Source of the DNA: Parafrankia elaeagni
GTDB lineage: Bacteria; Actinomycetota; Actinomycetes; Frankiales; Frankiaceae
NCBI RefSeq assembly: GCF_000374165.1
Contig: NZ_KB893750.1
Span: forward strand, 3,100 to 56,660
Reading direction: 5' to 3'
Length of the DNA stretch: 53,561 bases
The notes below the pieces were generated by a model, which saw nothing but the letters and a program-made list of their open reading frames with translations, made no database searches and had not been told where the DNA came from. This document shows positions 1 through 53,561 of this stretch, piece after piece. Positions within the stretch are counted from its first letter, which is position 1, and each line of letters starts with the position of its first letter. The translations under genes were made by a program, and so were the position numbers.

Positions 1-7891: not shown

Positions 7892-9424
7892 ATGGGTTCA
7901 GTTCGCGAGATCGAGCGCAAGTACTCAGTGGACCCGGGGTTCGTTCTCCCCCGGCTGGCGGATGTGCCCGGAGTAGCCACGGCGCGCACCCGCCGGGCCG
8001 TCACGCTCGAAGCCGTCTACTACGACACCGACGACCTGCGGCTGGCCCGCAACCGCATCACGCTGCGCCGGCGCACCGGCGGGGCCGACGCCGGCTGGCA
8101 CCTCAAACTGCCGGTCGCCCCCGGAGCCCGCGACGAGATCCAGCGGCCGCTGGGCGGCGCCGGCCCGGTGCCGGAGGAGCTCACCGACCTCGTCACCGTG
8201 CACCTTCGCGGTGCCGAGCTGCGCCCTGTCGCCCGCGTGGTCACGCTGCGCACGGCCCGTCGCCTGCGTGACGCAGCCGGCGCCGACCTGGCCGAGGTCG
8301 TCGACGACCAGGTCTCCGCCACCACGATGGGCTCCACGATGGCCGCCCAGAAATGGCGCGAGATCGAGGTCGAGCTCGGCAGCGGCGCTCCCGGCCTGCT
8401 CGACGATGTCGAGCAGGTGCTGCTGTCCGCCGGCGCGGACCGGTCCGCCTCGTCGTCCAAACTGGCGCAGGTGCTCGGCCCCGCCCTCGACGCGGCGGCC
8501 GGTCCGGACGTCCCGGCGCCCCCCCGGAAGCTGCGCCGGCGCACTCCGGCCGGCACCGTCATCCGCGCCTATCTCATCGCGCAGGTCGAGGCGCTGCTGG
8601 CGACCGACCCGCGGGTCCGTCTGGACGCTCCGGACGCCGTTCACCGCATGCGGGTCGCCTGCCGCCGCACCCGCAGCACGCTGCGGACCTTCGCGCCCTT
8701 CTTCCCGGCCGATCTCGTCGGTCACCTCGACGGGGAGCTGCGGGACCTGGCCGGAGCACTGTCCGCCGCGCGCGACGCCGAGGTCCAGATCGCCTATTTC
8801 GCCGAGCGGCTCGACGCGGTCCCCGCCGACCTGGTCCGCGGGGACGTCACGGCGGTGATCAGCGGGCATCTCGCCGCCGACCAGACCGCCGCGCGGGAGC
8901 AGGCCCTCGCGATGCTGCGCAGCGAGCGGTACCTGACGCTCGTGCGGGACCTGCTCGCGCTCGTCAACAGCCCGCTGGTGGGGAAGGCGCGCAAGCCCGC
9001 GGAGAAGGTCCTGCCCGGCCTGCTGCGCGAGGCCGACCGCCGGCTGAGCCGCAAGGTGTCCCGGGCCGCCGCGCTGCCCGTCGGCACCGAGCGGGACGAG
9101 CTGCTGCACTCCGCCCGCAAGCAGGCGAAGCGGCTGCGCTACGCGGCCGAGGCGGTCGGCCCGGTCTACGGCGCGTCGGCGGCCGCGTTCGCCCGGCTGG
9201 CGGAGGAGATGCAGGAGCTGCTCGGCACCCATCAGGACGCGACGATCGCTCGCGACCTGCTGCAGGACTGGGGTGTGCGGGCGCAGGTGGCGGGCGAGTC
9301 GTCGGCCTTCACCCTCGGTGTGCTGTACGGGCTGGAGGAGCACCGGGCACGCACCGCGGAACGGGACTTCTTCGACCTGTGGCCGGCCGCCTCCGCGCGC
9401 CGCCACCGCCGCTGGTTCGGCTGA
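7892..9424 (+). CDS. CYTH and CHAD domain protein
   Basis: 510 residues. The N-terminal CYTH domain (residues 1 to about 200) starts with the family signature REIERKY and carries further charged tunnel residues (YYDTDDLRL, ITLRRR, WHLKLP). The C-terminal CHAD domain (about 230-505) has the conserved helices VHRMRVACRRTRSTLRTF and LHSARKQAKRLRYA. CYTH proteins bind or cleave triphosphates; CHAD binds polyphosphate, so a role in polyphosphate or nucleotide chemistry is likely. The ATG at 7892 is preceded by GAAGGGG at 7880-7886. The stop codon lies inside a tandem duplication. Confidence 0.9.
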   Translation: MGSVREIERKYSVDPGFVLPRLADVPGVATARTRRAVTLEAVYYDTDDLRLARNRITLRRRTGGADAGWHLKLPVAPGARDEIQRPLGGAGPVPEELTDLVTVHLRGAELRPVARVVTLRTARRLRDAAGADLAEVVDDQVSATTMGSTMAAQKWREIEVELGSGAPGLLDDVEQVLLSAGADRSASSSKLAQVLGPALDAAAGPDVPAPPRKLRRRTPAGTVIRAYLIAQVEALLATDPRVRLDAPDAVHRMRVACRRTRSTLRTFAPFFPADLVGHLDGELRDLAGALSAARDAEVQIAYFAERLDAVPADLVRGDVTAVISGHLAADQTAAREQALAMLRSERYLTLVRDLLALVNSPLVGKARKPAEKVLPGLLREADRRLSRKVSRAAALPVGTERDELLHSARKQAKRLRYAAEAVGPVYGASAAAFARLAEEMQELLGTHQDATIARDLLQDWGVRAQVAGESSAFTLGVLYGLEEHRARTAERDFFDLWPAASARRHRRWFG

Positions 9425-9462
9425 CCGAGTCGCTGGTTCGGCTGACCGAGTCGCTGGTCCGG
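9411..9462 (+). repeat. 21-bp tandem duplication across the stop codon of the CYTH-CHAD gene
   Basis: A 21-base unit at 9411-9431 (GCTGGTTCGG followed by CTGACCGAGTC, with the TGA stop at 9422-9424) is repeated exactly at 9432-9452. A truncated third copy follows at 9453-9462. A shorter repeat of GTCCGGACGGCCGAGCC type follows near 9457-9492. Confidence 0.93.
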
Positions 9463-9710
9463 ACGGCCGAGCCTCCGTCCGGACGGCCGAGCCGCTGAAA
9501 CTGCCGACCGCATCACCCCGTGTACGGGATGTCGGGCATGCGGTGTCGCAGGGCAAGCTCGATTCTTGATCATTATGTAGCGTCGTGTGCGTACCGCGCC
9601 GGGAAGACCCTCGGCGCGCGAGCGTCCTCGGCCGTGCGTGCCCGTGCGTGCCCGTGTCATGAGTGCCGTGTCATCAGTGCGCGGTGCCCTCGTCGACGAG
9701 GAGATGCCCG

Positions 9711-10760
9711 ATGACCGCTCCCGAAGCTCTCCCCACCACCCGGCTCGGCCGGACTGACATGTACGTCACCCGGGCCGGATTCGGTGCCTGGGCCATCGGC
9801 GGGGCTGACTGGGCGTTCGGCTGGGGCCCCCAGGACGACGTCGAGGCCGTCGAGGCGATCCGGGCGGCGGTGCGGGCCGGGGTCAACTGGATCGACACCG
9901 CCGCGGTCTACGGCCTCGGCCACTCCGAGGAGCTGGTCGGCCGGGCGCTGGCGGATCTGCCTGCGGCCGAGCGCCCGTACGTCTTCACGAAGTGCGGCCT
10001 CGCCTGGGACGTGAACGACCCCTCCCGCCGACCGGCCCGGGTCGGTGCACCGGACTCGATCCGCGCCGAGGCGGACGCCTCGCTGCGACGGCTGCGGGTC
10101 GAGCGCATCGACCTCTACCAGCTTCACTGGCCGCCGGAGGACGGAGCGTCGGTCGCGGACGCCGTGGGCACCCTCCACGAGCTCCGGGCCGCCGGCAAGA
10201 TCCGGGCGGTGGGTGTGTCGAACCTTTCGGTGAGCCAGCTGGAGGAGGCGGCCACGGTGGGCGGCGCCGACGTCCTGCAGCCGCCGTTCTCGCTCGTCAA
10301 CCGGCAGGCCGCGGCCGACCTGCTGCCGTACTGCGCGCTGCGCGACATCGGGGTGATCGTCTACAGCCCGATGCAGTCGGGGCTGCTGAGCGGCCGGTGG
10401 ACGCCCGAGCGGACCGCCTCGCTGCCGGCGGGTGACTGGCGCCGGGAAGCCGCCGAGTTCAACCCGCCCGCGCTGGACCGGAACCTGGCCCTGGTCGAGG
10501 CGCTCCGTCCGGTCGCGGCGCGGCACGACACGACCGTCGCCGCGGTCGCGGTGGCCTGGACGTTGTCCTTCGACGGAGTGACCGCCGCCATCGTCGGGGC
10601 TCGTCGCCCCGACCAGATCGACGCCTGGCTGCCGGCGGCCGGTGGGGTGACCCTCACTGCCGTCGATCTTGACGAGATTGCGGCTGCGATCGAGCGTTTC
10701 GGCGCCGGGGCGGGTCCGGCGCGGCAGAGCCCGGCCCTGCCCGGTAGTGCCCTTGTGTGA
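9711..10760 (+). CDS. Aldo/keto reductase
   Basis: 349 residues. NADPH-dependent reductase with the (beta/alpha)8 fold. Visible catalytic set: Asp and Tyr in WIDTAAVYGLGHSE, Lys in VFTKCG, His in LYQLHWPP. The coenzyme-site region IVGARRPDQID is near the C-terminus. The physiological substrate is unknown. The ATG at 9711 has GAGGAGA at 9698-9704; the nearby ATG at 9704 is out of frame. It appears to be a single gene; a 7-bp-arm palindrome lies 14 bases after the stop. Confidence 0.9.
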   Translation: MTAPEALPTTRLGRTDMYVTRAGFGAWAIGGADWAFGWGPQDDVEAVEAIRAAVRAGVNWIDTAAVYGLGHSEELVGRALADLPAAERPYVFTKCGLAWDVNDPSRRPARVGAPDSIRAEADASLRRLRVERIDLYQLHWPPEDGASVADAVGTLHELRAAGKIRAVGVSNLSVSQLEEAATVGGADVLQPPFSLVNRQAAADLLPYCALRDIGVIVYSPMQSGLLSGRWTPERTASLPAGDWRREAAEFNPPALDRNLALVEALRPVAARHDTTVAAVAVAWTLSFDGVTAAIVGARRPDQIDAWLPAAGGVTLTAVDLDEIAAAIERFGAGAGPARQSPALPGSALV

Positions 10761-10774
10761 GACACGAGGGGTGT

Positions 10775-10795
10775 TACTTCGGCAGCGGCGAAGTA
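10775..10795. other. Palindrome TACTTCG-N7-CGAAGTA after the reductase gene
   Basis: Perfect seven-base arms. A second palindrome, GAAGTGGACTTC, lies at 10879-10890. There is no T-run after either, so they are not simple terminators. They sit in the 313-bp stretch between the reductase and the cold-shock gene and could be part of the latter's control region. Nothing else was recognised between 10761 and 11073. Confidence 0.4.
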
Positions 10796-11073
10796 GCGTT
10801 CAACTGGCCGCTCGGCTTCGGCACGGTGGACTGTGAGACACCGGGGCGACGCAGTGGACGTTCGCAATGCCGAGCCGTGAAGTGGACTTCTTCTGCTGGA
10901 GGACTCCCGTCCGGGGCCGCATCCGTGTAGCGTCAGGCGTGGCCGGTGTTCGTCGGTTCGTGGCTCAACCGAGACACAGCGGAACAACGCGGCGGCGAAT
11001 CGCATCGCCGACGCGGTTAGGCCCGGGGCCCGCGCGGTGCGGGTCCTGACTGCACCAGCAGGGAGAACGGCAC

Positions 11074-11277
11074 GTGGCTCAGGGCACGGTGAAATGGTTC
11101 AACTCGGAGAAGGGCTTCGGCTTCATCTCCGTGGACGGCGGCGGGTCTGACGTCTTCGTCCACTACAGCGCAATCGTGATGGACGGCTACAAGGCACTCG
11201 AGGAGGGCCAGCGGGTCGAGTTCCAGGTGACCCAGGGCCAGAAGGGCCCGCAGGCCGACGCCGTCCGCGTCGTCTGA
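11074..11277 (+). CDS. Cold-shock domain protein (CspA family)
   Basis: 67 residues, the standard single cold-shock domain. RNP1 (KGFGFISV) and RNP2 (DVFVHYSAI) are intact, and [13 protein letters not shown] is the canonical start. It binds single-stranded RNA/DNA and acts as an RNA chaperone. The GTG at 11074 has AGGGAGA about eight bases upstream. A long untranslated leader is typical of such genes, and the 313-bp upstream gap allows one. A stem-loop follows the stop. Confidence 0.95.
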
Positions 11278-11307
11278 GCCACGAGTAGCAGTAGAACCAG
11301 AGTTGGG

Positions 11308-11352
11308 CAGCCCGTTCGTCGGATCACTCCGGGGGGCGGGCTGTCCGCTTTT
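11308..11352 (+). terminator. Probable terminator of the cold-shock gene
   Basis: Outer stem CAGCCCG (11308-11314) with CGGGCTG (11337-11343), inner stem CGGA-TCAC-TCCG, then TCCGCTTTT. It starts 30 bases after the stop codon. Confidence 0.65.
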
Positions 11353-11882
11353 CACAGGCTGTGCGCCCGTGATCTGTCTGGATCTGTCCGGTGCTGTCCT
11401 GCCTGCGTCTTCTGTGTGGCAGGCCGGGTGTTCACCGGAACGTGCTGGCTCGTGATCTGTCTCGGTGATCGCGTCGGTGGAACGAACATGTTCCGCTAAC
11501 ATGATCCGGGCTGATCCGGTCACAGGATTTGGATGAGACCCGCCCTCCGATGAATGGTGGGTGGGCTTCGTTCCCGGGTAGGTGCGTGCTTTTGTTGATC
11601 CGCTCCAAGCATCTCTCTGATTGCCCGGATCCGTAAAAGCTGATGCCTGGAATGCGCTTGGGCCGTACGTGGTTAACGGCTGTTCCGTGGTTAACGGCTG
11701 TTCATGGTCCGGTCAGCGCATCGCTATCACCTGAGTGCAGGGCTATCACCTGGTCGGCCGGCGGCAGTCGCATGCTCTGATTTGCCTCGTACCGCGGCCG
11801 GCGCCGTGACCGGCGCGGGGCCCCGCCGTGCGGGACAGGGCAGCTGTCCGCCCTGTCCCTGTGCCTGCCCCATCCCCGGGAC
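11353..11882. other. Gene-free stretch with short tandem repeats
   Basis: No convincing gene on either strand. It contains an exact 18-bp tandem repeat at 11668-11685 and 11686-11703 (each with GTTAAC), and GCTATCACCTG twice at 11723 and 11742, a 19-bp period. GAACATGTTC at 11484-11493 is a short palindrome. Several phrases around CGTGATCTGTCT recur near 11369 and 11452. The stretch lies between two convergent units (csp and asd). Confidence 0.5.
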
Positions 11883-12944
11883 TCAGCCGCCGGCGAGGAA
11901 CTCGGCGATCTGCAGGGTGTTGAGCGCCGCGCCCTTGCGCAGGTTGTCCCCACAGACGAACAGAGCGATCTCGTGCGGATCGTCCGGCGACTGCCGGATA
12001 CGCCCGACCCAGGTCGGGTCCGTGCCCACCACATCCGCCGGGGTCGGGAACTCGCCCGCGGACGGATCATCCAGCACCGCCACCCCCGGCGCCGACGCCA
12101 GCACCTCCCGCGCCTGCCCGGCGGTGACCGGCTGGCCGAACCACGCGTGCACCGCCACCGCGTGCGTGGTGACCACCGGAACCCGCACGCAGGTCGCGGA
12201 GACCCGCAGGCCGGGCAGCCCGAGGATCTTCCGCGACTCGTTGCGGATCTTGAGCTCCTCGGAGGACCAGCCGCCGTCCTTCAGGGAGCCGGCCCACGGC
12301 ACCACGTTCAGCGCCAGCGGGGCCGGGAACGGCCCGAGGCCTTCCTCCCCGACGGCCTTGCGCACGTCACCGGCGGTCTGCCCCAGCTCCCGGGTGCCGC
12401 CGACCAGCCGCAGCTGGTCGTAGAGCGTGTCGATGCCGGACTGCCCGGCGCCGCTCGCCGCCTGGTAGGACGTGGCGACGAGCGACTCCAGGCCGAAGGC
12501 CCGGTGCAGCGCGCCGACCGCCACGATCATCGACAGCGTCGTGCAGTTCGGGTTCGCGATGATGCCGCGCGGCCGGTCAGCGACCGCGTCGGCGTTCACC
12601 TCCGGGACGACGAGGGGCACGTCCGGGTCCATGCGGAAGGCACCGGAGTTGTCCACCGCGACCGCGCCCCGCGCGGCGGCGACCGGAGCCCACTGCGCGG
12701 ACACCTCGTCCGGGACGTCGAAGACGGCGATGTCGACACCGTCGAACACCTCCGGGACCAGCGCCCGGACCGGCACGTCCTCGCCGCGCACGCGCAGCGT
12801 GCGGCCGGCCGAACGGGCGGAGGCCACCAGCCGGATCTCGCCCCACACGTCCGGGCGTTCGGTCAGCAGCGCGAGCATCACCGTGCCCACCGCCCCGGTC
12901 GCTCCCACCACGGCCAGCGTGGGGCGCTGGGGGATGTCGCTCAT
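11883..12944 (-). CDS. asd: Aspartate-semialdehyde dehydrogenase
   Basis: 353 residues. It reduces aspartyl phosphate to aspartate semialdehyde with NADPH, the second step to lysine, threonine, methionine and diaminopimelate. The Rossmann start LAVVGATGAVG and the active-site cysteine (Cys134 in IIANPNCTT) are present, as is the substrate region RVPVVTTHAVAVHAWF. ATG at 12944 with GGAGG five bases upstream. It follows lysC by 68 bp on the same strand, the usual actinobacterial operon. Confidence 0.96.
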   Translation of the reverse strand: MSDIPQRPTLAVVGATGAVGTVMLALLTERPDVWGEIRLVASARSAGRTLRVRGEDVPVRALVPEVFDGVDIAVFDVPDEVSAQWAPVAAARGAVAVDNSGAFRMDPDVPLVVPEVNADAVADRPRGIIANPNCTTLSMIVAVGALHRAFGLESLVATSYQAASGAGQSGIDTLYDQLRLVGGTRELGQTAGDVRKAVGEEGLGPFPAPLALNVVPWAGSLKDGGWSSEELKIRNESRKILGLPGLRVSATCVRVPVVTTHAVAVHAWFGQPVTAGQAREVLASAPGVAVLDDPSAGEFPTPADVVGTDPTWVGRIRQSPDDPHEIALFVCGDNLRKGAALNTLQIAEFLAGG

Positions 12945-13012
12945 GTCCTGCCTCCGGTACTCGTCCTGCGTGCCCTGCCAGTAGTTCTGCGTGCCCTGCG
13001 GTGCGGACCCGC

Positions 13013-13534
13013 TCAGCGGCCCGTGCCGGCGTACACGACGGCGCTCTCGTCCGGGTCGCCAAGTTCGAAGGCGGCATGGACGGCGCGGACCGCCACCGGC
13101 AGGTCCGTGTCACGCACGACCACCGAGATCCGGATCTCGGACGTCGAGATGATCTCGACGTTGACGCCGGCGTCGGCGAGAGACCCGAAGAACCGGGCGG
13201 ACACACCTGGATGCGACTTCATCCCGGCGCCGATCAGTGACAGCTTGCCGATGTGGTCGTCGTAGAGGGTGCGGTCGAAGCCGATCTGGCTGTGGACCTT
13301 CTCCAGCGCGGCGAGCGCGGTCTTCCCCTGGGTCTTCGGCAGGGTGAAGGAGATGTCCGTCCGCCCGGAACCGGCCACCGAGCCGACCTGGACGATCATG
13401 TCGAGGTTGACGTCGGCGTCGGCGACGGCGCGGAACACCGCGGCGGCCACACCCGGCTTGTCCGGGCAGCCCACGACGGTCACCTTCGCCTCGCTCAGGT
13501 CGTGCGCGACACCACGGATGATGGCCTGTTCCAC
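13013..13534 (-). CDS. Internal in-frame start: aspartate kinase beta (regulatory) subunit
   Basis: Inside lysC a GTG at 13534 is preceded by GGAGG (plus-strand complement at 13543-13547) with eight bases between. It is in frame at codon 250 and would give 173 residues starting [17 protein letters not shown], i.e. both ACT domains alone. Corynebacterium glutamicum and Bacillus LysC enzymes are known to be alpha2beta2 with beta made from such a start, at codon 250 in the former. The site is seen; use of it here is inferred. Confidence 0.7.
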
Positions 13535-14281
13535 GAGCTGTGCCTCCGGAGTCTCGATGACCCACGTGCCCGGCTTCGACGAGAACGAGGAGCGGACGTG
13601 CACGGGGACGCTGTACCGGCGGGCGTACTCGACGCACCGCAGCATGAGGACCTTCGCCCCGCAGGCCGCCATCTCCAGCATCTCCTCGTAGGAGATGCGG
13701 TCGATGCGGCGGGCGTCCGGGACGATGCGCGGATCGGCGCTGTACACGCCGTCCACGTCGGTGTAGATCTCGCAGACGTCGGCCTCCAGCGCGGCGGCGA
13801 GCGCCACGGCGGTGGTGTCGGAACCGCCCCGCCCCAGCGTGGTGATGTCCTTCGTGTCCTGGCTGACACCCTGGAAACCGGCGACGATGGCGATGGCGCC
13901 CTCGTCCAGCGCGGTGCGGATGCGGCCCGGGGTGACGTCGATGATGCGGGCCCTGCCGTGCACCGAGTCGGTGATCACGCCGGCCTGGGAGCCGGTGAAG
14001 GAGCGCGCCTCGGCGCCCAGCTTGGTGATCGCCATCGCGAGCAGGGCCATCGAGATCCGCTCGCCGGCGGTGAGCAGCATGTCCAGCTCACGGGCCGGCG
14101 GGAGCGGGCTCACCTGCTCGGCGAGGTCGAGCAGATCGTCGGTGGTGTCACCCATCGCGCTGACGACGACGACCACGTCGTTGCCGGCCCGGCGCGTCTC
14201 CACCATCCGTTCGGCCACCCGCTTGATGCGATCAGCGTCCGCGACCGAGGATCCGCCGAACTTCGCGACCAGGAGCGCCAT
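13013..14281 (-). CDS. lysC: Aspartate kinase
   Basis: 422 residues, matching the usual 421-residue actinobacterial enzyme. It phosphorylates aspartate, the committed step of the aspartate pathway. The kinase domain begins [13 protein letters not shown] and has the [21 protein letters not shown] nucleotide region; two ACT domains follow (from about residue 265), which bind lysine/threonine for feedback control. The ATG at 14281 is chosen because [10 protein letters not shown] is the conserved N-terminus; an upstream GTG-type extension would add 27 poorly conserved residues. Co-transcribed with asd. An internal start yields a beta subunit. Confidence 0.96.
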
Positions 14282-14551
14282 GGGTGCCAGATTACCGAGA
14301 CCGACGACACTTCCGCGCGGTTGCGAACCGTGACAACGGTCCCTGGTCGTCCCCCGGGCCACCTGCTGCCCGGACCGCGGGCCATTCTCGCGCCGTACCC
14401 CGGGGTGGCACGTGTGTCATCCGACCGACCGCCTGCCCGCCGGGTTCACGTTCGTGTGCAAGGGTGGCACGAGAAGTGACCGTGTTGGCCCGATGGTCCT
14501 CACCGTGGAGGATCGTCGGTGTAGAGGGATCCTTCAGGAAGGACATTCGTC

Positions 14552-15136
14552 ATGGCGATCAGCCTTGCCAAGGGCGGCAACGTCAGCCTCACGAAGCAGG
14601 CCGCCGAGGCGGGAACCGGAGCGCTGACCGCGCTCACCGTCGGGCTCGGGTGGGACGCCCGGACCACGACCGGCACCGACTTCGACCTCGACGCCTCCGC
14701 CATCGGCGTCAAGAGTGACGGGAAGGTGCTGTCCGACGGGCATTTCATCTTCTTCAACAACATGAAGAGCCCGGAGGGCGCCATCTCGCTCACCGGCGAC
14801 AACACCACCGGTGCCGGCGAGGGCGACGACGAGTCCATCAACATCGACCTGGGGCTGGTCCCGGCCGAGATCGACAAGATCGTCGTTCCGGTGTCGATCT
14901 ACGACGCGGCGAACCGGGCCCAGAACTTCGGCCAGGTGCGCAACGCCTACATCCGCGTGGTGGACCAGGCCGGCGCCGAGCTCGTCCGCTACGACCTCTC
15001 CGAGGACTACTCCGTCGAAACGGTCGTGATCTTCGGTGAGGTCTACCGCAACGGGGCGGACTGGAAGTTCCGCGCCGTCGGCCAGGGGCACAACGACCTC
15101 AGCGGCCTCGCCCGCGACCACGGCGTGAACGTCTGA
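14552..15136 (+). CDS. TerD-family stress protein
   Basis: 194 residues, the standard length. The N-terminus MAISLAKGGNVSLTK and the calcium-binding acidic clusters (DFDLDASA, SDGHFIFFNN, GEGDDESINIDL) are those of TerD/TerE proteins linked to tellurite and general stress. ATG at 14552 with AGGAAGG about eight bases upstream. Usually several ter genes cluster in actinobacteria; here it stands alone between lysC and an alcohol dehydrogenase. Confidence 0.95.
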   Translation: MAISLAKGGNVSLTKQAAEAGTGALTALTVGLGWDARTTTGTDFDLDASAIGVKSDGKVLSDGHFIFFNNMKSPEGAISLTGDNTTGAGEGDDESINIDLGLVPAEIDKIVVPVSIYDAANRAQNFGQVRNAYIRVVDQAGAELVRYDLSEDYSVETVVIFGEVYRNGADWKFRAVGQGHNDLSGLARDHGVNV

Positions 15137-15351
15137 CAGCCGGTTCCGCACCTTCCTGATCCCCGGATCCCACGGGCCCACGGGCCCACGGGCTCGCGGG
15201 ATCTGCGGATCGCCCGGCCTCGGGGCGCCCGGATGTCCCGGGCGCCCGTACAGGTCGCTGGGCGCTCGGGCGTCCGGTCGGGGACGACCGGGCCGGCCTG
15301 GCGTTGCCGTGGGTCCCTGCCCGGGGCCCGGCGCACGGGGGTGAGTGATCG

Positions 15352-16383
15352 ATGTTGGTCTGGCAGGTGGCCATCCCGGGGCCGATGGCCTCGGGCCCGC
15401 TGCGAGCGGTGGATCGCCCGGTGCCCGAACCCGGGCCCGGCCAGGTCCGGCTGAAGGTGGCCGCGTGCGGCGTGTGCCGGACGGATCTGCACCTCGCTGA
15501 GGGCGATCTCGCCCCGCGCCGCCCGCACACGGTGCCCGGCCATGAGGTCGTCGGCTACGTCGACGCGATCGGCCCGGCCCCGTCGACGAGGGCCGGTGGG
15601 GCGCAGCCCGCGGTGCGGCTGGGTGACCGGCTCGGCATCGCCTGGCTCGCCGGCACCGACGGGACGTGCGCCTACTGCCGCCGCGGGGCCGAGAACCTCT
15701 GCCCCGCGTCGGTCTACACCGGCTGGGACGTCGACGGAGGCTACGCGCAGTACGCCGTCGTTGATGCCACCTACGCCTACCCGCTGCCGGCCGGGTACAG
15801 CGACGGTGAGCTCGCCCCGCTGCTGTGCGCGGGCATCGTCGGTTACCGGGCGCTGCTGCGGGCGGATCTGCCGCCCGGCGGCCGGCTCGGTATCTACGGG
15901 TTCGGCGCGTCCGCCCACCTCGCGGCCCAGGTGGCGCTCGCCCAGGGCGCGATCGTCCACGTCATGACCCGCTCCGAGCGGGCCCGGCAGCTCGCCCTCG
16001 AGCTCGGCGCCGCCTCGGTGACCGGCGCCTACGACAGCCCGCCCGAGCCGCTCGACGCCGCCGTCCTGTTCGCTCCCGTCGGCGATCTCGTCCCGGCCGC
16101 GCTGGCGGCGCTGGACCGCGGCGGGACGCTGTCGATCGCCGGGATCCACCTGACCGACATCCCGCCCCTGAACTACCGGCGTCACCTGTTCCAGGAACGG
16201 ACGGTGCGCAGCACGACAGCCAACACCCGGGCCGACGGCCAGGAGTTCCTGGCCGTCGCCGCCCGGCACCGGCTGGCGGTCACCGTGACCCCGTACTCGC
16301 TGGCGCAGGCGGACCGGGCACTCGATGACCTGGCCCGGGACCGCGTCAACGGCGCAGCCGTCCTGTTCCCCGACGACGGCTGA
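15352..16383 (+). CDS. Zinc-dependent alcohol dehydrogenase
   Basis: 343 residues of the medium-chain dehydrogenase family. Catalytic zinc ligands: Cys in [10 protein letters not shown] and His in GHEVVGYV. The structural zinc loop is only partly visible as [12 protein letters not shown]. The Rossmann glycines are in [17 protein letters not shown]. It most resembles the AdhP/AdhA branch, which oxidises simple alcohols with NAD(P); the substrate is not fixed. ATG at 15352 preceded by GGGGGTGAG. The upstream gap holds three near-copies of CCCACGGG (15168-15195). It converges with the methyltransferase gene. Confidence 0.9.
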
Positions 16384-16423
16384 GCTCCCCTGGCGGGTGG
16401 GGCGGTCAGGGGGCGAGGGGCGG

Positions 16424-17641
16424 TCAGGGGACGAGGCGATAGAAGCGGAAGAAGTCGTGCTCGACTGGCAGTGTCGAGGTGGCGCTGAACCCGGCCAGTT
16501 CGGCGTACCCGGCCAGGGTCGACGGGCGCATCACCGTGCCGGTTCCGACCGACGGCTGCCGGGACATGCCGTCCGGCAGGCATCCGGTCAGCGAGTAGCC
16601 GTAGAGCAGCCGCTCCAGCTCGCTGCCGGGCGCCTGGAAGGTCTCGGCGCACCGCTCGTCCATGACGATCACGCTGCCGCCTTCGGTGAGCAGGCGGCGG
16701 GCCGCGTCGAGCACCGCGACCGGGTCCGGCATGTCGTGGACGCACTCGAAGGCGAAGACGAGGTCGTAGCTGCCAGCGCCGTCGCCGTCCGCGAGGTCGG
16801 CGGCGTCGATGTCGGAGAAGGTCACCCGGTCAGCCACCCCGAAGCTGGCGGCGTTGCGCTCGGCGAGACGGATCGCGACGGTGTCCGGGTCGAACCCGTC
16901 CACCGTCACGCCCGGGTAGCCGCGGGCGATGGCGACAGCGGACCAGCCCGCGCCGCAGCCGATGTCCGCGACCCTGGCCCCGGCGGTCAGCACGGCGTGC
17001 ACCTCGGGGGCTCCTGGCAGCAGCTCCTGGCACAGTGCGGAGAGGAACATCGGGCGGTTCATCGCGGCCTGGGCCTCCCGGGCATCCGCGCCGAAGTGCT
17101 CCCAGCTGACTCCGCCGCCGGTCCGGTAGGCCGTGACGATCTCGCCGAGCTGCCGGCCCGCGCCGGCGACGAACCGCGCGAGCGGTGCCAGGTAGTTCAG
17201 GCTGTCGACGTCGGTGAGCACCTCCGCGTGGCCGCTGGGCAGCAGGTAGCGGCGGGACAGCGCGCCCGCGCCGCCGGTGCCGGTGCCCGAGTCCGAGTCC
17301 GAGTCACCGGCCTGGTCGGTTGCCGGCGCCTGCACCGTGAGGTATCCGCAGACGGCCTGGTGCTCGAGCCACTCGCGGGCGTACCGCTCCGAGCTGCCGG
17401 TCGCCGCCGCCAGCTCGGTGGAGGTGAGCGGTCCGCCGGCGGCGAGGGCGGTGTAGTAGCCGAGCCTGTCGCCCAGGTAGAGCGCCTGGACCTCCTGCGC
17501 TCCGAGCACGGCGTCGAAGACCCGCTGTGCGAAGTCCGCAACTGTCATGCCGGCCCCGGCCCCGGCCCCGGTCTCGGTGTCGGTGTCGGTGTCGGTGGCC
17601 GTGGCGGGGCTGCCCGCCGCCGGGTCGGTGCTGACTGTCAT
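16424..17641 (-). CDS. SAM-dependent methyltransferase with N-terminal winged-helix-like domain
   Basis: 405 residues. An N-terminal region (about 35-160) resembles the winged-helix dimer domain of O-methyltransferases and Rv2258c-like proteins (LTSTELAAATGSSERYAREWLEH). A class I Rossmann methyltransferase follows, with the SAM motif VADIGCGAGWSAVAIARG and the acidic second-strand residue in VDGFDPD; FECVHDMPDP marks motif IV. The substrate is unknown. ATG at 17641; a TTG six bases earlier (17647) lies closer to GAGGGAG and is an alternative. It is divergent from the AfsR-like regulator, which may control it. Confidence 0.85.
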   Translation of the reverse strand: MTVSTDPAAGSPATATDTDTDTETGAGAGAGMTVADFAQRVFDAVLGAQEVQALYLGDRLGYYTALAAGGPLTSTELAAATGSSERYAREWLEHQAVCGYLTVQAPATDQAGDSDSDSGTGTGGAGALSRRYLLPSGHAEVLTDVDSLNYLAPLARFVAGAGRQLGEIVTAYRTGGGVSWEHFGADAREAQAAMNRPMFLSALCQELLPGAPEVHAVLTAGARVADIGCGAGWSAVAIARGYPGVTVDGFDPDTVAIRLAERNAASFGVADRVTFSDIDAADLADGDGAGSYDLVFAFECVHDMPDPVAVLDAARRLLTEGGSVIVMDERCAETFQAPGSELERLLYGYSLTGCLPDGMSRQPSVGTGTVMRPSTLAGYAELAGFSATSTLPVEHDFFRFYRLVP

Positions 17642-17699
17642 GGTCAATCGTCTCCCTCGGTCCGCGAGATCCGCCGATGTCGCTGAGCGCCACCTGCGT

Positions 17700-17727
17700 G
17701 CTCTCGTCCTGTCGCTCTCGTCCTGTC
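17700..17727. repeat. 14-bp direct repeat in the methyltransferase/AfsR intergenic region
   Basis: GCTCTCGTCCTGTC at 17700-17713 and again at 17714-17727, in the 258-bp gap between divergent genes. SARP-type regulators bind direct repeats, but usually heptamers 11 or 22 bp apart, so the link is speculative. Confidence 0.6.
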
Positions 17728-17899
17728 AACCAGGGTGCGGACGGAGGTTGCAGCAGCGCTGCGGTCGGCTTGCATGCTCGATGCCTTCCCGGTTGCGCGG
17801 GGATCGCGCGCCGGCGGTGCGGGGAGCGGCGGTATGGCGCGCATCGCGCCTGGGCATGTGTGTCCGGCGTGTGACGAGTTGTTGCCGCGTGTGGCTCCT

Positions 17900-20800
17900 A
17901 TGATCGGTTGCGTGCGCGTGCGCCTGCTGGGCCCGGTGGACGTCGTGGACGGCGCCGGGAGAACGATCGTCATCGGCAGCCCGACGCAGCGGCTGCTGCT
18001 TGCCGTCCTGGGCTCCCGCCCGGGGGACGTGGTCCCCCCGTCGCGGCTGGTCGACGCGGTGTGGGGGGAGTGCCCGCCACCATCCGCGGATGCGACGCTG
18101 CGTTCGTACATCTCGCGGCTGCGGCGCGTTCTCGGGGACGCGCTGCCGACCCGTCCCGGCGGCTGGTCCTTGCATCTTGCCCCGGAGCAGATCGACATCG
18201 CGGTGTTCGACCGACTGGTCAGGCTCTCCCGCGAGCTGCCTGACGCCGCGGAGCAGCTCGCCGTCCTGGACGATGCCCTCGCACTCTGGCGGGGCCCCGC
18301 CTTCGGCGAGCTGACCGACGACCCGGTGCTGCGACCCGTCGCGGTGCGCCTCGCCGAGGCCCGGGACGCGGCGCGTGAGTCCCGGGCCGCGCTGCTGCTG
18401 CAGGCCGGGTATCCCGCCGACGCGGTGGGCGCCGCGGAGGAGGTGCTCGCCGAACTCCCGTGGCGCGAGTCGGCCTGGGTGACGCTGGTGGAGGCGCTGT
18501 GCCGGGCGGGGCGCGCGGCCGACGCGGCTGCCGCCTACCGCCGGGCGCACGAGGCCCTGGCCGTTGCGGGCCTGGAGCCGGGCCCCGCGCTGCGCGCCGC
18601 GCAGGCCACGGCGCTCGCCGCGGGGAGCGGCCGCGCCCCGGCGTCGCGGGAGGCGGCCCCGGCCCCGGCCGAGTCCCCGGCGTTGCCGCCGCGGGTGCCG
18701 CGGGTGCCGCGGGTGCGGCGGCAACGCCGGCCCGTCACGTCCCTGTGGGGGAGGGCGGCTGATCTGGCCGCGGTGAGCGACCTGCTGGGTTCGGCGCGCC
18801 TCGTCACGCTGTTCGGGCCGGGCGGGGTCGGTAAGACCCGGCTGGCGCTGCATCTCGCCGACGGCCTCGCCGAGCGGTTCGCGCACGGCGTCCACCTGAT
18901 CGAGCTGGCGACCGTCAGTGATCCGGGCGCCGTCGCCGCCGTGGTCGCCGACGGGTTCGGGGGACGCGGGACGGATGGCGACGTCGCCGCCGCGCTCGAG
19001 GCCGTCGCGGACCTCGACGCGCTGGTGATCCTGGACAACTGTGAGCACGTCGTCGCCGAGGCGGCGGCCGTCGCGGCCGCGCTGGTCGAGGGCGGCAGCG
19101 GTGTGCGGGTCCTGGCCACGAGCCGTGAGCTGCTCGGCGTCGACGGCGAGCACTGCTGGCCGGTGCGCCCGCTGCGGGTCGACGGGCCCGAGGCACCCGC
19201 GCTCGCCCTGTTCTGGGACCGCGTCAACGCGGCCCGGCCCGCAGCGGCCCGGCCCGCGCCAGTGCGGCCGGCAGCGGGGCTGGCGGCAACGGCGCGGGAG
19301 GCAACGGCGTGGGAGGCGGACCGGGCGGCGGCCGAGCGCATCGTCCGTCGGTTGGACGGCCTGCCGCTCGGCATCGAGATGGCGGCGGCGCGCAGCGCCG
19401 CGATGTCGCTGCCCGACCTCGCTGATCGTCTCGACAGCCATCTCGGCCTGCTCCGGGACAGTCGCCGTGGCGGCGCGGCTCGGCACCGCACCCTCACCGA
19501 CGTCGTGGGCTGGTCGGCCTCGATGCTGGACCAGCCGCACCGGGCAATGCTGCGGACGATGGGCGTGTTCGCCGGCCCGGTTGTCGCCACGGACGTCGCC
19601 AGGCTCGCCGGGCTGAGCGAGACCGCGGCCCTGGACCTGCTCGACGCGCTGGTCGCGCGCTCGCTGGTGGCCGCGGATCCGTCCACCAGCCCGACCCGCT
19701 ACTCGTTACTGGACATCATCCGCGACTATGCGCGGCGCCAGCTCGGAGGGGCGGACGACGAGCTGTTCACGGCGCATGCGCGGCACATCCTCGCCGAGCT
19801 GCGCGCTGCCGACCTGCTCCTGCGGACGCCGTCCGAGGCCGAGGGCCACCAACGGATGGTCGCCCTGCTCGCCGAGGCCCGGGCGGCCCAGAGCTGGGCG
19901 CTGGCGAACGACCCGCCGCTGGCGATCGACATCGCGGCAGCCCTGCACGTGTTCGCGATGTCGCGGCTGCGGATCGAGCCGCTGGCCGCCGCCGTCGAGC
20001 TGGTCCGGGCATTCGGGCTGCACCCGCCGACCGGCGCCCAGGTGCACAGCCTGGCGGGCCTGGTCGCCGATCTGACGGCGGGCCTGGCCCCCGGGGTCGC
20101 CGCCGGTGCGCTGTCGACCGTGCTGGCGACCGCCGCGGCCTGGTACGTCAGCGCCGGCGATCTGGAGACAGCCGAGGCGTGCGCCCAGCGCGGCCGGCTG
20201 ATCGCAGGCGACGCCCCGGAACGCCGGTTCGCCCTCGAACTGCTCAGCGACATCGCCTCGTACCGGGGCCGGATCGGTGAGGCGGTGGACCACGGCTGGG
20301 AGCTGGTAGCGGCCTCCCGGTCCTGCGGCGACCGTCACACCGAGGTCGCCGGACTGCTCAACATCATGATCGCCCACGCGTACGCCGGGAACGCCGAGGC
20401 CGGACGTGCCGTGAGCACCCAGTCTCCGGAGGGACCGCTGGCCCCGTCCGACCTCGGCTGGCTGGCCTACGGCGAGGCCGAGCTCATCCTCGACCGCGAC
20501 CCGGCCCGCTGCCTGGGGCTGCTGGACCGTGCGATCGCCCTGGCCGACGGGGCCGGCAACGCCTTCCTGGGCGGGGTCGCCCGGGTCTCGGCGGTGTCCG
20601 TCCGGGCGCGCTGCGCGGATCCGGTCGAGGCGGTCGAGGCGTTCGCGCAGGTGCTGCGGGACTGGCGCGAACAGCACGCCCTCACCCACCTGTTGACCAC
20701 GTTGCGTAACCTCGTTGTGCTCTTCCAGCGCCTGGACCGGCCGCGGTCGGCGGCCTGGCTGCTCGGCGCCGTGACGGCACGGGCAAGCAAGCCCAGCTTC

Positions 20801-21001
20801 GGTGCGGAGGCTGCGATGCTGTCGGCCGTGAGCGGCTGGGTCGACGAGGTTCTCGGATCCGAGGCCGCCGCGCGGGAGCGGGCACGTGGGACGGGCCTGA
20901 GCCCGGACGCGGCCGCGGCGATGGCCCTGGACGACCTCGCGCAGGTCGCCGGCGCCTCGCGACCGGCCGGTTCGGGCCGCCCGGAGAGCCGCTCAGTGTG
21001 A
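17900..21001 (+). CDS. AfsR/SARP-type transcriptional regulator with BTAD and NB-ARC domains
   Basis: 1033 residues. Order: OmpR-like DNA-binding domain (about 1-95, from VRVRLLGPVDVVDG), BTAD helical domain (about 100-245, AFGELTDDPVLRPVAVRLAE onward), an Ala/Pro linker, then an NTPase of the NB-ARC/STAND type with Walker A GPGGVGKT near residue 306 and Walker B LVILDNCEH, and a long helical, TPR-like C-terminus. Such proteins sense a ligand or phosphorylation and switch on secondary metabolism genes. ATG at 17900 is chosen because the conserved domain starts four residues later; an upstream GTG would add 55 residues. Its stop overlaps the convergent gene by nine bases. Confidence 0.9.
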   Translation: MIGCVRVRLLGPVDVVDGAGRTIVIGSPTQRLLLAVLGSRPGDVVPPSRLVDAVWGECPPPSADATLRSYISRLRRVLGDALPTRPGGWSLHLAPEQIDIAVFDRLVRLSRELPDAAEQLAVLDDALALWRGPAFGELTDDPVLRPVAVRLAEARDAARESRAALLLQAGYPADAVGAAEEVLAELPWRESAWVTLVEALCRAGRAADAAAAYRRAHEALAVAGLEPGPALRAAQATALAAGSGRAPASREAAPAPAESPALPPRVPRVPRVRRQRRPVTSLWGRAADLAAVSDLLGSARLVTLFGPGGVGKTRLALHLADGLAERFAHGVHLIELATVSDPGAVAAVVADGFGGRGTDGDVAAALEAVADLDALVILDNCEHVVAEAAAVAAALVEGGSGVRVLATSRELLGVDGEHCWPVRPLRVDGPEAPALALFWDRVNAARPAAARPAPVRPAAGLAATAREATAWEADRAAAERIVRRLDGLPLGIEMAAARSAAMSLPDLADRLDSHLGLLRDSRRGGAARHRTLTDVVGWSASMLDQPHRAMLRTMGVFAGPVVATDVARLAGLSETAALDLLDALVARSLVAADPSTSPTRYSLLDIIRDYARRQLGGADDELFTAHARHILAELRAADLLLRTPSEAEGHQRMVALLAEARAAQSWALANDPPLAIDIAAALHVFAMSRLRIEPLAAAVELVRAFGLHPPTGAQVHSLAGLVADLTAGLAPGVAAGALSTVLATAAAWYVSAGDLETAEACAQRGRLIAGDAPERRFALELLSDIASYRGRIGEAVDHGWELVAASRSCGDRHTEVAGLLNIMIAHAYAGNAEAGRAVSTQSPEGPLAPSDLGWLAYGEAELILDRDPARCLGLLDRAIALADGAGNAFLGGVARVSAVSVRARCADPVEAVEAFAQVLRDWREQHALTHLLTTLRNLVVLFQRLDRPRSAAWLLGAVTARASKPSFGAEAAMLSAVSGWVDEVLGSEAAARERARGTGLSPDAAAAMALDDLAQVAGASRPAGSGRPESRSV

Positions 21002-21445
21002 GCGCGCGGCCAGCAGACGCAGGGTGAGCGCGCCCGCGACCGTGAGCGCCGCCGCGGTCGCGACCTCCCGTGGCAGGCGGTGCCGGGCCTCGTTCTGGAT
21101 CGCCTCGTGGAACCGGTCGAAGCGGGCCGGCCAGGGACTCGACCCGACGAAGTAGCGGCCGACCTTGTCGGTGTCCGGCAGGCAGGCGCCGACCATCCCG
21201 GCGAAAACGCCTACCCGGCGGTCAGCCGGGGCCACCGCGGTGAGCAGCGCCATCTCCGCGAGGCCGGCGACGCCGTCCCTGCGGGCGATCGGCAGCCATT
21301 CGGGTTCGGTGCCGGGCCCGGTGCCCCAGTGCGGCATCGCGTCCATGACGAGGTGGGAGAGGAAGCCGAGAGCCAGCGCCGGTCCCGGTTTCCGCGCGGC
21401 CATGCCGACAAACGCCCCGGCGCCGACATGGGAACTGATGATCAT
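20993..21445 (-). CDS. Small membrane-associated putative hydrolase-like protein
   Basis: 150 residues. The N-terminus MIISSHVGAGAFVGMAARKPGPALALGFLSHLVMDAMPHW contains SHLVMDAMPHW, which resembles the H..D..PH metal-ligand pattern of the YdjM-like membrane-bound hydrolases; a hydrophobic helix lies at the C-terminus. No precise function can be given. ATG at 21445 follows AGGAG by nine bases. The 3' end overlaps the end of the AfsR-like gene on the other strand. Confidence 0.6.
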   Translation of the reverse strand: MIISSHVGAGAFVGMAARKPGPALALGFLSHLVMDAMPHWGTGPGTEPEWLPIARRDGVAGLAEMALLTAVAPADRRVGVFAGMVGACLPDTDKVGRYFVGSSPWPARFDRFHEAIQNEARHRLPREVATAAALTVAGALTLRLLAARSH

Positions 21446-21964
21446 GAAGGACGGCTCCTGCTCAGGTGATCGAGATCGGTCCTGGCCTGGACCACCAGGC
21501 ATGGTTCCACCCTGTCCCTCGGCCGGGAGTCAGCCGCACCGGGGTGCGCCCACCCGTTCGGGAGGTGGTCGTCGCCGATGTCCGTTCGTGGCTGGATGTC
21601 GATCCGTTGTGCCCTGGCCGGACCTCGGCCGGGGAATGTGTGCCCATAGGACTCCGGACAGTCGGCGCACCACGTAGCATCTGTATGCATAGCGCAGTGG
21701 CGCAGTGCCGGAGGCCGAACCTGCGGACGGCGCCGGCTCGCCTCCGTCGACGGGGTGTGACACATCGACCTGAATAAGCTGACTACCTGGGCGGATACCG
21801 GGCCCTGGGGGTTGGAAGGTGAAGCGTGACAGCCGTCCCTCGCGGACGCGTGTTCACTGGCACCGGCACGTGCAGCAGCAGGAGTACGTGCACCGGCGTC
21901 TGCACTCCATTCTATGGTCAGGCCTGCGCGGCACTGTCCGCTCGTCCGGTCGTGCCCGGTCGGG
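21446..21964. other. Gene-free divergent intergenic region
   Basis: 519 bp between two divergent genes. Open frames here have low-quality composition and no family resemblance. A slightly AT-rich spot with GTAGCATCTGTATGCATAGC (21674-21693) could hold a promoter. Nothing else was recognised. Confidence 0.4.
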
Positions 21965-22573
21965 ATGGCTAGGCGGGTGTCGAACATGAGGGTGAACGCC
22001 TCGGTGGTCACACCAGCGGATTTCCCGGGCACGCCGGCGGGTGCGATCGTCTCGGTGGCCTGGCGTCTGGAGGGCGCCGGCCCGGTGATCGGCGGCCTGC
22101 TGCCGCGCGGGCATCCCGACGGCGGCACCCTGGGTAAGCGGATCCTGCGCGGCGAGCGGGTCTGGGCCGCTGATCTGCATCCCTGGGACCAGGAGATCTC
22201 CGCCGAGGCCAGCCTCGTCGAGCCAGGCCCCCCCGGCAGCCCGGCGCGGATAGTCGTCCATGGGCCGGGCGGCGACATCGTCGGCTACCTGGACCAGCCG
22301 AGGCTTCCGTCCGGGCGGCTGGCCCGGATCACGACCGGGCTGCGTCGTGACGCGCGGCAGATCCGGATCCGGGCGGGCGGGCGGGTCTGGTGGGTGCGGG
22401 CGACGGACATGTTCGGCGTGCGGGTGATGCGGGACGCCGACACCGTGGTCTACGCGACACGAGGTCTGCACGCCGAGTTCGGCTCGGCAGCCGACCCGCT
22501 GGACGTCAGCATCGTGCTGCTGACGCTCGCGTCCATCCCGAGCTCCGCCTACGCGCCCATCCTGGGCTTCTGA
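21965..22573 (+). CDS. Conserved-looking hypothetical protein
   Basis: 202 residues from ATG 21965; ATG 21986 (MRVNASVVTP) is an equally good start and no ribosome site decides between them. The protein is soluble, rich in beta-strand-like alternation, with GPGGDIVGYLDQPRLPSGRLARITTGLRRDARQIRIR and WWVRATDMFGVRVMRDADTVVYATRG-type stretches (quoted in part). No motif or signal peptide was recognised. Third-position GC is high, as in real genes here. It converges with recR. Confidence 0.6.
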   Translation: MARRVSNMRVNASVVTPADFPGTPAGAIVSVAWRLEGAGPVIGGLLPRGHPDGGTLGKRILRGERVWAADLHPWDQEISAEASLVEPGPPGSPARIVVHGPGGDIVGYLDQPRLPSGRLARITTGLRRDARQIRIRAGGRVWWVRATDMFGVRVMRDADTVVYATRGLHAEFGSAADPLDVSIVLLTLASIPSSAYAPILGF

Positions 22574-22605
22574 CCGCGGGGTCGGCGGGCCCCGCGGTCA
22601 GGCAG

Positions 22606-23205
22606 TCAGGCGCTGACGACCCGGCGGCCCTCGAAGGCGCGACCGAGCGTCACCTCGTCGGCCCACTCGAGGTCGCCGCCCATGGGCAGCCCGCTCGCGA
22701 GCCGGGTGACCGTGAGACCCATCGGCGCGATCTGGCGTGCCAGATAGGACGCCGTGACCTCACCCTCCGTGTTCGGGTCCGTAGCAAGGATGATCTCGGT
22801 GACGACCCCGTCCGCGAGCCGGGCCACCAGCTCGCGGATGTGCAGGTCATCCGGCCCCACGCCACCGATCGGGTTGATCGCTCCGCCGAGCACGTGGTAT
22901 CTGCCGCGGAACTCGCGGGTCCGCTCGATCGCGACGACGTCCTTCGACTCCTCGACGACACAGATGGCCGCCGGATCACGACGCGGATCCGTACAGATCC
23001 GGCACAGCTCGGACTGGGCCACGTTGAAGCAGGTCCGGCAGAACCGGACCTTCTCCTTGAGCTCGTTCAGCGCGTGGACCAGCCGGCGGACGTCGGCCGG
23101 GTCCGCCGCGAGCAGATGGAACGCAATGCGCTGCGCGCTCTTCGGCCCGATGCCGGGAAGCTGGCCCAGCTCGTCGATCACGTCCTGGACGACGCCTTCG
23201 TACAC
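22606..23205 (-). CDS. recR: Recombination mediator RecR
   Basis: 199 residues, the normal RecR length when started at the GTG at 23205 ([18 protein letters not shown]). It has the helix-hairpin-helix ([13 protein letters not shown]), the four-cysteine zinc finger ([16 protein letters not shown]) and the Toprim domain ([14 protein letters not shown]). With RecF/RecO it loads RecA on SSB-coated gaps. It begins 13 bases after ybaB, the usual order dnaX-ybaB-recR. Confidence 0.96.
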
Positions 23206-23218
23206 GGCGGCGGCTGAC

Positions 23219-23668
23219 TCAGCCGAGCCCGGGAATACCCAGGCCGCCCAGCGTGCCCCCACCGGGCAGGGCACCGGGCGCCGGCGCTCCGGCACCGAGA
23301 CCGCCGCCGAGCCCACCCAGCCCGCCGAGCCCACCCAGCGCGCCGCCGAGGCCGCCGGTGGCTGCGCTCATCTTCTCGGCCGCGAGCCGGTGCGCGTTGG
23401 TGGTGGCGTCCCGCACCGCGGCGAGGACGAGGTCGGCGAGGGTCTCGGTGTCGTCCGGATCCACCGCCGCCGGCTCGATCACGAGATCGACCAGCTCGCC
23501 GCCGCCGTTCACGGTCGCGACGACGAGCTCACCGCCGGCCGAGCCGGTGACACGGGTCTCGGCCAGTTCCTGCTGGGCGTTGAACAGCGCGGCCTGCATC
23601 CGCTGCGCCTGCTCGAGAATGTGCCCCAGGTTGGCCCCGCCCCCGGCGGGGATCTGTGGGTTCGACAT
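23219..23668 (-). CDS. YbaB/EbfC nucleoid-associated protein
   Basis: 149 residues. The central region ([24 protein letters not shown], then [22 protein letters not shown]) is the DNA-binding YbaB fold, which acts as a tweezer-like dimer. A Gly/Leu-rich tail of about 45 residues follows, as in many high-GC actinobacteria. Located between dnaX and recR on the same strand, as nearly everywhere in bacteria. Confidence 0.93.
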
Positions 23669-23731
23669 GACCGTGAGCCTACGTGGCCCCGGATGGAGAT
23701 CCGAGGGCAGCCGATGCCCGGATTCGGCCGG

Positions 23732-26317
23732 TCAGCCCGCCTGCTCGATCACCGTGGCACCGAGGCTCGTGCGGAGCAGGGCCATCGCGGCCTCCTCGCC
23801 GCCTCGGGCGCCACCGAGGTGGGTGGGTGCGTCCTCGTCGTCGAGGGAGACCTCATCCACCACCGGGGTGTCGCCGACGGCGCCGGCCACCGTTGCTCCG
23901 CCCGCCACCCGGTGACCCACGCCGGTCGCCGCGCTCGCCGTCGCGGAGCCAGGCCCGCGGCCAGGTGTGCCCTGCCCGGCCCTGGCGGTCATCACCGCCG
24001 CCCGGGCCGCCGCGGCACCGCCGCCGCCACCGCCACCGCCCGGGCGGACCCCGGCTTCCTGCATCGGCCCTGGCCCGGCTTCCGGCGCCGCGCCCTGCCC
24101 TGGTACCTGGCCCATCCCGGGGCCTGGTGCCGGCGGGCCACCCGCGGTCACCACGGCACCGGCTCTCACGACGGTGCGCGGCCCGGCTGTCTGAACACCA
24201 CCGGTGCCGGGCACGCCTACCGCGGCGGAGGTGTCAGCGACGGTGGGTGTGGGGGGCATCGCCGTGTGCGCCCGCGGCCCGCCTCCGCCCCCGGCCTGGT
24301 CGGTGACAGGCCCGGACCACCCGCTCGCGGAACCGACGCCGTTCGTCGGCCCACCCGGGCCGTCCCCGTTCCCCGGAACGGGGACGGGGACGGGGACGGC
24401 AGGGCTGGATACCGCGCCGTTGTAGGGGCCGCCGGGTGACCCGCCGCCGGGCTGCCCGACCGCCGCCATCTGCGACATGTAGCCAGGGCCCGACCCGTTT
24501 CCGTTTCCGTTCCCGTACTCGACCGGCGCAGGTGCGCCCTGCCCGCCGGGGCCGCCGTGAAAGTCCGGCCCGGAGCTGCGGCCGGGTCCGCCGGCGGCCG
24601 GCCGCCCGGTGCCGCCGGCCCCACCGGGAGGCGGCTGCGGACGCCCTCCCGACGGCCCGGGACCGCCACCGCCGATCGTGATCCGCCACGACCCACCGAA
24701 CCTGTCCGCGATCGCGGCGGCCAGGATCTCGATGTTGTTTCCCTGACCGAACATCTTGGCCATCGCCGGCGCGGAGAACGCGATGACGACCTCGTCGCCG
24801 CGGACCTCGGTGACCGACGCGTAGTCCTTGAGGATCGCGTGGGTGCGGCGGCTGCGCCGGCCGGCGAACGCGAGCACCTCCTCCCACACCGCGGCGAGCC
24901 CCGCTGCGTCGAGACCGCCGACACCCGCCGCGGGCACCGGCCCGCGACCCCGCGGAGCCATGGACGCCACCGGCTGGGAGGGCGGCCCGCCCGCGGCCGG
25001 CAGGGGCGCGGGCGCGGAGGGCTGGCCCTGCGGCACGTAGGCGGCCCGCGCGGGCACCGGCGCCCCGTCGGCAGCGCCAGGGGAGTGGGGGCCGCCTGCG
25101 TACTCCCGGGCGCCGTCGACGCCCGCCGGGCCTGCCGGCGCCGCCGCACCGGCGGGGGCGGGCGCGGGACGACGCTCGAGCCGTTCGAGCCGAACGGCAA
25201 GCGCCGCCGGGTCCGCCGCGGCGCCGGGGAGCAGCGCGCGGGCCAGGATCAGTTCGAGCAGCAGCCGGGGGCTCGCCGTTCCGCGCATCTCGACGAGGCC
25301 GGTGTGCAGGACGTCGGCCGTGCGGGAGAGCTCCACCGGCCCGATGCGGCCCGCCTGGGCGCGCATCCGGTCGACCTGGTCGCTGGAGAACGACTCCAGC
25401 AGACCGCGCTCGGCGGCGTCGGGCACCGCGGCGACCACGATGAGATCACGGAGCCGGTCGAGCAGGTCCGTCGCGAACCGTCGCGGATCATGGCCGGACG
25501 AGACCACCCGGTCGACCACAGTGAACAGTGCGGCGCCGTCGCGCTCGGCCAGGGCGTCCACGGTCTCGTCGAGCAGGATCCCGTCGGTCATGCCCAGCAG
25601 CGCCACCGCGCGCTCGTAGCTGAGACCGCCCTCTCCGGCGCCGGCCAGCAGCTGGTCGAGGACGGACAGCGAATCCCGGACGGAGCCCGCTCCCGCCCGC
25701 ACCACCAGCGGGAGCACCGCCGGGTCGACGACGACACCCTCCTGCTCGCAGATCGACTCCAGGTGATTGCGAAGGACACCGGGAGGCACCAGCCGGAAGG
25801 CGTAGTGATGCGTCCGGGACCGGATGGTGGCGATCACCTTGTCCGGCTCGGTGGTGGCGAAGACGAACTTCAGGTATGGCGGCGGCTCCTCGACCACCTT
25901 CAGCAGCGCGTTGAACGCCGCCGCGGTGACCATGTGCGCCTCGTCGACCACGAAGACCTTGAACCGTGCCGAGGCCGGTGCGAAGAAGGCGCGTTCCCGC
26001 AGGTCACGCGCATCATCGACGAGACCGTGCGAGGCGGCGTCGATCTCGGTGACGTCCATCGACGAACCGGTGCGGATCGAGACGCACTGGTCACACACCC
26101 CGCAGGGCTCCGGCGTCGGGCCCTTCTCACAGTTCAGCGACGCCGCCAGAATCCGGGCCGAGGAGGTCTTCCCGCAGCCTCGGGGGCCGCTGAACAGGTA
26201 GGCGTGGTGCAGCCGCCCGCTCCGCAGCGCGTGCCCGAGTGCGTCGGTGACGTGCTCCTGGCCGACCACCTGGGCGAAGGTGGCGGGCCGGTACCTGTTG
26301 TACAGCGCAGTGCTCAC
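23732..26317 (-). CDS. dnaX: DNA polymerase III gamma/tau subunit
   Basis: 861 residues. Clamp-loader ATPase: STALYNRYRPATFAQVVGQEHV start, Walker A GPRGCGKTSSA (44-54), zinc cysteines in CEKGPTPEPCGVCDQC, Walker B VFVVDEAHMV, then the collar domain (about 240-370). The remaining 490 residues are largely Pro/Gly/Ala-rich with a folded piece near 500-590 that probably binds the polymerase or helicase, like tau. No slippery sequence for a short gamma form was seen. GTG 26317 is chosen because VSTALYNRYRP is the family start; the longer frame would run into the SRP RNA. Confidence 0.95.
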   Translation of the reverse strand: MSTALYNRYRPATFAQVVGQEHVTDALGHALRSGRLHHAYLFSGPRGCGKTSSARILAASLNCEKGPTPEPCGVCDQCVSIRTGSSMDVTEIDAASHGLVDDARDLRERAFFAPASARFKVFVVDEAHMVTAAAFNALLKVVEEPPPYLKFVFATTEPDKVIATIRSRTHHYAFRLVPPGVLRNHLESICEQEGVVVDPAVLPLVVRAGAGSVRDSLSVLDQLLAGAGEGGLSYERAVALLGMTDGILLDETVDALAERDGAALFTVVDRVVSSGHDPRRFATDLLDRLRDLIVVAAVPDAAERGLLESFSSDQVDRMRAQAGRIGPVELSRTADVLHTGLVEMRGTASPRLLLELILARALLPGAAADPAALAVRLERLERRPAPAPAGAAAPAGPAGVDGAREYAGGPHSPGAADGAPVPARAAYVPQGQPSAPAPLPAAGGPPSQPVASMAPRGRGPVPAAGVGGLDAAGLAAVWEEVLAFAGRRSRRTHAILKDYASVTEVRGDEVVIAFSAPAMAKMFGQGNNIEILAAAIADRFGGSWRITIGGGGPGPSGGRPQPPPGGAGGTGRPAAGGPGRSSGPDFHGGPGGQGAPAPVEYGNGNGNGSGPGYMSQMAAVGQPGGGSPGGPYNGAVSSPAVPVPVPVPGNGDGPGGPTNGVGSASGWSGPVTDQAGGGGGPRAHTAMPPTPTVADTSAAVGVPGTGGVQTAGPRTVVRAGAVVTAGGPPAPGPGMGQVPGQGAAPEAGPGPMQEAGVRPGGGGGGGGAAAARAAVMTARAGQGTPGRGPGSATASAATGVGHRVAGGATVAGAVGDTPVVDEVSLDDEDAPTHLGGARGGEEAAMALLRTSLGATVIEQAG

Positions 26318-26356
26318 TCGTCTGCTCCGGATGCTCGCAAGGCTCGCCCGAACGAG

Positions 26357-26450
26357 GAGGACCCCCCGCACACCCGCCAGAGCCCGCTTACCCTTGCTGC
26401 CTTCCGGCCCTGGGGGAGTTCACGAGGGTAGCGCCGCACGAGGGGTCTGC
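26357..26450 (-). ncRNA. ffs: Signal recognition particle RNA (4.5S type)
   Basis: On the minus strand the conserved Ffh-binding hairpin is clear: CCCCCAGGGCCGGAAGG, then CAGCAAGGGTAAGC, with the GGAA tetraloop. The ends pair as GACCCCTCGTGCG (right) with TGTGCGGGGGGTC (left), closing a rod of about 90 nt. The exact ends are estimated. It lies just upstream of dnaX on the same strand, a common bacterial arrangement. Confidence 0.9.
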
Positions 26451-26566
26451 TGGGCAGTCTAGCGGTCCACCGGCGATCATGGTGGCGGGGGTCCGGCGGC
26501 CGCCTGTGACCTCGTTCGCGCCCCCCGGCGCCCCGCTCCGCGCCACCGTCGGATAGGCTCCCCCAC

Positions 26567-26651
26567 GGAGGATTCGCCTAGTGGCCTAGGGCGCACGCTT
26601 GGAAAGCGTGTTGGGGGCAACCCCTCGAGAGTTCGAATCTCTCATCCTCCG
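26567..26651 (+). tRNA. tRNA-Ser (anticodon GGA)
   Basis: Acceptor stem GGAGGAT (26567-26573) pairs with ATCCTCC (26644-26650). Anticodon stem CACGC/GCGTG encloses TTGGAAA, anticodon GGA at 26601-26603. A long variable arm (GTTGGGGGCAACCCCTC) and the T-loop GTTCGAATC are present. The 3' CCA is not encoded. Confidence 0.96.
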
Positions 26652-27031
26652 CCGTGATCTTCTTGGGTCCGCTGGCCTGCTCAGGCTCTTGACCAGGCGC
26701 AACGTGTCGGCCCCGTTCTCGCTCGACGCCTCCCCCGTCCTGCTGAGGACATGGTGCGGACGTCGTGTCGCACGCGGTACCGCAGCTGCGACCGTCTCGG
26801 CCGCTTTCTGGCCCGCCGAGCGCAACAGATGCGTGTAGAGCGTCCCCGCCCCCACCGGGTCCCGGTAGCGCACCCCGACGACCAGCTCGACGGCACCGGC
26901 TGCCGTGGGATGAGCGTGGCCGAATCCAGATCGACCTTCCGACGGAGCCCTTCTGCTCGGATGCCCCCACCGGGTCGTCGCTATCCGAATCCAAATGATT
27001 GCGATACGCTTCCATTGGGGGGATGTGAGCG
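26652..27031. other. Stretch without a clear gene, downstream of tRNA-Ser
   Basis: No intact gene. On the minus strand a reading about 26700-26900 contains RYRDPVGAGTLYTHLLRS and KAAETVAAAV, which faintly recalls the C-terminal end of tyrosine recombinases (Tyr-x-His-Leu-Leu box). Because integrases use tRNA 3' ends, this may be a relic of an integrated element, but the match is weak and the frame runs on into the tRNA. Confidence 0.3.
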
Positions 27032-28708
27032 ATGTCCGGACTCCGTAGGGGTGTCGTCGCTGTACACGGCCTGTGGCGCCCGGGCGGCGCGGGTTGCCGG
27101 CCACGGGCTTTGAGGTCTGCCGTCGCCGTCGCCCTGACGCTGCTGGGGCTGGATGTTGCTTTCGCGGTGCTGCTGGACCTGCGCTCCGCCCGTGTCGCCA
27201 CGGACCTCGTCTCCGTCGCCGCCCAGTTCGCCGCCGCGGCCGCCTGTTTCTGGACCGCCCGGTGGGTGGGCGGGGCGGAGCGCCGCTGGCGGGTGCTCGT
27301 CGGTCTCACCGCCACCGGAGCGATGCTCGCCAGCCTCGCGATCGTACCGACGTTGCTGGCCGGAGACCTGCCCCACAGGCAAGGCATGTCCCCGGGGTAC
27401 GCCGTCTTCCTCTCCCTCTACGGGGTGGCCCTTGCCGGGCTGCTGTCCGTGCCCACCGACCCGGTGGATGACCGGGGCGGGAGTGCTGGCGGGCGGCGGC
27501 GCGGCGTCTACCGCTGGTATGCGATCACTCTGCTGGACTGCCTGCTGATCGCGGGCTCGCTCGTCCTGTTGCAGTGGGGGACGGTGCTCTCCGCGGTCGT
27601 CCAGACGGGCCCCGACATCAGACCGTTCCGGCTCGCCCTGACCCACCAGGGTGCCGGCCTGATCCTCGCCACCGCCGTCGTGCTGATCGCCAGCTTCCGC
27701 CGACCCCGCGCCCCCGCGACACTGGCACTGCTGGGCACTGGCCTGCTGGCCTACGGACTCACCACCAACATCATTTCCTACGTCGCCGCGGAGCACGGGT
27801 TCCACCTGCCGCCCTGGGGCCTGATCGGGTTCGCTTTCGCCTTCCTGCTGATCTTCCTTGCCGCGTTCGTCCCGGTCCCGACCCGCACGCCCTCCGAGGG
27901 CCCCGCCCCGCCCAGCCCGCGGGTGATGTGGGCACACGCCGCGCTGCCCTACGCCGCGCTCACCGCCGCGGGCCTGCTGATCCTGGGCAAGCTGGCCACC
28001 GGTGCCCGCCTCGACTGGTTCGAGACCTACGGGATGATCACACTGCTGGTGCTCGCCCTGCTCCGGCAGATGGTCACCCTCGCCGAGAACACCCGGCTGC
28101 TCGCCGAGATCCGGGAACGCGAACGGCAACTGCACCACCAGGCGTTCCACGACCCGCTGACCGGCCTGGCGAACCGGGCACTGTTCACCCGCCGGCTGCA
28201 ACGAGCCCTCACCCAGGGCACCGACAGCGACGCCACCAACGCTCCCGCCGACGGCACGGTGTCTGTCCTGTTCCTGGACCTCGACGGCTTCAAACGGGTC
28301 AACGACGCCTTCGGCCACGCCATCGGTGACGAACTCCTCCAGATCAGCGCCGACCGGCTACGCGCGGAAACCCGCGCCATCGACACCGTCGCCCGCCTCG
28401 GCGGCGACGAGTTCGGCGTCATCCTCGACGGCGGCGGCCCCGACGACCCCCGCCGTATCGGCGAACGGCTCGCCACCGCCATCCAGGCCCCCTGCCTGCT
28501 GGCGGGGCGGCCCTACACCCCCCATGCCAGTCTCGGCCTGGTCACCCTCGACAGCGCCGCCCACCGACCCGCCACTCCCGACATCCTGATCCACCAGGCC
28601 GACCTGGCCATGTACGCCGCCAAACGGGAACAAGCCGGCGGACTCGTCATCTACGAACCCGAGATACCCACCCCCACCCACCGCCCCGGCCGCCCTGGGC
28701 AGTCATAG
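27032..28708 (+). CDS. Membrane diguanylate cyclase (GGDEF)
   Basis: 558 residues. About 370 N-terminal residues form eight to ten predicted membrane helices with no recognised sensor family. The GGDEF domain begins FHDPLTGLANRALFTRRL and has an intact active site RLGGDEFGVILDG, plus the metal aspartate in LFLDLDGFKRVNDAFGH. It makes cyclic di-GMP from two GTP. No inhibitory RxxD site is obvious and there is no EAL domain. ATG at 27032 after GGGGGGAT (27017-27024). Codon use is normal for the window. Confidence 0.93.
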   Translation: MSGLRRGVVAVHGLWRPGGAGCRPRALRSAVAVALTLLGLDVAFAVLLDLRSARVATDLVSVAAQFAAAAACFWTARWVGGAERRWRVLVGLTATGAMLASLAIVPTLLAGDLPHRQGMSPGYAVFLSLYGVALAGLLSVPTDPVDDRGGSAGGRRRGVYRWYAITLLDCLLIAGSLVLLQWGTVLSAVVQTGPDIRPFRLALTHQGAGLILATAVVLIASFRRPRAPATLALLGTGLLAYGLTTNIISYVAAEHGFHLPPWGLIGFAFAFLLIFLAAFVPVPTRTPSEGPAPPSPRVMWAHAALPYAALTAAGLLILGKLATGARLDWFETYGMITLLVLALLRQMVTLAENTRLLAEIRERERQLHHQAFHDPLTGLANRALFTRRLQRALTQGTDSDATNAPADGTVSVLFLDLDGFKRVNDAFGHAIGDELLQISADRLRAETRAIDTVARLGGDEFGVILDGGGPDDPRRIGERLATAIQAPCLLAGRPYTPHASLGLVTLDSAAHRPATPDILIHQADLAMYAAKREQAGGLVIYEPEIPTPTHRPGRPGQS

Positions 28709-28821
28709 ACAGCCAACGCGCTGGCGCAGGCGCTGCTACGCCGGTCGCGGCCAGATCCGGAGCAGGCCGCGGACGCCGCATCCCGGGCCCACAGGCGGGC
28801 ACTGCCAGCAGGGAGCAGCGG

Positions 28822-29055
28822 ATGACCATCGTGTTCGGCCAGCCAGACACCCACGGTGTTCCGACCGTGCTGACGCCGCGGCTGGTGCTGCGCGGCTGGC
28901 GTGCGGACGACGTCCCTGCCTACCTGGAGATCGTGACCGGGGAAGGGATGGCCGACCACACTCCCCAGCCGAAGATGGAGGCCGCCGCCTGGTCGCAGAC
29001 CGCGTTTCAGACCGGGCGCTGGGCCCTGCGCGGGTACGAAGGTGCTGGCCGCTGA
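28822..29055 (+). pseudogene. Truncated GNAT acetyltransferase
   Basis: 77 residues. Residues 15-37 (VLTPRLVLRGWRADDVPAYLEI region) match the N-terminal strand and helix of RimJ-like GNAT acetyltransferases, but the acetyl-CoA binding core is absent. The rest does not follow the family. It is probably the decayed start of a gene; a small real protein is less likely. Confidence 0.55.
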
Positions 29056-29096
29056 CATCCTCAGGCACTGGGAGACCCGCTCGGGACGACCGGAAC

Positions 29097-29273
29097 CCAC
29101 GCGGCGGGTCGCCCGTCGTGTACTGGGCGGTCGCCGACCTGGATGCCGTCCGCGGACAGCTCCTCGACGCCGGCTGCCTCCACCACCGCGGGCCGCTCAC
29201 GGTCGCGGAGGGGCGGCGAATCTGCCAGGTCGTCGATCCCTTCGGGGCAGTCATCGGCCTCGAAGGGCCTTGA
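29097..29273 (+). pseudogene. C-terminal fragment of a VOC/glyoxalase protein
   Basis: Reading 29109-29273 gives SPVVYWAVADLDAVRGQLLDA, then GRRICQVVDPFGAVIGLEGP and a TGA. This is the last beta-alpha-beta module of glyoxalase-fold (VOC) proteins, including the VVDPFG turn. No start codon or N-terminal module is present. Together with the GNAT piece it marks a deletion-scarred locus beside the toxin-antitoxin genes. From 29274 to 29512 nothing else was recognised except the operator below. Confidence 0.6.
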
Positions 29274-29493
29274 GGCGATCGGCGGGCTCGGCCACACCGC
29301 CCAGGCCGCGACCAACCATGACCAGGCTGACGACGCCCATGACCTGGGCAATCACTGCGGCGGACCATCCAAGTGCCGAGGCGCCCACCGCTCCTGGCGG
29401 ACCAGCCAGGTCCTCCACGGCAGCCCACGCCCCGCCACGGCCGTCTGGTCGCCGCATCGTCGGTCCTGCGACCATTGGTAAGGAGTATGACAC

Positions 29494-29511
29494 CAAGAGT
29501 ATGGTCTCTTG
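29494..29511. promoter_or_regulatory. Inverted repeat at the antitoxin start (probable autoregulatory operator)
   Basis: CAAGAG-N6-CTCTTG, perfect six-base arms, ending two bases before the ATG at 29513. GTATG also occurs three times here (29485, 29499, 29511 vicinity). Ribbon-helix-helix antitoxins bind such short inverted repeats over their own promoters. Confidence 0.6.
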
Positions 29512-29512
29512 T

Positions 29513-29791
29513 ATGGCAACGAAGAAGATCACGGTGACGATTCCCGAGGATCTCCTGGACGAGATCCGCGCGGAGGCGGCAGAGCGGGGCCTGTCGGCGT
29601 ACGTCGCTGACGCGCTGCGCTTCAAGCGCGACCGGGACCGGCTCCTCGAACTGGTCGACTGGCTGCAGGAAGAACACGGCCCCGTCGCCGAGGACGAGCG
29701 TGCGGCGGCGCTCGACGAGTTGGAGGATCTCGACGCCGAACATGAGCGGCGCCGTGCCGCCGGGCAGAACAACGCCGGAGAGGCGGCGTGA
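29513..29791 (+). CDS. Ribbon-helix-helix antitoxin
   Basis: 92 residues. ATKKITVTIPEDLLDEIRAEAAERGLSAYVADALR is the classic ribbon-helix-helix fold: one strand, then two helices. The acidic C-terminal half (EDERAAALDELEDLDAEHERR) would wrap and neutralise the toxin. ATG 29513 is used; ATG 29501 would add four residues. Its stop overlaps the toxin start (GTGA), the usual coupling of antitoxin to toxin. Confidence 0.85.
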   Translation: MATKKITVTIPEDLLDEIRAEAAERGLSAYVADALRFKRDRDRLLELVDWLQEEHGPVAEDERAAALDELEDLDAEHERRRAAGQNNAGEAA

Positions 29792-30213
29792 AGGAGCGGA
29801 CCGGTGAGTACGGGCAGCGCCCGCTCCGTGTCTTCGTACTGGACTGTGAAGCACTGTCCCTCGCGGTACGCGGCGATCGGAAGATGATCGCCTGGCTCGA
29901 CCTCGCGGCGCGAGGGGAGGCCGAGGTGGTGACCTCTCCGATGACACTGGTCGAGGCGTACGACGGCAGAACGACCGAACAGCGCTGGGACTGGGTACTG
30001 TCCCGGCTTCAGGTCGTCGACATCGGGAAGGACGAGGCCCGCCAGGCGCGCCGACTTCTGGCCAACGCCAGGTTGCACGGCCACAAGTACGCGATCGATG
30101 CCGTGCTCGCCGTCATCGCGCGACAGCAGAGGGGACAGGTCACCGTCTTCACGTCGGACGTCGACGACCTGGAGAAGCTGGTTCCGGACACGATCGTCGT
30201 CAAGAAGGTGTGA
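29788..30213 (+). CDS. PIN-domain toxin (VapC-like)
   Basis: 141 residues. PIN ribonucleases cut RNA (often tRNA) when free of antitoxin. The acidic active site can be placed: Asp19 in VFVLDCEALS, Glu56 in TLVEAYDG, the Asp in YAIDAVLAVIA and the Asp in VFTSDVDDLEKL. GTG start at 29788 overlaps the antitoxin stop. The following 205 bp to the SHOCT gene hold no gene. Confidence 0.85.
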   Translation: MKERTGEYGQRPLRVFVLDCEALSLAVRGDRKMIAWLDLAARGEAEVVTSPMTLVEAYDGRTTEQRWDWVLSRLQVVDIGKDEARQARRLLANARLHGHKYAIDAVLAVIARQQRGQVTVFTSDVDDLEKLVPDTIVVKKV

Positions 30214-30418
30214 CCGGCCCGCGGTGGTCTCAGTGCTGGTCTCATGCACCCACGTCCAGCACCGTCCGGAACCCCACCATCACCCGCTCCGCCGCAGGCC
30301 AGACCGACGCCAGCACGACGCCCGCAGGATGGTGGCGATGCTCGGGAAGGGAGGGGTGGCCGTGGCCGCGCTGGAAGTGGGTGGGCGTGCCGCAGCCGGT
30401 CAGCGCCTCGGTTGGTCG

Positions 30419-30730
30419 TCAGCGTTTGACGGGGTGGTCGGCCGTCTCGCGGAGGGTGGCGAGGCGGGCGCGGTACTCCTGTTCGTCGATCTCACCGCGG
30501 GCGAAGCGGTCGGCCAGGACCTGCTCGGGGGACAGCCCGGTGGGTCCCCCGGTTTCCGCAGGCCCGGCGGGTGGCCGCACCGGGGGACGAGCGCGGTCGC
30601 CGGCGTGGGCCAGTGCCCGTACCACCAGCACCGCCCCGATGATGAGCACAGCCCAGAACAGCAGCATGCCCAGGGACATGGCGAACCAGCCCCAGCCGTT
30701 CATGCCGTGGCCGTCATGCCAGTACATCAT
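30419..30730 (-). CDS. SHOCT-domain small membrane protein
   Basis: 103 residues. His/Trp/Met-rich N-terminus (MMYWHDGHGMNGWGW), one membrane helix (about 15-40), a Pro-rich link, then a SHOCT module (GLSPEQVLADRFARGEIDEQEYRARLATL). Such proteins often accompany copper exporters in actinobacteria. It is the last gene of the copZ-copA operon, 152 bp after copA; GGAAGGTGG precedes the ATG at 30730. The exact role is unknown; His and Met residues could bind copper at the membrane surface. Confidence 0.8.
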   Translation of the reverse strand: MMYWHDGHGMNGWGWFAMSLGMLLFWAVLIIGAVLVVRALAHAGDRARPPVRPPAGPAETGGPTGLSPEQVLADRFARGEIDEQEYRARLATLRETADHPVKR

Positions 30731-30882
30731 CACTGCCACCTTCCGGAGTGAGTGGACGGACGGCCCGAATCGGATCCCGCTCCGCACTCCCTCCCACCTC
30801 CAGGGTGCGGCGACTCGCGCGAGAGCGCAGGTGCTGGACGACCCGCGGCCACCGGGCGGTCCGGACCCGGACCGTGGGGGCT

Positions 30883-33276
30883 TCAGCTGGATATCTTCGG
30901 GGTGTCTCGGCGGGATGGGGAGATGGGCGCTGCCGTGGTGGCCGGGGCGTCGACCTGTGCGGTGAAGCGGCGCAGGCGCAGGCTGTTGGCGACGACGAAC
31001 ACCGAGCTGAACGCCATGGAGGCACCGGCGATCATCGGGTTGAGCAGGCCTGCCGCGGCCAGGGGCAGCGCCGCGAGGTTGTAGGCGAATGCCCAGAACA
31101 GGTTGCCCTTGATGGTCGCCAGGGTGCGGCGGGAGAGCCGGATCGCGTCGACAGCGGCCCGCAGGTCGCCGCGGACGAGAGTGAGATCGCTGGCCTCGAT
31201 GGCGACGTCGGTGCCGGTGCCCATGGCGAGGCCGAGGTCGGCCTGGGCGAGGGCGGGGGCGTCGTTGACGCCGTCGCCGACCATCGCGACGACCTTGCCC
31301 TCGGCCTGCAGGCGCCTGACCACGTCGACCTTGTCGGCCGGCAGCACCTCCGCGATGAGGGTGCCCGGGCCGGTCTCGATGCCGACCTCTGCCGCGACCG
31401 TGCGGGCGACGGCCGTGTTGTCGCCGGTGAGCAGCACGGGGGTGAGCCCCAGCCGGCGGAGCTGGGCGACGGCCTGGGCCGAGGTGGGTTTCACGACGTC
31501 CGCGACGACGAGGACGGCGCGGGCCTTCCCGTCCCAGGCGACGCCGACGGCGGTGCGGCCGGCCGCCTCGGCGGTGGTCCTGGCCGTGGTGAGGTCGGGC
31601 GGCAGCGGCTGGCTCCACTTCTCCAGGAGAGCCGCCCGCCCGATGAGGACGGCGTGCCCGTCGACGACCCCCTGGACACCGAGTCCTTCGAGGTTGCTGA
31701 ACTGCTCGACGTCGGGCAGGTCGCCGACCCGTTCGCGGGCGCCGCGGGCGACCGCGGCGGCGATCGGGTGTTCGGACGCGTTCTCCAACGCTCCGGCGAG
31801 CCGCAGCATCTCGGTCTCGTCGACGCCGGCGGCGACGTGGATCTCGACCAGGTTCATGCGTCCCGTGGTGACGGTGCCGGTCTTGTCGAGCACGATCGTG
31901 TCGACGCGTCGGGTGGATTCGAGTACTTCGGGGCCCTTGATGAGGATGCCGAGCTGCGCTCCCCGGCCTGTTCCGACCAGCAGCGCCGTCGGGGTGGCCA
32001 GCCCGAGGGCACACGGGCAGGCGATGATCAGCACGGCGACCGCGGCGGTGAACGCGGCGGCCGGGCCGGCGCCCGCGCCGAGCCAGAAGGCCAGGGTGGC
32101 CGCGGCCAGGGTGATGACGACCGGCACGAACACGCCGGAGATCCGGTCGGCGAGCCGCTGCGCGGCGGCCTTGCCGTTCTGGGCGTCCTCGACGAGCCGG
32201 GCCATCTGGGCCAGCTGGGTGTCGGCGCCGACCCGGGTGGCGCGTACGACCAGTCGCCCGCCGGCGTTCACCGTCGCTCCGGTGACGGAGTCGCCCGGGG
32301 CGACCTCCACGGGGACGGACTCGCCGGTCAGCATCGAGGCGTCGACGGCCGAGGAGCCTTCGTCGACCACACCGTCGGTGGCGATCCGCTCGCCGGGCCG
32401 GACGACGAACCGCTCGCCGACGGCCAGCTGCCCGATCGGGAGCCGGACCTCCGTGCCGTCCCGCAGGACCGCCACGTCCTTGGCACCGAGCTCGAGCAGC
32501 GCGCGCAGCGCGGCGCCGGCCTGCCGCCTGGCCCGCGCCTCGAAGTAGCGGCCGGCGAGGATGAAGGTGGTGACTCCGGCCGCGACTTCCAGGTAGATGT
32601 TGCCGGTGCCGTCGCCGCGGGCGATCGTCAGCTCGAACGGGTGCGTCATCCCCGGCGTCCCGGCTGTGCCGAACTGCAGCGCGTACAACGACCAGCCGAA
32701 CGCCGCACCGACCCCGATCGAGATCAGCGTGTCCATCGTCGCGGCGCCGTGTCGCAGGTTCGTCCAGGCGGCGCGGTGGAAGGGCCAGGCGGCCCAGGTC
32801 ACGACGGGGCTCGCCAGGGCGAGCGAGAACCACTGCCAGTTCGTGAACTGCAGCGCTGGGACCATCGCCAGCACGATGACCGGAACCGCGAGCACGATGC
32901 TGGTGACCAGGCGGTGGCGCAGTGGTCGAGCCGGATCGGGTTCGGAGCCCGCCACACCCGCTGCCGCTGCCGATTCCAGGCCCGCGGCCGGTGGTCGGGG
33001 CAGTTCGGCGGTGTAGCCGGCTGCCTGCACCTGGGCGACCAGCACGGCCGGGTCGACGCCCTCGGGGGCGCTCACCCGGGCCTTCTCAGTGGCGTAGTTG
33101 ACGGTGGCGGTGACGCCGTCGAGCTTGTTCAGCCTGCGTTCGATCCGGTTGGCGCAGGAGGCACAGGTCATCCCGCCGATCGCGAGCTCGATCTCGGTGA
33201 CCGGGGCGTCGGTGGCGTGCGCCGTGGTGGTGGTGTCGGTTGTGGTTGTGGTTGTGGTTGTGGCGGTGGCGCTCAT
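30883..33276 (-). CDS. copA: Copper-exporting P1B-type ATPase
   Basis: 797 residues. An unusual Thr-rich leader (residues 5-18, partly from a GGTTGT hexamer repeat at 33238-33261) precedes one HMA domain with GGMTCASC (Cys38, Cys41). Then eight helices with the metal site CPC ([13 protein letters not shown]), phosphorylation DKTGT, the SEHPIAA nucleotide motif and [12 protein letters not shown]. Helices 7-8 have the YN and MxxSS pairs ([22 protein letters not shown]), which mark Cu(I) specificity. It pumps Cu(I) out using ATP, fed by CopZ. Second to last gene in a four-gene operon behind a CsoR-type operator. Confidence 0.95.
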
Positions 33277-33300
33277 GCCGGTCGATGTCTCCTCTCGCGA

Positions 33301-34299
33301 TCAGTGTCCATGGCCGTCGTCGGCGTGCCCCGCCGCGGGCGATGCCGTGGGCGATGTCGTGGGCGATGCGGTGGCGGCGTCCGGCACGGCCGGTCCGGTG
33401 GGCACCGTGAACTCCGCTGTGCGGACGACTCCGTCGTGCCGGAAGTCGAGGAACAGCCGGTAGCGGCCTTCGGTCGGCACATCGGCCACGAACGGGATGT
33501 CCGGGCCGGCCGACGTTTCCTCACCGTCTGGATGTACGTGCAGGTAGGCCAGGTCGCCCTCACGCAGCGCCACCAGGTGCCCGTGGGCGCCGAGGTAGGG
33601 CTCCAGGTCCGTCACCGGCCGTCCGTCCCTGCGAACCGTCAGGGTGAGCGGCGACGCCTGCCCGCCGACCAGGTCACCGGCGAGAGTCACCTCGTAGCCG
33701 TCCACCGAAGCGCTGCGTGTCGGCAGGTGGGTGATCGGCTCGAACAGGCCCGGGGCGGTCAGGTCGACGCCCAGGGTGGTGGCCGCGGCGCCGGTGGGGG
33801 TGAAGTCCGCGAACGCCCGGTAGGAACCGGCTGTGCGCACCGGCAGGGGAACGGACCAGGTCCCGTCGGGCGCCATCGTCGGATGGAGGTGCTGGAACGC
33901 GCTGCCGTCACGGCGCACCACGATCAGGTGCATCCGCCTGTCGTGCTCGACGTCGAAGGCGGTGACGGTTTCCCCGCCGGGCCCGGTGATCCGGAACGTG
34001 AAGTCGTCCGTGTCATCCAGTGACAAGGTCGACACGGTGGGCGTGAAGGTGTAGCCGCTCAGGCTCGACGCCAACCCGCCCGGCAGGTCCGGGTCGTTGT
34101 CCGGGTCGTTGTCCGAGGCGTCATCCGGGGCGGTGCCGCCGTGGCCGTCCCCGTGGCCGGTGCCGCCGGTGTCGGAGCTGTGCTCCGGGCTGGCGGTGAC
34201 CGCGTCCAACGGACCGACCGCCGCGCCGACGCCGTAGGCGCCGCCGATGACCAGGGCGAGCGCTGCGCCGAAGGCGGACAGTCTCGTGATCGTGTTCAT
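33301..34299 (-). CDS. Secreted or membrane-anchored metal-binding-like protein
   Basis: 332 residues. N-terminal signal or anchor helix (LSAFGAALALVIGGAYGVGAAVG), then a His/Asp-rich segment (GGTGHGDGHGGTAPDD and repeated DNDPDNDPD), two beta-rich domains, and a His-rich end (HADDGHGH). Conserved spots MHLIVVRRD, QHLHPTM and YLGAHGHLVAL, YLHVHPDG look like repeated histidine sites of a periplasmic-type metal protein found near copA in actinobacteria. It probably binds copper outside the membrane. Located between copZ and copA, 24 bp before copA. Confidence 0.8.
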   Translation of the reverse strand: MNTITRLSAFGAALALVIGGAYGVGAAVGPLDAVTASPEHSSDTGGTGHGDGHGGTAPDDASDNDPDNDPDLPGGLASSLSGYTFTPTVSTLSLDDTDDFTFRITGPGGETVTAFDVEHDRRMHLIVVRRDGSAFQHLHPTMAPDGTWSVPLPVRTAGSYRAFADFTPTGAAATTLGVDLTAPGLFEPITHLPTRSASVDGYEVTLAGDLVGGQASPLTLTVRRDGRPVTDLEPYLGAHGHLVALREGDLAYLHVHPDGEETSAGPDIPFVADVPTEGRYRLFLDFRHDGVVRTAEFTVPTGPAVPDAATASPTTSPTASPAAGHADDGHGH

Positions 34300-34365
34300 T
34301 CGCGTTCCCTTCTCTCCCCTCTCGCGGGGCCTGGCCGTGGGCCGCGTCCCGCAGGGGCGCCGGCC

Positions 34366-34572
34366 TCAGCCGACGAGCTGGTAGCCGGCCTCCTCGACCG
34401 CGGTGCGCACCTTGGCCGGATCGAGCTCCTGGCCGCTGGTCACGGTGACCGCGCCGGAGCCCAGGTCCACGGCCACGTCGGTGACGCCGGCGATCTCGCC
34501 GAGTTCCTCGGTGACCGAGGCGACGCAGTGGGCGCAGGTCATGCCCGTGACCGTGTAAGTGATCTCGCTCAT
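34366..34572 (-). CDS. copZ: Copper chaperone (HMA domain)
   Basis: 68 residues, a stand-alone heavy-metal-associated domain: YTVTGMTCAHCVASVTEEL with the CxxC Cu(I) site. It delivers Cu(I) to CopA and can pass copper to CsoR-type sensors. ATG at 34572 is chosen because MSEITYTV fits the family start and GGGAGAGG lies upstream; the longer frame would read through the leader toward the CsoR box. First gene of the operon. Confidence 0.92.
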   Translation of the reverse strand: MSEITYTVTGMTCAHCVASVTEELGEIAGVTDVAVDLGSGAVTVTSGQELDPAKVRTAVEEAGYQLVG

Positions 34573-34644
34573 CAGAGGTCCTCTCCCAAGGCTGGACGCT
34601 TCAGGGGCTGGGGCGATGCGCCGGAACCCCGACGCATTCAAACC

Positions 34645-34661
34645 ATACCCCCGGGGGGTAT
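34645..34661. promoter_or_regulatory. CsoR-type copper operator
   Basis: ATACCCCCGGGGGGTAT, the G/C-tract palindrome with TAT ends typical of CsoR boxes, 73 bp before the copZ start. CsoR leaves the DNA when it binds Cu(I). No csoR gene is present in this window, so the sensor must be elsewhere. Confidence 0.8.
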
Positions 34662-34703
34662 CCAGGGGAAGGGTGGGGGCCGGGGAAGAGTGGGAACTCG
34701 GAC

Positions 34704-35765
34704 TCAGTCGTCGTGAGGTGCGGTGCCCGGAGAATGGGCGTGGCCCGACGTGGGCTGGGGCTGCTGCTCCGGCTCGCGGCTCTCACCCGCCACCGGCGGT
34801 GTGGGAGTCACCCCGCCCTCGCCGCCGGCGGGTGTCGCCGGATGCTCCTCGCCATCACTGTGGGGATGCGGGACGGACTCCTCTGTCACCTCGTGGCCGT
34901 GGCCATGGCTGTGCGAACCGGCGAGTTCCACGGCGGGCAGCGCGAGACCGGTGACCCCGGCGCCGGCGGCACCGATCACGACGGCCGCGCTGAACGAGGA
35001 GCGGAACCCGCGCGTGTGCCGGGACCACAGGCTCCACAGCACGAGGACGCAGACCGCTGCCTCGAACGCGACCGTGGTGAGGTCGACTCTGTCGACCTGT
35101 TCGGGCAGGCCGGAGTGGGGGCCGACGGGCAGCCCGGAGGTCCGGCTGACCGCCCACAACAGGATCGACCCGGTGTTGACCAGTAGGCCCGCCGCCATCG
35201 TCGGCAGGCTGGCCGTCCGCATCACGGCGAGGGCCCAGCCCACCTGGAAGATCGCGGTCGCGAAGAAGAACACCCCTGACAGCGGCCAGTCCCCGAAGTG
35301 GCTCGGCGCGACGGCGAGATGGGTGGCGGCGGCGCCGAGCGAGGCGAACGACGCCGTGATCCTGCCTGCCCCGAGGTCGGTCATGATCCGAGGAGCGGCT
35401 CGCTCGTACCCGTACCGGGTATCCGAACCAGGCCGCTCGGAACCAGGCCGCTCGGAGGCCGTCCCCGGCCGGCGGGGTGGCCTCCTGGTCGGGGTCGCGT
35501 TGCGGGCGGCGTGGCGCCCCGGCCGGCGGATCACAAGTGGTGCGGTGGGTGCACCGTCCACGGCCCGTCTCATGTGGTCAGGCGGGACGGCGCGGTAGTC
35601 GTACGGGCCGGTGGGCGGTGCCGTGTCGATGGGCCACTCCCCGGCCGAACGCCCGTGGTGTCGTCCACCCGGAGCTTCGTCCGCGGCGGCGTGCCGCCGG
35701 CTCGTGTGTCCGTTGCTCAGGTCCGTCAGATCCGTCAGGTCCGTTCCGCCCGTCAAATCCGTCAC
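34704..35765 (-). CDS. His-rich multi-helix membrane protein
   Basis: 353 residues. A hydrophilic 125-residue N-terminus (with repeats like DLTDLTDL and ERPGSERPGS) leads to about five helices (GVFFFATAIFQVGWALAVM, AAVCVLVLWSLW, and others) and a His-rich C-terminal tail (SHSHGHGHEVTEE, PHPHSDGEEHP, SGHAHSPG). The His clusters suggest divalent or copper ion binding. GTG at 35765 overlaps the TGA of the upstream HMA gene (GTGA), which supports the long start; an internal ATG (MTDLGAGRITASF) is an alternative and would remove the N-terminus. No named family was recognised. Confidence 0.75.
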   Translation of the reverse strand: MTDLTGGTDLTDLTDLSNGHTSRRHAAADEAPGGRHHGRSAGEWPIDTAPPTGPYDYRAVPPDHMRRAVDGAPTAPLVIRRPGRHAARNATPTRRPPRRPGTASERPGSERPGSDTRYGYERAAPRIMTDLGAGRITASFASLGAAATHLAVAPSHFGDWPLSGVFFFATAIFQVGWALAVMRTASLPTMAAGLLVNTGSILLWAVSRTSGLPVGPHSGLPEQVDRVDLTTVAFEAAVCVLVLWSLWSRHTRGFRSSFSAAVVIGAAGAGVTGLALPAVELAGSHSHGHGHEVTEESVPHPHSDGEEHPATPAGGEGGVTPTPPVAGESREPEQQPQPTSGHAHSPGTAPHDD

Positions 35766-35983
35766 GGCAGCGGCGCGGCCCGGTAGCCGAGATCTTCGAT
35801 CACCCTGACCACGTCCTGCGGCCTGTTCTGGCTGAGGTCGAGCTCGACCGTGGTGCGCCCCTGCCTGAGCGTGGTCCGGGTGCTGCGCACGCCTGGCAGG
35901 TCCTCCAGCGCGTCGTCGATGAGCAGCGAGCAGCTGCCGCAGTGCATTCCCTCGACGCGGAACGTGTGTGTGGTGACGGGCAC
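35762..35983 (-). CDS. HMA-domain metal chaperone
   Basis: 73 residues. THTFRVEGMHCGSCSLLID has the CxxC metal site of copper chaperones. GTG at 35983 with GGAG eight bases upstream. It follows the SafE-cupredoxin gene by 110 bp and overlaps the next gene by four bases, so a three-gene transcript is likely: a membrane partner, a chaperone and a His-rich protein. Confidence 0.85.
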   Translation of the reverse strand: MPVTTHTFRVEGMHCGSCSLLIDDALEDLPGVRSTRTTLRQGRTTVELDLSQNRPQDVVRVIEDLGYRAAPLP

Positions 35984-36046
35984 CGTGGGTACTCCGTTCT
36001 CCTTGTTCGATCGAAGCGGACGCGGTCGGACGGCGGGACGCGGACG

Positions 36047-36112
36047 TGGTCGGACGACGGTGATGGTGTGGTCAGACGACGGTGATGGTGTGGTCAGACG
36101 ACGGTGATGAGG
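36047..36112. repeat. 22-bp tandem repeat that copies the 3' end of the SafE-cupredoxin gene
   Basis: Three units at 36047-36068, 36069-36090 and 36091-36112 (TGGTCAGACGACGGTGATGG type). The last contains the stop codon and final codons of the SafE-type gene (minus strand), so the two other copies are duplicated gene ends lying in the spacer. Confidence 0.92.
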
Positions 36113-37224
36113 CCGGTGTACATGCCCATGCCGCACGCGTAGCGCAGCCGGCCGGGCTCCAGGACGCCCAGGTCGATCGTCGTGTCGCCCTGGGCCGGCA
36201 GGATCTCCTCGACGTCGCGGTCGGGGATGACGAAGGACTGGATGCAGCCCCGCACGTCGTCCGAGTGCACGATCAGCGTGGTGGGCACGCCGGCCCGCAC
36301 CTGGACGTTGCCCGGGCTGTAGGAGTCGGCGCGCGCGGTGATCTCCACGGTCTGGCGGCCCTCGGTGGTCGAGGCTGCTGCCGTGTCGGCCGCCGGCGGC
36401 CGGGCGAGACCGAGGGATTCGGCGAGCCGGCCGGCGGCCAGGGGCGAGCCGGCGAGCTGCAGGCCGCCGTTGAGGGTGTAGAGCCCCATCGCCAGCACGA
36501 CCAGCCCGGTGACCACGGCCAGCCGGCTGCGCCATGCGGTCGCGGCCCTGCGGGCGGCGTAGCCGAGGACGGCGAACAGCGGGCCGGTGCCGAGGACGAA
36601 CACCCCCATCGTGGCCGCGCCCGCCAGCGCGGACCCGGACGCGAGTGCCAGCGCCTCCACCGACAGCGTCACGCCGCACGGGATGAGCACGGTGGCCAGG
36701 CCGAGCAGCGCCGGTGCCAGGGCGGCCTGCGAGCGGGCGCGCCTGCGGACGATCTTCGTCCACGACGCGGGCGGTTCGACGACGACGCGGCGGAATCCGG
36801 GTACGCCCAGCTGGGCGAGACCGAACAGCACGATCAGCAGGCCGGCGCCGATCTGCAGCCAGGTGCGCGCGTCGACCGAGAGCTCCACCACGCTGCCGGC
36901 CGCTCCCAGCAAAGCCCCGAGCAGCACGTGCGAGACCAGCTTGCCGGCCAGGAACCCCCCGACCGGCGCGAGGTCGTCGCCGAGCCGCGTGTGCCAGTCC
37001 GGTTCCCTTCCCGCCTGCGGCGAGTACGCCCCCGGACGGGGCCGTGCGCGTTGGGCACGGGCCGAGTGGCGGCCTCGTGCAGGCGGGCGGCCGGGCAGCC
37101 GCGCCGATCCCGTCGCCGCGGCATGTTGCCGGGTGATCAGACCGGTCAGCAGCCCGCCCTGTACCGCGGCACAGGACACCCCGCCCGCGAAGAGGCCGGT
37201 CACGAGAACAGTTGCGAGATTCAA
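36094..37224 (-). CDS. SafE/UreH-type membrane transporter fused to a cupredoxin-like domain
   Basis: 376 residues. The first 245 form a TauE/SafE or UreH-like membrane unit: VLVTGLFAGGVSCAAVQGGLL, GKLVSHVLLGALLG, and ATVLIPCGVTLSVEALALA, with conserved Cys. A linker leads to a C-terminal cupredoxin-like domain (about 290-376): VQVRAGVPTTLIVHS, GCIQSFVIPD, and a copper-site loop RYACGMGMYTG. The fusion implies copper handling across the membrane. TTG at 37224 is chosen because NLATVLVTGLF is the family start and GGAGG lies four bases before it. An ACTA-N7-TAGT palindrome lies about 115 bp upstream. Confidence 0.82.
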   Translation of the reverse strand: MNLATVLVTGLFAGGVSCAAVQGGLLTGLITRQHAAATGSARLPGRPPARGRHSARAQRARPRPGAYSPQAGREPDWHTRLGDDLAPVGGFLAGKLVSHVLLGALLGAAGSVVELSVDARTWLQIGAGLLIVLFGLAQLGVPGFRRVVVEPPASWTKIVRRRARSQAALAPALLGLATVLIPCGVTLSVEALALASGSALAGAATMGVFVLGTGPLFAVLGYAARRAATAWRSRLAVVTGLVVLAMGLYTLNGGLQLAGSPLAAGRLAESLGLARPPAADTAAASTTEGRQTVEITARADSYSPGNVQVRAGVPTTLIVHSDDVRGCIQSFVIPDRDVEEILPAQGDTTIDLGVLEPGRLRYACGMGMYTGLITVV

Positions 37225-37337
37225 CGAACCTCCGCGACGGCGGACGTGGGCCCGACTGCCTGTCGAAGGGAGCGCCGGGACCGGGGGCAGGATCGGCACG
37301 CGGTCCCGGCGCGAGTGGCCGAAGGCCAGGCTAAACC

Positions 37338-37352
37338 ACTACTGCATGTAGT
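37338..37352. promoter_or_regulatory. ACTA-N7-TAGT palindrome A (before the SafE-cupredoxin gene)
   Basis: ACTACTGCATGTAGT, containing CTAC-N5-GTAG. It is in the divergent region between the SafE-type gene and the shortened ATPase gene and fits a BlaI/CopY-family site. Confidence 0.7.
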
Positions 37353-37518
37353 AGACAAACGGGTCGACGGTGACCGGAGGCGGTGCCCTGTGCCGCTGGC
37401 GGCGCAGGGCGGCGGCGACCGGAGCACTCGCTCCATCCAGTTCACGGCCGCCGAGACGGCGGAACTTCGTCGCGCGGACAGGTACGGTCCAACGACCCGA
37501 GGGGGCGAGTGGCCCGCA

Positions 37519-37545
37519 CCATCTACTACGAAAGTTAGTAGATGG
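37519..37545. promoter_or_regulatory. Palindrome B: CCATCTACTA-N7-TAGTAGATGG
   Basis: Perfect ten-base arms with the same ACTA-N7-TAGT centre as palindrome A, about 84 bp before the ATG at 37629. It is the strongest of the four sites. Confidence 0.78.
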
Positions 37546-37628
37546 TGAAGGTCGGCGGTTCGTCGCTCTCGGTCCGTCTCCGGGCCAGGTCGCGGGCCAG
37601 GCGCGGTTGTTCGCGGGAGGAGCCGGTC

Positions 37629-38225
37629 ATGTCTTCACGGGTGGACGACGGCCGGACGTCGACCGTGGTTCTGGAGGTCTCCGGGCTGCGGTGGGCGACG
37701 GAGAAGGCGCGCGTGGAGGCCATGCTGGGCCGGCGCCCAGGGGTGGTCGAGGTGGCGGCGAACCCGGTGGCGCAGACCGCGCTGGTCCGGTTCGACCCGG
37801 AACGGACCTCGACGGCGCAGCTGGCGGGCTGGATTCGCGACTGCGGGTACCACTGCGACGGACGGTCCGTTCCGGCGCACATCTGTGATCCCCTCGCCGA
37901 ACCGGGGCGGCCCCCGGAAGCGGAGGTGGTGCTCATGCGCTCCGACCCGCTGGACGTTCCCGCCGCCCTGCTCGTCGGCCGCGCCACCGTCCGCAAGATG
38001 CGCCAGAACCTGGCCTGGGCCATCGGCTACAACACGGTCGCGTTGCCGATCGCCGCAGGTGCCTTCGAACCCGTCGTCGGGCTCACGCTACGACCCGAGA
38101 TCGCCGCGCTGACCATGTCCGGGTCCAGCCTCCTGGTCGCCGTGAACGCCCTGCTGCTCAAACGACAGAAGCTGCCGAGGACGTCGGGCGGGCGGCAAGG
38201 TGTCGCAGCGGCCGATCTCGCCTGA
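37629..38225 (+). CDS. Shortened P-type ATPase: HMA domain plus last membrane helices
   Basis: 198 residues. Residues 10-85 are HMA-like, ending GYHCDGRSVPAHICDP as in large heavy-metal ATPases, but the CxxC is lacking (LEVSGLRWATEKARVE). The sequence then jumps to EVVLMRSDPLDVPAALLVGRATVRKMRQNLAWAIGYNTVALPIAAG-type sequence (in part), the segment after the ATP-binding hinge, with helices 7-8 incl. the YN pair and MSGSSLLVAVNALLLKR. The actuator, phosphorylation and nucleotide domains and CPC helix are missing, so it cannot hydrolyse ATP. The frame is intact, with GGAGGAG before ATG 37629 and an operator upstream, so it may be expressed. Confidence 0.8.
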   Translation: MSSRVDDGRTSTVVLEVSGLRWATEKARVEAMLGRRPGVVEVAANPVAQTALVRFDPERTSTAQLAGWIRDCGYHCDGRSVPAHICDPLAEPGRPPEAEVVLMRSDPLDVPAALLVGRATVRKMRQNLAWAIGYNTVALPIAAGAFEPVVGLTLRPEIAALTMSGSSLLVAVNALLLKRQKLPRTSGGRQGVAAADLA

Positions 38226-38266
38226 GCCGAGGGCGGGTGGCCGACGAGCCCTCGAACGGAACATCC

Positions 38267-38281
38267 ACTATGCAGCGTAGT
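38267..38281. promoter_or_regulatory. ACTA-N7-TAGT palindrome C
   Basis: ACTATGCAGCGTAGT, about 40 bp after the shortened ATPase gene and 212 bp before the DUF6153-like gene. Core CTAT-N5-GTAG has one mismatched arm base. Confidence 0.6.
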
Positions 38282-38431
38282 AGTCGTCCTCCGGAATGTC
38301 GCTGCGCGGTGGCCTTGTCGTGCCCCTGCGACCAAGGAGCCCTGGGCATTCTCGCCAGGGGAGAAGGACTGATGGCTCCTCCTGGGAGGCACCTCGCACG
38401 CACCCATGGGCGAACGGTCGCGGCGTCGACA

Positions 38432-38446
38432 ACTAGCCGCGGTAGT
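38432..38446. promoter_or_regulatory. ACTA-N7-TAGT palindrome D
   Basis: ACTAGCCGCGGTAGT, 33 bp before the GTG start of the DUF6153-like gene, where it would cover a promoter or the transcript start. Its centre is 165 bp from palindrome C. Confidence 0.6.
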
Positions 38447-38478
38447 AGTCTGCGGGCGACGGCCGGGGAAGAGGTGAC

Positions 38479-38886
38479 GTGACGCGCTGCGAAGCACCGG
38501 CACGACACGGCGGGCTCTGGGCTCGGCTCACACTCGTGTCAGCCGTCCTGCTCGGGCTGCTGGCGATGCACGCCGGCCTGGCCGCGCCGGCGCACACGCG
38601 CGCTTCGCCGCCCTGCGTCGAGAAAACCGATCGCGACCTTCACCCCCACTGGTCCCACTCGCACGAGCCCGGGGCCGAACACCACGGCCACCAGGGCGCG
38701 CTCTGCTCGGCGGTGTTCCGTGACGACCCCGAACCGGTTTCCCCGGGCGGCGAACAGCATGGCCTGGCGGCCACCTCCGTCTCCTTCGGAGCCTCCGCCT
38801 TCACCAGGGCGCGGGGAGACCCACCGCGGACGCCGCCGCCTCGGCACGTGACCGACCTGTCTGTCCATTGCGTGTGGCGGCTGTGA
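38479..38886 (+). CDS. DUF6153-like small exported His-rich protein
   Basis: 135 residues. N-terminal membrane helix or signal (LTLVSAVLLGLLAMHAGLAAPAHT, whose MHAGLA resembles the family's MHGLA), a His-rich middle (HPHWSHSHEPGAEHHGHQ) and a short conserved-looking end (TDLSVHCVWRL) like the terminal LCVLRI of DUF6153 proteins, which commonly sit beside DUF305 genes in actinobacteria. Probably metal-binding outside the cell. GTG at 38479 after GAAGAGG. Next gene follows after 91 bp. Confidence 0.65.
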   Translation: MTRCEAPARHGGLWARLTLVSAVLLGLLAMHAGLAAPAHTRASPPCVEKTDRDLHPHWSHSHEPGAEHHGHQGALCSAVFRDDPEPVSPGGEQHGLAATSVSFGASAFTRARGDPPRTPPPRHVTDLSVHCVWRL

Positions 38887-38977
38887 GCGGATCGGCGCCG
38901 GACGTCGCGCACGCCTGTCGGCGCGCTCGACGGCTCCGGCCTCAGCTCCGTTGGCAACCCGACACCGAGGACGACTC

Positions 38978-39601
38978 GTGCGAAGAAGACACCACCCTGG
39001 ACTCGCCGCCGTAGCACTGGCCCTGACGGCCACGCTCACGGCGTGTGGGGGCGACGGCACCCCGACGGCGCCTTCGTCCGCGACGGCGGGAAGCAGCAGC
39101 GGCGTCGACGACGCCGTCAACGCCGACGACTACAACAACGCGGACGTGATGTTCGCCCAGATGATGATCCCGCACCACCAGCAGGCTGTGGAGATGGCGG
39201 AGCTGGCACCCGGCCGTGCTGCCGACCCGGCGGTGCTCACGCTGGCCCAGCAGATCGGGACCGCGCAGGCACCGGAGATCGAGACGATGACCGGCTGGCT
39301 TGCGACGTGGGGTCGACCCACCGCCATGCCCGGCGCCGGGGGTCACGGCGGCGGCCACAGCACCGACGGCATGGGAATGATGTCGGAGGACGACATGACC
39401 GCTCTCCGGAGAGCGTCCGGTCAGGACTTCGACCGCATGTTCCTGGAGATGATGATCCGGCACCACGGGGGTGCGATCGCGATGGCACGCACCGAACAGC
39501 GGGACGGGCGGTTCCCCGACGCCGTCGCCCTGGCAGGGGCGATCGAGTCCACCCAGGCCGCAGAAGTCGAAACCATGAAGGGTCTGCTCGGTACCGGATA
39601 G
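38978..39601 (+). CDS. DUF305 lipoprotein
   Basis: 207 residues. Lipoprotein signal with lipobox LTAC (ALTATLTACGG). Two DUF305 (ferritin-like) halves carry repeated sites: DVMFAQMMIPHHQQAVEMAELA and MFLEMMIRHHGGAIAMARTE, with a His/Gly/Met-rich link (GGHGGGHSTDGMGMM). These proteins are often induced by copper or in metal-resistance islands, and the HH and Met residues suit Cu(I) binding. GTG at 38978 is used because the signal peptide then begins with arginines; TTG 38951 is an alternative. Confidence 0.88.
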   Translation: MRRRHHPGLAAVALALTATLTACGGDGTPTAPSSATAGSSSGVDDAVNADDYNNADVMFAQMMIPHHQQAVEMAELAPGRAADPAVLTLAQQIGTAQAPEIETMTGWLATWGRPTAMPGAGGHGGGHSTDGMGMMSEDDMTALRRASGQDFDRMFLEMMIRHHGGAIAMARTEQRDGRFPDAVALAGAIESTQAAEVETMKGLLGTG

Positions 39602-39609
39602 CCGATGCA

Positions 39610-39650
39610 GGGCCCTGGGGCGCCGGCGTACGGCCCGCGCCCCAGGGCCC
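39610..39650. terminator. Strong stem-loop after the DUF305 gene
   Basis: GGGCCCTGGGGCGC (39610-39623) pairs perfectly with GCGCCCCAGGGCCC (39637-39650), loop 13 nt, nine bases after the stop. There is no T-run, so it is either a U-less terminator common in high-GC genomes or an mRNA-end stabiliser before the repressor gene. Confidence 0.6.
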
Positions 39651-39749
39651 CTCGGGTCCCAGGTGCGACACTCGGCACGACGAGAACGAGATGTCCGTCG
39701 CGGGGAGGGCCCTGGCGACGGGGCGGCTGACGACCGGAAGGGCGGAACG

Positions 39750-40154
39750 GTGGAACGGCTGGGAGACCTCGAAAGTGAGGTCATGGACCAGTTGTGGGCG
39801 GCCCGCGGCCCGGTCTCCGTGCGCGGCGTGCGAGACGCCCTGCAGTCCACGAGGCCGCTCGCCTACACCACCGTCATGACCGTCATGGACCGGCTCTTCC
39901 ACAAGGGGTGGCTCGTCCGGGATCGTGTCGGCCGTTCCTACCAGTACCGCCCCGCGCTCAGCAGGGGCGAGTACACCGCCAGAATGATGCGCGACGTGCT
40001 GTCCATGACCGACGACAGAGGGCTGGCGCTGCTGCACTTCGTCGACACCATGGCCCCCGCCGAATACGAGGCACTCCAGGAAGCCCTGCGCTGGCACCGA
40101 AGCCGTCCTCCCCGGGCGGCCGAACCACCGTGCGTCGAGGACGGGACCTCGTGA
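39750..40154 (+). CDS. BlaI/MecI/CopY-family repressor (copper-island copy)
   Basis: 134 residues, normal family length without the tail of the other copy. Winged helix: MERLGDLESEVMDQLWAARGPVSVRGVRDAL, recognition region AYTTVMTVMDRLFHKGWLVR. C-terminal dimer half ends ALQEALRWH. GTG at 39750 after GGAAGGG. Its stop overlaps the M56 protease start (GTGA), so the pair is translated together. It probably binds the four ACTA-N7-TAGT palindromes nearby; none lies directly in front of its own gene, so it may be co-transcribed with the DUF genes. Confidence 0.88.
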   Translation: MERLGDLESEVMDQLWAARGPVSVRGVRDALQSTRPLAYTTVMTVMDRLFHKGWLVRDRVGRSYQYRPALSRGEYTARMMRDVLSMTDDRGLALLHFVDTMAPAEYEALQEALRWHRSRPPRAAEPPCVEDGTS

Positions 40155-41128
40155 GTCTCGCCCTCCTGGTCGCCTATGTCACCGCCGTCGGAGTCCTGTT
40201 CCCTCGCCGGCTCGCCCGGGCCGCCTGGACCTCGCACGCACCCCGCCTGGCCGCAGGCACCTGGCTCGTCACGGCTGTCTCCGTCCTGAGCGTCGCTTTG
40301 CTGGCCGCGGCGGTCCTCGTGACCCCGCTGCACACCCTCGGTGACGCCTTCGTGCTCCTCCTGCAGGGCTGCGGGTGGCCACCGCAACTGCGTGCGCCGT
40401 CCGGACCGGGCGAGTACGCCGGCCTGGCCATCATCAGCTGGATGGTGGGCAGGACCGTCCTCTCGGGCTTCGTGGTCTGCCGGGCAGCGCGGCGCGAACG
40501 CCGTCGACATCGCTGCGACCTCCACCTGCTGGGCGAGCCGGCCGGGACCGGCGTGGTCGTCCTCGACCATCCGCAGCCGAGCGCGTTCTGCGTTCCCGGT
40601 GACGGCGGGCACATCGTGCTGACGCGCGGGGCCCTGGATGTCCTCTCACCCGCGGAACTGGCAGCCGTCCTCGCCCACGAACGAGCCCACCTGAGCGGCC
40701 GTCACCACGTCATCGTCCTTCTCCCCGCCATCCTCGCCACCGCGTTCCCGCGCCTGCCGCTCTTCACCCTCGCGCTGAGCGAGGTCCGTCGGCTCGTGGA
40801 GCTCGCAGCCGACGACAGGGCGCTGCGCCGCGCCACTCCGGTCACCCTCGCGCAGGCCGTCCTCCGCCTTGCCGCACCCGCCTCGGCCCAGCACCCGGCT
40901 ACGGGCACGTTCCACGCGGCCGGCACCGCAACCACCGAACGAGTGCTCCGCCTCGTCACTCCACGGCCCCGCCGCGCACGGCTCGCCATGCTCTCCAGGC
41001 TGTTGGTCGCGGTCTCGCTCGCGGCCACACCACTGGCGGCCGTCGTCCTGCCGGCCGTTACCGACCTCGCCTCCCACTGCACTGAGGTGACCACTTCACG
41101 TCATCCTGCCGAGATCGACCGCGGATAG
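40151..41128 (+). CDS. M56 (BlaR1-type) membrane metallopeptidase (copper-island copy)
   Basis: 325 residues with helices near 1-20, 35-60, 90-115 and at both ends of the C-terminal part. The zinc motif HERAH is in AVLAHERAHLSGRHH, and VELAADDRALRRA supplies the downstream ligand. Upstream, VVLDHPQPSAFCVPGDGGHIVLT is the typical gluzincin-minigluzincin fold start. No external sensor domain. It should act as antirepressor for the BlaI-family partner it overlaps. The signal may be metal, judging by neighbours; this is inference. It converges with the SMP-30-like gene, 22 bp apart. Confidence 0.87.
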   Translation: MSLALLVAYVTAVGVLFPRRLARAAWTSHAPRLAAGTWLVTAVSVLSVALLAAAVLVTPLHTLGDAFVLLLQGCGWPPQLRAPSGPGEYAGLAIISWMVGRTVLSGFVVCRAARRERRRHRCDLHLLGEPAGTGVVVLDHPQPSAFCVPGDGGHIVLTRGALDVLSPAELAAVLAHERAHLSGRHHVIVLLPAILATAFPRLPLFTLALSEVRRLVELAADDRALRRATPVTLAQAVLRLAAPASAQHPATGTFHAAGTATTERVLRLVTPRPRRARLAMLSRLLVAVSLAATPLAAVVLPAVTDLASHCTEVTTSRHPAEIDRG

Positions 41129-41150
41129 ACGACGTCGAGGCTGCCGCGCG

Positions 41151-42404
41151 TCAGCTGAGTTCGGTGGGCAGAGGGAGACGGGCGAGGCCGCGGTCCGCGA
41201 GGGAGCCGAAGGTGACGTGGCCGTCGTGGGGCAGGGCGGAGCTGACCGCCCAGAAGCGGCCGGTGGTGTCGTGGAAGCTGAACACCGGTTCGCCTTCGGG
41301 GCTGAGGACCTGGGCGAAGCCGTACTGCCCGCGCAGGCCCTCCCCCTCGCCCGGGGGCAGCGCGGCGATCTGCCGGCGCAGGTCGGCGCTGGTGGCCAGC
41401 GCGTCGACGGCGTCCGAGCGAAGGTCGCTGCCGCCGACCCACACCCGGCCCCGGTCGTCGATGACGATGTTGTCGGGGCCGTTGACGAGCGACGGCCCGA
41501 ACTGTTCCGTCGTGCCTTCTCGCCCGTCGTCGAGCCACACCCGGGTGAGACGGAAGCGGAACGACTCGGCGACGAGGACATGGCTCTCGTCGGCGGCGAC
41601 GTCCACCCCGTTCGCGAAGTACAGGCCGTCGGCCACGACGTCGGTGACGCCGGTCGCCGGCTCGTAGCGCAACAGCCGGCCGCTGGGCCGACCGTCGAGA
41701 AAGTCGTTCGGGAACCCGGGGAGGTAGACGGTGCTGGCCTCGGTGAAGTAGATCGTTCCGTCATCGGCGATCGTGACCTCGTCGGCGAAGAAGATCAGGT
41801 TGCCGTCGATCCGGTCGGTGAGGACCCAGGAGTCCCCGGTGGTGACGTTCACCGCCATGATGCCCTGTTCGACGACGGCGGCGATCAGGACGTCTCGCGA
41901 GTAGGCGGCGAGGCCGAGCGCCCGGCCGTCCAGGGCGGCGACGCGTTCGATGGTCCCGATGCCGCCGCCGGCGTCCTGGGTGAGGCGCCAGATGCCGCCG
42001 TCGGCGGTGGCGGTGTAGAGATGGCCGTCGAGGCCGACGGCGACGTCCTCGGCGCCCTCGAGTTCCTCCTCGCCGACGATCTGCGCGTTCTCGATCAGCT
42101 GGTTCGCCGCCAGTGGTCCGTCCAACGCGGGTCGGGGTGGGAGGTCCGTCCACACCACGGGCTCGAAGCCGGGTGGCAGCACCTCGACGTGACGGTCCAC
42201 CGCCGGGCCCGACGGTTCCCGGCGGGGAAGCTCGGGCCGCCCGTCGGGCCCGACGGCGTCCGAAGCGGTGGAGGCGCCGGTGGCTGGGCCGCTCGCGGCG
42301 GAAGCGGCGGAAGCGCTGTCGGAGTCACCGCCGGAGCAGGCGGCAGCGGCGAGCAGGCCCGTGACGAGCAGGGCGGCCGCGAGGGGGCGGTGGAGGTTTC
42401 TCAT
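41151..42404 (-). CDS. SMP-30/strictosidine-synthase-like lipoprotein
   Basis: 417 residues. Lipoprotein signal ending AAAACSGG. After a Ser/Ala linker comes a six-bladed propeller like SMP-30, gluconolactonase or strictosidine synthase-like proteins: GAEDVAVGLDGHLYTATADGGIWRL, DEVTIADDGTIYFTEAS, YFANGVDVAADESHVLVAES (each partly quoted), PDNIVIDDRGRVWVGG. The enzyme activity, perhaps a lactonase or esterase, is not fixed. It is divergent from the response regulator gene; a phased repeat box lies between them, so it is a probable target of that two-component system. Confidence 0.83.
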   Translation of the reverse strand: MRNLHRPLAAALLVTGLLAAAACSGGDSDSASAASAASGPATGASTASDAVGPDGRPELPRREPSGPAVDRHVEVLPPGFEPVVWTDLPPRPALDGPLAANQLIENAQIVGEEELEGAEDVAVGLDGHLYTATADGGIWRLTQDAGGGIGTIERVAALDGRALGLAAYSRDVLIAAVVEQGIMAVNVTTGDSWVLTDRIDGNLIFFADEVTIADDGTIYFTEASTVYLPGFPNDFLDGRPSGRLLRYEPATGVTDVVADGLYFANGVDVAADESHVLVAESFRFRLTRVWLDDGREGTTEQFGPSLVNGPDNIVIDDRGRVWVGGSDLRSDAVDALATSADLRRQIAALPPGEGEGLRGQYGFAQVLSPEGEPVFSFHDTTGRFWAVSSALPHDGHVTFGSLADRGLARLPLPTELS

Positions 42405-42448
42405 GGTCGAGAGCAGAACAGCCCGGCCTCAGCCGGCGCTCCGCGCAA

Positions 42449-42507
42449 CCTCAGGCCTCCCTCAGGACGCGTGGACGAGCCGCCTTCGTCCTGAGCCCGT
42501 CCTGAGG
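42449..42507. promoter_or_regulatory. Phased direct-repeat box for an OmpR-family regulator
   Basis: CCTCAGG at 42449 and 42460 (11-bp period), then the complementary CCTGAG at 42490 and 42501 (again 11 bp). OmpR-family dimers bind direct repeats at 11-bp phase. The box lies between the divergent lipoprotein and response regulator genes. Confidence 0.65.
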
Positions 42508-42529
42508 TCGGGATGTTTGACTGTCCGGT

Positions 42530-43216
42530 ATGCGGCCCCGACTGCTCCTGGTCGACGACGACGACGCCATCCGCGACATGGTCGGGACGGCGCTGCGGTA
42601 CGCGGGCTTCGAGACGACCGTCGCGGTGGACGGCCGCGATGCGCTGGCCAGGCTCGCGGAGATGACACCCGATCTGATCGTCCTCGACGTGCTGATGCCG
42701 GGGCTGGACGGCCTCGAGGTGTGCCGGCGTCTGCGCGGGCGGGGTGAGACGACGCCGATCATCTTCCTCACGGCACGGGCCTCGAGCCGCGACGTCCTCG
42801 AGGGGTTCGGGCGGGGCGGGGACGACTACGTGACCAAGCCGTTCGTCCTCGACGAGCTGGTGGCGCGCATCCGCGCGGTGCTGCACCGGGCCGGGTCGTC
42901 GACGTCCGGGACGTCGCTGACCTGCGCCGACCTGGTGCTGCACGAGGAGCGCCACGAGGTGCGCCGCGCCGGGCAGCGGATCGAGCTGTCGCCCACCGAG
43001 TTCAGCCTGCTGCGCTACCTGATGACCAACCAGGGCCGGGTGCTGTCCAAGCACCAGATTCTGGACCGGGTGTGGAACCAGGATCTCGACGGTGACGGAC
43101 ACGTCGTGGAGACGTACATCAGCACGCTGCGCCGCCGTCTGGACGTGGGCGGCGACGGGCCGCTGATCCACACGATCCGAGGCGTGGGCTACACGCTCCG
43201 GCCCGCCGGGGAGTGA
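42530..43216 (+). CDS. OmpR/PhoB-family response regulator
   Basis: 228 residues. Receiver domain with acid pocket VDDDD, phosphorylation site Asp53 in LIVLDVLMPG, Thr in LTARAS and Lys in VTKPF. C-terminal winged helix (about 130-225) with ELSPTEFSLLRYLMTNQGRVLSKHQIL and VVETYISTLRRRLD. ATG at 42530. The cognate kinase starts five bases after the stop, in one operon. Confidence 0.95.
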   Translation: MRPRLLLVDDDDAIRDMVGTALRYAGFETTVAVDGRDALARLAEMTPDLIVLDVLMPGLDGLEVCRRLRGRGETTPIIFLTARASSRDVLEGFGRGGDDYVTKPFVLDELVARIRAVLHRAGSSTSGTSLTCADLVLHEERHEVRRAGQRIELSPTEFSLLRYLMTNQGRVLSKHQILDRVWNQDLDGDGHVVETYISTLRRRLDVGGDGPLIHTIRGVGYTLRPAGE

Positions 43217-43220
43217 TCCC

Positions 43221-44663
43221 TTGCACCTGCGCACGAAGCTGACCCTGGGCATCCTGACAGTGACGTTCGTGGTCTTCCTGGTGGTCGGGTCCGTCGCCAT
43301 CCCCACTGCCAAGCATGCGCTGCGCGACCGCATCGACGACCGGTTGCGTGCCGACCTGCCGGAGATCCGGACGTCGGTCCTCGCCACGGGCGGGTCCGTG
43401 CCAGGCGGATCCGTGCCCGGCGGGTCCGTGGACAGCGGATTACCGGGCGGCGGATTACCGGGTGGCGGCGCCGGGCCGGACGAGCGCGGCTACGCGCTGG
43501 TGGTGATCGAGGGCATGACGGCGACCGTGCTGGCCACTCCGGGGACGTCCGCCCCGCCGGACCTGCGGGGGATCACCGCCCCTGCCCGCAGCGGCGAGAT
43601 CGAGTACGTGACGGCGCCCGACGGCACGACCTACCGCTACACCACCACCGACCTCGGCGACGGGCGCCTGCTGGCTGTGGCCGCCCCCGTCGACGACCTC
43701 GCCGGTCTCGTCGACGATCTCATCGGCACCTTCATCGTCATCGGTACCGGTGGCGCGGCGGCGCTGGCGGTCCTGGCGTGGCTGTGGATCCGGCACGGCA
43801 CCCGTCAGATCGAGCACCTGACCCGGCGGGCGGAGGCAGTCGCCAACGGTGATCCCGACCGCAGCCTCGTCGTGGCCGCCACGACCACCGAGCTCCGCCA
43901 GCTCAGCCACGCCCTCGACGCCATGGTCACCGGCATCGACCAGTCGCTGGTGGCACAGACGCGGTCGGAGGTCCGGCTTCGGGAGTTCATCGCCAACGCA
44001 TCCCACGAGCTGCGCACTCCGCTCACGAGCGTGAGCGGCTATCTGCAGCTCGACCTCGATGGTGCCTTCGCCGACGGCGAGCACCACCAGCGCTCGATGC
44101 GACGCGCTCTGGCCGAGGCCAGCCGGATGCGGCGCATCGTCACCGACCTCCAGCTGCTCACCGAACTCGACGAGCACCCCCTGCCCACGGCCGTCGAAGT
44201 GGACGTCAACCCGCTGCTGCGCGAGGCCGTGCACGACATGCGCACGCTGGATCCGACGCGGACCTGGACCCTGGACCTGTCGGCGCAACCGCTCGTCGTG
44301 GCCGGTGACGCCCACCAGCTCCGCCAGGTCGTGACCAATCTGCTGGTCAACGTGCGCGTCCACACGCCACCCGCCACCGTCACCACCGCGCGGGCGAGCC
44401 CGAGGGACGGCTCCATCGTCATCGAGGTTTCCGACGACGGGCCCGGGCTTCCCACCGACGACCTCGAACGGGTCTTCGACCGGTTCTGGCGCCACGACCC
44501 GTCCCGATCGCGCGCCTCGGGTGGCAGCGGGCTCGGCCTTTCCATCGTCGCCGCTGTCGTCTCGGCGCATGGCGGCGCTGCCGAAGCGGTCCATGCCCCC
44601 GCCGGCGGGCTCACCGTCCGGATCGTGCTTCCCGCGCCCGGCGCCCCAGCCAGACGACCATGA
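43221..44663 (+). CDS. Sensor histidine kinase
   Basis: 480 residues. Helix 1 (LTLGILTVTFVVFLVVGSVA), an outer domain of about 130 residues with a Gly/Ser/Pro repeat loop (GSVPGGSVPGGSVDSGLPGGGLPGGG-like), helix 2, HAMP, then HisKA with the phosphorylated His262 in IANASHELRTPLT. ATPase boxes: N-box NLLVNVRVHTP (a valine replaces the usual alanine before xxHT), G1 DDGPGLP, F box RFWRHD, G2 GSGLGLSIVAAVV. TTG at 43221 follows GGGGAG by seven bases. The signal is unknown. Confidence 0.94.
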   Translation: MHLRTKLTLGILTVTFVVFLVVGSVAIPTAKHALRDRIDDRLRADLPEIRTSVLATGGSVPGGSVPGGSVDSGLPGGGLPGGGAGPDERGYALVVIEGMTATVLATPGTSAPPDLRGITAPARSGEIEYVTAPDGTTYRYTTTDLGDGRLLAVAAPVDDLAGLVDDLIGTFIVIGTGGAAALAVLAWLWIRHGTRQIEHLTRRAEAVANGDPDRSLVVAATTTELRQLSHALDAMVTGIDQSLVAQTRSEVRLREFIANASHELRTPLTSVSGYLQLDLDGAFADGEHHQRSMRRALAEASRMRRIVTDLQLLTELDEHPLPTAVEVDVNPLLREAVHDMRTLDPTRTWTLDLSAQPLVVAGDAHQLRQVVTNLLVNVRVHTPPATVTTARASPRDGSIVIEVSDDGPGLPTDDLERVFDRFWRHDPSRSRASGGSGLGLSIVAAVVSAHGGAAEAVHAPAGGLTVRIVLPAPGAPARRP

Positions 44664-44732
44664 TCGGACCAAGGGGGTGGGCGGCCGGGGGAGCGGCGGG
44701 CGGTCAGGGACCCTGATGAGCGGTCAGGGACT

Positions 44733-44954
44733 TCAGACGAGGCGGATCTGCGAGACGAGGCGGATCTGCGCCCTGAGTGGTGCCGCGCTCAGTCGGGTGC
44801 GACGCGAGCGGGGACCGACGTCGGCCGCGCGGCGAGGGGCGGCGCCGGCGGCCATGGCGGCCCGCTCGTCCACGATGCTCTTGTTGATCAGGGTGAGCAG
44901 GCGGTCGCGGTCGACATCGCCGAAATCCCGTAGCAGGCTGGCCAGCAGAGTCAT
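44733..44954 (-). CDS. Small unknown protein
   Basis: 73 residues. TLLASLLRDFGDVDRDRLLTLINKSIVDERAAMAAGAA is amphipathic and helical; the last 18 residues are basic and end in a duplicated QIRLVSQIRLV. ATG at 44954 has GAGGG seven bases upstream, and a 27-bp palindrome lies 16 bp further up, both of which support a real gene. No family was recognised. The 18-bp duplication forms its 3' end. Confidence 0.55.
   Translation of the reverse strand: MTLLASLLRDFGDVDRDRLLTLINKSIVDERAAMAAGAAPRRAADVGPRSRRTRLSAAPLRAQIRLVSQIRLV
44735..44770. repeat. 18-bp tandem duplication at the 3' end of the small gene
   Basis: AGACGAGGCGGATCTGCG at 44735-44752 and 44753-44770, exact. A looser pair of GCGGTCAGGGAC phrases lies just left of it (about 44699 and 44719), after the kinase gene. 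Confidence 0.93.
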
Positions 44955-44969
44955 GTGATGCCCTCGTTG

Positions 44970-44996
44970 TCCTGTCTTCGTGCCACGAAAACAGGA
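44970..44996. promoter_or_regulatory. 27-bp palindrome upstream of the small gene
   Basis: TCCTGT-C-TTCGT-GCC-ACGAA-A-ACAGGA, with one mismatched pair out of thirteen. It could be an operator, or in RNA a tight hairpin in the leader 16 bases before the ATG at 44954. Confidence 0.65.
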
Positions 44997-45724
44997 TCCG
45001 CAGCTGCTGCTTTACCTACCCGCTCAACCGTGTCCCACACCCGTGCGACCTGATCCGCCGTTTCCTGCCGGGGAACGGGTCGAAATCCTCCTCCGACAGA
45101 TTCGAGCTTCGAGGTGGATCGTGCGTCTCATCGGCGTGGATGGACTCGTTCCGGAGGTGTTCGAGAATCCTCGGCTCGTCAACGCGGAGTGCGGCTGCTC
45201 CGTGGTGAGGCGATCCCGTTTTGCGCTGACGTTATCGCCGAGGTGCCACGCGGCGACGAATAATACGGCGACGACCGTCTCCGCACGCCTGCCGCGGCCC
45301 TCGCGGTGGGTCGCCCGTCGCTCGTCGCCGGCCACCGGCCGCCGCGCCCGCAGTCGGTCTCCTTTCCGGGCGGCATCGCAATCCGCGTGGCCGGCCTGCC
45401 ACGCGAACCCGGTCAGCGCTGACTGGCCGGGGCGTTTCCCGGAAACTTTCCCACGCCGCCGCTCGTTGCTGTCTCGTGTGGAGCGATCCGCCGATTGGAT
45501 ATATCTCGGGTTCGCGATGGGGGTGCCGAGAAGTATTGTGTTTCTTATTTCGCGGAGGCGGTCCGGAAGCTCCTGGGCTGATGCGCCGGTTACGGGTCGG
45601 GGCGGTGGCGGTGGTGTACCCTGCGTGATGGCAGGGGTGGGTGTGCTACCGACAAAACTCCGGAACAGCTGATAAAAGGTCTGGCCAGTCCCCTCCACGG
45701 GCCTGCCTGTGATGAAGGAGATTG
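44997..45724. other. Gene-free stretch with promoter-like parts
   Basis: No open frame here resembles a protein. Base composition is uneven, with AT-rich patches (GAATAATACGGCG near 45257; TGGATATATCTCGG near 45497; GTATTGTGTTTCTTATTTCG near 45533) that suit promoters for the reductase-desaturase operon. CCCTGC-N6-GCAGGG at 45619-45636 is a perfect inverted repeat about 90 bp before the operon and a candidate operator. Confidence 0.45.
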
Positions 45725-46936
45725 GTGCTGGGTACCAGAGCTCTCCTCGGCGCTGTAGCGGCTTCGATGGCAAGCCCACTGAGACCGGATGACTACTGGG
45801 CGACGGTGAATCCGCTGTGGTCACGGCGCCGGTTGTCCGGGCGCGTCGAGGCGGTTTCGCCGGAGACGCCCGACACCTCGACGGTCGTTGTCCGGCCCGG
45901 TCTGGGCTGGCGGGGAGGCCTGGCCGGCCAGCACATCGAGGTAGGCGTGGGAATCGACGGGGTGTGGCATCGGCGGCCGTTCTCGCTGTCGTCTCCGCCG
46001 CGCCGCCCCGACGGTCTCATCACCATCACGGTGAAAGCCAGGCCGGGTGGCCTGGTGTCCAGGAACATCGTGCACGCGCTTGCGCCGGGCCGGACCATTC
46101 GTATCGGCCATCCGGCGGGCAGGTTCGTGTTGCCGGAAAAGCTGCCGCCCCGTCTTCTTTTCGTGACCGCCGGTAGTGGAATCACTCCGGTGATGGCGAT
46201 GCTGCGCGAACTGGCCGAAAGCCGGCGGATGCCCGATGTCCTCCTCGCGCATTCCGCGCGGGACGCCTCGGAGGTCATCTTCGGCGAGGAGCTCCGGCGG
46301 CTGGCTGTCCGCTTCCCCAGCCTGCGGCTGCACGAGCACCACACCTGCCCCGGCGGCCGGCGTGAGCCTCGGCTGACGATGGCAGCCCTGGCCGCGGTCT
46401 GTACCGACCTCCCGGAGCGGATGGCCTGGGTCTGTGGGCCTCCCGGTCTGGTCGACGACGCTGAGGCGTACTGGCGGGCGGGTGGCATCGCCGACCGCCT
46501 GCTGACGGAACGCTTTCATCCGGCTGTGCGGCCTGGCTCCGTATCGGGTGGCCCGACGAGACAGGACAGCGGAGAAGAGCAGGTCAGCCCGGACGGGCCG
46601 GTCAGGCAGGCCGGGCAGGCCGGGCGGGCCGGGCGGGCCGGGCGGGCCGGGAGCGGCCGGCGGAAGGGACAGGGCGGAGACGGCGGGCGGGTGCGTTTCG
46701 TCAGGAGCGGCCGCGAGATCACCGTGACAGCGGGCACCACACTGCTCGCGGCGGGCGAGGAGGCGGGCGTCGCCCTGCCGAGCGGCTGCCGGATGGGTAT
46801 CTGCTACAGCTGTCTGGTGCCCCTAGCCGGCGGCCGGGTCCGTGACCTGCGCACCGGCGAGGAACACGGAGCTCCGGGCGATCTCATCCAGACCTGCGTG
46901 TCCGCTGCCGGCGGCGACGTCGATATCGATCTGTGA
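45725..46936 (+). CDS. Ferredoxin reductase with C-terminal 2Fe-2S domain (desaturase electron donor)
   Basis: 403 residues. FAD domain with HRRPFSLSS, NAD(P)H domain with LLFVTAGSGITPVMAMLR and WVCGPPGLVDDAE, a repeat-rich linker, then a plant-type 2Fe-2S ferredoxin: LPSGCRMGICYSCLVPL and a last Cys in LIQTCVS. This is the layout of Rv3230c, which passes electrons to the DesA3 stearoyl-CoA desaturase; here the desaturase is the next gene. GTG 45725 lies four bases after AAGGAG (a TTG at 45722 is too close). The linker carries five 9-bp units. Confidence 0.92.
   Translation: MLGTRALLGAVAASMASPLRPDDYWATVNPLWSRRRLSGRVEAVSPETPDTSTVVVRPGLGWRGGLAGQHIEVGVGIDGVWHRRPFSLSSPPRRPDGLITITVKARPGGLVSRNIVHALAPGRTIRIGHPAGRFVLPEKLPPRLLFVTAGSGITPVMAMLRELAESRRMPDVLLAHSARDASEVIFGEELRRLAVRFPSLRLHEHHTCPGGRREPRLTMAALAAVCTDLPERMAWVCGPPGLVDDAEAYWRAGGIADRLLTERFHPAVRPGSVSGGPTRQDSGEEQVSPDGPVRQAGQAGRAGRAGRAGSGRRKGQGGDGGRVRFVRSGREITVTAGTTLLAAGEEAGVALPSGCRMGICYSCLVPLAGGRVRDLRTGEEHGAPGDLIQTCVSAAGGDVDIDL
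46607..46651 (+). repeat. 9-bp tandem repeat in the reductase linker
   Basis: Five units, CAGGCCGGG twice then CGGGCCGGG three times, coding QAG/RAG repeats between the NAD(P)H and 2Fe-2S domains. Confidence 0.93.
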
Positions 46937-46947
46937 GGAACAGGCTG

Positions 46948-48063
46948 ATGCCAGCACCGACCCATCTCAGCGCCGGTGACATCGAGGAGCTCGGCCGGGA
47001 GCTCGACCGCATCCGGGCGGAGGTCCTCGCGAGTCGAGGGGAGAGCGATGCCCGGTACATCCGGCGGGTGATCGCGCTCCAGCGAGGACTCGAGGTCGGT
47101 GGGCGGGCGGTGATGTTCGCCGCCGCGCTGCCGCCGGCGTGGCTGGCCGGCACGGCGATGCTCTCGCTCGCCAAGATTCTCGAGAACATGGAGATCGGTC
47201 ACAACGTCCTGCACGGGCAGTGGGACTGGATGCGTGATCCCGACATCCACTCGACCACCTGGGAATGGGATTCCGCGGCTCCCGCGAGTCAGTGGAAGTA
47301 CTCGCACAACTTCGTGCACCACACCTACACGAACGTGCTCGGCCGAGACCGTGACCTCGGGTACAGCATCCTTCGGGTGACTCCCGAGCAGCCGTGGAAC
47401 CCGGTCTACCTGGCGCAGCCGCTCTATAATCTGGGGCTCGCGTTCACCTTCGAGTGGGGAATCGCGCTCTTTGATGTGGAGATCGATAAGGCCTTTCGCG
47501 GTGAGAAGGCGTGGAGCGACACTCTGGGTCAGCTCGGTGAAGCGGCCAGGAAGGCCGGCCGGCAGGGCCTGAAGGACTACGTCGTGTTTCCGCTTCTCGC
47601 TGGCCCGGCGTTTCTCCCTGTTCTGTTGGGAAATCTCGCCGCGAACATCACCAGAAACATATGGGCACACGCCATTATTTTCTGTGGCCATTTCCCCGAC
47701 GGGACCTCCACGTTCACCGAGGAGGATATCGAGGGCGAGAGTCGGGGTGAATGGTATCTCCGGCAGCTGCTTGGCTCGGCGAACATCAGCGGCCCGGGGG
47801 TGCTTCACCTCCTCAGCGGCAACCTCAGCCATCAGATCGAGCACCACCTCTTTCCTGACCTGCCCAGCAACCGTTACGCGCAGATCGCCCCGCGGGTCCG
47901 CGCCCTCTGCGAGCGGTTCGAACTCCCGTACACGACGGGCTCGCTGCCTCGGCAGACCGCCCGGGTCTGGAAGCGCATCTGCCGGCTGGCTCTTCCCGGG
48001 TCAGGCCGGCGGATGACAGCTGAGACCTCGCCCGAGCGGGTGCTCACCGCCCGCGCTGCATGA
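46948..48063 (+). CDS. Acyl-CoA/acyl-lipid desaturase (DesA3-like)
   Basis: 371 residues, integral membrane di-iron enzyme that puts a double bond into fatty acyl chains. Histidine boxes: GHNVLHGQ, HNFVHHTYT, and HQIEHHLFP. Helices flank residues 50-80 and 195-225. Electrons come from the reductase encoded just upstream. ATG 46948 has GAGGA upstream; a GTG at 46933 overlaps the previous stop and would add five residues. An 18-bp triplicate repeat starts eight bases after the stop. Confidence 0.93.
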   Translation: MPAPTHLSAGDIEELGRELDRIRAEVLASRGESDARYIRRVIALQRGLEVGGRAVMFAAALPPAWLAGTAMLSLAKILENMEIGHNVLHGQWDWMRDPDIHSTTWEWDSAAPASQWKYSHNFVHHTYTNVLGRDRDLGYSILRVTPEQPWNPVYLAQPLYNLGLAFTFEWGIALFDVEIDKAFRGEKAWSDTLGQLGEAARKAGRQGLKDYVVFPLLAGPAFLPVLLGNLAANITRNIWAHAIIFCGHFPDGTSTFTEEDIEGESRGEWYLRQLLGSANISGPGVLHLLSGNLSHQIEHHLFPDLPSNRYAQIAPRVRALCERFELPYTTGSLPRQTARVWKRICRLALPGSGRRMTAETSPERVLTARAA

Positions 48064-48070
48064 GCCGCCG

Positions 48071-48124
48071 GCCGGTCCCTGCCCGGGCGCCGGTCCCTGC
48101 TCGGGCGCCGGTCCCTGCTCGGGC
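48071..48124. repeat. 18-bp tandem repeat, three copies, after the desaturase gene
   Basis: GCCGGTCCCTGCTCGGGC at 48089 and 48107 is exact; the copy at 48071 has one change. The rest of the 390-bp gap to 48453 holds no recognisable gene. Confidence 0.93.
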
Positions 48125-48453
48125 GGTGGACGACCCACCGGAGACGCCGGTCTGGCCAGGTGCGGACCCGTCTGCACGCCAAGGCCCGGTGGCACCAGGC
48201 TGGCCCTGCCCTGCGTGCGCCGCGTCTGCGAGCTGCCCGGCGGGCGCCTCGAGCTCACCAGCAGCCTCGACAGGGCCGAAACGGGCCCCCGCGCCCGAGT
48301 AGCCACCGGTTCGTCTGCGTCGCGTCGGCACCGCTTCAGCGCCGTCCCGTCACCCCTGTCGTGACCTGGGAGGTTGACGCCTGCGCACGGGGGCAACCCG
48401 AAGCCGGGAGCCGACTGCAGGGAGCCGACGGAGGAGCTCACGGAGGGGTTCAC

Positions 48454-49704
48454 ATGGACATCAGCGCACTGCGTTCTCTCTACACCTCGCCTGGCCGGTT
48501 CGTGACCGCCTACGCGAGTATCGACCCGGTGCTGGAGAACGCGGCGCACCAGTACGACCTGCGGTGGCGCGATCTGGCCACGGAGCTGGAACGGCGAGGC
48601 GCCGGGCGCGAGGTCTGCGAGCTGTTTCTCGCCGAACGAGGAGACCCGCACCAGCGCGAGGGCGGCACCCGGGTGGTGGTCGTTTCCGGCGAGGGGAAGC
48701 AGGCGCACGTGCCGTTCGCGCACTGGCTGCCGGGACGGTCCGACGTCGACCTCGTCGACGTCGGCGCCCTGCCGCATCTGCTCCCCGTGCTGAACTGGAT
48801 GGATTCGCGGCTGCCCCATGCGGTCGCCGTCGTGGACCGGCTCGGCGTCGACGTGCTCGGCTATGTGGACGGCCCGCTCCCGACCGCGGCGGTCTCCCAG
48901 GACACGACCCGGCCGCCGTGGCACAAGGCGCGCCAGGGCGGCTGGGCGCAGCGCCGCTTCGAAAGCCACGTCGAGGAACACTGGAAGCGCGGTGCGAAGG
49001 ACGACGCGGAGCTGATCGCGAGAGCTACCCACGAGACGGCCGCCGAGGTCGTGATTCTCGCGGGCGATACGAAGGCACTCAGCCTGGTCCGCGAGGAGCT
49101 GCCCCGTGACGTGGCCGCGAGAGTGGTGGTCGTCCAGGGCAGCCGGGCTCGGGACGGCTCGGTCGACCACCTGGCGGATCGCGTCATGGGCGTTCTCGCG
49201 GCGGAGGTGGAACGGCGCCGGGCCGGACTCCTGGACGAGTTCCAGCAGTATCGCTCCCGGGCCAGGTCCCTCGTCGGCGCGCGAAGAGGTGCCGGCGCCG
49301 GCCGTGGTCCGGGCAACGGCGCCGGTGCTGATGCCGGTGTGGAACGCTCCGCCACGGGTGCCCCCGCGGAGGGTCGGCCGATGCTGGCTGCCGCCGACGG
49401 TCCCGCGGCGACGGCCTACGCCCTCAGCCTGAGCCAGGTGAGCCACCTCCTGCTGGCCGAGGACGGGGCGGGAGACGGTCCCGCCTGGGTCGGCGATGAT
49501 GTCACCGAGATCGCCGTCGACCCGTCCGGGGCTGACGGTCTGCGGCACCCGGTACGTGCGTCGCGGGTGGATGCACTGGTCCGCGCGGCGCTGGGAACGG
49601 GCGCCACCGTCCACACCGTCGTGAGCGGCGCACCCGGGTCGCCGGGCGACGGGGTCGGCGCCCTCCTCCGGTACTCGGCCGCGCATCCGCCGACCCTGGA
49701 CTGA
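48454..49704 (+). CDS. baeRF-family protein (Rv2629-like, eRF1/Vms1-related)
   Basis: 416 residues. The N-terminal part (LRSLYTSPGRFVTAYASID, DLRWRDLATELERRGA) and the middle (DRLGVDVLGYVDG, RRFESHVEEHWKR, AEVVILAGDTKALSLVREELP) match the actinobacterial baeRF family, to which M. tuberculosis Rv2629 belongs; they are related to eRF1/Pelota and thought to act on ribosomes or tRNA. No GGQ motif was seen. ATG at 48454 follows GGAGGGG. The stop lies within a 20-bp tandem repeat. In M. tuberculosis the gene is hypoxia induced by DosR. Confidence 0.85.
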   Translation: MDISALRSLYTSPGRFVTAYASIDPVLENAAHQYDLRWRDLATELERRGAGREVCELFLAERGDPHQREGGTRVVVVSGEGKQAHVPFAHWLPGRSDVDLVDVGALPHLLPVLNWMDSRLPHAVAVVDRLGVDVLGYVDGPLPTAAVSQDTTRPPWHKARQGGWAQRRFESHVEEHWKRGAKDDAELIARATHETAAEVVILAGDTKALSLVREELPRDVAARVVVVQGSRARDGSVDHLADRVMGVLAAEVERRRAGLLDEFQQYRSRARSLVGARRGAGAGRGPGNGAGADAGVERSATGAPAEGRPMLAAADGPAATAYALSLSQVSHLLLAEDGAGDGPAWVGDDVTEIAVDPSGADGLRHPVRASRVDALVRAALGTGATVHTVVSGAPGSPGDGVGALLRYSAAHPPTLD

Positions 49705-49750
49705 CGACGCCGACCCTGGACTGACGACGCCGGTTCCGGAGTGACGACGG
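49691..49750 (+). repeat. 20-bp tandem repeat across the stop codon of the baeRF gene
   Basis: CGACCCTGGACTGACGACGC at 49691-49710 and 49711-49730, then a degenerate third copy to 49750. Each contains TGA; the period of 20 puts the three TGAs (49702, 49722, 49742) in three different frames. Confidence 0.93.
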
Positions 49751-49817
49751 TGGACGTTCACAGCTCGTTCGGGTGGGTACTCTCCGCCGCGGGGCGCGTC
49801 ACGACCGCGGAGGATTC

Positions 49818-50465
49818 ATGGGCCACGGGCGGCGAGCGCGGGTCCTCGCCGGCACGGTCGCGACGGCCCTGCTCACAGTGCTGGTGATCGCGGTCCTCGG
49901 CCGGCAGGGCGTCCCGTTCGCCGTGGATGACACGTTGCACCAGTGGGTGCTCGTCCAACGCGCCGCCGCCGGTACGGACGCGGCGGTCGCGTTGACGGTG
50001 ACGGCCAGCGGGCCGCCCGCCTACCTCCTGGGCGTGCTGGCGGGGATGATGGCGGCACCTCGGGCCCGGTGGTGGGCCGCCGCGCTCGCGGTCGGCGCAC
50101 TCGCCGCAGGGCAGCTGGTGCGCCTGGTACTGGCCCATGCGGTGGACCGGGCGCGCCCGCCTGAGCCGGACTGGGCCTGGCAGGCAGCCGGGCCGGCCCT
50201 CCCGTCCGGTCACACCACGACGTCCGCGCTGGTGGCGGCAGGCCTGGCCGCCGCGCTGCTGCGGCACGCCCGGCGGTGTCTGACCCGGATCCTGGCCGTG
50301 GTGACGCCGGTGCTCTGGGCCTGCGCGGTCGGCACCAGTCGGGTCTACCTCGGGATGCACTGGCCCAGCGACGTCGTCGCCGGCTGGCTGCTGAGCATCG
50401 TGATCATCTGTGTGGCGCTGCCGCTCCTCGGGAGGCTCCTGCCACGCGATCCCCACCCGTCATGA
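49818..50465 (+). CDS. PAP2-family membrane phosphatase-like protein
   Basis: 215 residues, about six helices. PAP2 motif 2 (ALPSGHTTTS) and motif 3 (SRVYLGMHWPSDVVAG) are intact with both catalytic histidines. Motif 1 (KxxxxxxRP) is AHAVDRARP, with alanine where the phosphate-binding lysine is expected. Family members remove phosphate from lipid (pyro)phosphates. ATG 49818 has GGAGG four bases upstream. It lies 113 bp after the baeRF gene and converges with the DosR-like gene. Confidence 0.87.
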   Translation: MGHGRRARVLAGTVATALLTVLVIAVLGRQGVPFAVDDTLHQWVLVQRAAAGTDAAVALTVTASGPPAYLLGVLAGMMAAPRARWWAAALAVGALAAGQLVRLVLAHAVDRARPPEPDWAWQAAGPALPSGHTTTSALVAAGLAAALLRHARRCLTRILAVVTPVLWACAVGTSRVYLGMHWPSDVVAGWLLSIVIICVALPLLGRLLPRDPHPS

Positions 50466-50578
50466 TCACAGCAGTGGGCCCGGGTACTGGCCCTGGACCC
50501 GCTGCCGAAGGCCCCGCCGCCGAAGGCCTCCGGTGTGCCTGTCGCTTCGGTACCAGGGCCTCCGGGGCGGGTGCCGAT

Positions 50579-51217
50579 TCAGTCGCTGGACTGCTTCATG
50601 AGATAGACGGCGGCCTGGGTGCGGCTGGCCAGCCCGAGCTTCTCCAGAATGCTGGACACGTAGTTCTTCACCGTCTTCTCCGACAGCCCCAACCGGGTGC
50701 CGATCTGCCGGTTGGTGAGTCCGTCCGCAATCAGTTGGAGAATTTCGCGCTCTCGCTGGTTCAGCGTGGCCATGGCCGGATCCTCGTTCGGCCCGTCCCG
50801 CAGCCGCTCCAGCACGCGGCGCGTCACTGACGGGGCGAGCAGCGACTGACCGGACGCCACCGTCCGGATCGCCCCCACCAGATCGTTGCCGCGGATCTCC
50901 TTCAGCACATACCCCGCCGCACCAGCCATGATCGCCGAGAACAGCGCCTCGTCGTCGTCGTAGGACGTCAGGATCAGGCAGACCACACCCGGCAGGTTCG
51001 ACCGGATCTCCCGGCAGACGTCGATGCCGCTGCCATCGGGCAGCCGCCCGTCCAGCACCGCCACATGGGGCTGCAGGGCGGGAATGCGCCGCAGCGCCTC
51101 CGCCGCCAGCCCGGCCTCTCCGACGACCTCGATATCGTCATGCCGGGCGAGCGTCTGACGCAGACCATTCCGCACGATCTCATGGTCATCGAGAACGAAC
51201 ACCCGGATCTTCTCCAC
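50579..51217 (-). CDS. DosR/NarL-type response regulator
   Basis: 212 residues. Receiver: VFVLDDHEIVRNGL, Asp56 in VAVLDGRLPDGSG, LILTSYDDDEAL, YVLKEIRG. The C-terminal LuxR-type domain is LNQREREILQLIADGLTNRQIGTRLGLSEKTVKNYVS. The pattern (CLILTSY, AGAAGYVLKEI, EKTVKNYVS..LGL..RTQAAV) is close to mycobacterial DosR/DevR, the dormancy and hypoxia regulator. GTG at 51217 is chosen because the receiver starts at once. No partner histidine kinase is in the window, so it may be driven by one elsewhere. Confidence 0.9.
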   Translation of the reverse strand: MEKIRVFVLDDHEIVRNGLRQTLARHDDIEVVGEAGLAAEALRRIPALQPHVAVLDGRLPDGSGIDVCREIRSNLPGVVCLILTSYDDDEALFSAIMAGAAGYVLKEIRGNDLVGAIRTVASGQSLLAPSVTRRVLERLRDGPNEDPAMATLNQREREILQLIADGLTNRQIGTRLGLSEKTVKNYVSSILEKLGLASRTQAAVYLMKQSSD

Positions 51218-51478
51218 GACAGTGACGATACGGACTCCGGAACGCATCGACAATTCCACCGGCACTGCCTGGCGCCCGTCGGAAAGCTTTGTAACCCAGC
51301 TAACGCGCGAGCGAGCGGGAAGACGACGGGAGCGCCCACCCCGGCTTCCCCGCCCCGCCCCGCTCGGCCGGGCCCTGCCGCTGCTGCGTGGCCTGGTCGC
51401 CGACCCGCCCGCGGTGCGGACACCGTCCCCGAAGGGTCAGCCCGGGTGACGGGATGGGCCCCGGATGCCCGGGTGCCC

Positions 51479-52225
51479 TCAGCGGGCGGCGGCGCCGGGG
51501 CGAGTCGACTGCCGCCCGCGGCGGATCTCCGCGTCGGGACCGGGGTAGATGAAGCTCACGTGGCCGTTGTCGGACCAGCGCACGGCGAAGGGCGGGTAGC
51601 CGGCTGTGGAACGGACCTCGAAGATCTCTCCGGTCCGGTCCGGCTGCCCGGTGTTGTGGTGATGGACGACGAGCGTGTCACCGGGCCGCGCCCGCACCGC
51701 CCACCGCCGCACGGGCGGTTCGAGCCCGGCGCCGCCGGACCCGGCGCCGTGGCGCGCCCCCGCTGGCACGCTGTCGGCCACGATCGCGGGCGGGCTGGCC
51801 TCGTGGTGCGGCGCGCACGCCTCGTCGGCAAGCGGGTGGACGAGGTCCGCGATCGCGCGTTCACTGTGGATCAGCAGGTCGTCGACGGAGAGAAGTCCGA
51901 CGACCTGGCGTCCCTCGACGACGGGGAGGCGGCGGAAGGCATGGTCGCGGAACAGCTCGTGGGCATGCTCGACGTCCACCCCGGCGGGGACCGTGATCAC
52001 CTCGGTGGTCATCAGAGTGTCGATCCGGCCGTCGGTGGGGACAGCGCGGGCGACGCCCCGCAGCACGATGTCCCGGTCGGTGACGATCCCGACGAGACGG
52101 CCGTCGTCCATGACGAGGAGCGCGCCCACACCGCGGCGTTCCATCTCCTGAGCCGCGTGCTGGACGCTGGCGGCCCGGTCGACCGTGGCCGGCTCTTTGG
52201 TGATCATGTTGCGAATCTCCGTCAT
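51479..52225 (-). CDS. CBS-pair protein with C-terminal DUF1918
   Basis: 248 residues. Two CBS domains: ITKEPATVDRAASVQHAAQEM with GIVTDRDIVLR, and MTTEVITVPAGVDVEHAHELF with RRLPVVEGRQVVGLLSVDDL (quoted in parts). These resemble hypoxic response protein Hrp1. After a His/Ala linker comes DUF1918 (ARPGDTLVVHHHNTG, PPFAVRWSDNGHVSFIYPG), a small SH3-like module of actinobacteria. Likely nucleotide-sensing. ATG at 52225 is the family start. It lies 261 bp upstream-to-downstream from the DosR-like gene, same strand. Confidence 0.88.
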   Translation of the reverse strand: MTEIRNMITKEPATVDRAASVQHAAQEMERRGVGALLVMDDGRLVGIVTDRDIVLRGVARAVPTDGRIDTLMTTEVITVPAGVDVEHAHELFRDHAFRRLPVVEGRQVVGLLSVDDLLIHSERAIADLVHPLADEACAPHHEASPPAIVADSVPAGARHGAGSGGAGLEPPVRRWAVRARPGDTLVVHHHNTGQPDRTGEIFEVRSTAGYPPFAVRWSDNGHVSFIYPGPDAEIRRGRQSTRPGAAAR

Positions 52226-52637
52226 GCCTGCATCCCGTCTCTGGTCGCGCCTGCTTCCCGGGTCCGAGCGGATATCCACGGCAGCATTTAGTGTTCCTCT
52301 GTGTACAGGTAGCTACCCGGGTCCGGATCTGTGAACCGCGCGACGGCTGCGGCGGCTGCGACGGTTGCGGCGGCTGCGACGGTCGTGGGCGCGCTCCGCC
52401 ACTCCGCCACTCCGCCGCCTCGCCCTTGTCGTCTCCTTCGTCGTGTCCCTTGCCGCAGGCGATCGGTGCGGCGGATCCTGTGACAGCGGCGCGGGTCCGG
52501 CCCAGGCGGCTGGGGCTGGATGGCCTGGCTGCCGATCCGCCTGACGCGATCCGCCTGACGCGATCCGCCTGACGCGATCTGCCTGACCCTTATGCCGACG
52601 TCGACCTGTCCGCCGGATGGAAGCCCGAGGACCGTGT
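52226..52637. other. Gene-free region with repeats before the hydratase gene
   Basis: Divergent promoter region. It has runs of GCGACGGCTGCGGCG-type triplet-like repeats (about 52332-52383) and the exact 14-bp repeat CCGCCTGACGCGAT at 52537, 52551 and 52565. The AT-richer patch near 52285-52310 could hold the CBS gene's promoter. No gene recognised. Confidence 0.5.
52537..52578. repeat. 14-bp tandem repeat, three exact copies
   Basis: CCGCCTGACGCGAT at 52537-52550, 52551-52564 and 52565-52578, with partial units on both sides. It ends about 60 bp before the hydratase start. Confidence 0.95.
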
Positions 52638-53297
52638 ATGCCCGCCCTTGACCGCCACAGCGACGTCTTCGTCCTCGATCTCGGGGATGGGGAGAACCGG
52701 TTCCATCCCGACTGGATCGCCGCCGTCAACACGGCCCTCGACGAGGTCGAGAAAGCCGACGGTGCCCGCGCACTGGTGACCGCCGCGACGGGCCGGATCT
52801 ACTCGAACGGGCTCGACCTGACCTGGCTGTCCGCCAACCCCGAGCGGCACCGGGAGTACGTCGACTCGGTACACGAGCTCCTCGCTCGGATGCTCGCGCT
52901 GCCGGTGGTCACTGTCGCCGCGGTACAGGGGCACGCGTTCGCCGCCGGCGCGATGTTCGCCCTGGCCCACGACTTCCGGGTCATGCGGGCCGACCGTGGC
53001 TACTGGTGTCTTCCCGAGATCGACATCAGGATCCCGTTCACCGCGGGGATGGCTGCGCTCATCCAGGCCCGGCTCGCCCCGCAGACCGCGCACGAGGCGA
53101 TGCTCACCGGCCGCCGCTACGGCGGGACGGAGGCCGCGGCCGCCGGCATCGTCGACCGAGCGGTCGCCGAGGACTCCGTGCGCCCGAGCGCCGTCGAGAC
53201 GGCGCTCGCGCACACCGGGAGAGCGGGCGAAACCCTCGGCGCGATCAAGGAGCGCATGTACGCTGCCGTGCTGACCGTGCTCCGCGGTCAGGGCTGA
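52638..53297 (+). CDS. Enoyl-CoA hydratase/isomerase family protein
   Basis: 219 residues, crotonase fold, shorter than the usual 255. Oxyanion hole regions are TGRIYSNGLDL and GHAFAAGAMFALAHDFRVM; an acid at YWCLPEIDIRIPF fits the isomerase side of the family (delta3-delta2-enoyl-CoA isomerase) as much as hydratase. Works on acyl-CoA thioesters in fatty acid breakdown. ATG 52638 has GAGGA seven bases upstream. The ferredoxin gene follows after 25 bp, perhaps in one transcript. Confidence 0.88.
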   Translation: MPALDRHSDVFVLDLGDGENRFHPDWIAAVNTALDEVEKADGARALVTAATGRIYSNGLDLTWLSANPERHREYVDSVHELLARMLALPVVTVAAVQGHAFAAGAMFALAHDFRVMRADRGYWCLPEIDIRIPFTAGMAALIQARLAPQTAHEAMLTGRRYGGTEAAAAGIVDRAVAEDSVRPSAVETALAHTGRAGETLGAIKERMYAAVLTVLRGQG

Positions 53298-53322
53298 CGG
53301 AGAGCCACGAAGGAGAGCAGCG

Positions 53323-53511
53323 ATGAAGGTCTCGATCGATTCCGACCTCTGCCAGGGGCACGCCCGGTGCTGGGACATCTGTCCCGAGGTATTCGAGGTC
53401 GACGAACAGGGCTACGGATTAGTGGCCCTTCCGGAGGTCCCGCCCATCCACGAGGCCAGGGCGCGTGAGGCGGCGGAGAACTGCCCGGAACGGGCGATCA
53501 CGATCGACTGA
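53323..53511 (+). CDS. 3Fe-4S ferredoxin (P450-type)
   Basis: 62 residues. Cluster ligands DLCQGHARCWDICPE and ENCPERAI; the CxxHxxC form (His replacing the second Cys of a 4Fe-4S set) marks the 3Fe-4S ferredoxins that serve cytochromes P450. ATG at 53323 with AAGGAG about nine bases upstream. Any P450 or reductase partner must lie beyond the right edge or elsewhere. The window ends in a short GCACCCGCCGG repeat. Confidence 0.93.
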   Translation: MKVSIDSDLCQGHARCWDICPEVFEVDEQGYGLVALPEVPPIHEARAREAAENCPERAITID

Positions 53512-53561
53512 GGCGCGTCCGTCTCCCGTGAGGGGCGCGGCACCCGCCGGCACCCGCCGGC

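Follow-up and report, generated by a model that had tools for sequence, protein, structure and literature searches.

A copper island of Parafrankia elaeagni carries four copies of the palindrome ACTA-N7-TAGT in its intergenic spacers, next to an overlapping BlaI/M56 gene pair. As the best explanation of the data as a whole, to which we give a probability of about 0.78, a dimer of the BlaI-family protein encoded at 39750 would repress three gene units from these four dyads, and the M56 metalloprotease encoded at 40151 would relieve the repression on a copper signal. Coordinates refer to the window, i.e., the whole stretch of 53,561 nt that was analyzed.

A cluster of four dyads between the genes of a copper island

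The window has exactly four copies of ACTA-N7-TAGT (at 37338, 37525, 38267, and 38432), while 100 dinucleotide shuffles of the window gave a mean of 0.00 and a maximum of 0. That the four copies sit in spacers, as originally predicted, was confirmed: two lie between the DsbD/SafE-cupredoxin gene and an ATPase remnant, and two between this remnant and the gene at 38479. The genes and sites of the island are as follows.

30883..33276, minus strand, CopA-type copper ATPase (TIGR01511, 533.7 bits; cut-off, 397)
33301..34299, minus strand, His-rich protein, probably secreted (no family match above cut-off)
34366..34641, minus strand, CopZ-like chaperone (PF00403; likely start, ATG at 34572; CopZ models below their cut-offs)
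34704..35765, minus strand, protein without family (open frame, high third-position GC; 4-nt overlap with the HMA gene)
35762..36085, minus strand, HMA metal-binding protein (PF00403)
36094..37299, minus strand, DsbD/SafE-type membrane protein with a C-terminal cupredoxin domain (PF13386, PF13473; first gene of the leftward unit)
37336..37354, no strand assigned, operator 1 (CCACTACTGCATGTAGTAG; the leftward DsbD/SafE-cupredoxin gene starts 36 nt away)
37517..37547, no strand assigned, operator 2 (dyad at 37525; upstream of the ATPase remnant)
37629..38225, plus strand, second heavy-metal ATPase, remnant (HMA domain and C-terminal membrane part; catalytic core absent)
38265..38283, no strand assigned, operator 3 (in front of the 38479-41128 operon)
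38430..38448, no strand assigned, operator 4 (the gene at 38479 follows after 30 nt)
38479..38886, plus strand, small His-rich protein, 135 aa with 13 His (first gene downstream of operators 3 and 4)
38951..39601, plus strand, DUF305/CopM-type metallochaperone (PF03713, 182 bits; NF049983 CopM, 101 bits; cut-off, 90)
39750..40154, plus strand, BlaI-family repressor, 134 aa (PF03965, 95.9 bits; cut-off, 22.6)
40151..41128, plus strand, M56 membrane metalloprotease, 325 aa (4-nt overlap with blaI; HExxH at residues 176-180)

Judged by the spacing of the genes, the operators would serve three units. The leftward unit would start at 37299 and comprise the genes for the DsbD/SafE-cupredoxin protein, the HMA protein, and the next protein, perhaps continuing into copZ-copA. 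The second unit would be the ATPase remnant, read rightward, and the third, also rightward, would hold the genes for the His-rich protein, the DUF305/CopM protein, BlaI, and M56. As the third unit would contain blaI itself, BlaI would also repress its own operon. The 4-base overlap between blaI and the M56 gene is present as described in the original prediction. The label DUF6153 given there to the gene at 38479 is unsupported, with no Pfam or NCBIfam match at E ≤ 0.001; homologs of this small His-rich protein were found in loci L014, L015, L016, and L023. The gene described as a shortened ATPase does have the HMA domain and the C-terminal membrane part but is a remnant without the core: it retains 96 N-terminal and 88 C-terminal residues of a second ATPase, and the phosphorylation motif is gone. 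This ATPase is intact in L016 and L023, and the operator before the remnant has survived here. A CPC motif is absent from the intact homologs in L016 and L023, and the match to the second ATPase in L014 was limited to a 40-residue piece.

The four operators were compared with aligned promoters of relatives. Both half-sites of operator 1 are invariant in 6/6 promoters, with a variable center, and those of operator 4 are kept in 5/5. Operator 3 is kept in four of the five aligned promoters and is missing in L015. Regarding operator 2, ten-base arms had been reported; the perfect arms are 12 bases long, i.e., two more per side (37517-37528 and 37536-37547, around CGAAAGT). Its core is exact in three of the four sequences that reach this far, L023 having one half-site base changed. 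In the site matrix, from which L018 was excluded as a copy of L017, positions ±9, which were not part of the search pattern, are C and G in 96% of the Frankiaceae half-sites.

The notable feature of the palindrome is its local clustering, not its genome-wide number. There are 11 places in the 7.59-Mb genome, four of them inside one 1.1-kb stretch, and there is no genome-wide excess over a control consisting of the pattern read backwards (91 places). The extended form ACTA-N7-TAGTAG likewise shows no excess over its backward control in 36 Frankiaceae genomes. None of the other seven sites of the genome lies beside a recognizable copper gene among the open frames inspected. One of these distal sites falls where a sigma-factor-like frame ends, with a third BlaI/M56 pair 8 kb away, and the distal site on contig C125 has the TAGTAG extension on its other strand. 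The 17-mer ACTATGGAACATAGTAG at L101:3047 (C125:49246 of the same genome) lies about 111 nt before a leuC-like frame and is conserved in all seven of the seven genus genomes searched; it is presumably the site of another regulator.

Across 80 loci around related BlaI genes of named genomes, ACTA-N7-TAGT was found 89 times, in 42 loci, compared with 0.53 expected from the half-site frequencies. It is the most over-represented of the 256 four-base palindromes of that spacing, and the enrichment depends on the spacing. The exact dyad is present in 10/10 Frankiaceae loci and in 32 of the 70 other loci (absent from 38). Its density peaks in the 2 kb before blaI and falls farther away. A gene for an NlpC/P60-type protein (one of three scanned) adjoins the dyad at L019:11702-12805, L022:7274-8320, and L023:2016-3116, which suggests a cell-wall member of the regulon.

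Inverted repeats of this kind could also be structural elements, such as terminators or mobile-element ends, with no regulatory role. We give this explanation almost no credence: it is mainly the half-sites and their spacing that are kept while the centers vary, adjacent gene starts are at a median distance of 36.5 nt (92 site-gene pairs), 14 sites out of 93 fall well within a called frame, and none of the four dyads coincided with a terminator in a scan of 37200-39800. A search of the same region for sigma-70-type promoters found none, a result that says little for this phylum.

Assignment of the dyads to the BlaI/M56 pair

The protein encoded at 39750 has the winged-helix Penicillinase_R domain (PF03965) and is a BlaI-family member. 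Among the named relatives, its closest match is from Parafrankia colletiae (96% identity), and its closest solved structure by sequence is PDB 2g9w (E = 1.8e-23), which we take to be BlaI of Mycobacterium tuberculosis (Rv1846c). The genome holds six BlaI genes in all. A CopY/cop-box reading was ruled out: the protein scores 40.3 bits with the CopY model TIGR02698 (cut-off, 121.95), it has a single Cys in its whole length and no C-terminal Cys-X-Cys motif, and the cop box TACANNTGTA occurs 0 times in the window. The motif is likewise absent from the BlaI tails of L015 and L016, and the odd-length spacing of ACTA-N7-TAGT differs from that of the cop box.

The assignment to this BlaI had been claimed in the original prediction, with conservation of the dyad beside orthologous genes as a check; we ran it on 36 Frankiaceae genomes (258.5 Mb, own genome included). 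The genome set is not independent of the locus set, since several of its members probably represent the organisms of L014-L023. At E ≤ 1e-20 there were 65 BlaI matches, more distant BlaI genes being uncounted, and these were divided by identity to the BlaI at 39750 into a high (≥60%; n = 19, itself included), an intermediate (47 to 59%; n = 10), and a low (<47%; n = 36) class, with the cuts at 60% and 47% set after the matches were seen. An extended site ACTA-N7-TAGTAG (104 in these genomes) lies within 12 kb of 18/19 high-class, 8/10 intermediate, and 0/36 low-class BlaI genes. The copper neighbors follow the same order: a DUF305 or copper-type ATPase gene lies within 15 kb of 18/19, 8/10, and 0/36, respectively, with a chance expectation of under 1% for each. 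Taken separately at this distance, DUF305 accompanies 15/19 high-class and 1/10 intermediate genes, and the copper-type ATPase 14/19 and 8/10. The high-class exceptions are G032 (61% identity), with no extended site within 12 kb, and G002 (68%), with neither type of copper gene within 15 kb; two of the ten intermediate genes have neither site nor copper gene. These class contrasts rest on few evolutionary events and are not independent within the family, and in four of the ten intermediate cases (G004, G011, G032, and G033) a high-class gene lies on the same stretch of contig. Of the 104 extended sites, 34, one of them in the own genome, are near none of these 65 BlaI genes.

Thus, the prediction that the sites belong to this BlaI held in the relatives. 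Because sites and copper genes track its class and not its paralogs and operators 1 and 4 are kept, the assignment of the four dyads to the pair at 39750 is strongly supported on comparative grounds, and the dyads at its own and its target promoters are predicted to be its operators.

The window offers a contrast case in a second BlaI/M56 pair (region 2034-6662), which faces cydAB (cytochrome bd).

2034..3200, minus strand, M56 paralog lacking the Cys pair (PF05569, 22.7 bits; below its cut-off, 31)
3369..3965, minus strand, paralogous BlaI (PF03965, 85.2 bits)
3934..4059, no strand assigned, three paralogue-type dyads around the blaI start and in the spacer to the divergent cydA

Two of these dyads read TTCTAC-N5-GTAGAA and one reads CCTAC-N5-GTAGAA. 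In genomes G001-G012, TCTAC-N5-GTAGA lies within 3 kb of 9/10 low-class BlaI genes and of 0/4 and 0/2 genes of the other classes; it is not specific by itself, since 62 of its 71 copies in these genomes are away from low-class BlaI genes. The low-class BlaI/M56 pair recurs with this dyad across Frankiaceae. Two pairs in one window with different operators and cysteines thus provide a natural contrast for the study of sensing and of operator divergence.

Another local regulator might own the dyads, e.g., the OmpR-type response regulator and kinase encoded at 42530-44663, 1.4 kb downstream of the M56 gene. We regard this as highly improbable and rejected it: the pair was seen in only one (L014) of the 10 Frankiaceae loci (the sequence of L016 stops before the corresponding place, and those of L018 and L023 are truncated on the opposite side), while the dyad is in 10/10, and dyads with a common CTA-N7-TAG core flank both BlaI paralogs of the window.

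A different operator precedes copZ.

34645..34661, no strand assigned, CsoR-type box (ATACCCCCGGGGGGTAT; the likely copZ ATG, at 34572, follows after about 72 nt)

This box (ATACCC-N5-GGGTAT), named after what we take to be the CsoR-type consensus, is one of two exact copies in the genome, which also has two CsoR-family genes on other contigs. Close or exact boxes precede copZ in L014, L015, L022, and L028 (Streptomyces) and are also found near the second ATPase gene in L017, L018, and L023. The exact box together with the CsoR-family genes indicates that copZ-copA is probably CsoR controlled, as well as or instead of by BlaI; copper would then have two inputs, an inner and an outer one. The original prediction had the BlaI/M56 pair controlling the whole metal cluster; its assignment of the sites stands, but "whole cluster" goes too far, copZ-copA having this box of its own.

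These boxes and CsoR-family genes, and the naming of CsoR/RicR in the available text of a paper on Frankia metal homeostasis (PMC4531530), would also suit an island that is mainly a CsoR/RicR regulon, with secondary BlaI dyads and a BlaI/M56 pair that tunes the DUF305 operon only. We consider this unlikely. The exact box lies in the copZ spacer, and the island has just one further near match (35406, one mismatch), which falls within the gene at 34704-35765, whereas operators 1 and 4 are kept in every aligned promoter and the dyads track the BlaI classes.

The M56 partner and the proposed copper signal

The protein encoded at 40151 is a membrane gluzincin of the M56/BlaR1 family, with HExxH (residues 176-180), a downstream Glu, and a BlaR1 fold (structure search with Foldseek against pdb_via). 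A penicillin-binding sensor domain was not found in it, the only domains detected being M48 and M56. Full-length BlaR1 chains (531 to 556 residues) align with it up to about residue 294 only, and the 325-aa protein ends 15 residues past Cys310. Because of the BlaR1 fold, the zinc-protease residues, and the missing penicillin-binding sensor, the predicted protease-relieved, non-beta-lactam response of the pair is plausible.

Cys74 and His309-Cys310 stand out in this M56 protein, both cysteines being probably extracytoplasmic. M56 partners were compared in stretches covering 18/19 high-class (own window apart), 10/10 intermediate, and 20/36 low-class BlaI genes, with one high-class and one low-class stretch having no M56. 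Both cysteines are present in 17/17 high-class, 8/10 intermediate, and 0/19 low-class partners; four of the 19 low-class proteins have a Cys within their last 32 residues, but off the aligned position. The His beside Cys310 is found in 17/17 high-class partners and is Tyr or Ser in the intermediate class. On this pattern, the conserved Cys pair is a candidate copper or thiol sensor.

A wider M56 set was chosen by HExxH, so that the constancy of this motif reflects the selection; of 81 loci, 11 had no such protein and L033 was left out, leaving 69 (L007 and the paralogue rows L008-L010 were left out of the tree). Coupling between loop and tail cysteines was not significant in these 69 proteins (Fisher p = 0.10). 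Outside Frankiaceae, the cysteine pair was not significantly associated with copper neighbors (13/35 versus 3/23; p = 0.07) and did not predict the dyad (16/35 versus 13/23). Seven M56 proteins, mostly from Nocardioides (L049, L060, L064, L075, L077, L088, and L090), have no outer-loop Cys but Cys-Cys near the C terminus, and some have a His at the loop position; the Cys-Cys tail, with or without the loop His, is a possible alternative ligand set.

The proposed mechanism would run as follows. The BlaI dimer would bind the four copies of C-N-ACTA-N7-TAGT-N-G, of which the outer C and G are kept in most, and hold the three units repressed. An extracytoplasmic copper signal, or a thiol signal driven by copper, would activate M56, a membrane metalloprotease that resembles BlaR1 but has no beta-lactam sensor, and M56 would inactivate BlaI by cleavage, directly or via a further protease. 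With BlaI removed, the operons would open. The likeliest sensing site would be formed by Cys74 in the outer loop and His309-Cys310 after the last transmembrane helix, while cytoplasmic Cu(I) would probably be handled separately by CsoR at copZ-copA.

We infer copper as the likeliest signal because of the neighboring genes. The "metal response" of the original prediction is too strong, since only this copper gene company points to it and the dyad elsewhere also precedes genes of other kinds. In other Actinobacteria, it is found before a DsbA/Thioredoxin_4-type cluster of 12 and a ResB-type (cytochrome-biogenesis) cluster of four (one representative of each scanned), before genes for the cytochrome oxidase subunit COX1, a CbtA-type transporter, and a cation-efflux protein, and before unrelated genes (a methyltransferase, a PAP2 protein, and an ABC1-type kinase). 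Of the 20 site-adjacent representatives scanned, seven had no Pfam match.

With the same BlaI, sites, and protease relief, the signal might instead be thiol/redox stress in the envelope, read by a Cys74-Cys310 disulfide switch, and copper would then induce only by disturbing thiols. The DsbA-type, ResB-type, and COX1 neighbors fit such a signal, as do the DsbD-type gene at the head of the leftward unit and the position of two cysteines on the outer side, where a disulfide could form. We nevertheless think it rather unlikely, although a serious contender: the close class in Frankiaceae keeps copper gene company in 18/19 loci, and the His next to Cys310 in all 17 high-class partners fits metal binding better than a plain disulfide, with the qualification that the intermediate class has Tyr or Ser there.

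Copper thus remains our preferred signal for the BlaI/M56 pair. A broader version is offered tentatively, with the odds somewhat against it: a family of minimal M56 proteases without a sensor domain may sense extracytoplasmic Cu(I) directly, through a site on the BlaR1 membrane frame made up of the outer-loop Cys and the His-Cys of the C-terminal tail, and, with a BlaI that reads ACTA-N7-TAGT, may form an actinobacterial copper-resistance switch alongside CsoR, as an outside/inside pair.

Relation to known systems

BlaI/M56 pairs are common in Actinobacteria, and for most of them we know of no signal. Operator, gene company, and candidate sensing site sort together here and may provide a handle on what M56 proteases sense.

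The pair resembles staphylococcal BlaI/BlaR1 (MecI/MecR1) in its repressor family, the adjacency of its genes, its gluzincin protease with a BlaR1 fold, and its dyad operators. It differs in that its M56 protein has no C-terminal penicillin-binding sensor and in the operator core, which is ACTA-N7-TAGT here and TACA/TGTA according to the available text on the staphylococcal system (PMC7253601). CopY/CopR of Firmicutes belong to the same repressor superfamily and act on copper-export targets, but the BlaI here is far below the CopY cut-off and has neither the Cys-X-Cys tail nor a cop box in the window. BlaI of M. tuberculosis is likewise an actinobacterial BlaI and the closest solved structure; its regulon includes ATP-synthase genes (PMC12565901, PMC7924339), and the available text of the literature searched gave no description of it as a copper regulator and no operator sequence. 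The CsoR/RicR regulons of Actinobacteria contain copper genes of the same kind, and a CsoR-type box precedes copZ here, but their regulator family and operator are different, and the CsoR-family genes of this genome are on other contigs.

A 2014 survey of metal resistance in Frankia called copper-resistance mechanisms "not obvious" and named CsoR/RicR; in its main text, as available, the word BlaI does not occur (PMC4531530). A literature search that lacked most subscription papers found no actinobacterial BlaI/M56 copper system.

The nearest likeness is to PetR/PetP of Synechocystis, a BlaI-type regulator beside a BlaR1-type protease for which copper-activated proteolysis has been reported (PMC7896320, PMC13421787). 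As far as the available text of these papers describes them, both systems have regulator and protease genes side by side and copper genes as targets. The targets of PetR/PetP are plastocyanin and cytochrome c6, and PetR both represses and activates, while the island has copper chaperone, export, and cupredoxin genes and several local dyads; the two are likened by description, not by sequence. The proposed mechanism therefore has a precedent in cyanobacteria. What appears to be new here is a BlaI/M56 pair for an actinobacterial copper-resistance island, with several local operators, a contrasting paralog, and a candidate minimal sensing site, which makes BlaI/M56 a candidate regulator of copper resistance in Frankiaceae.
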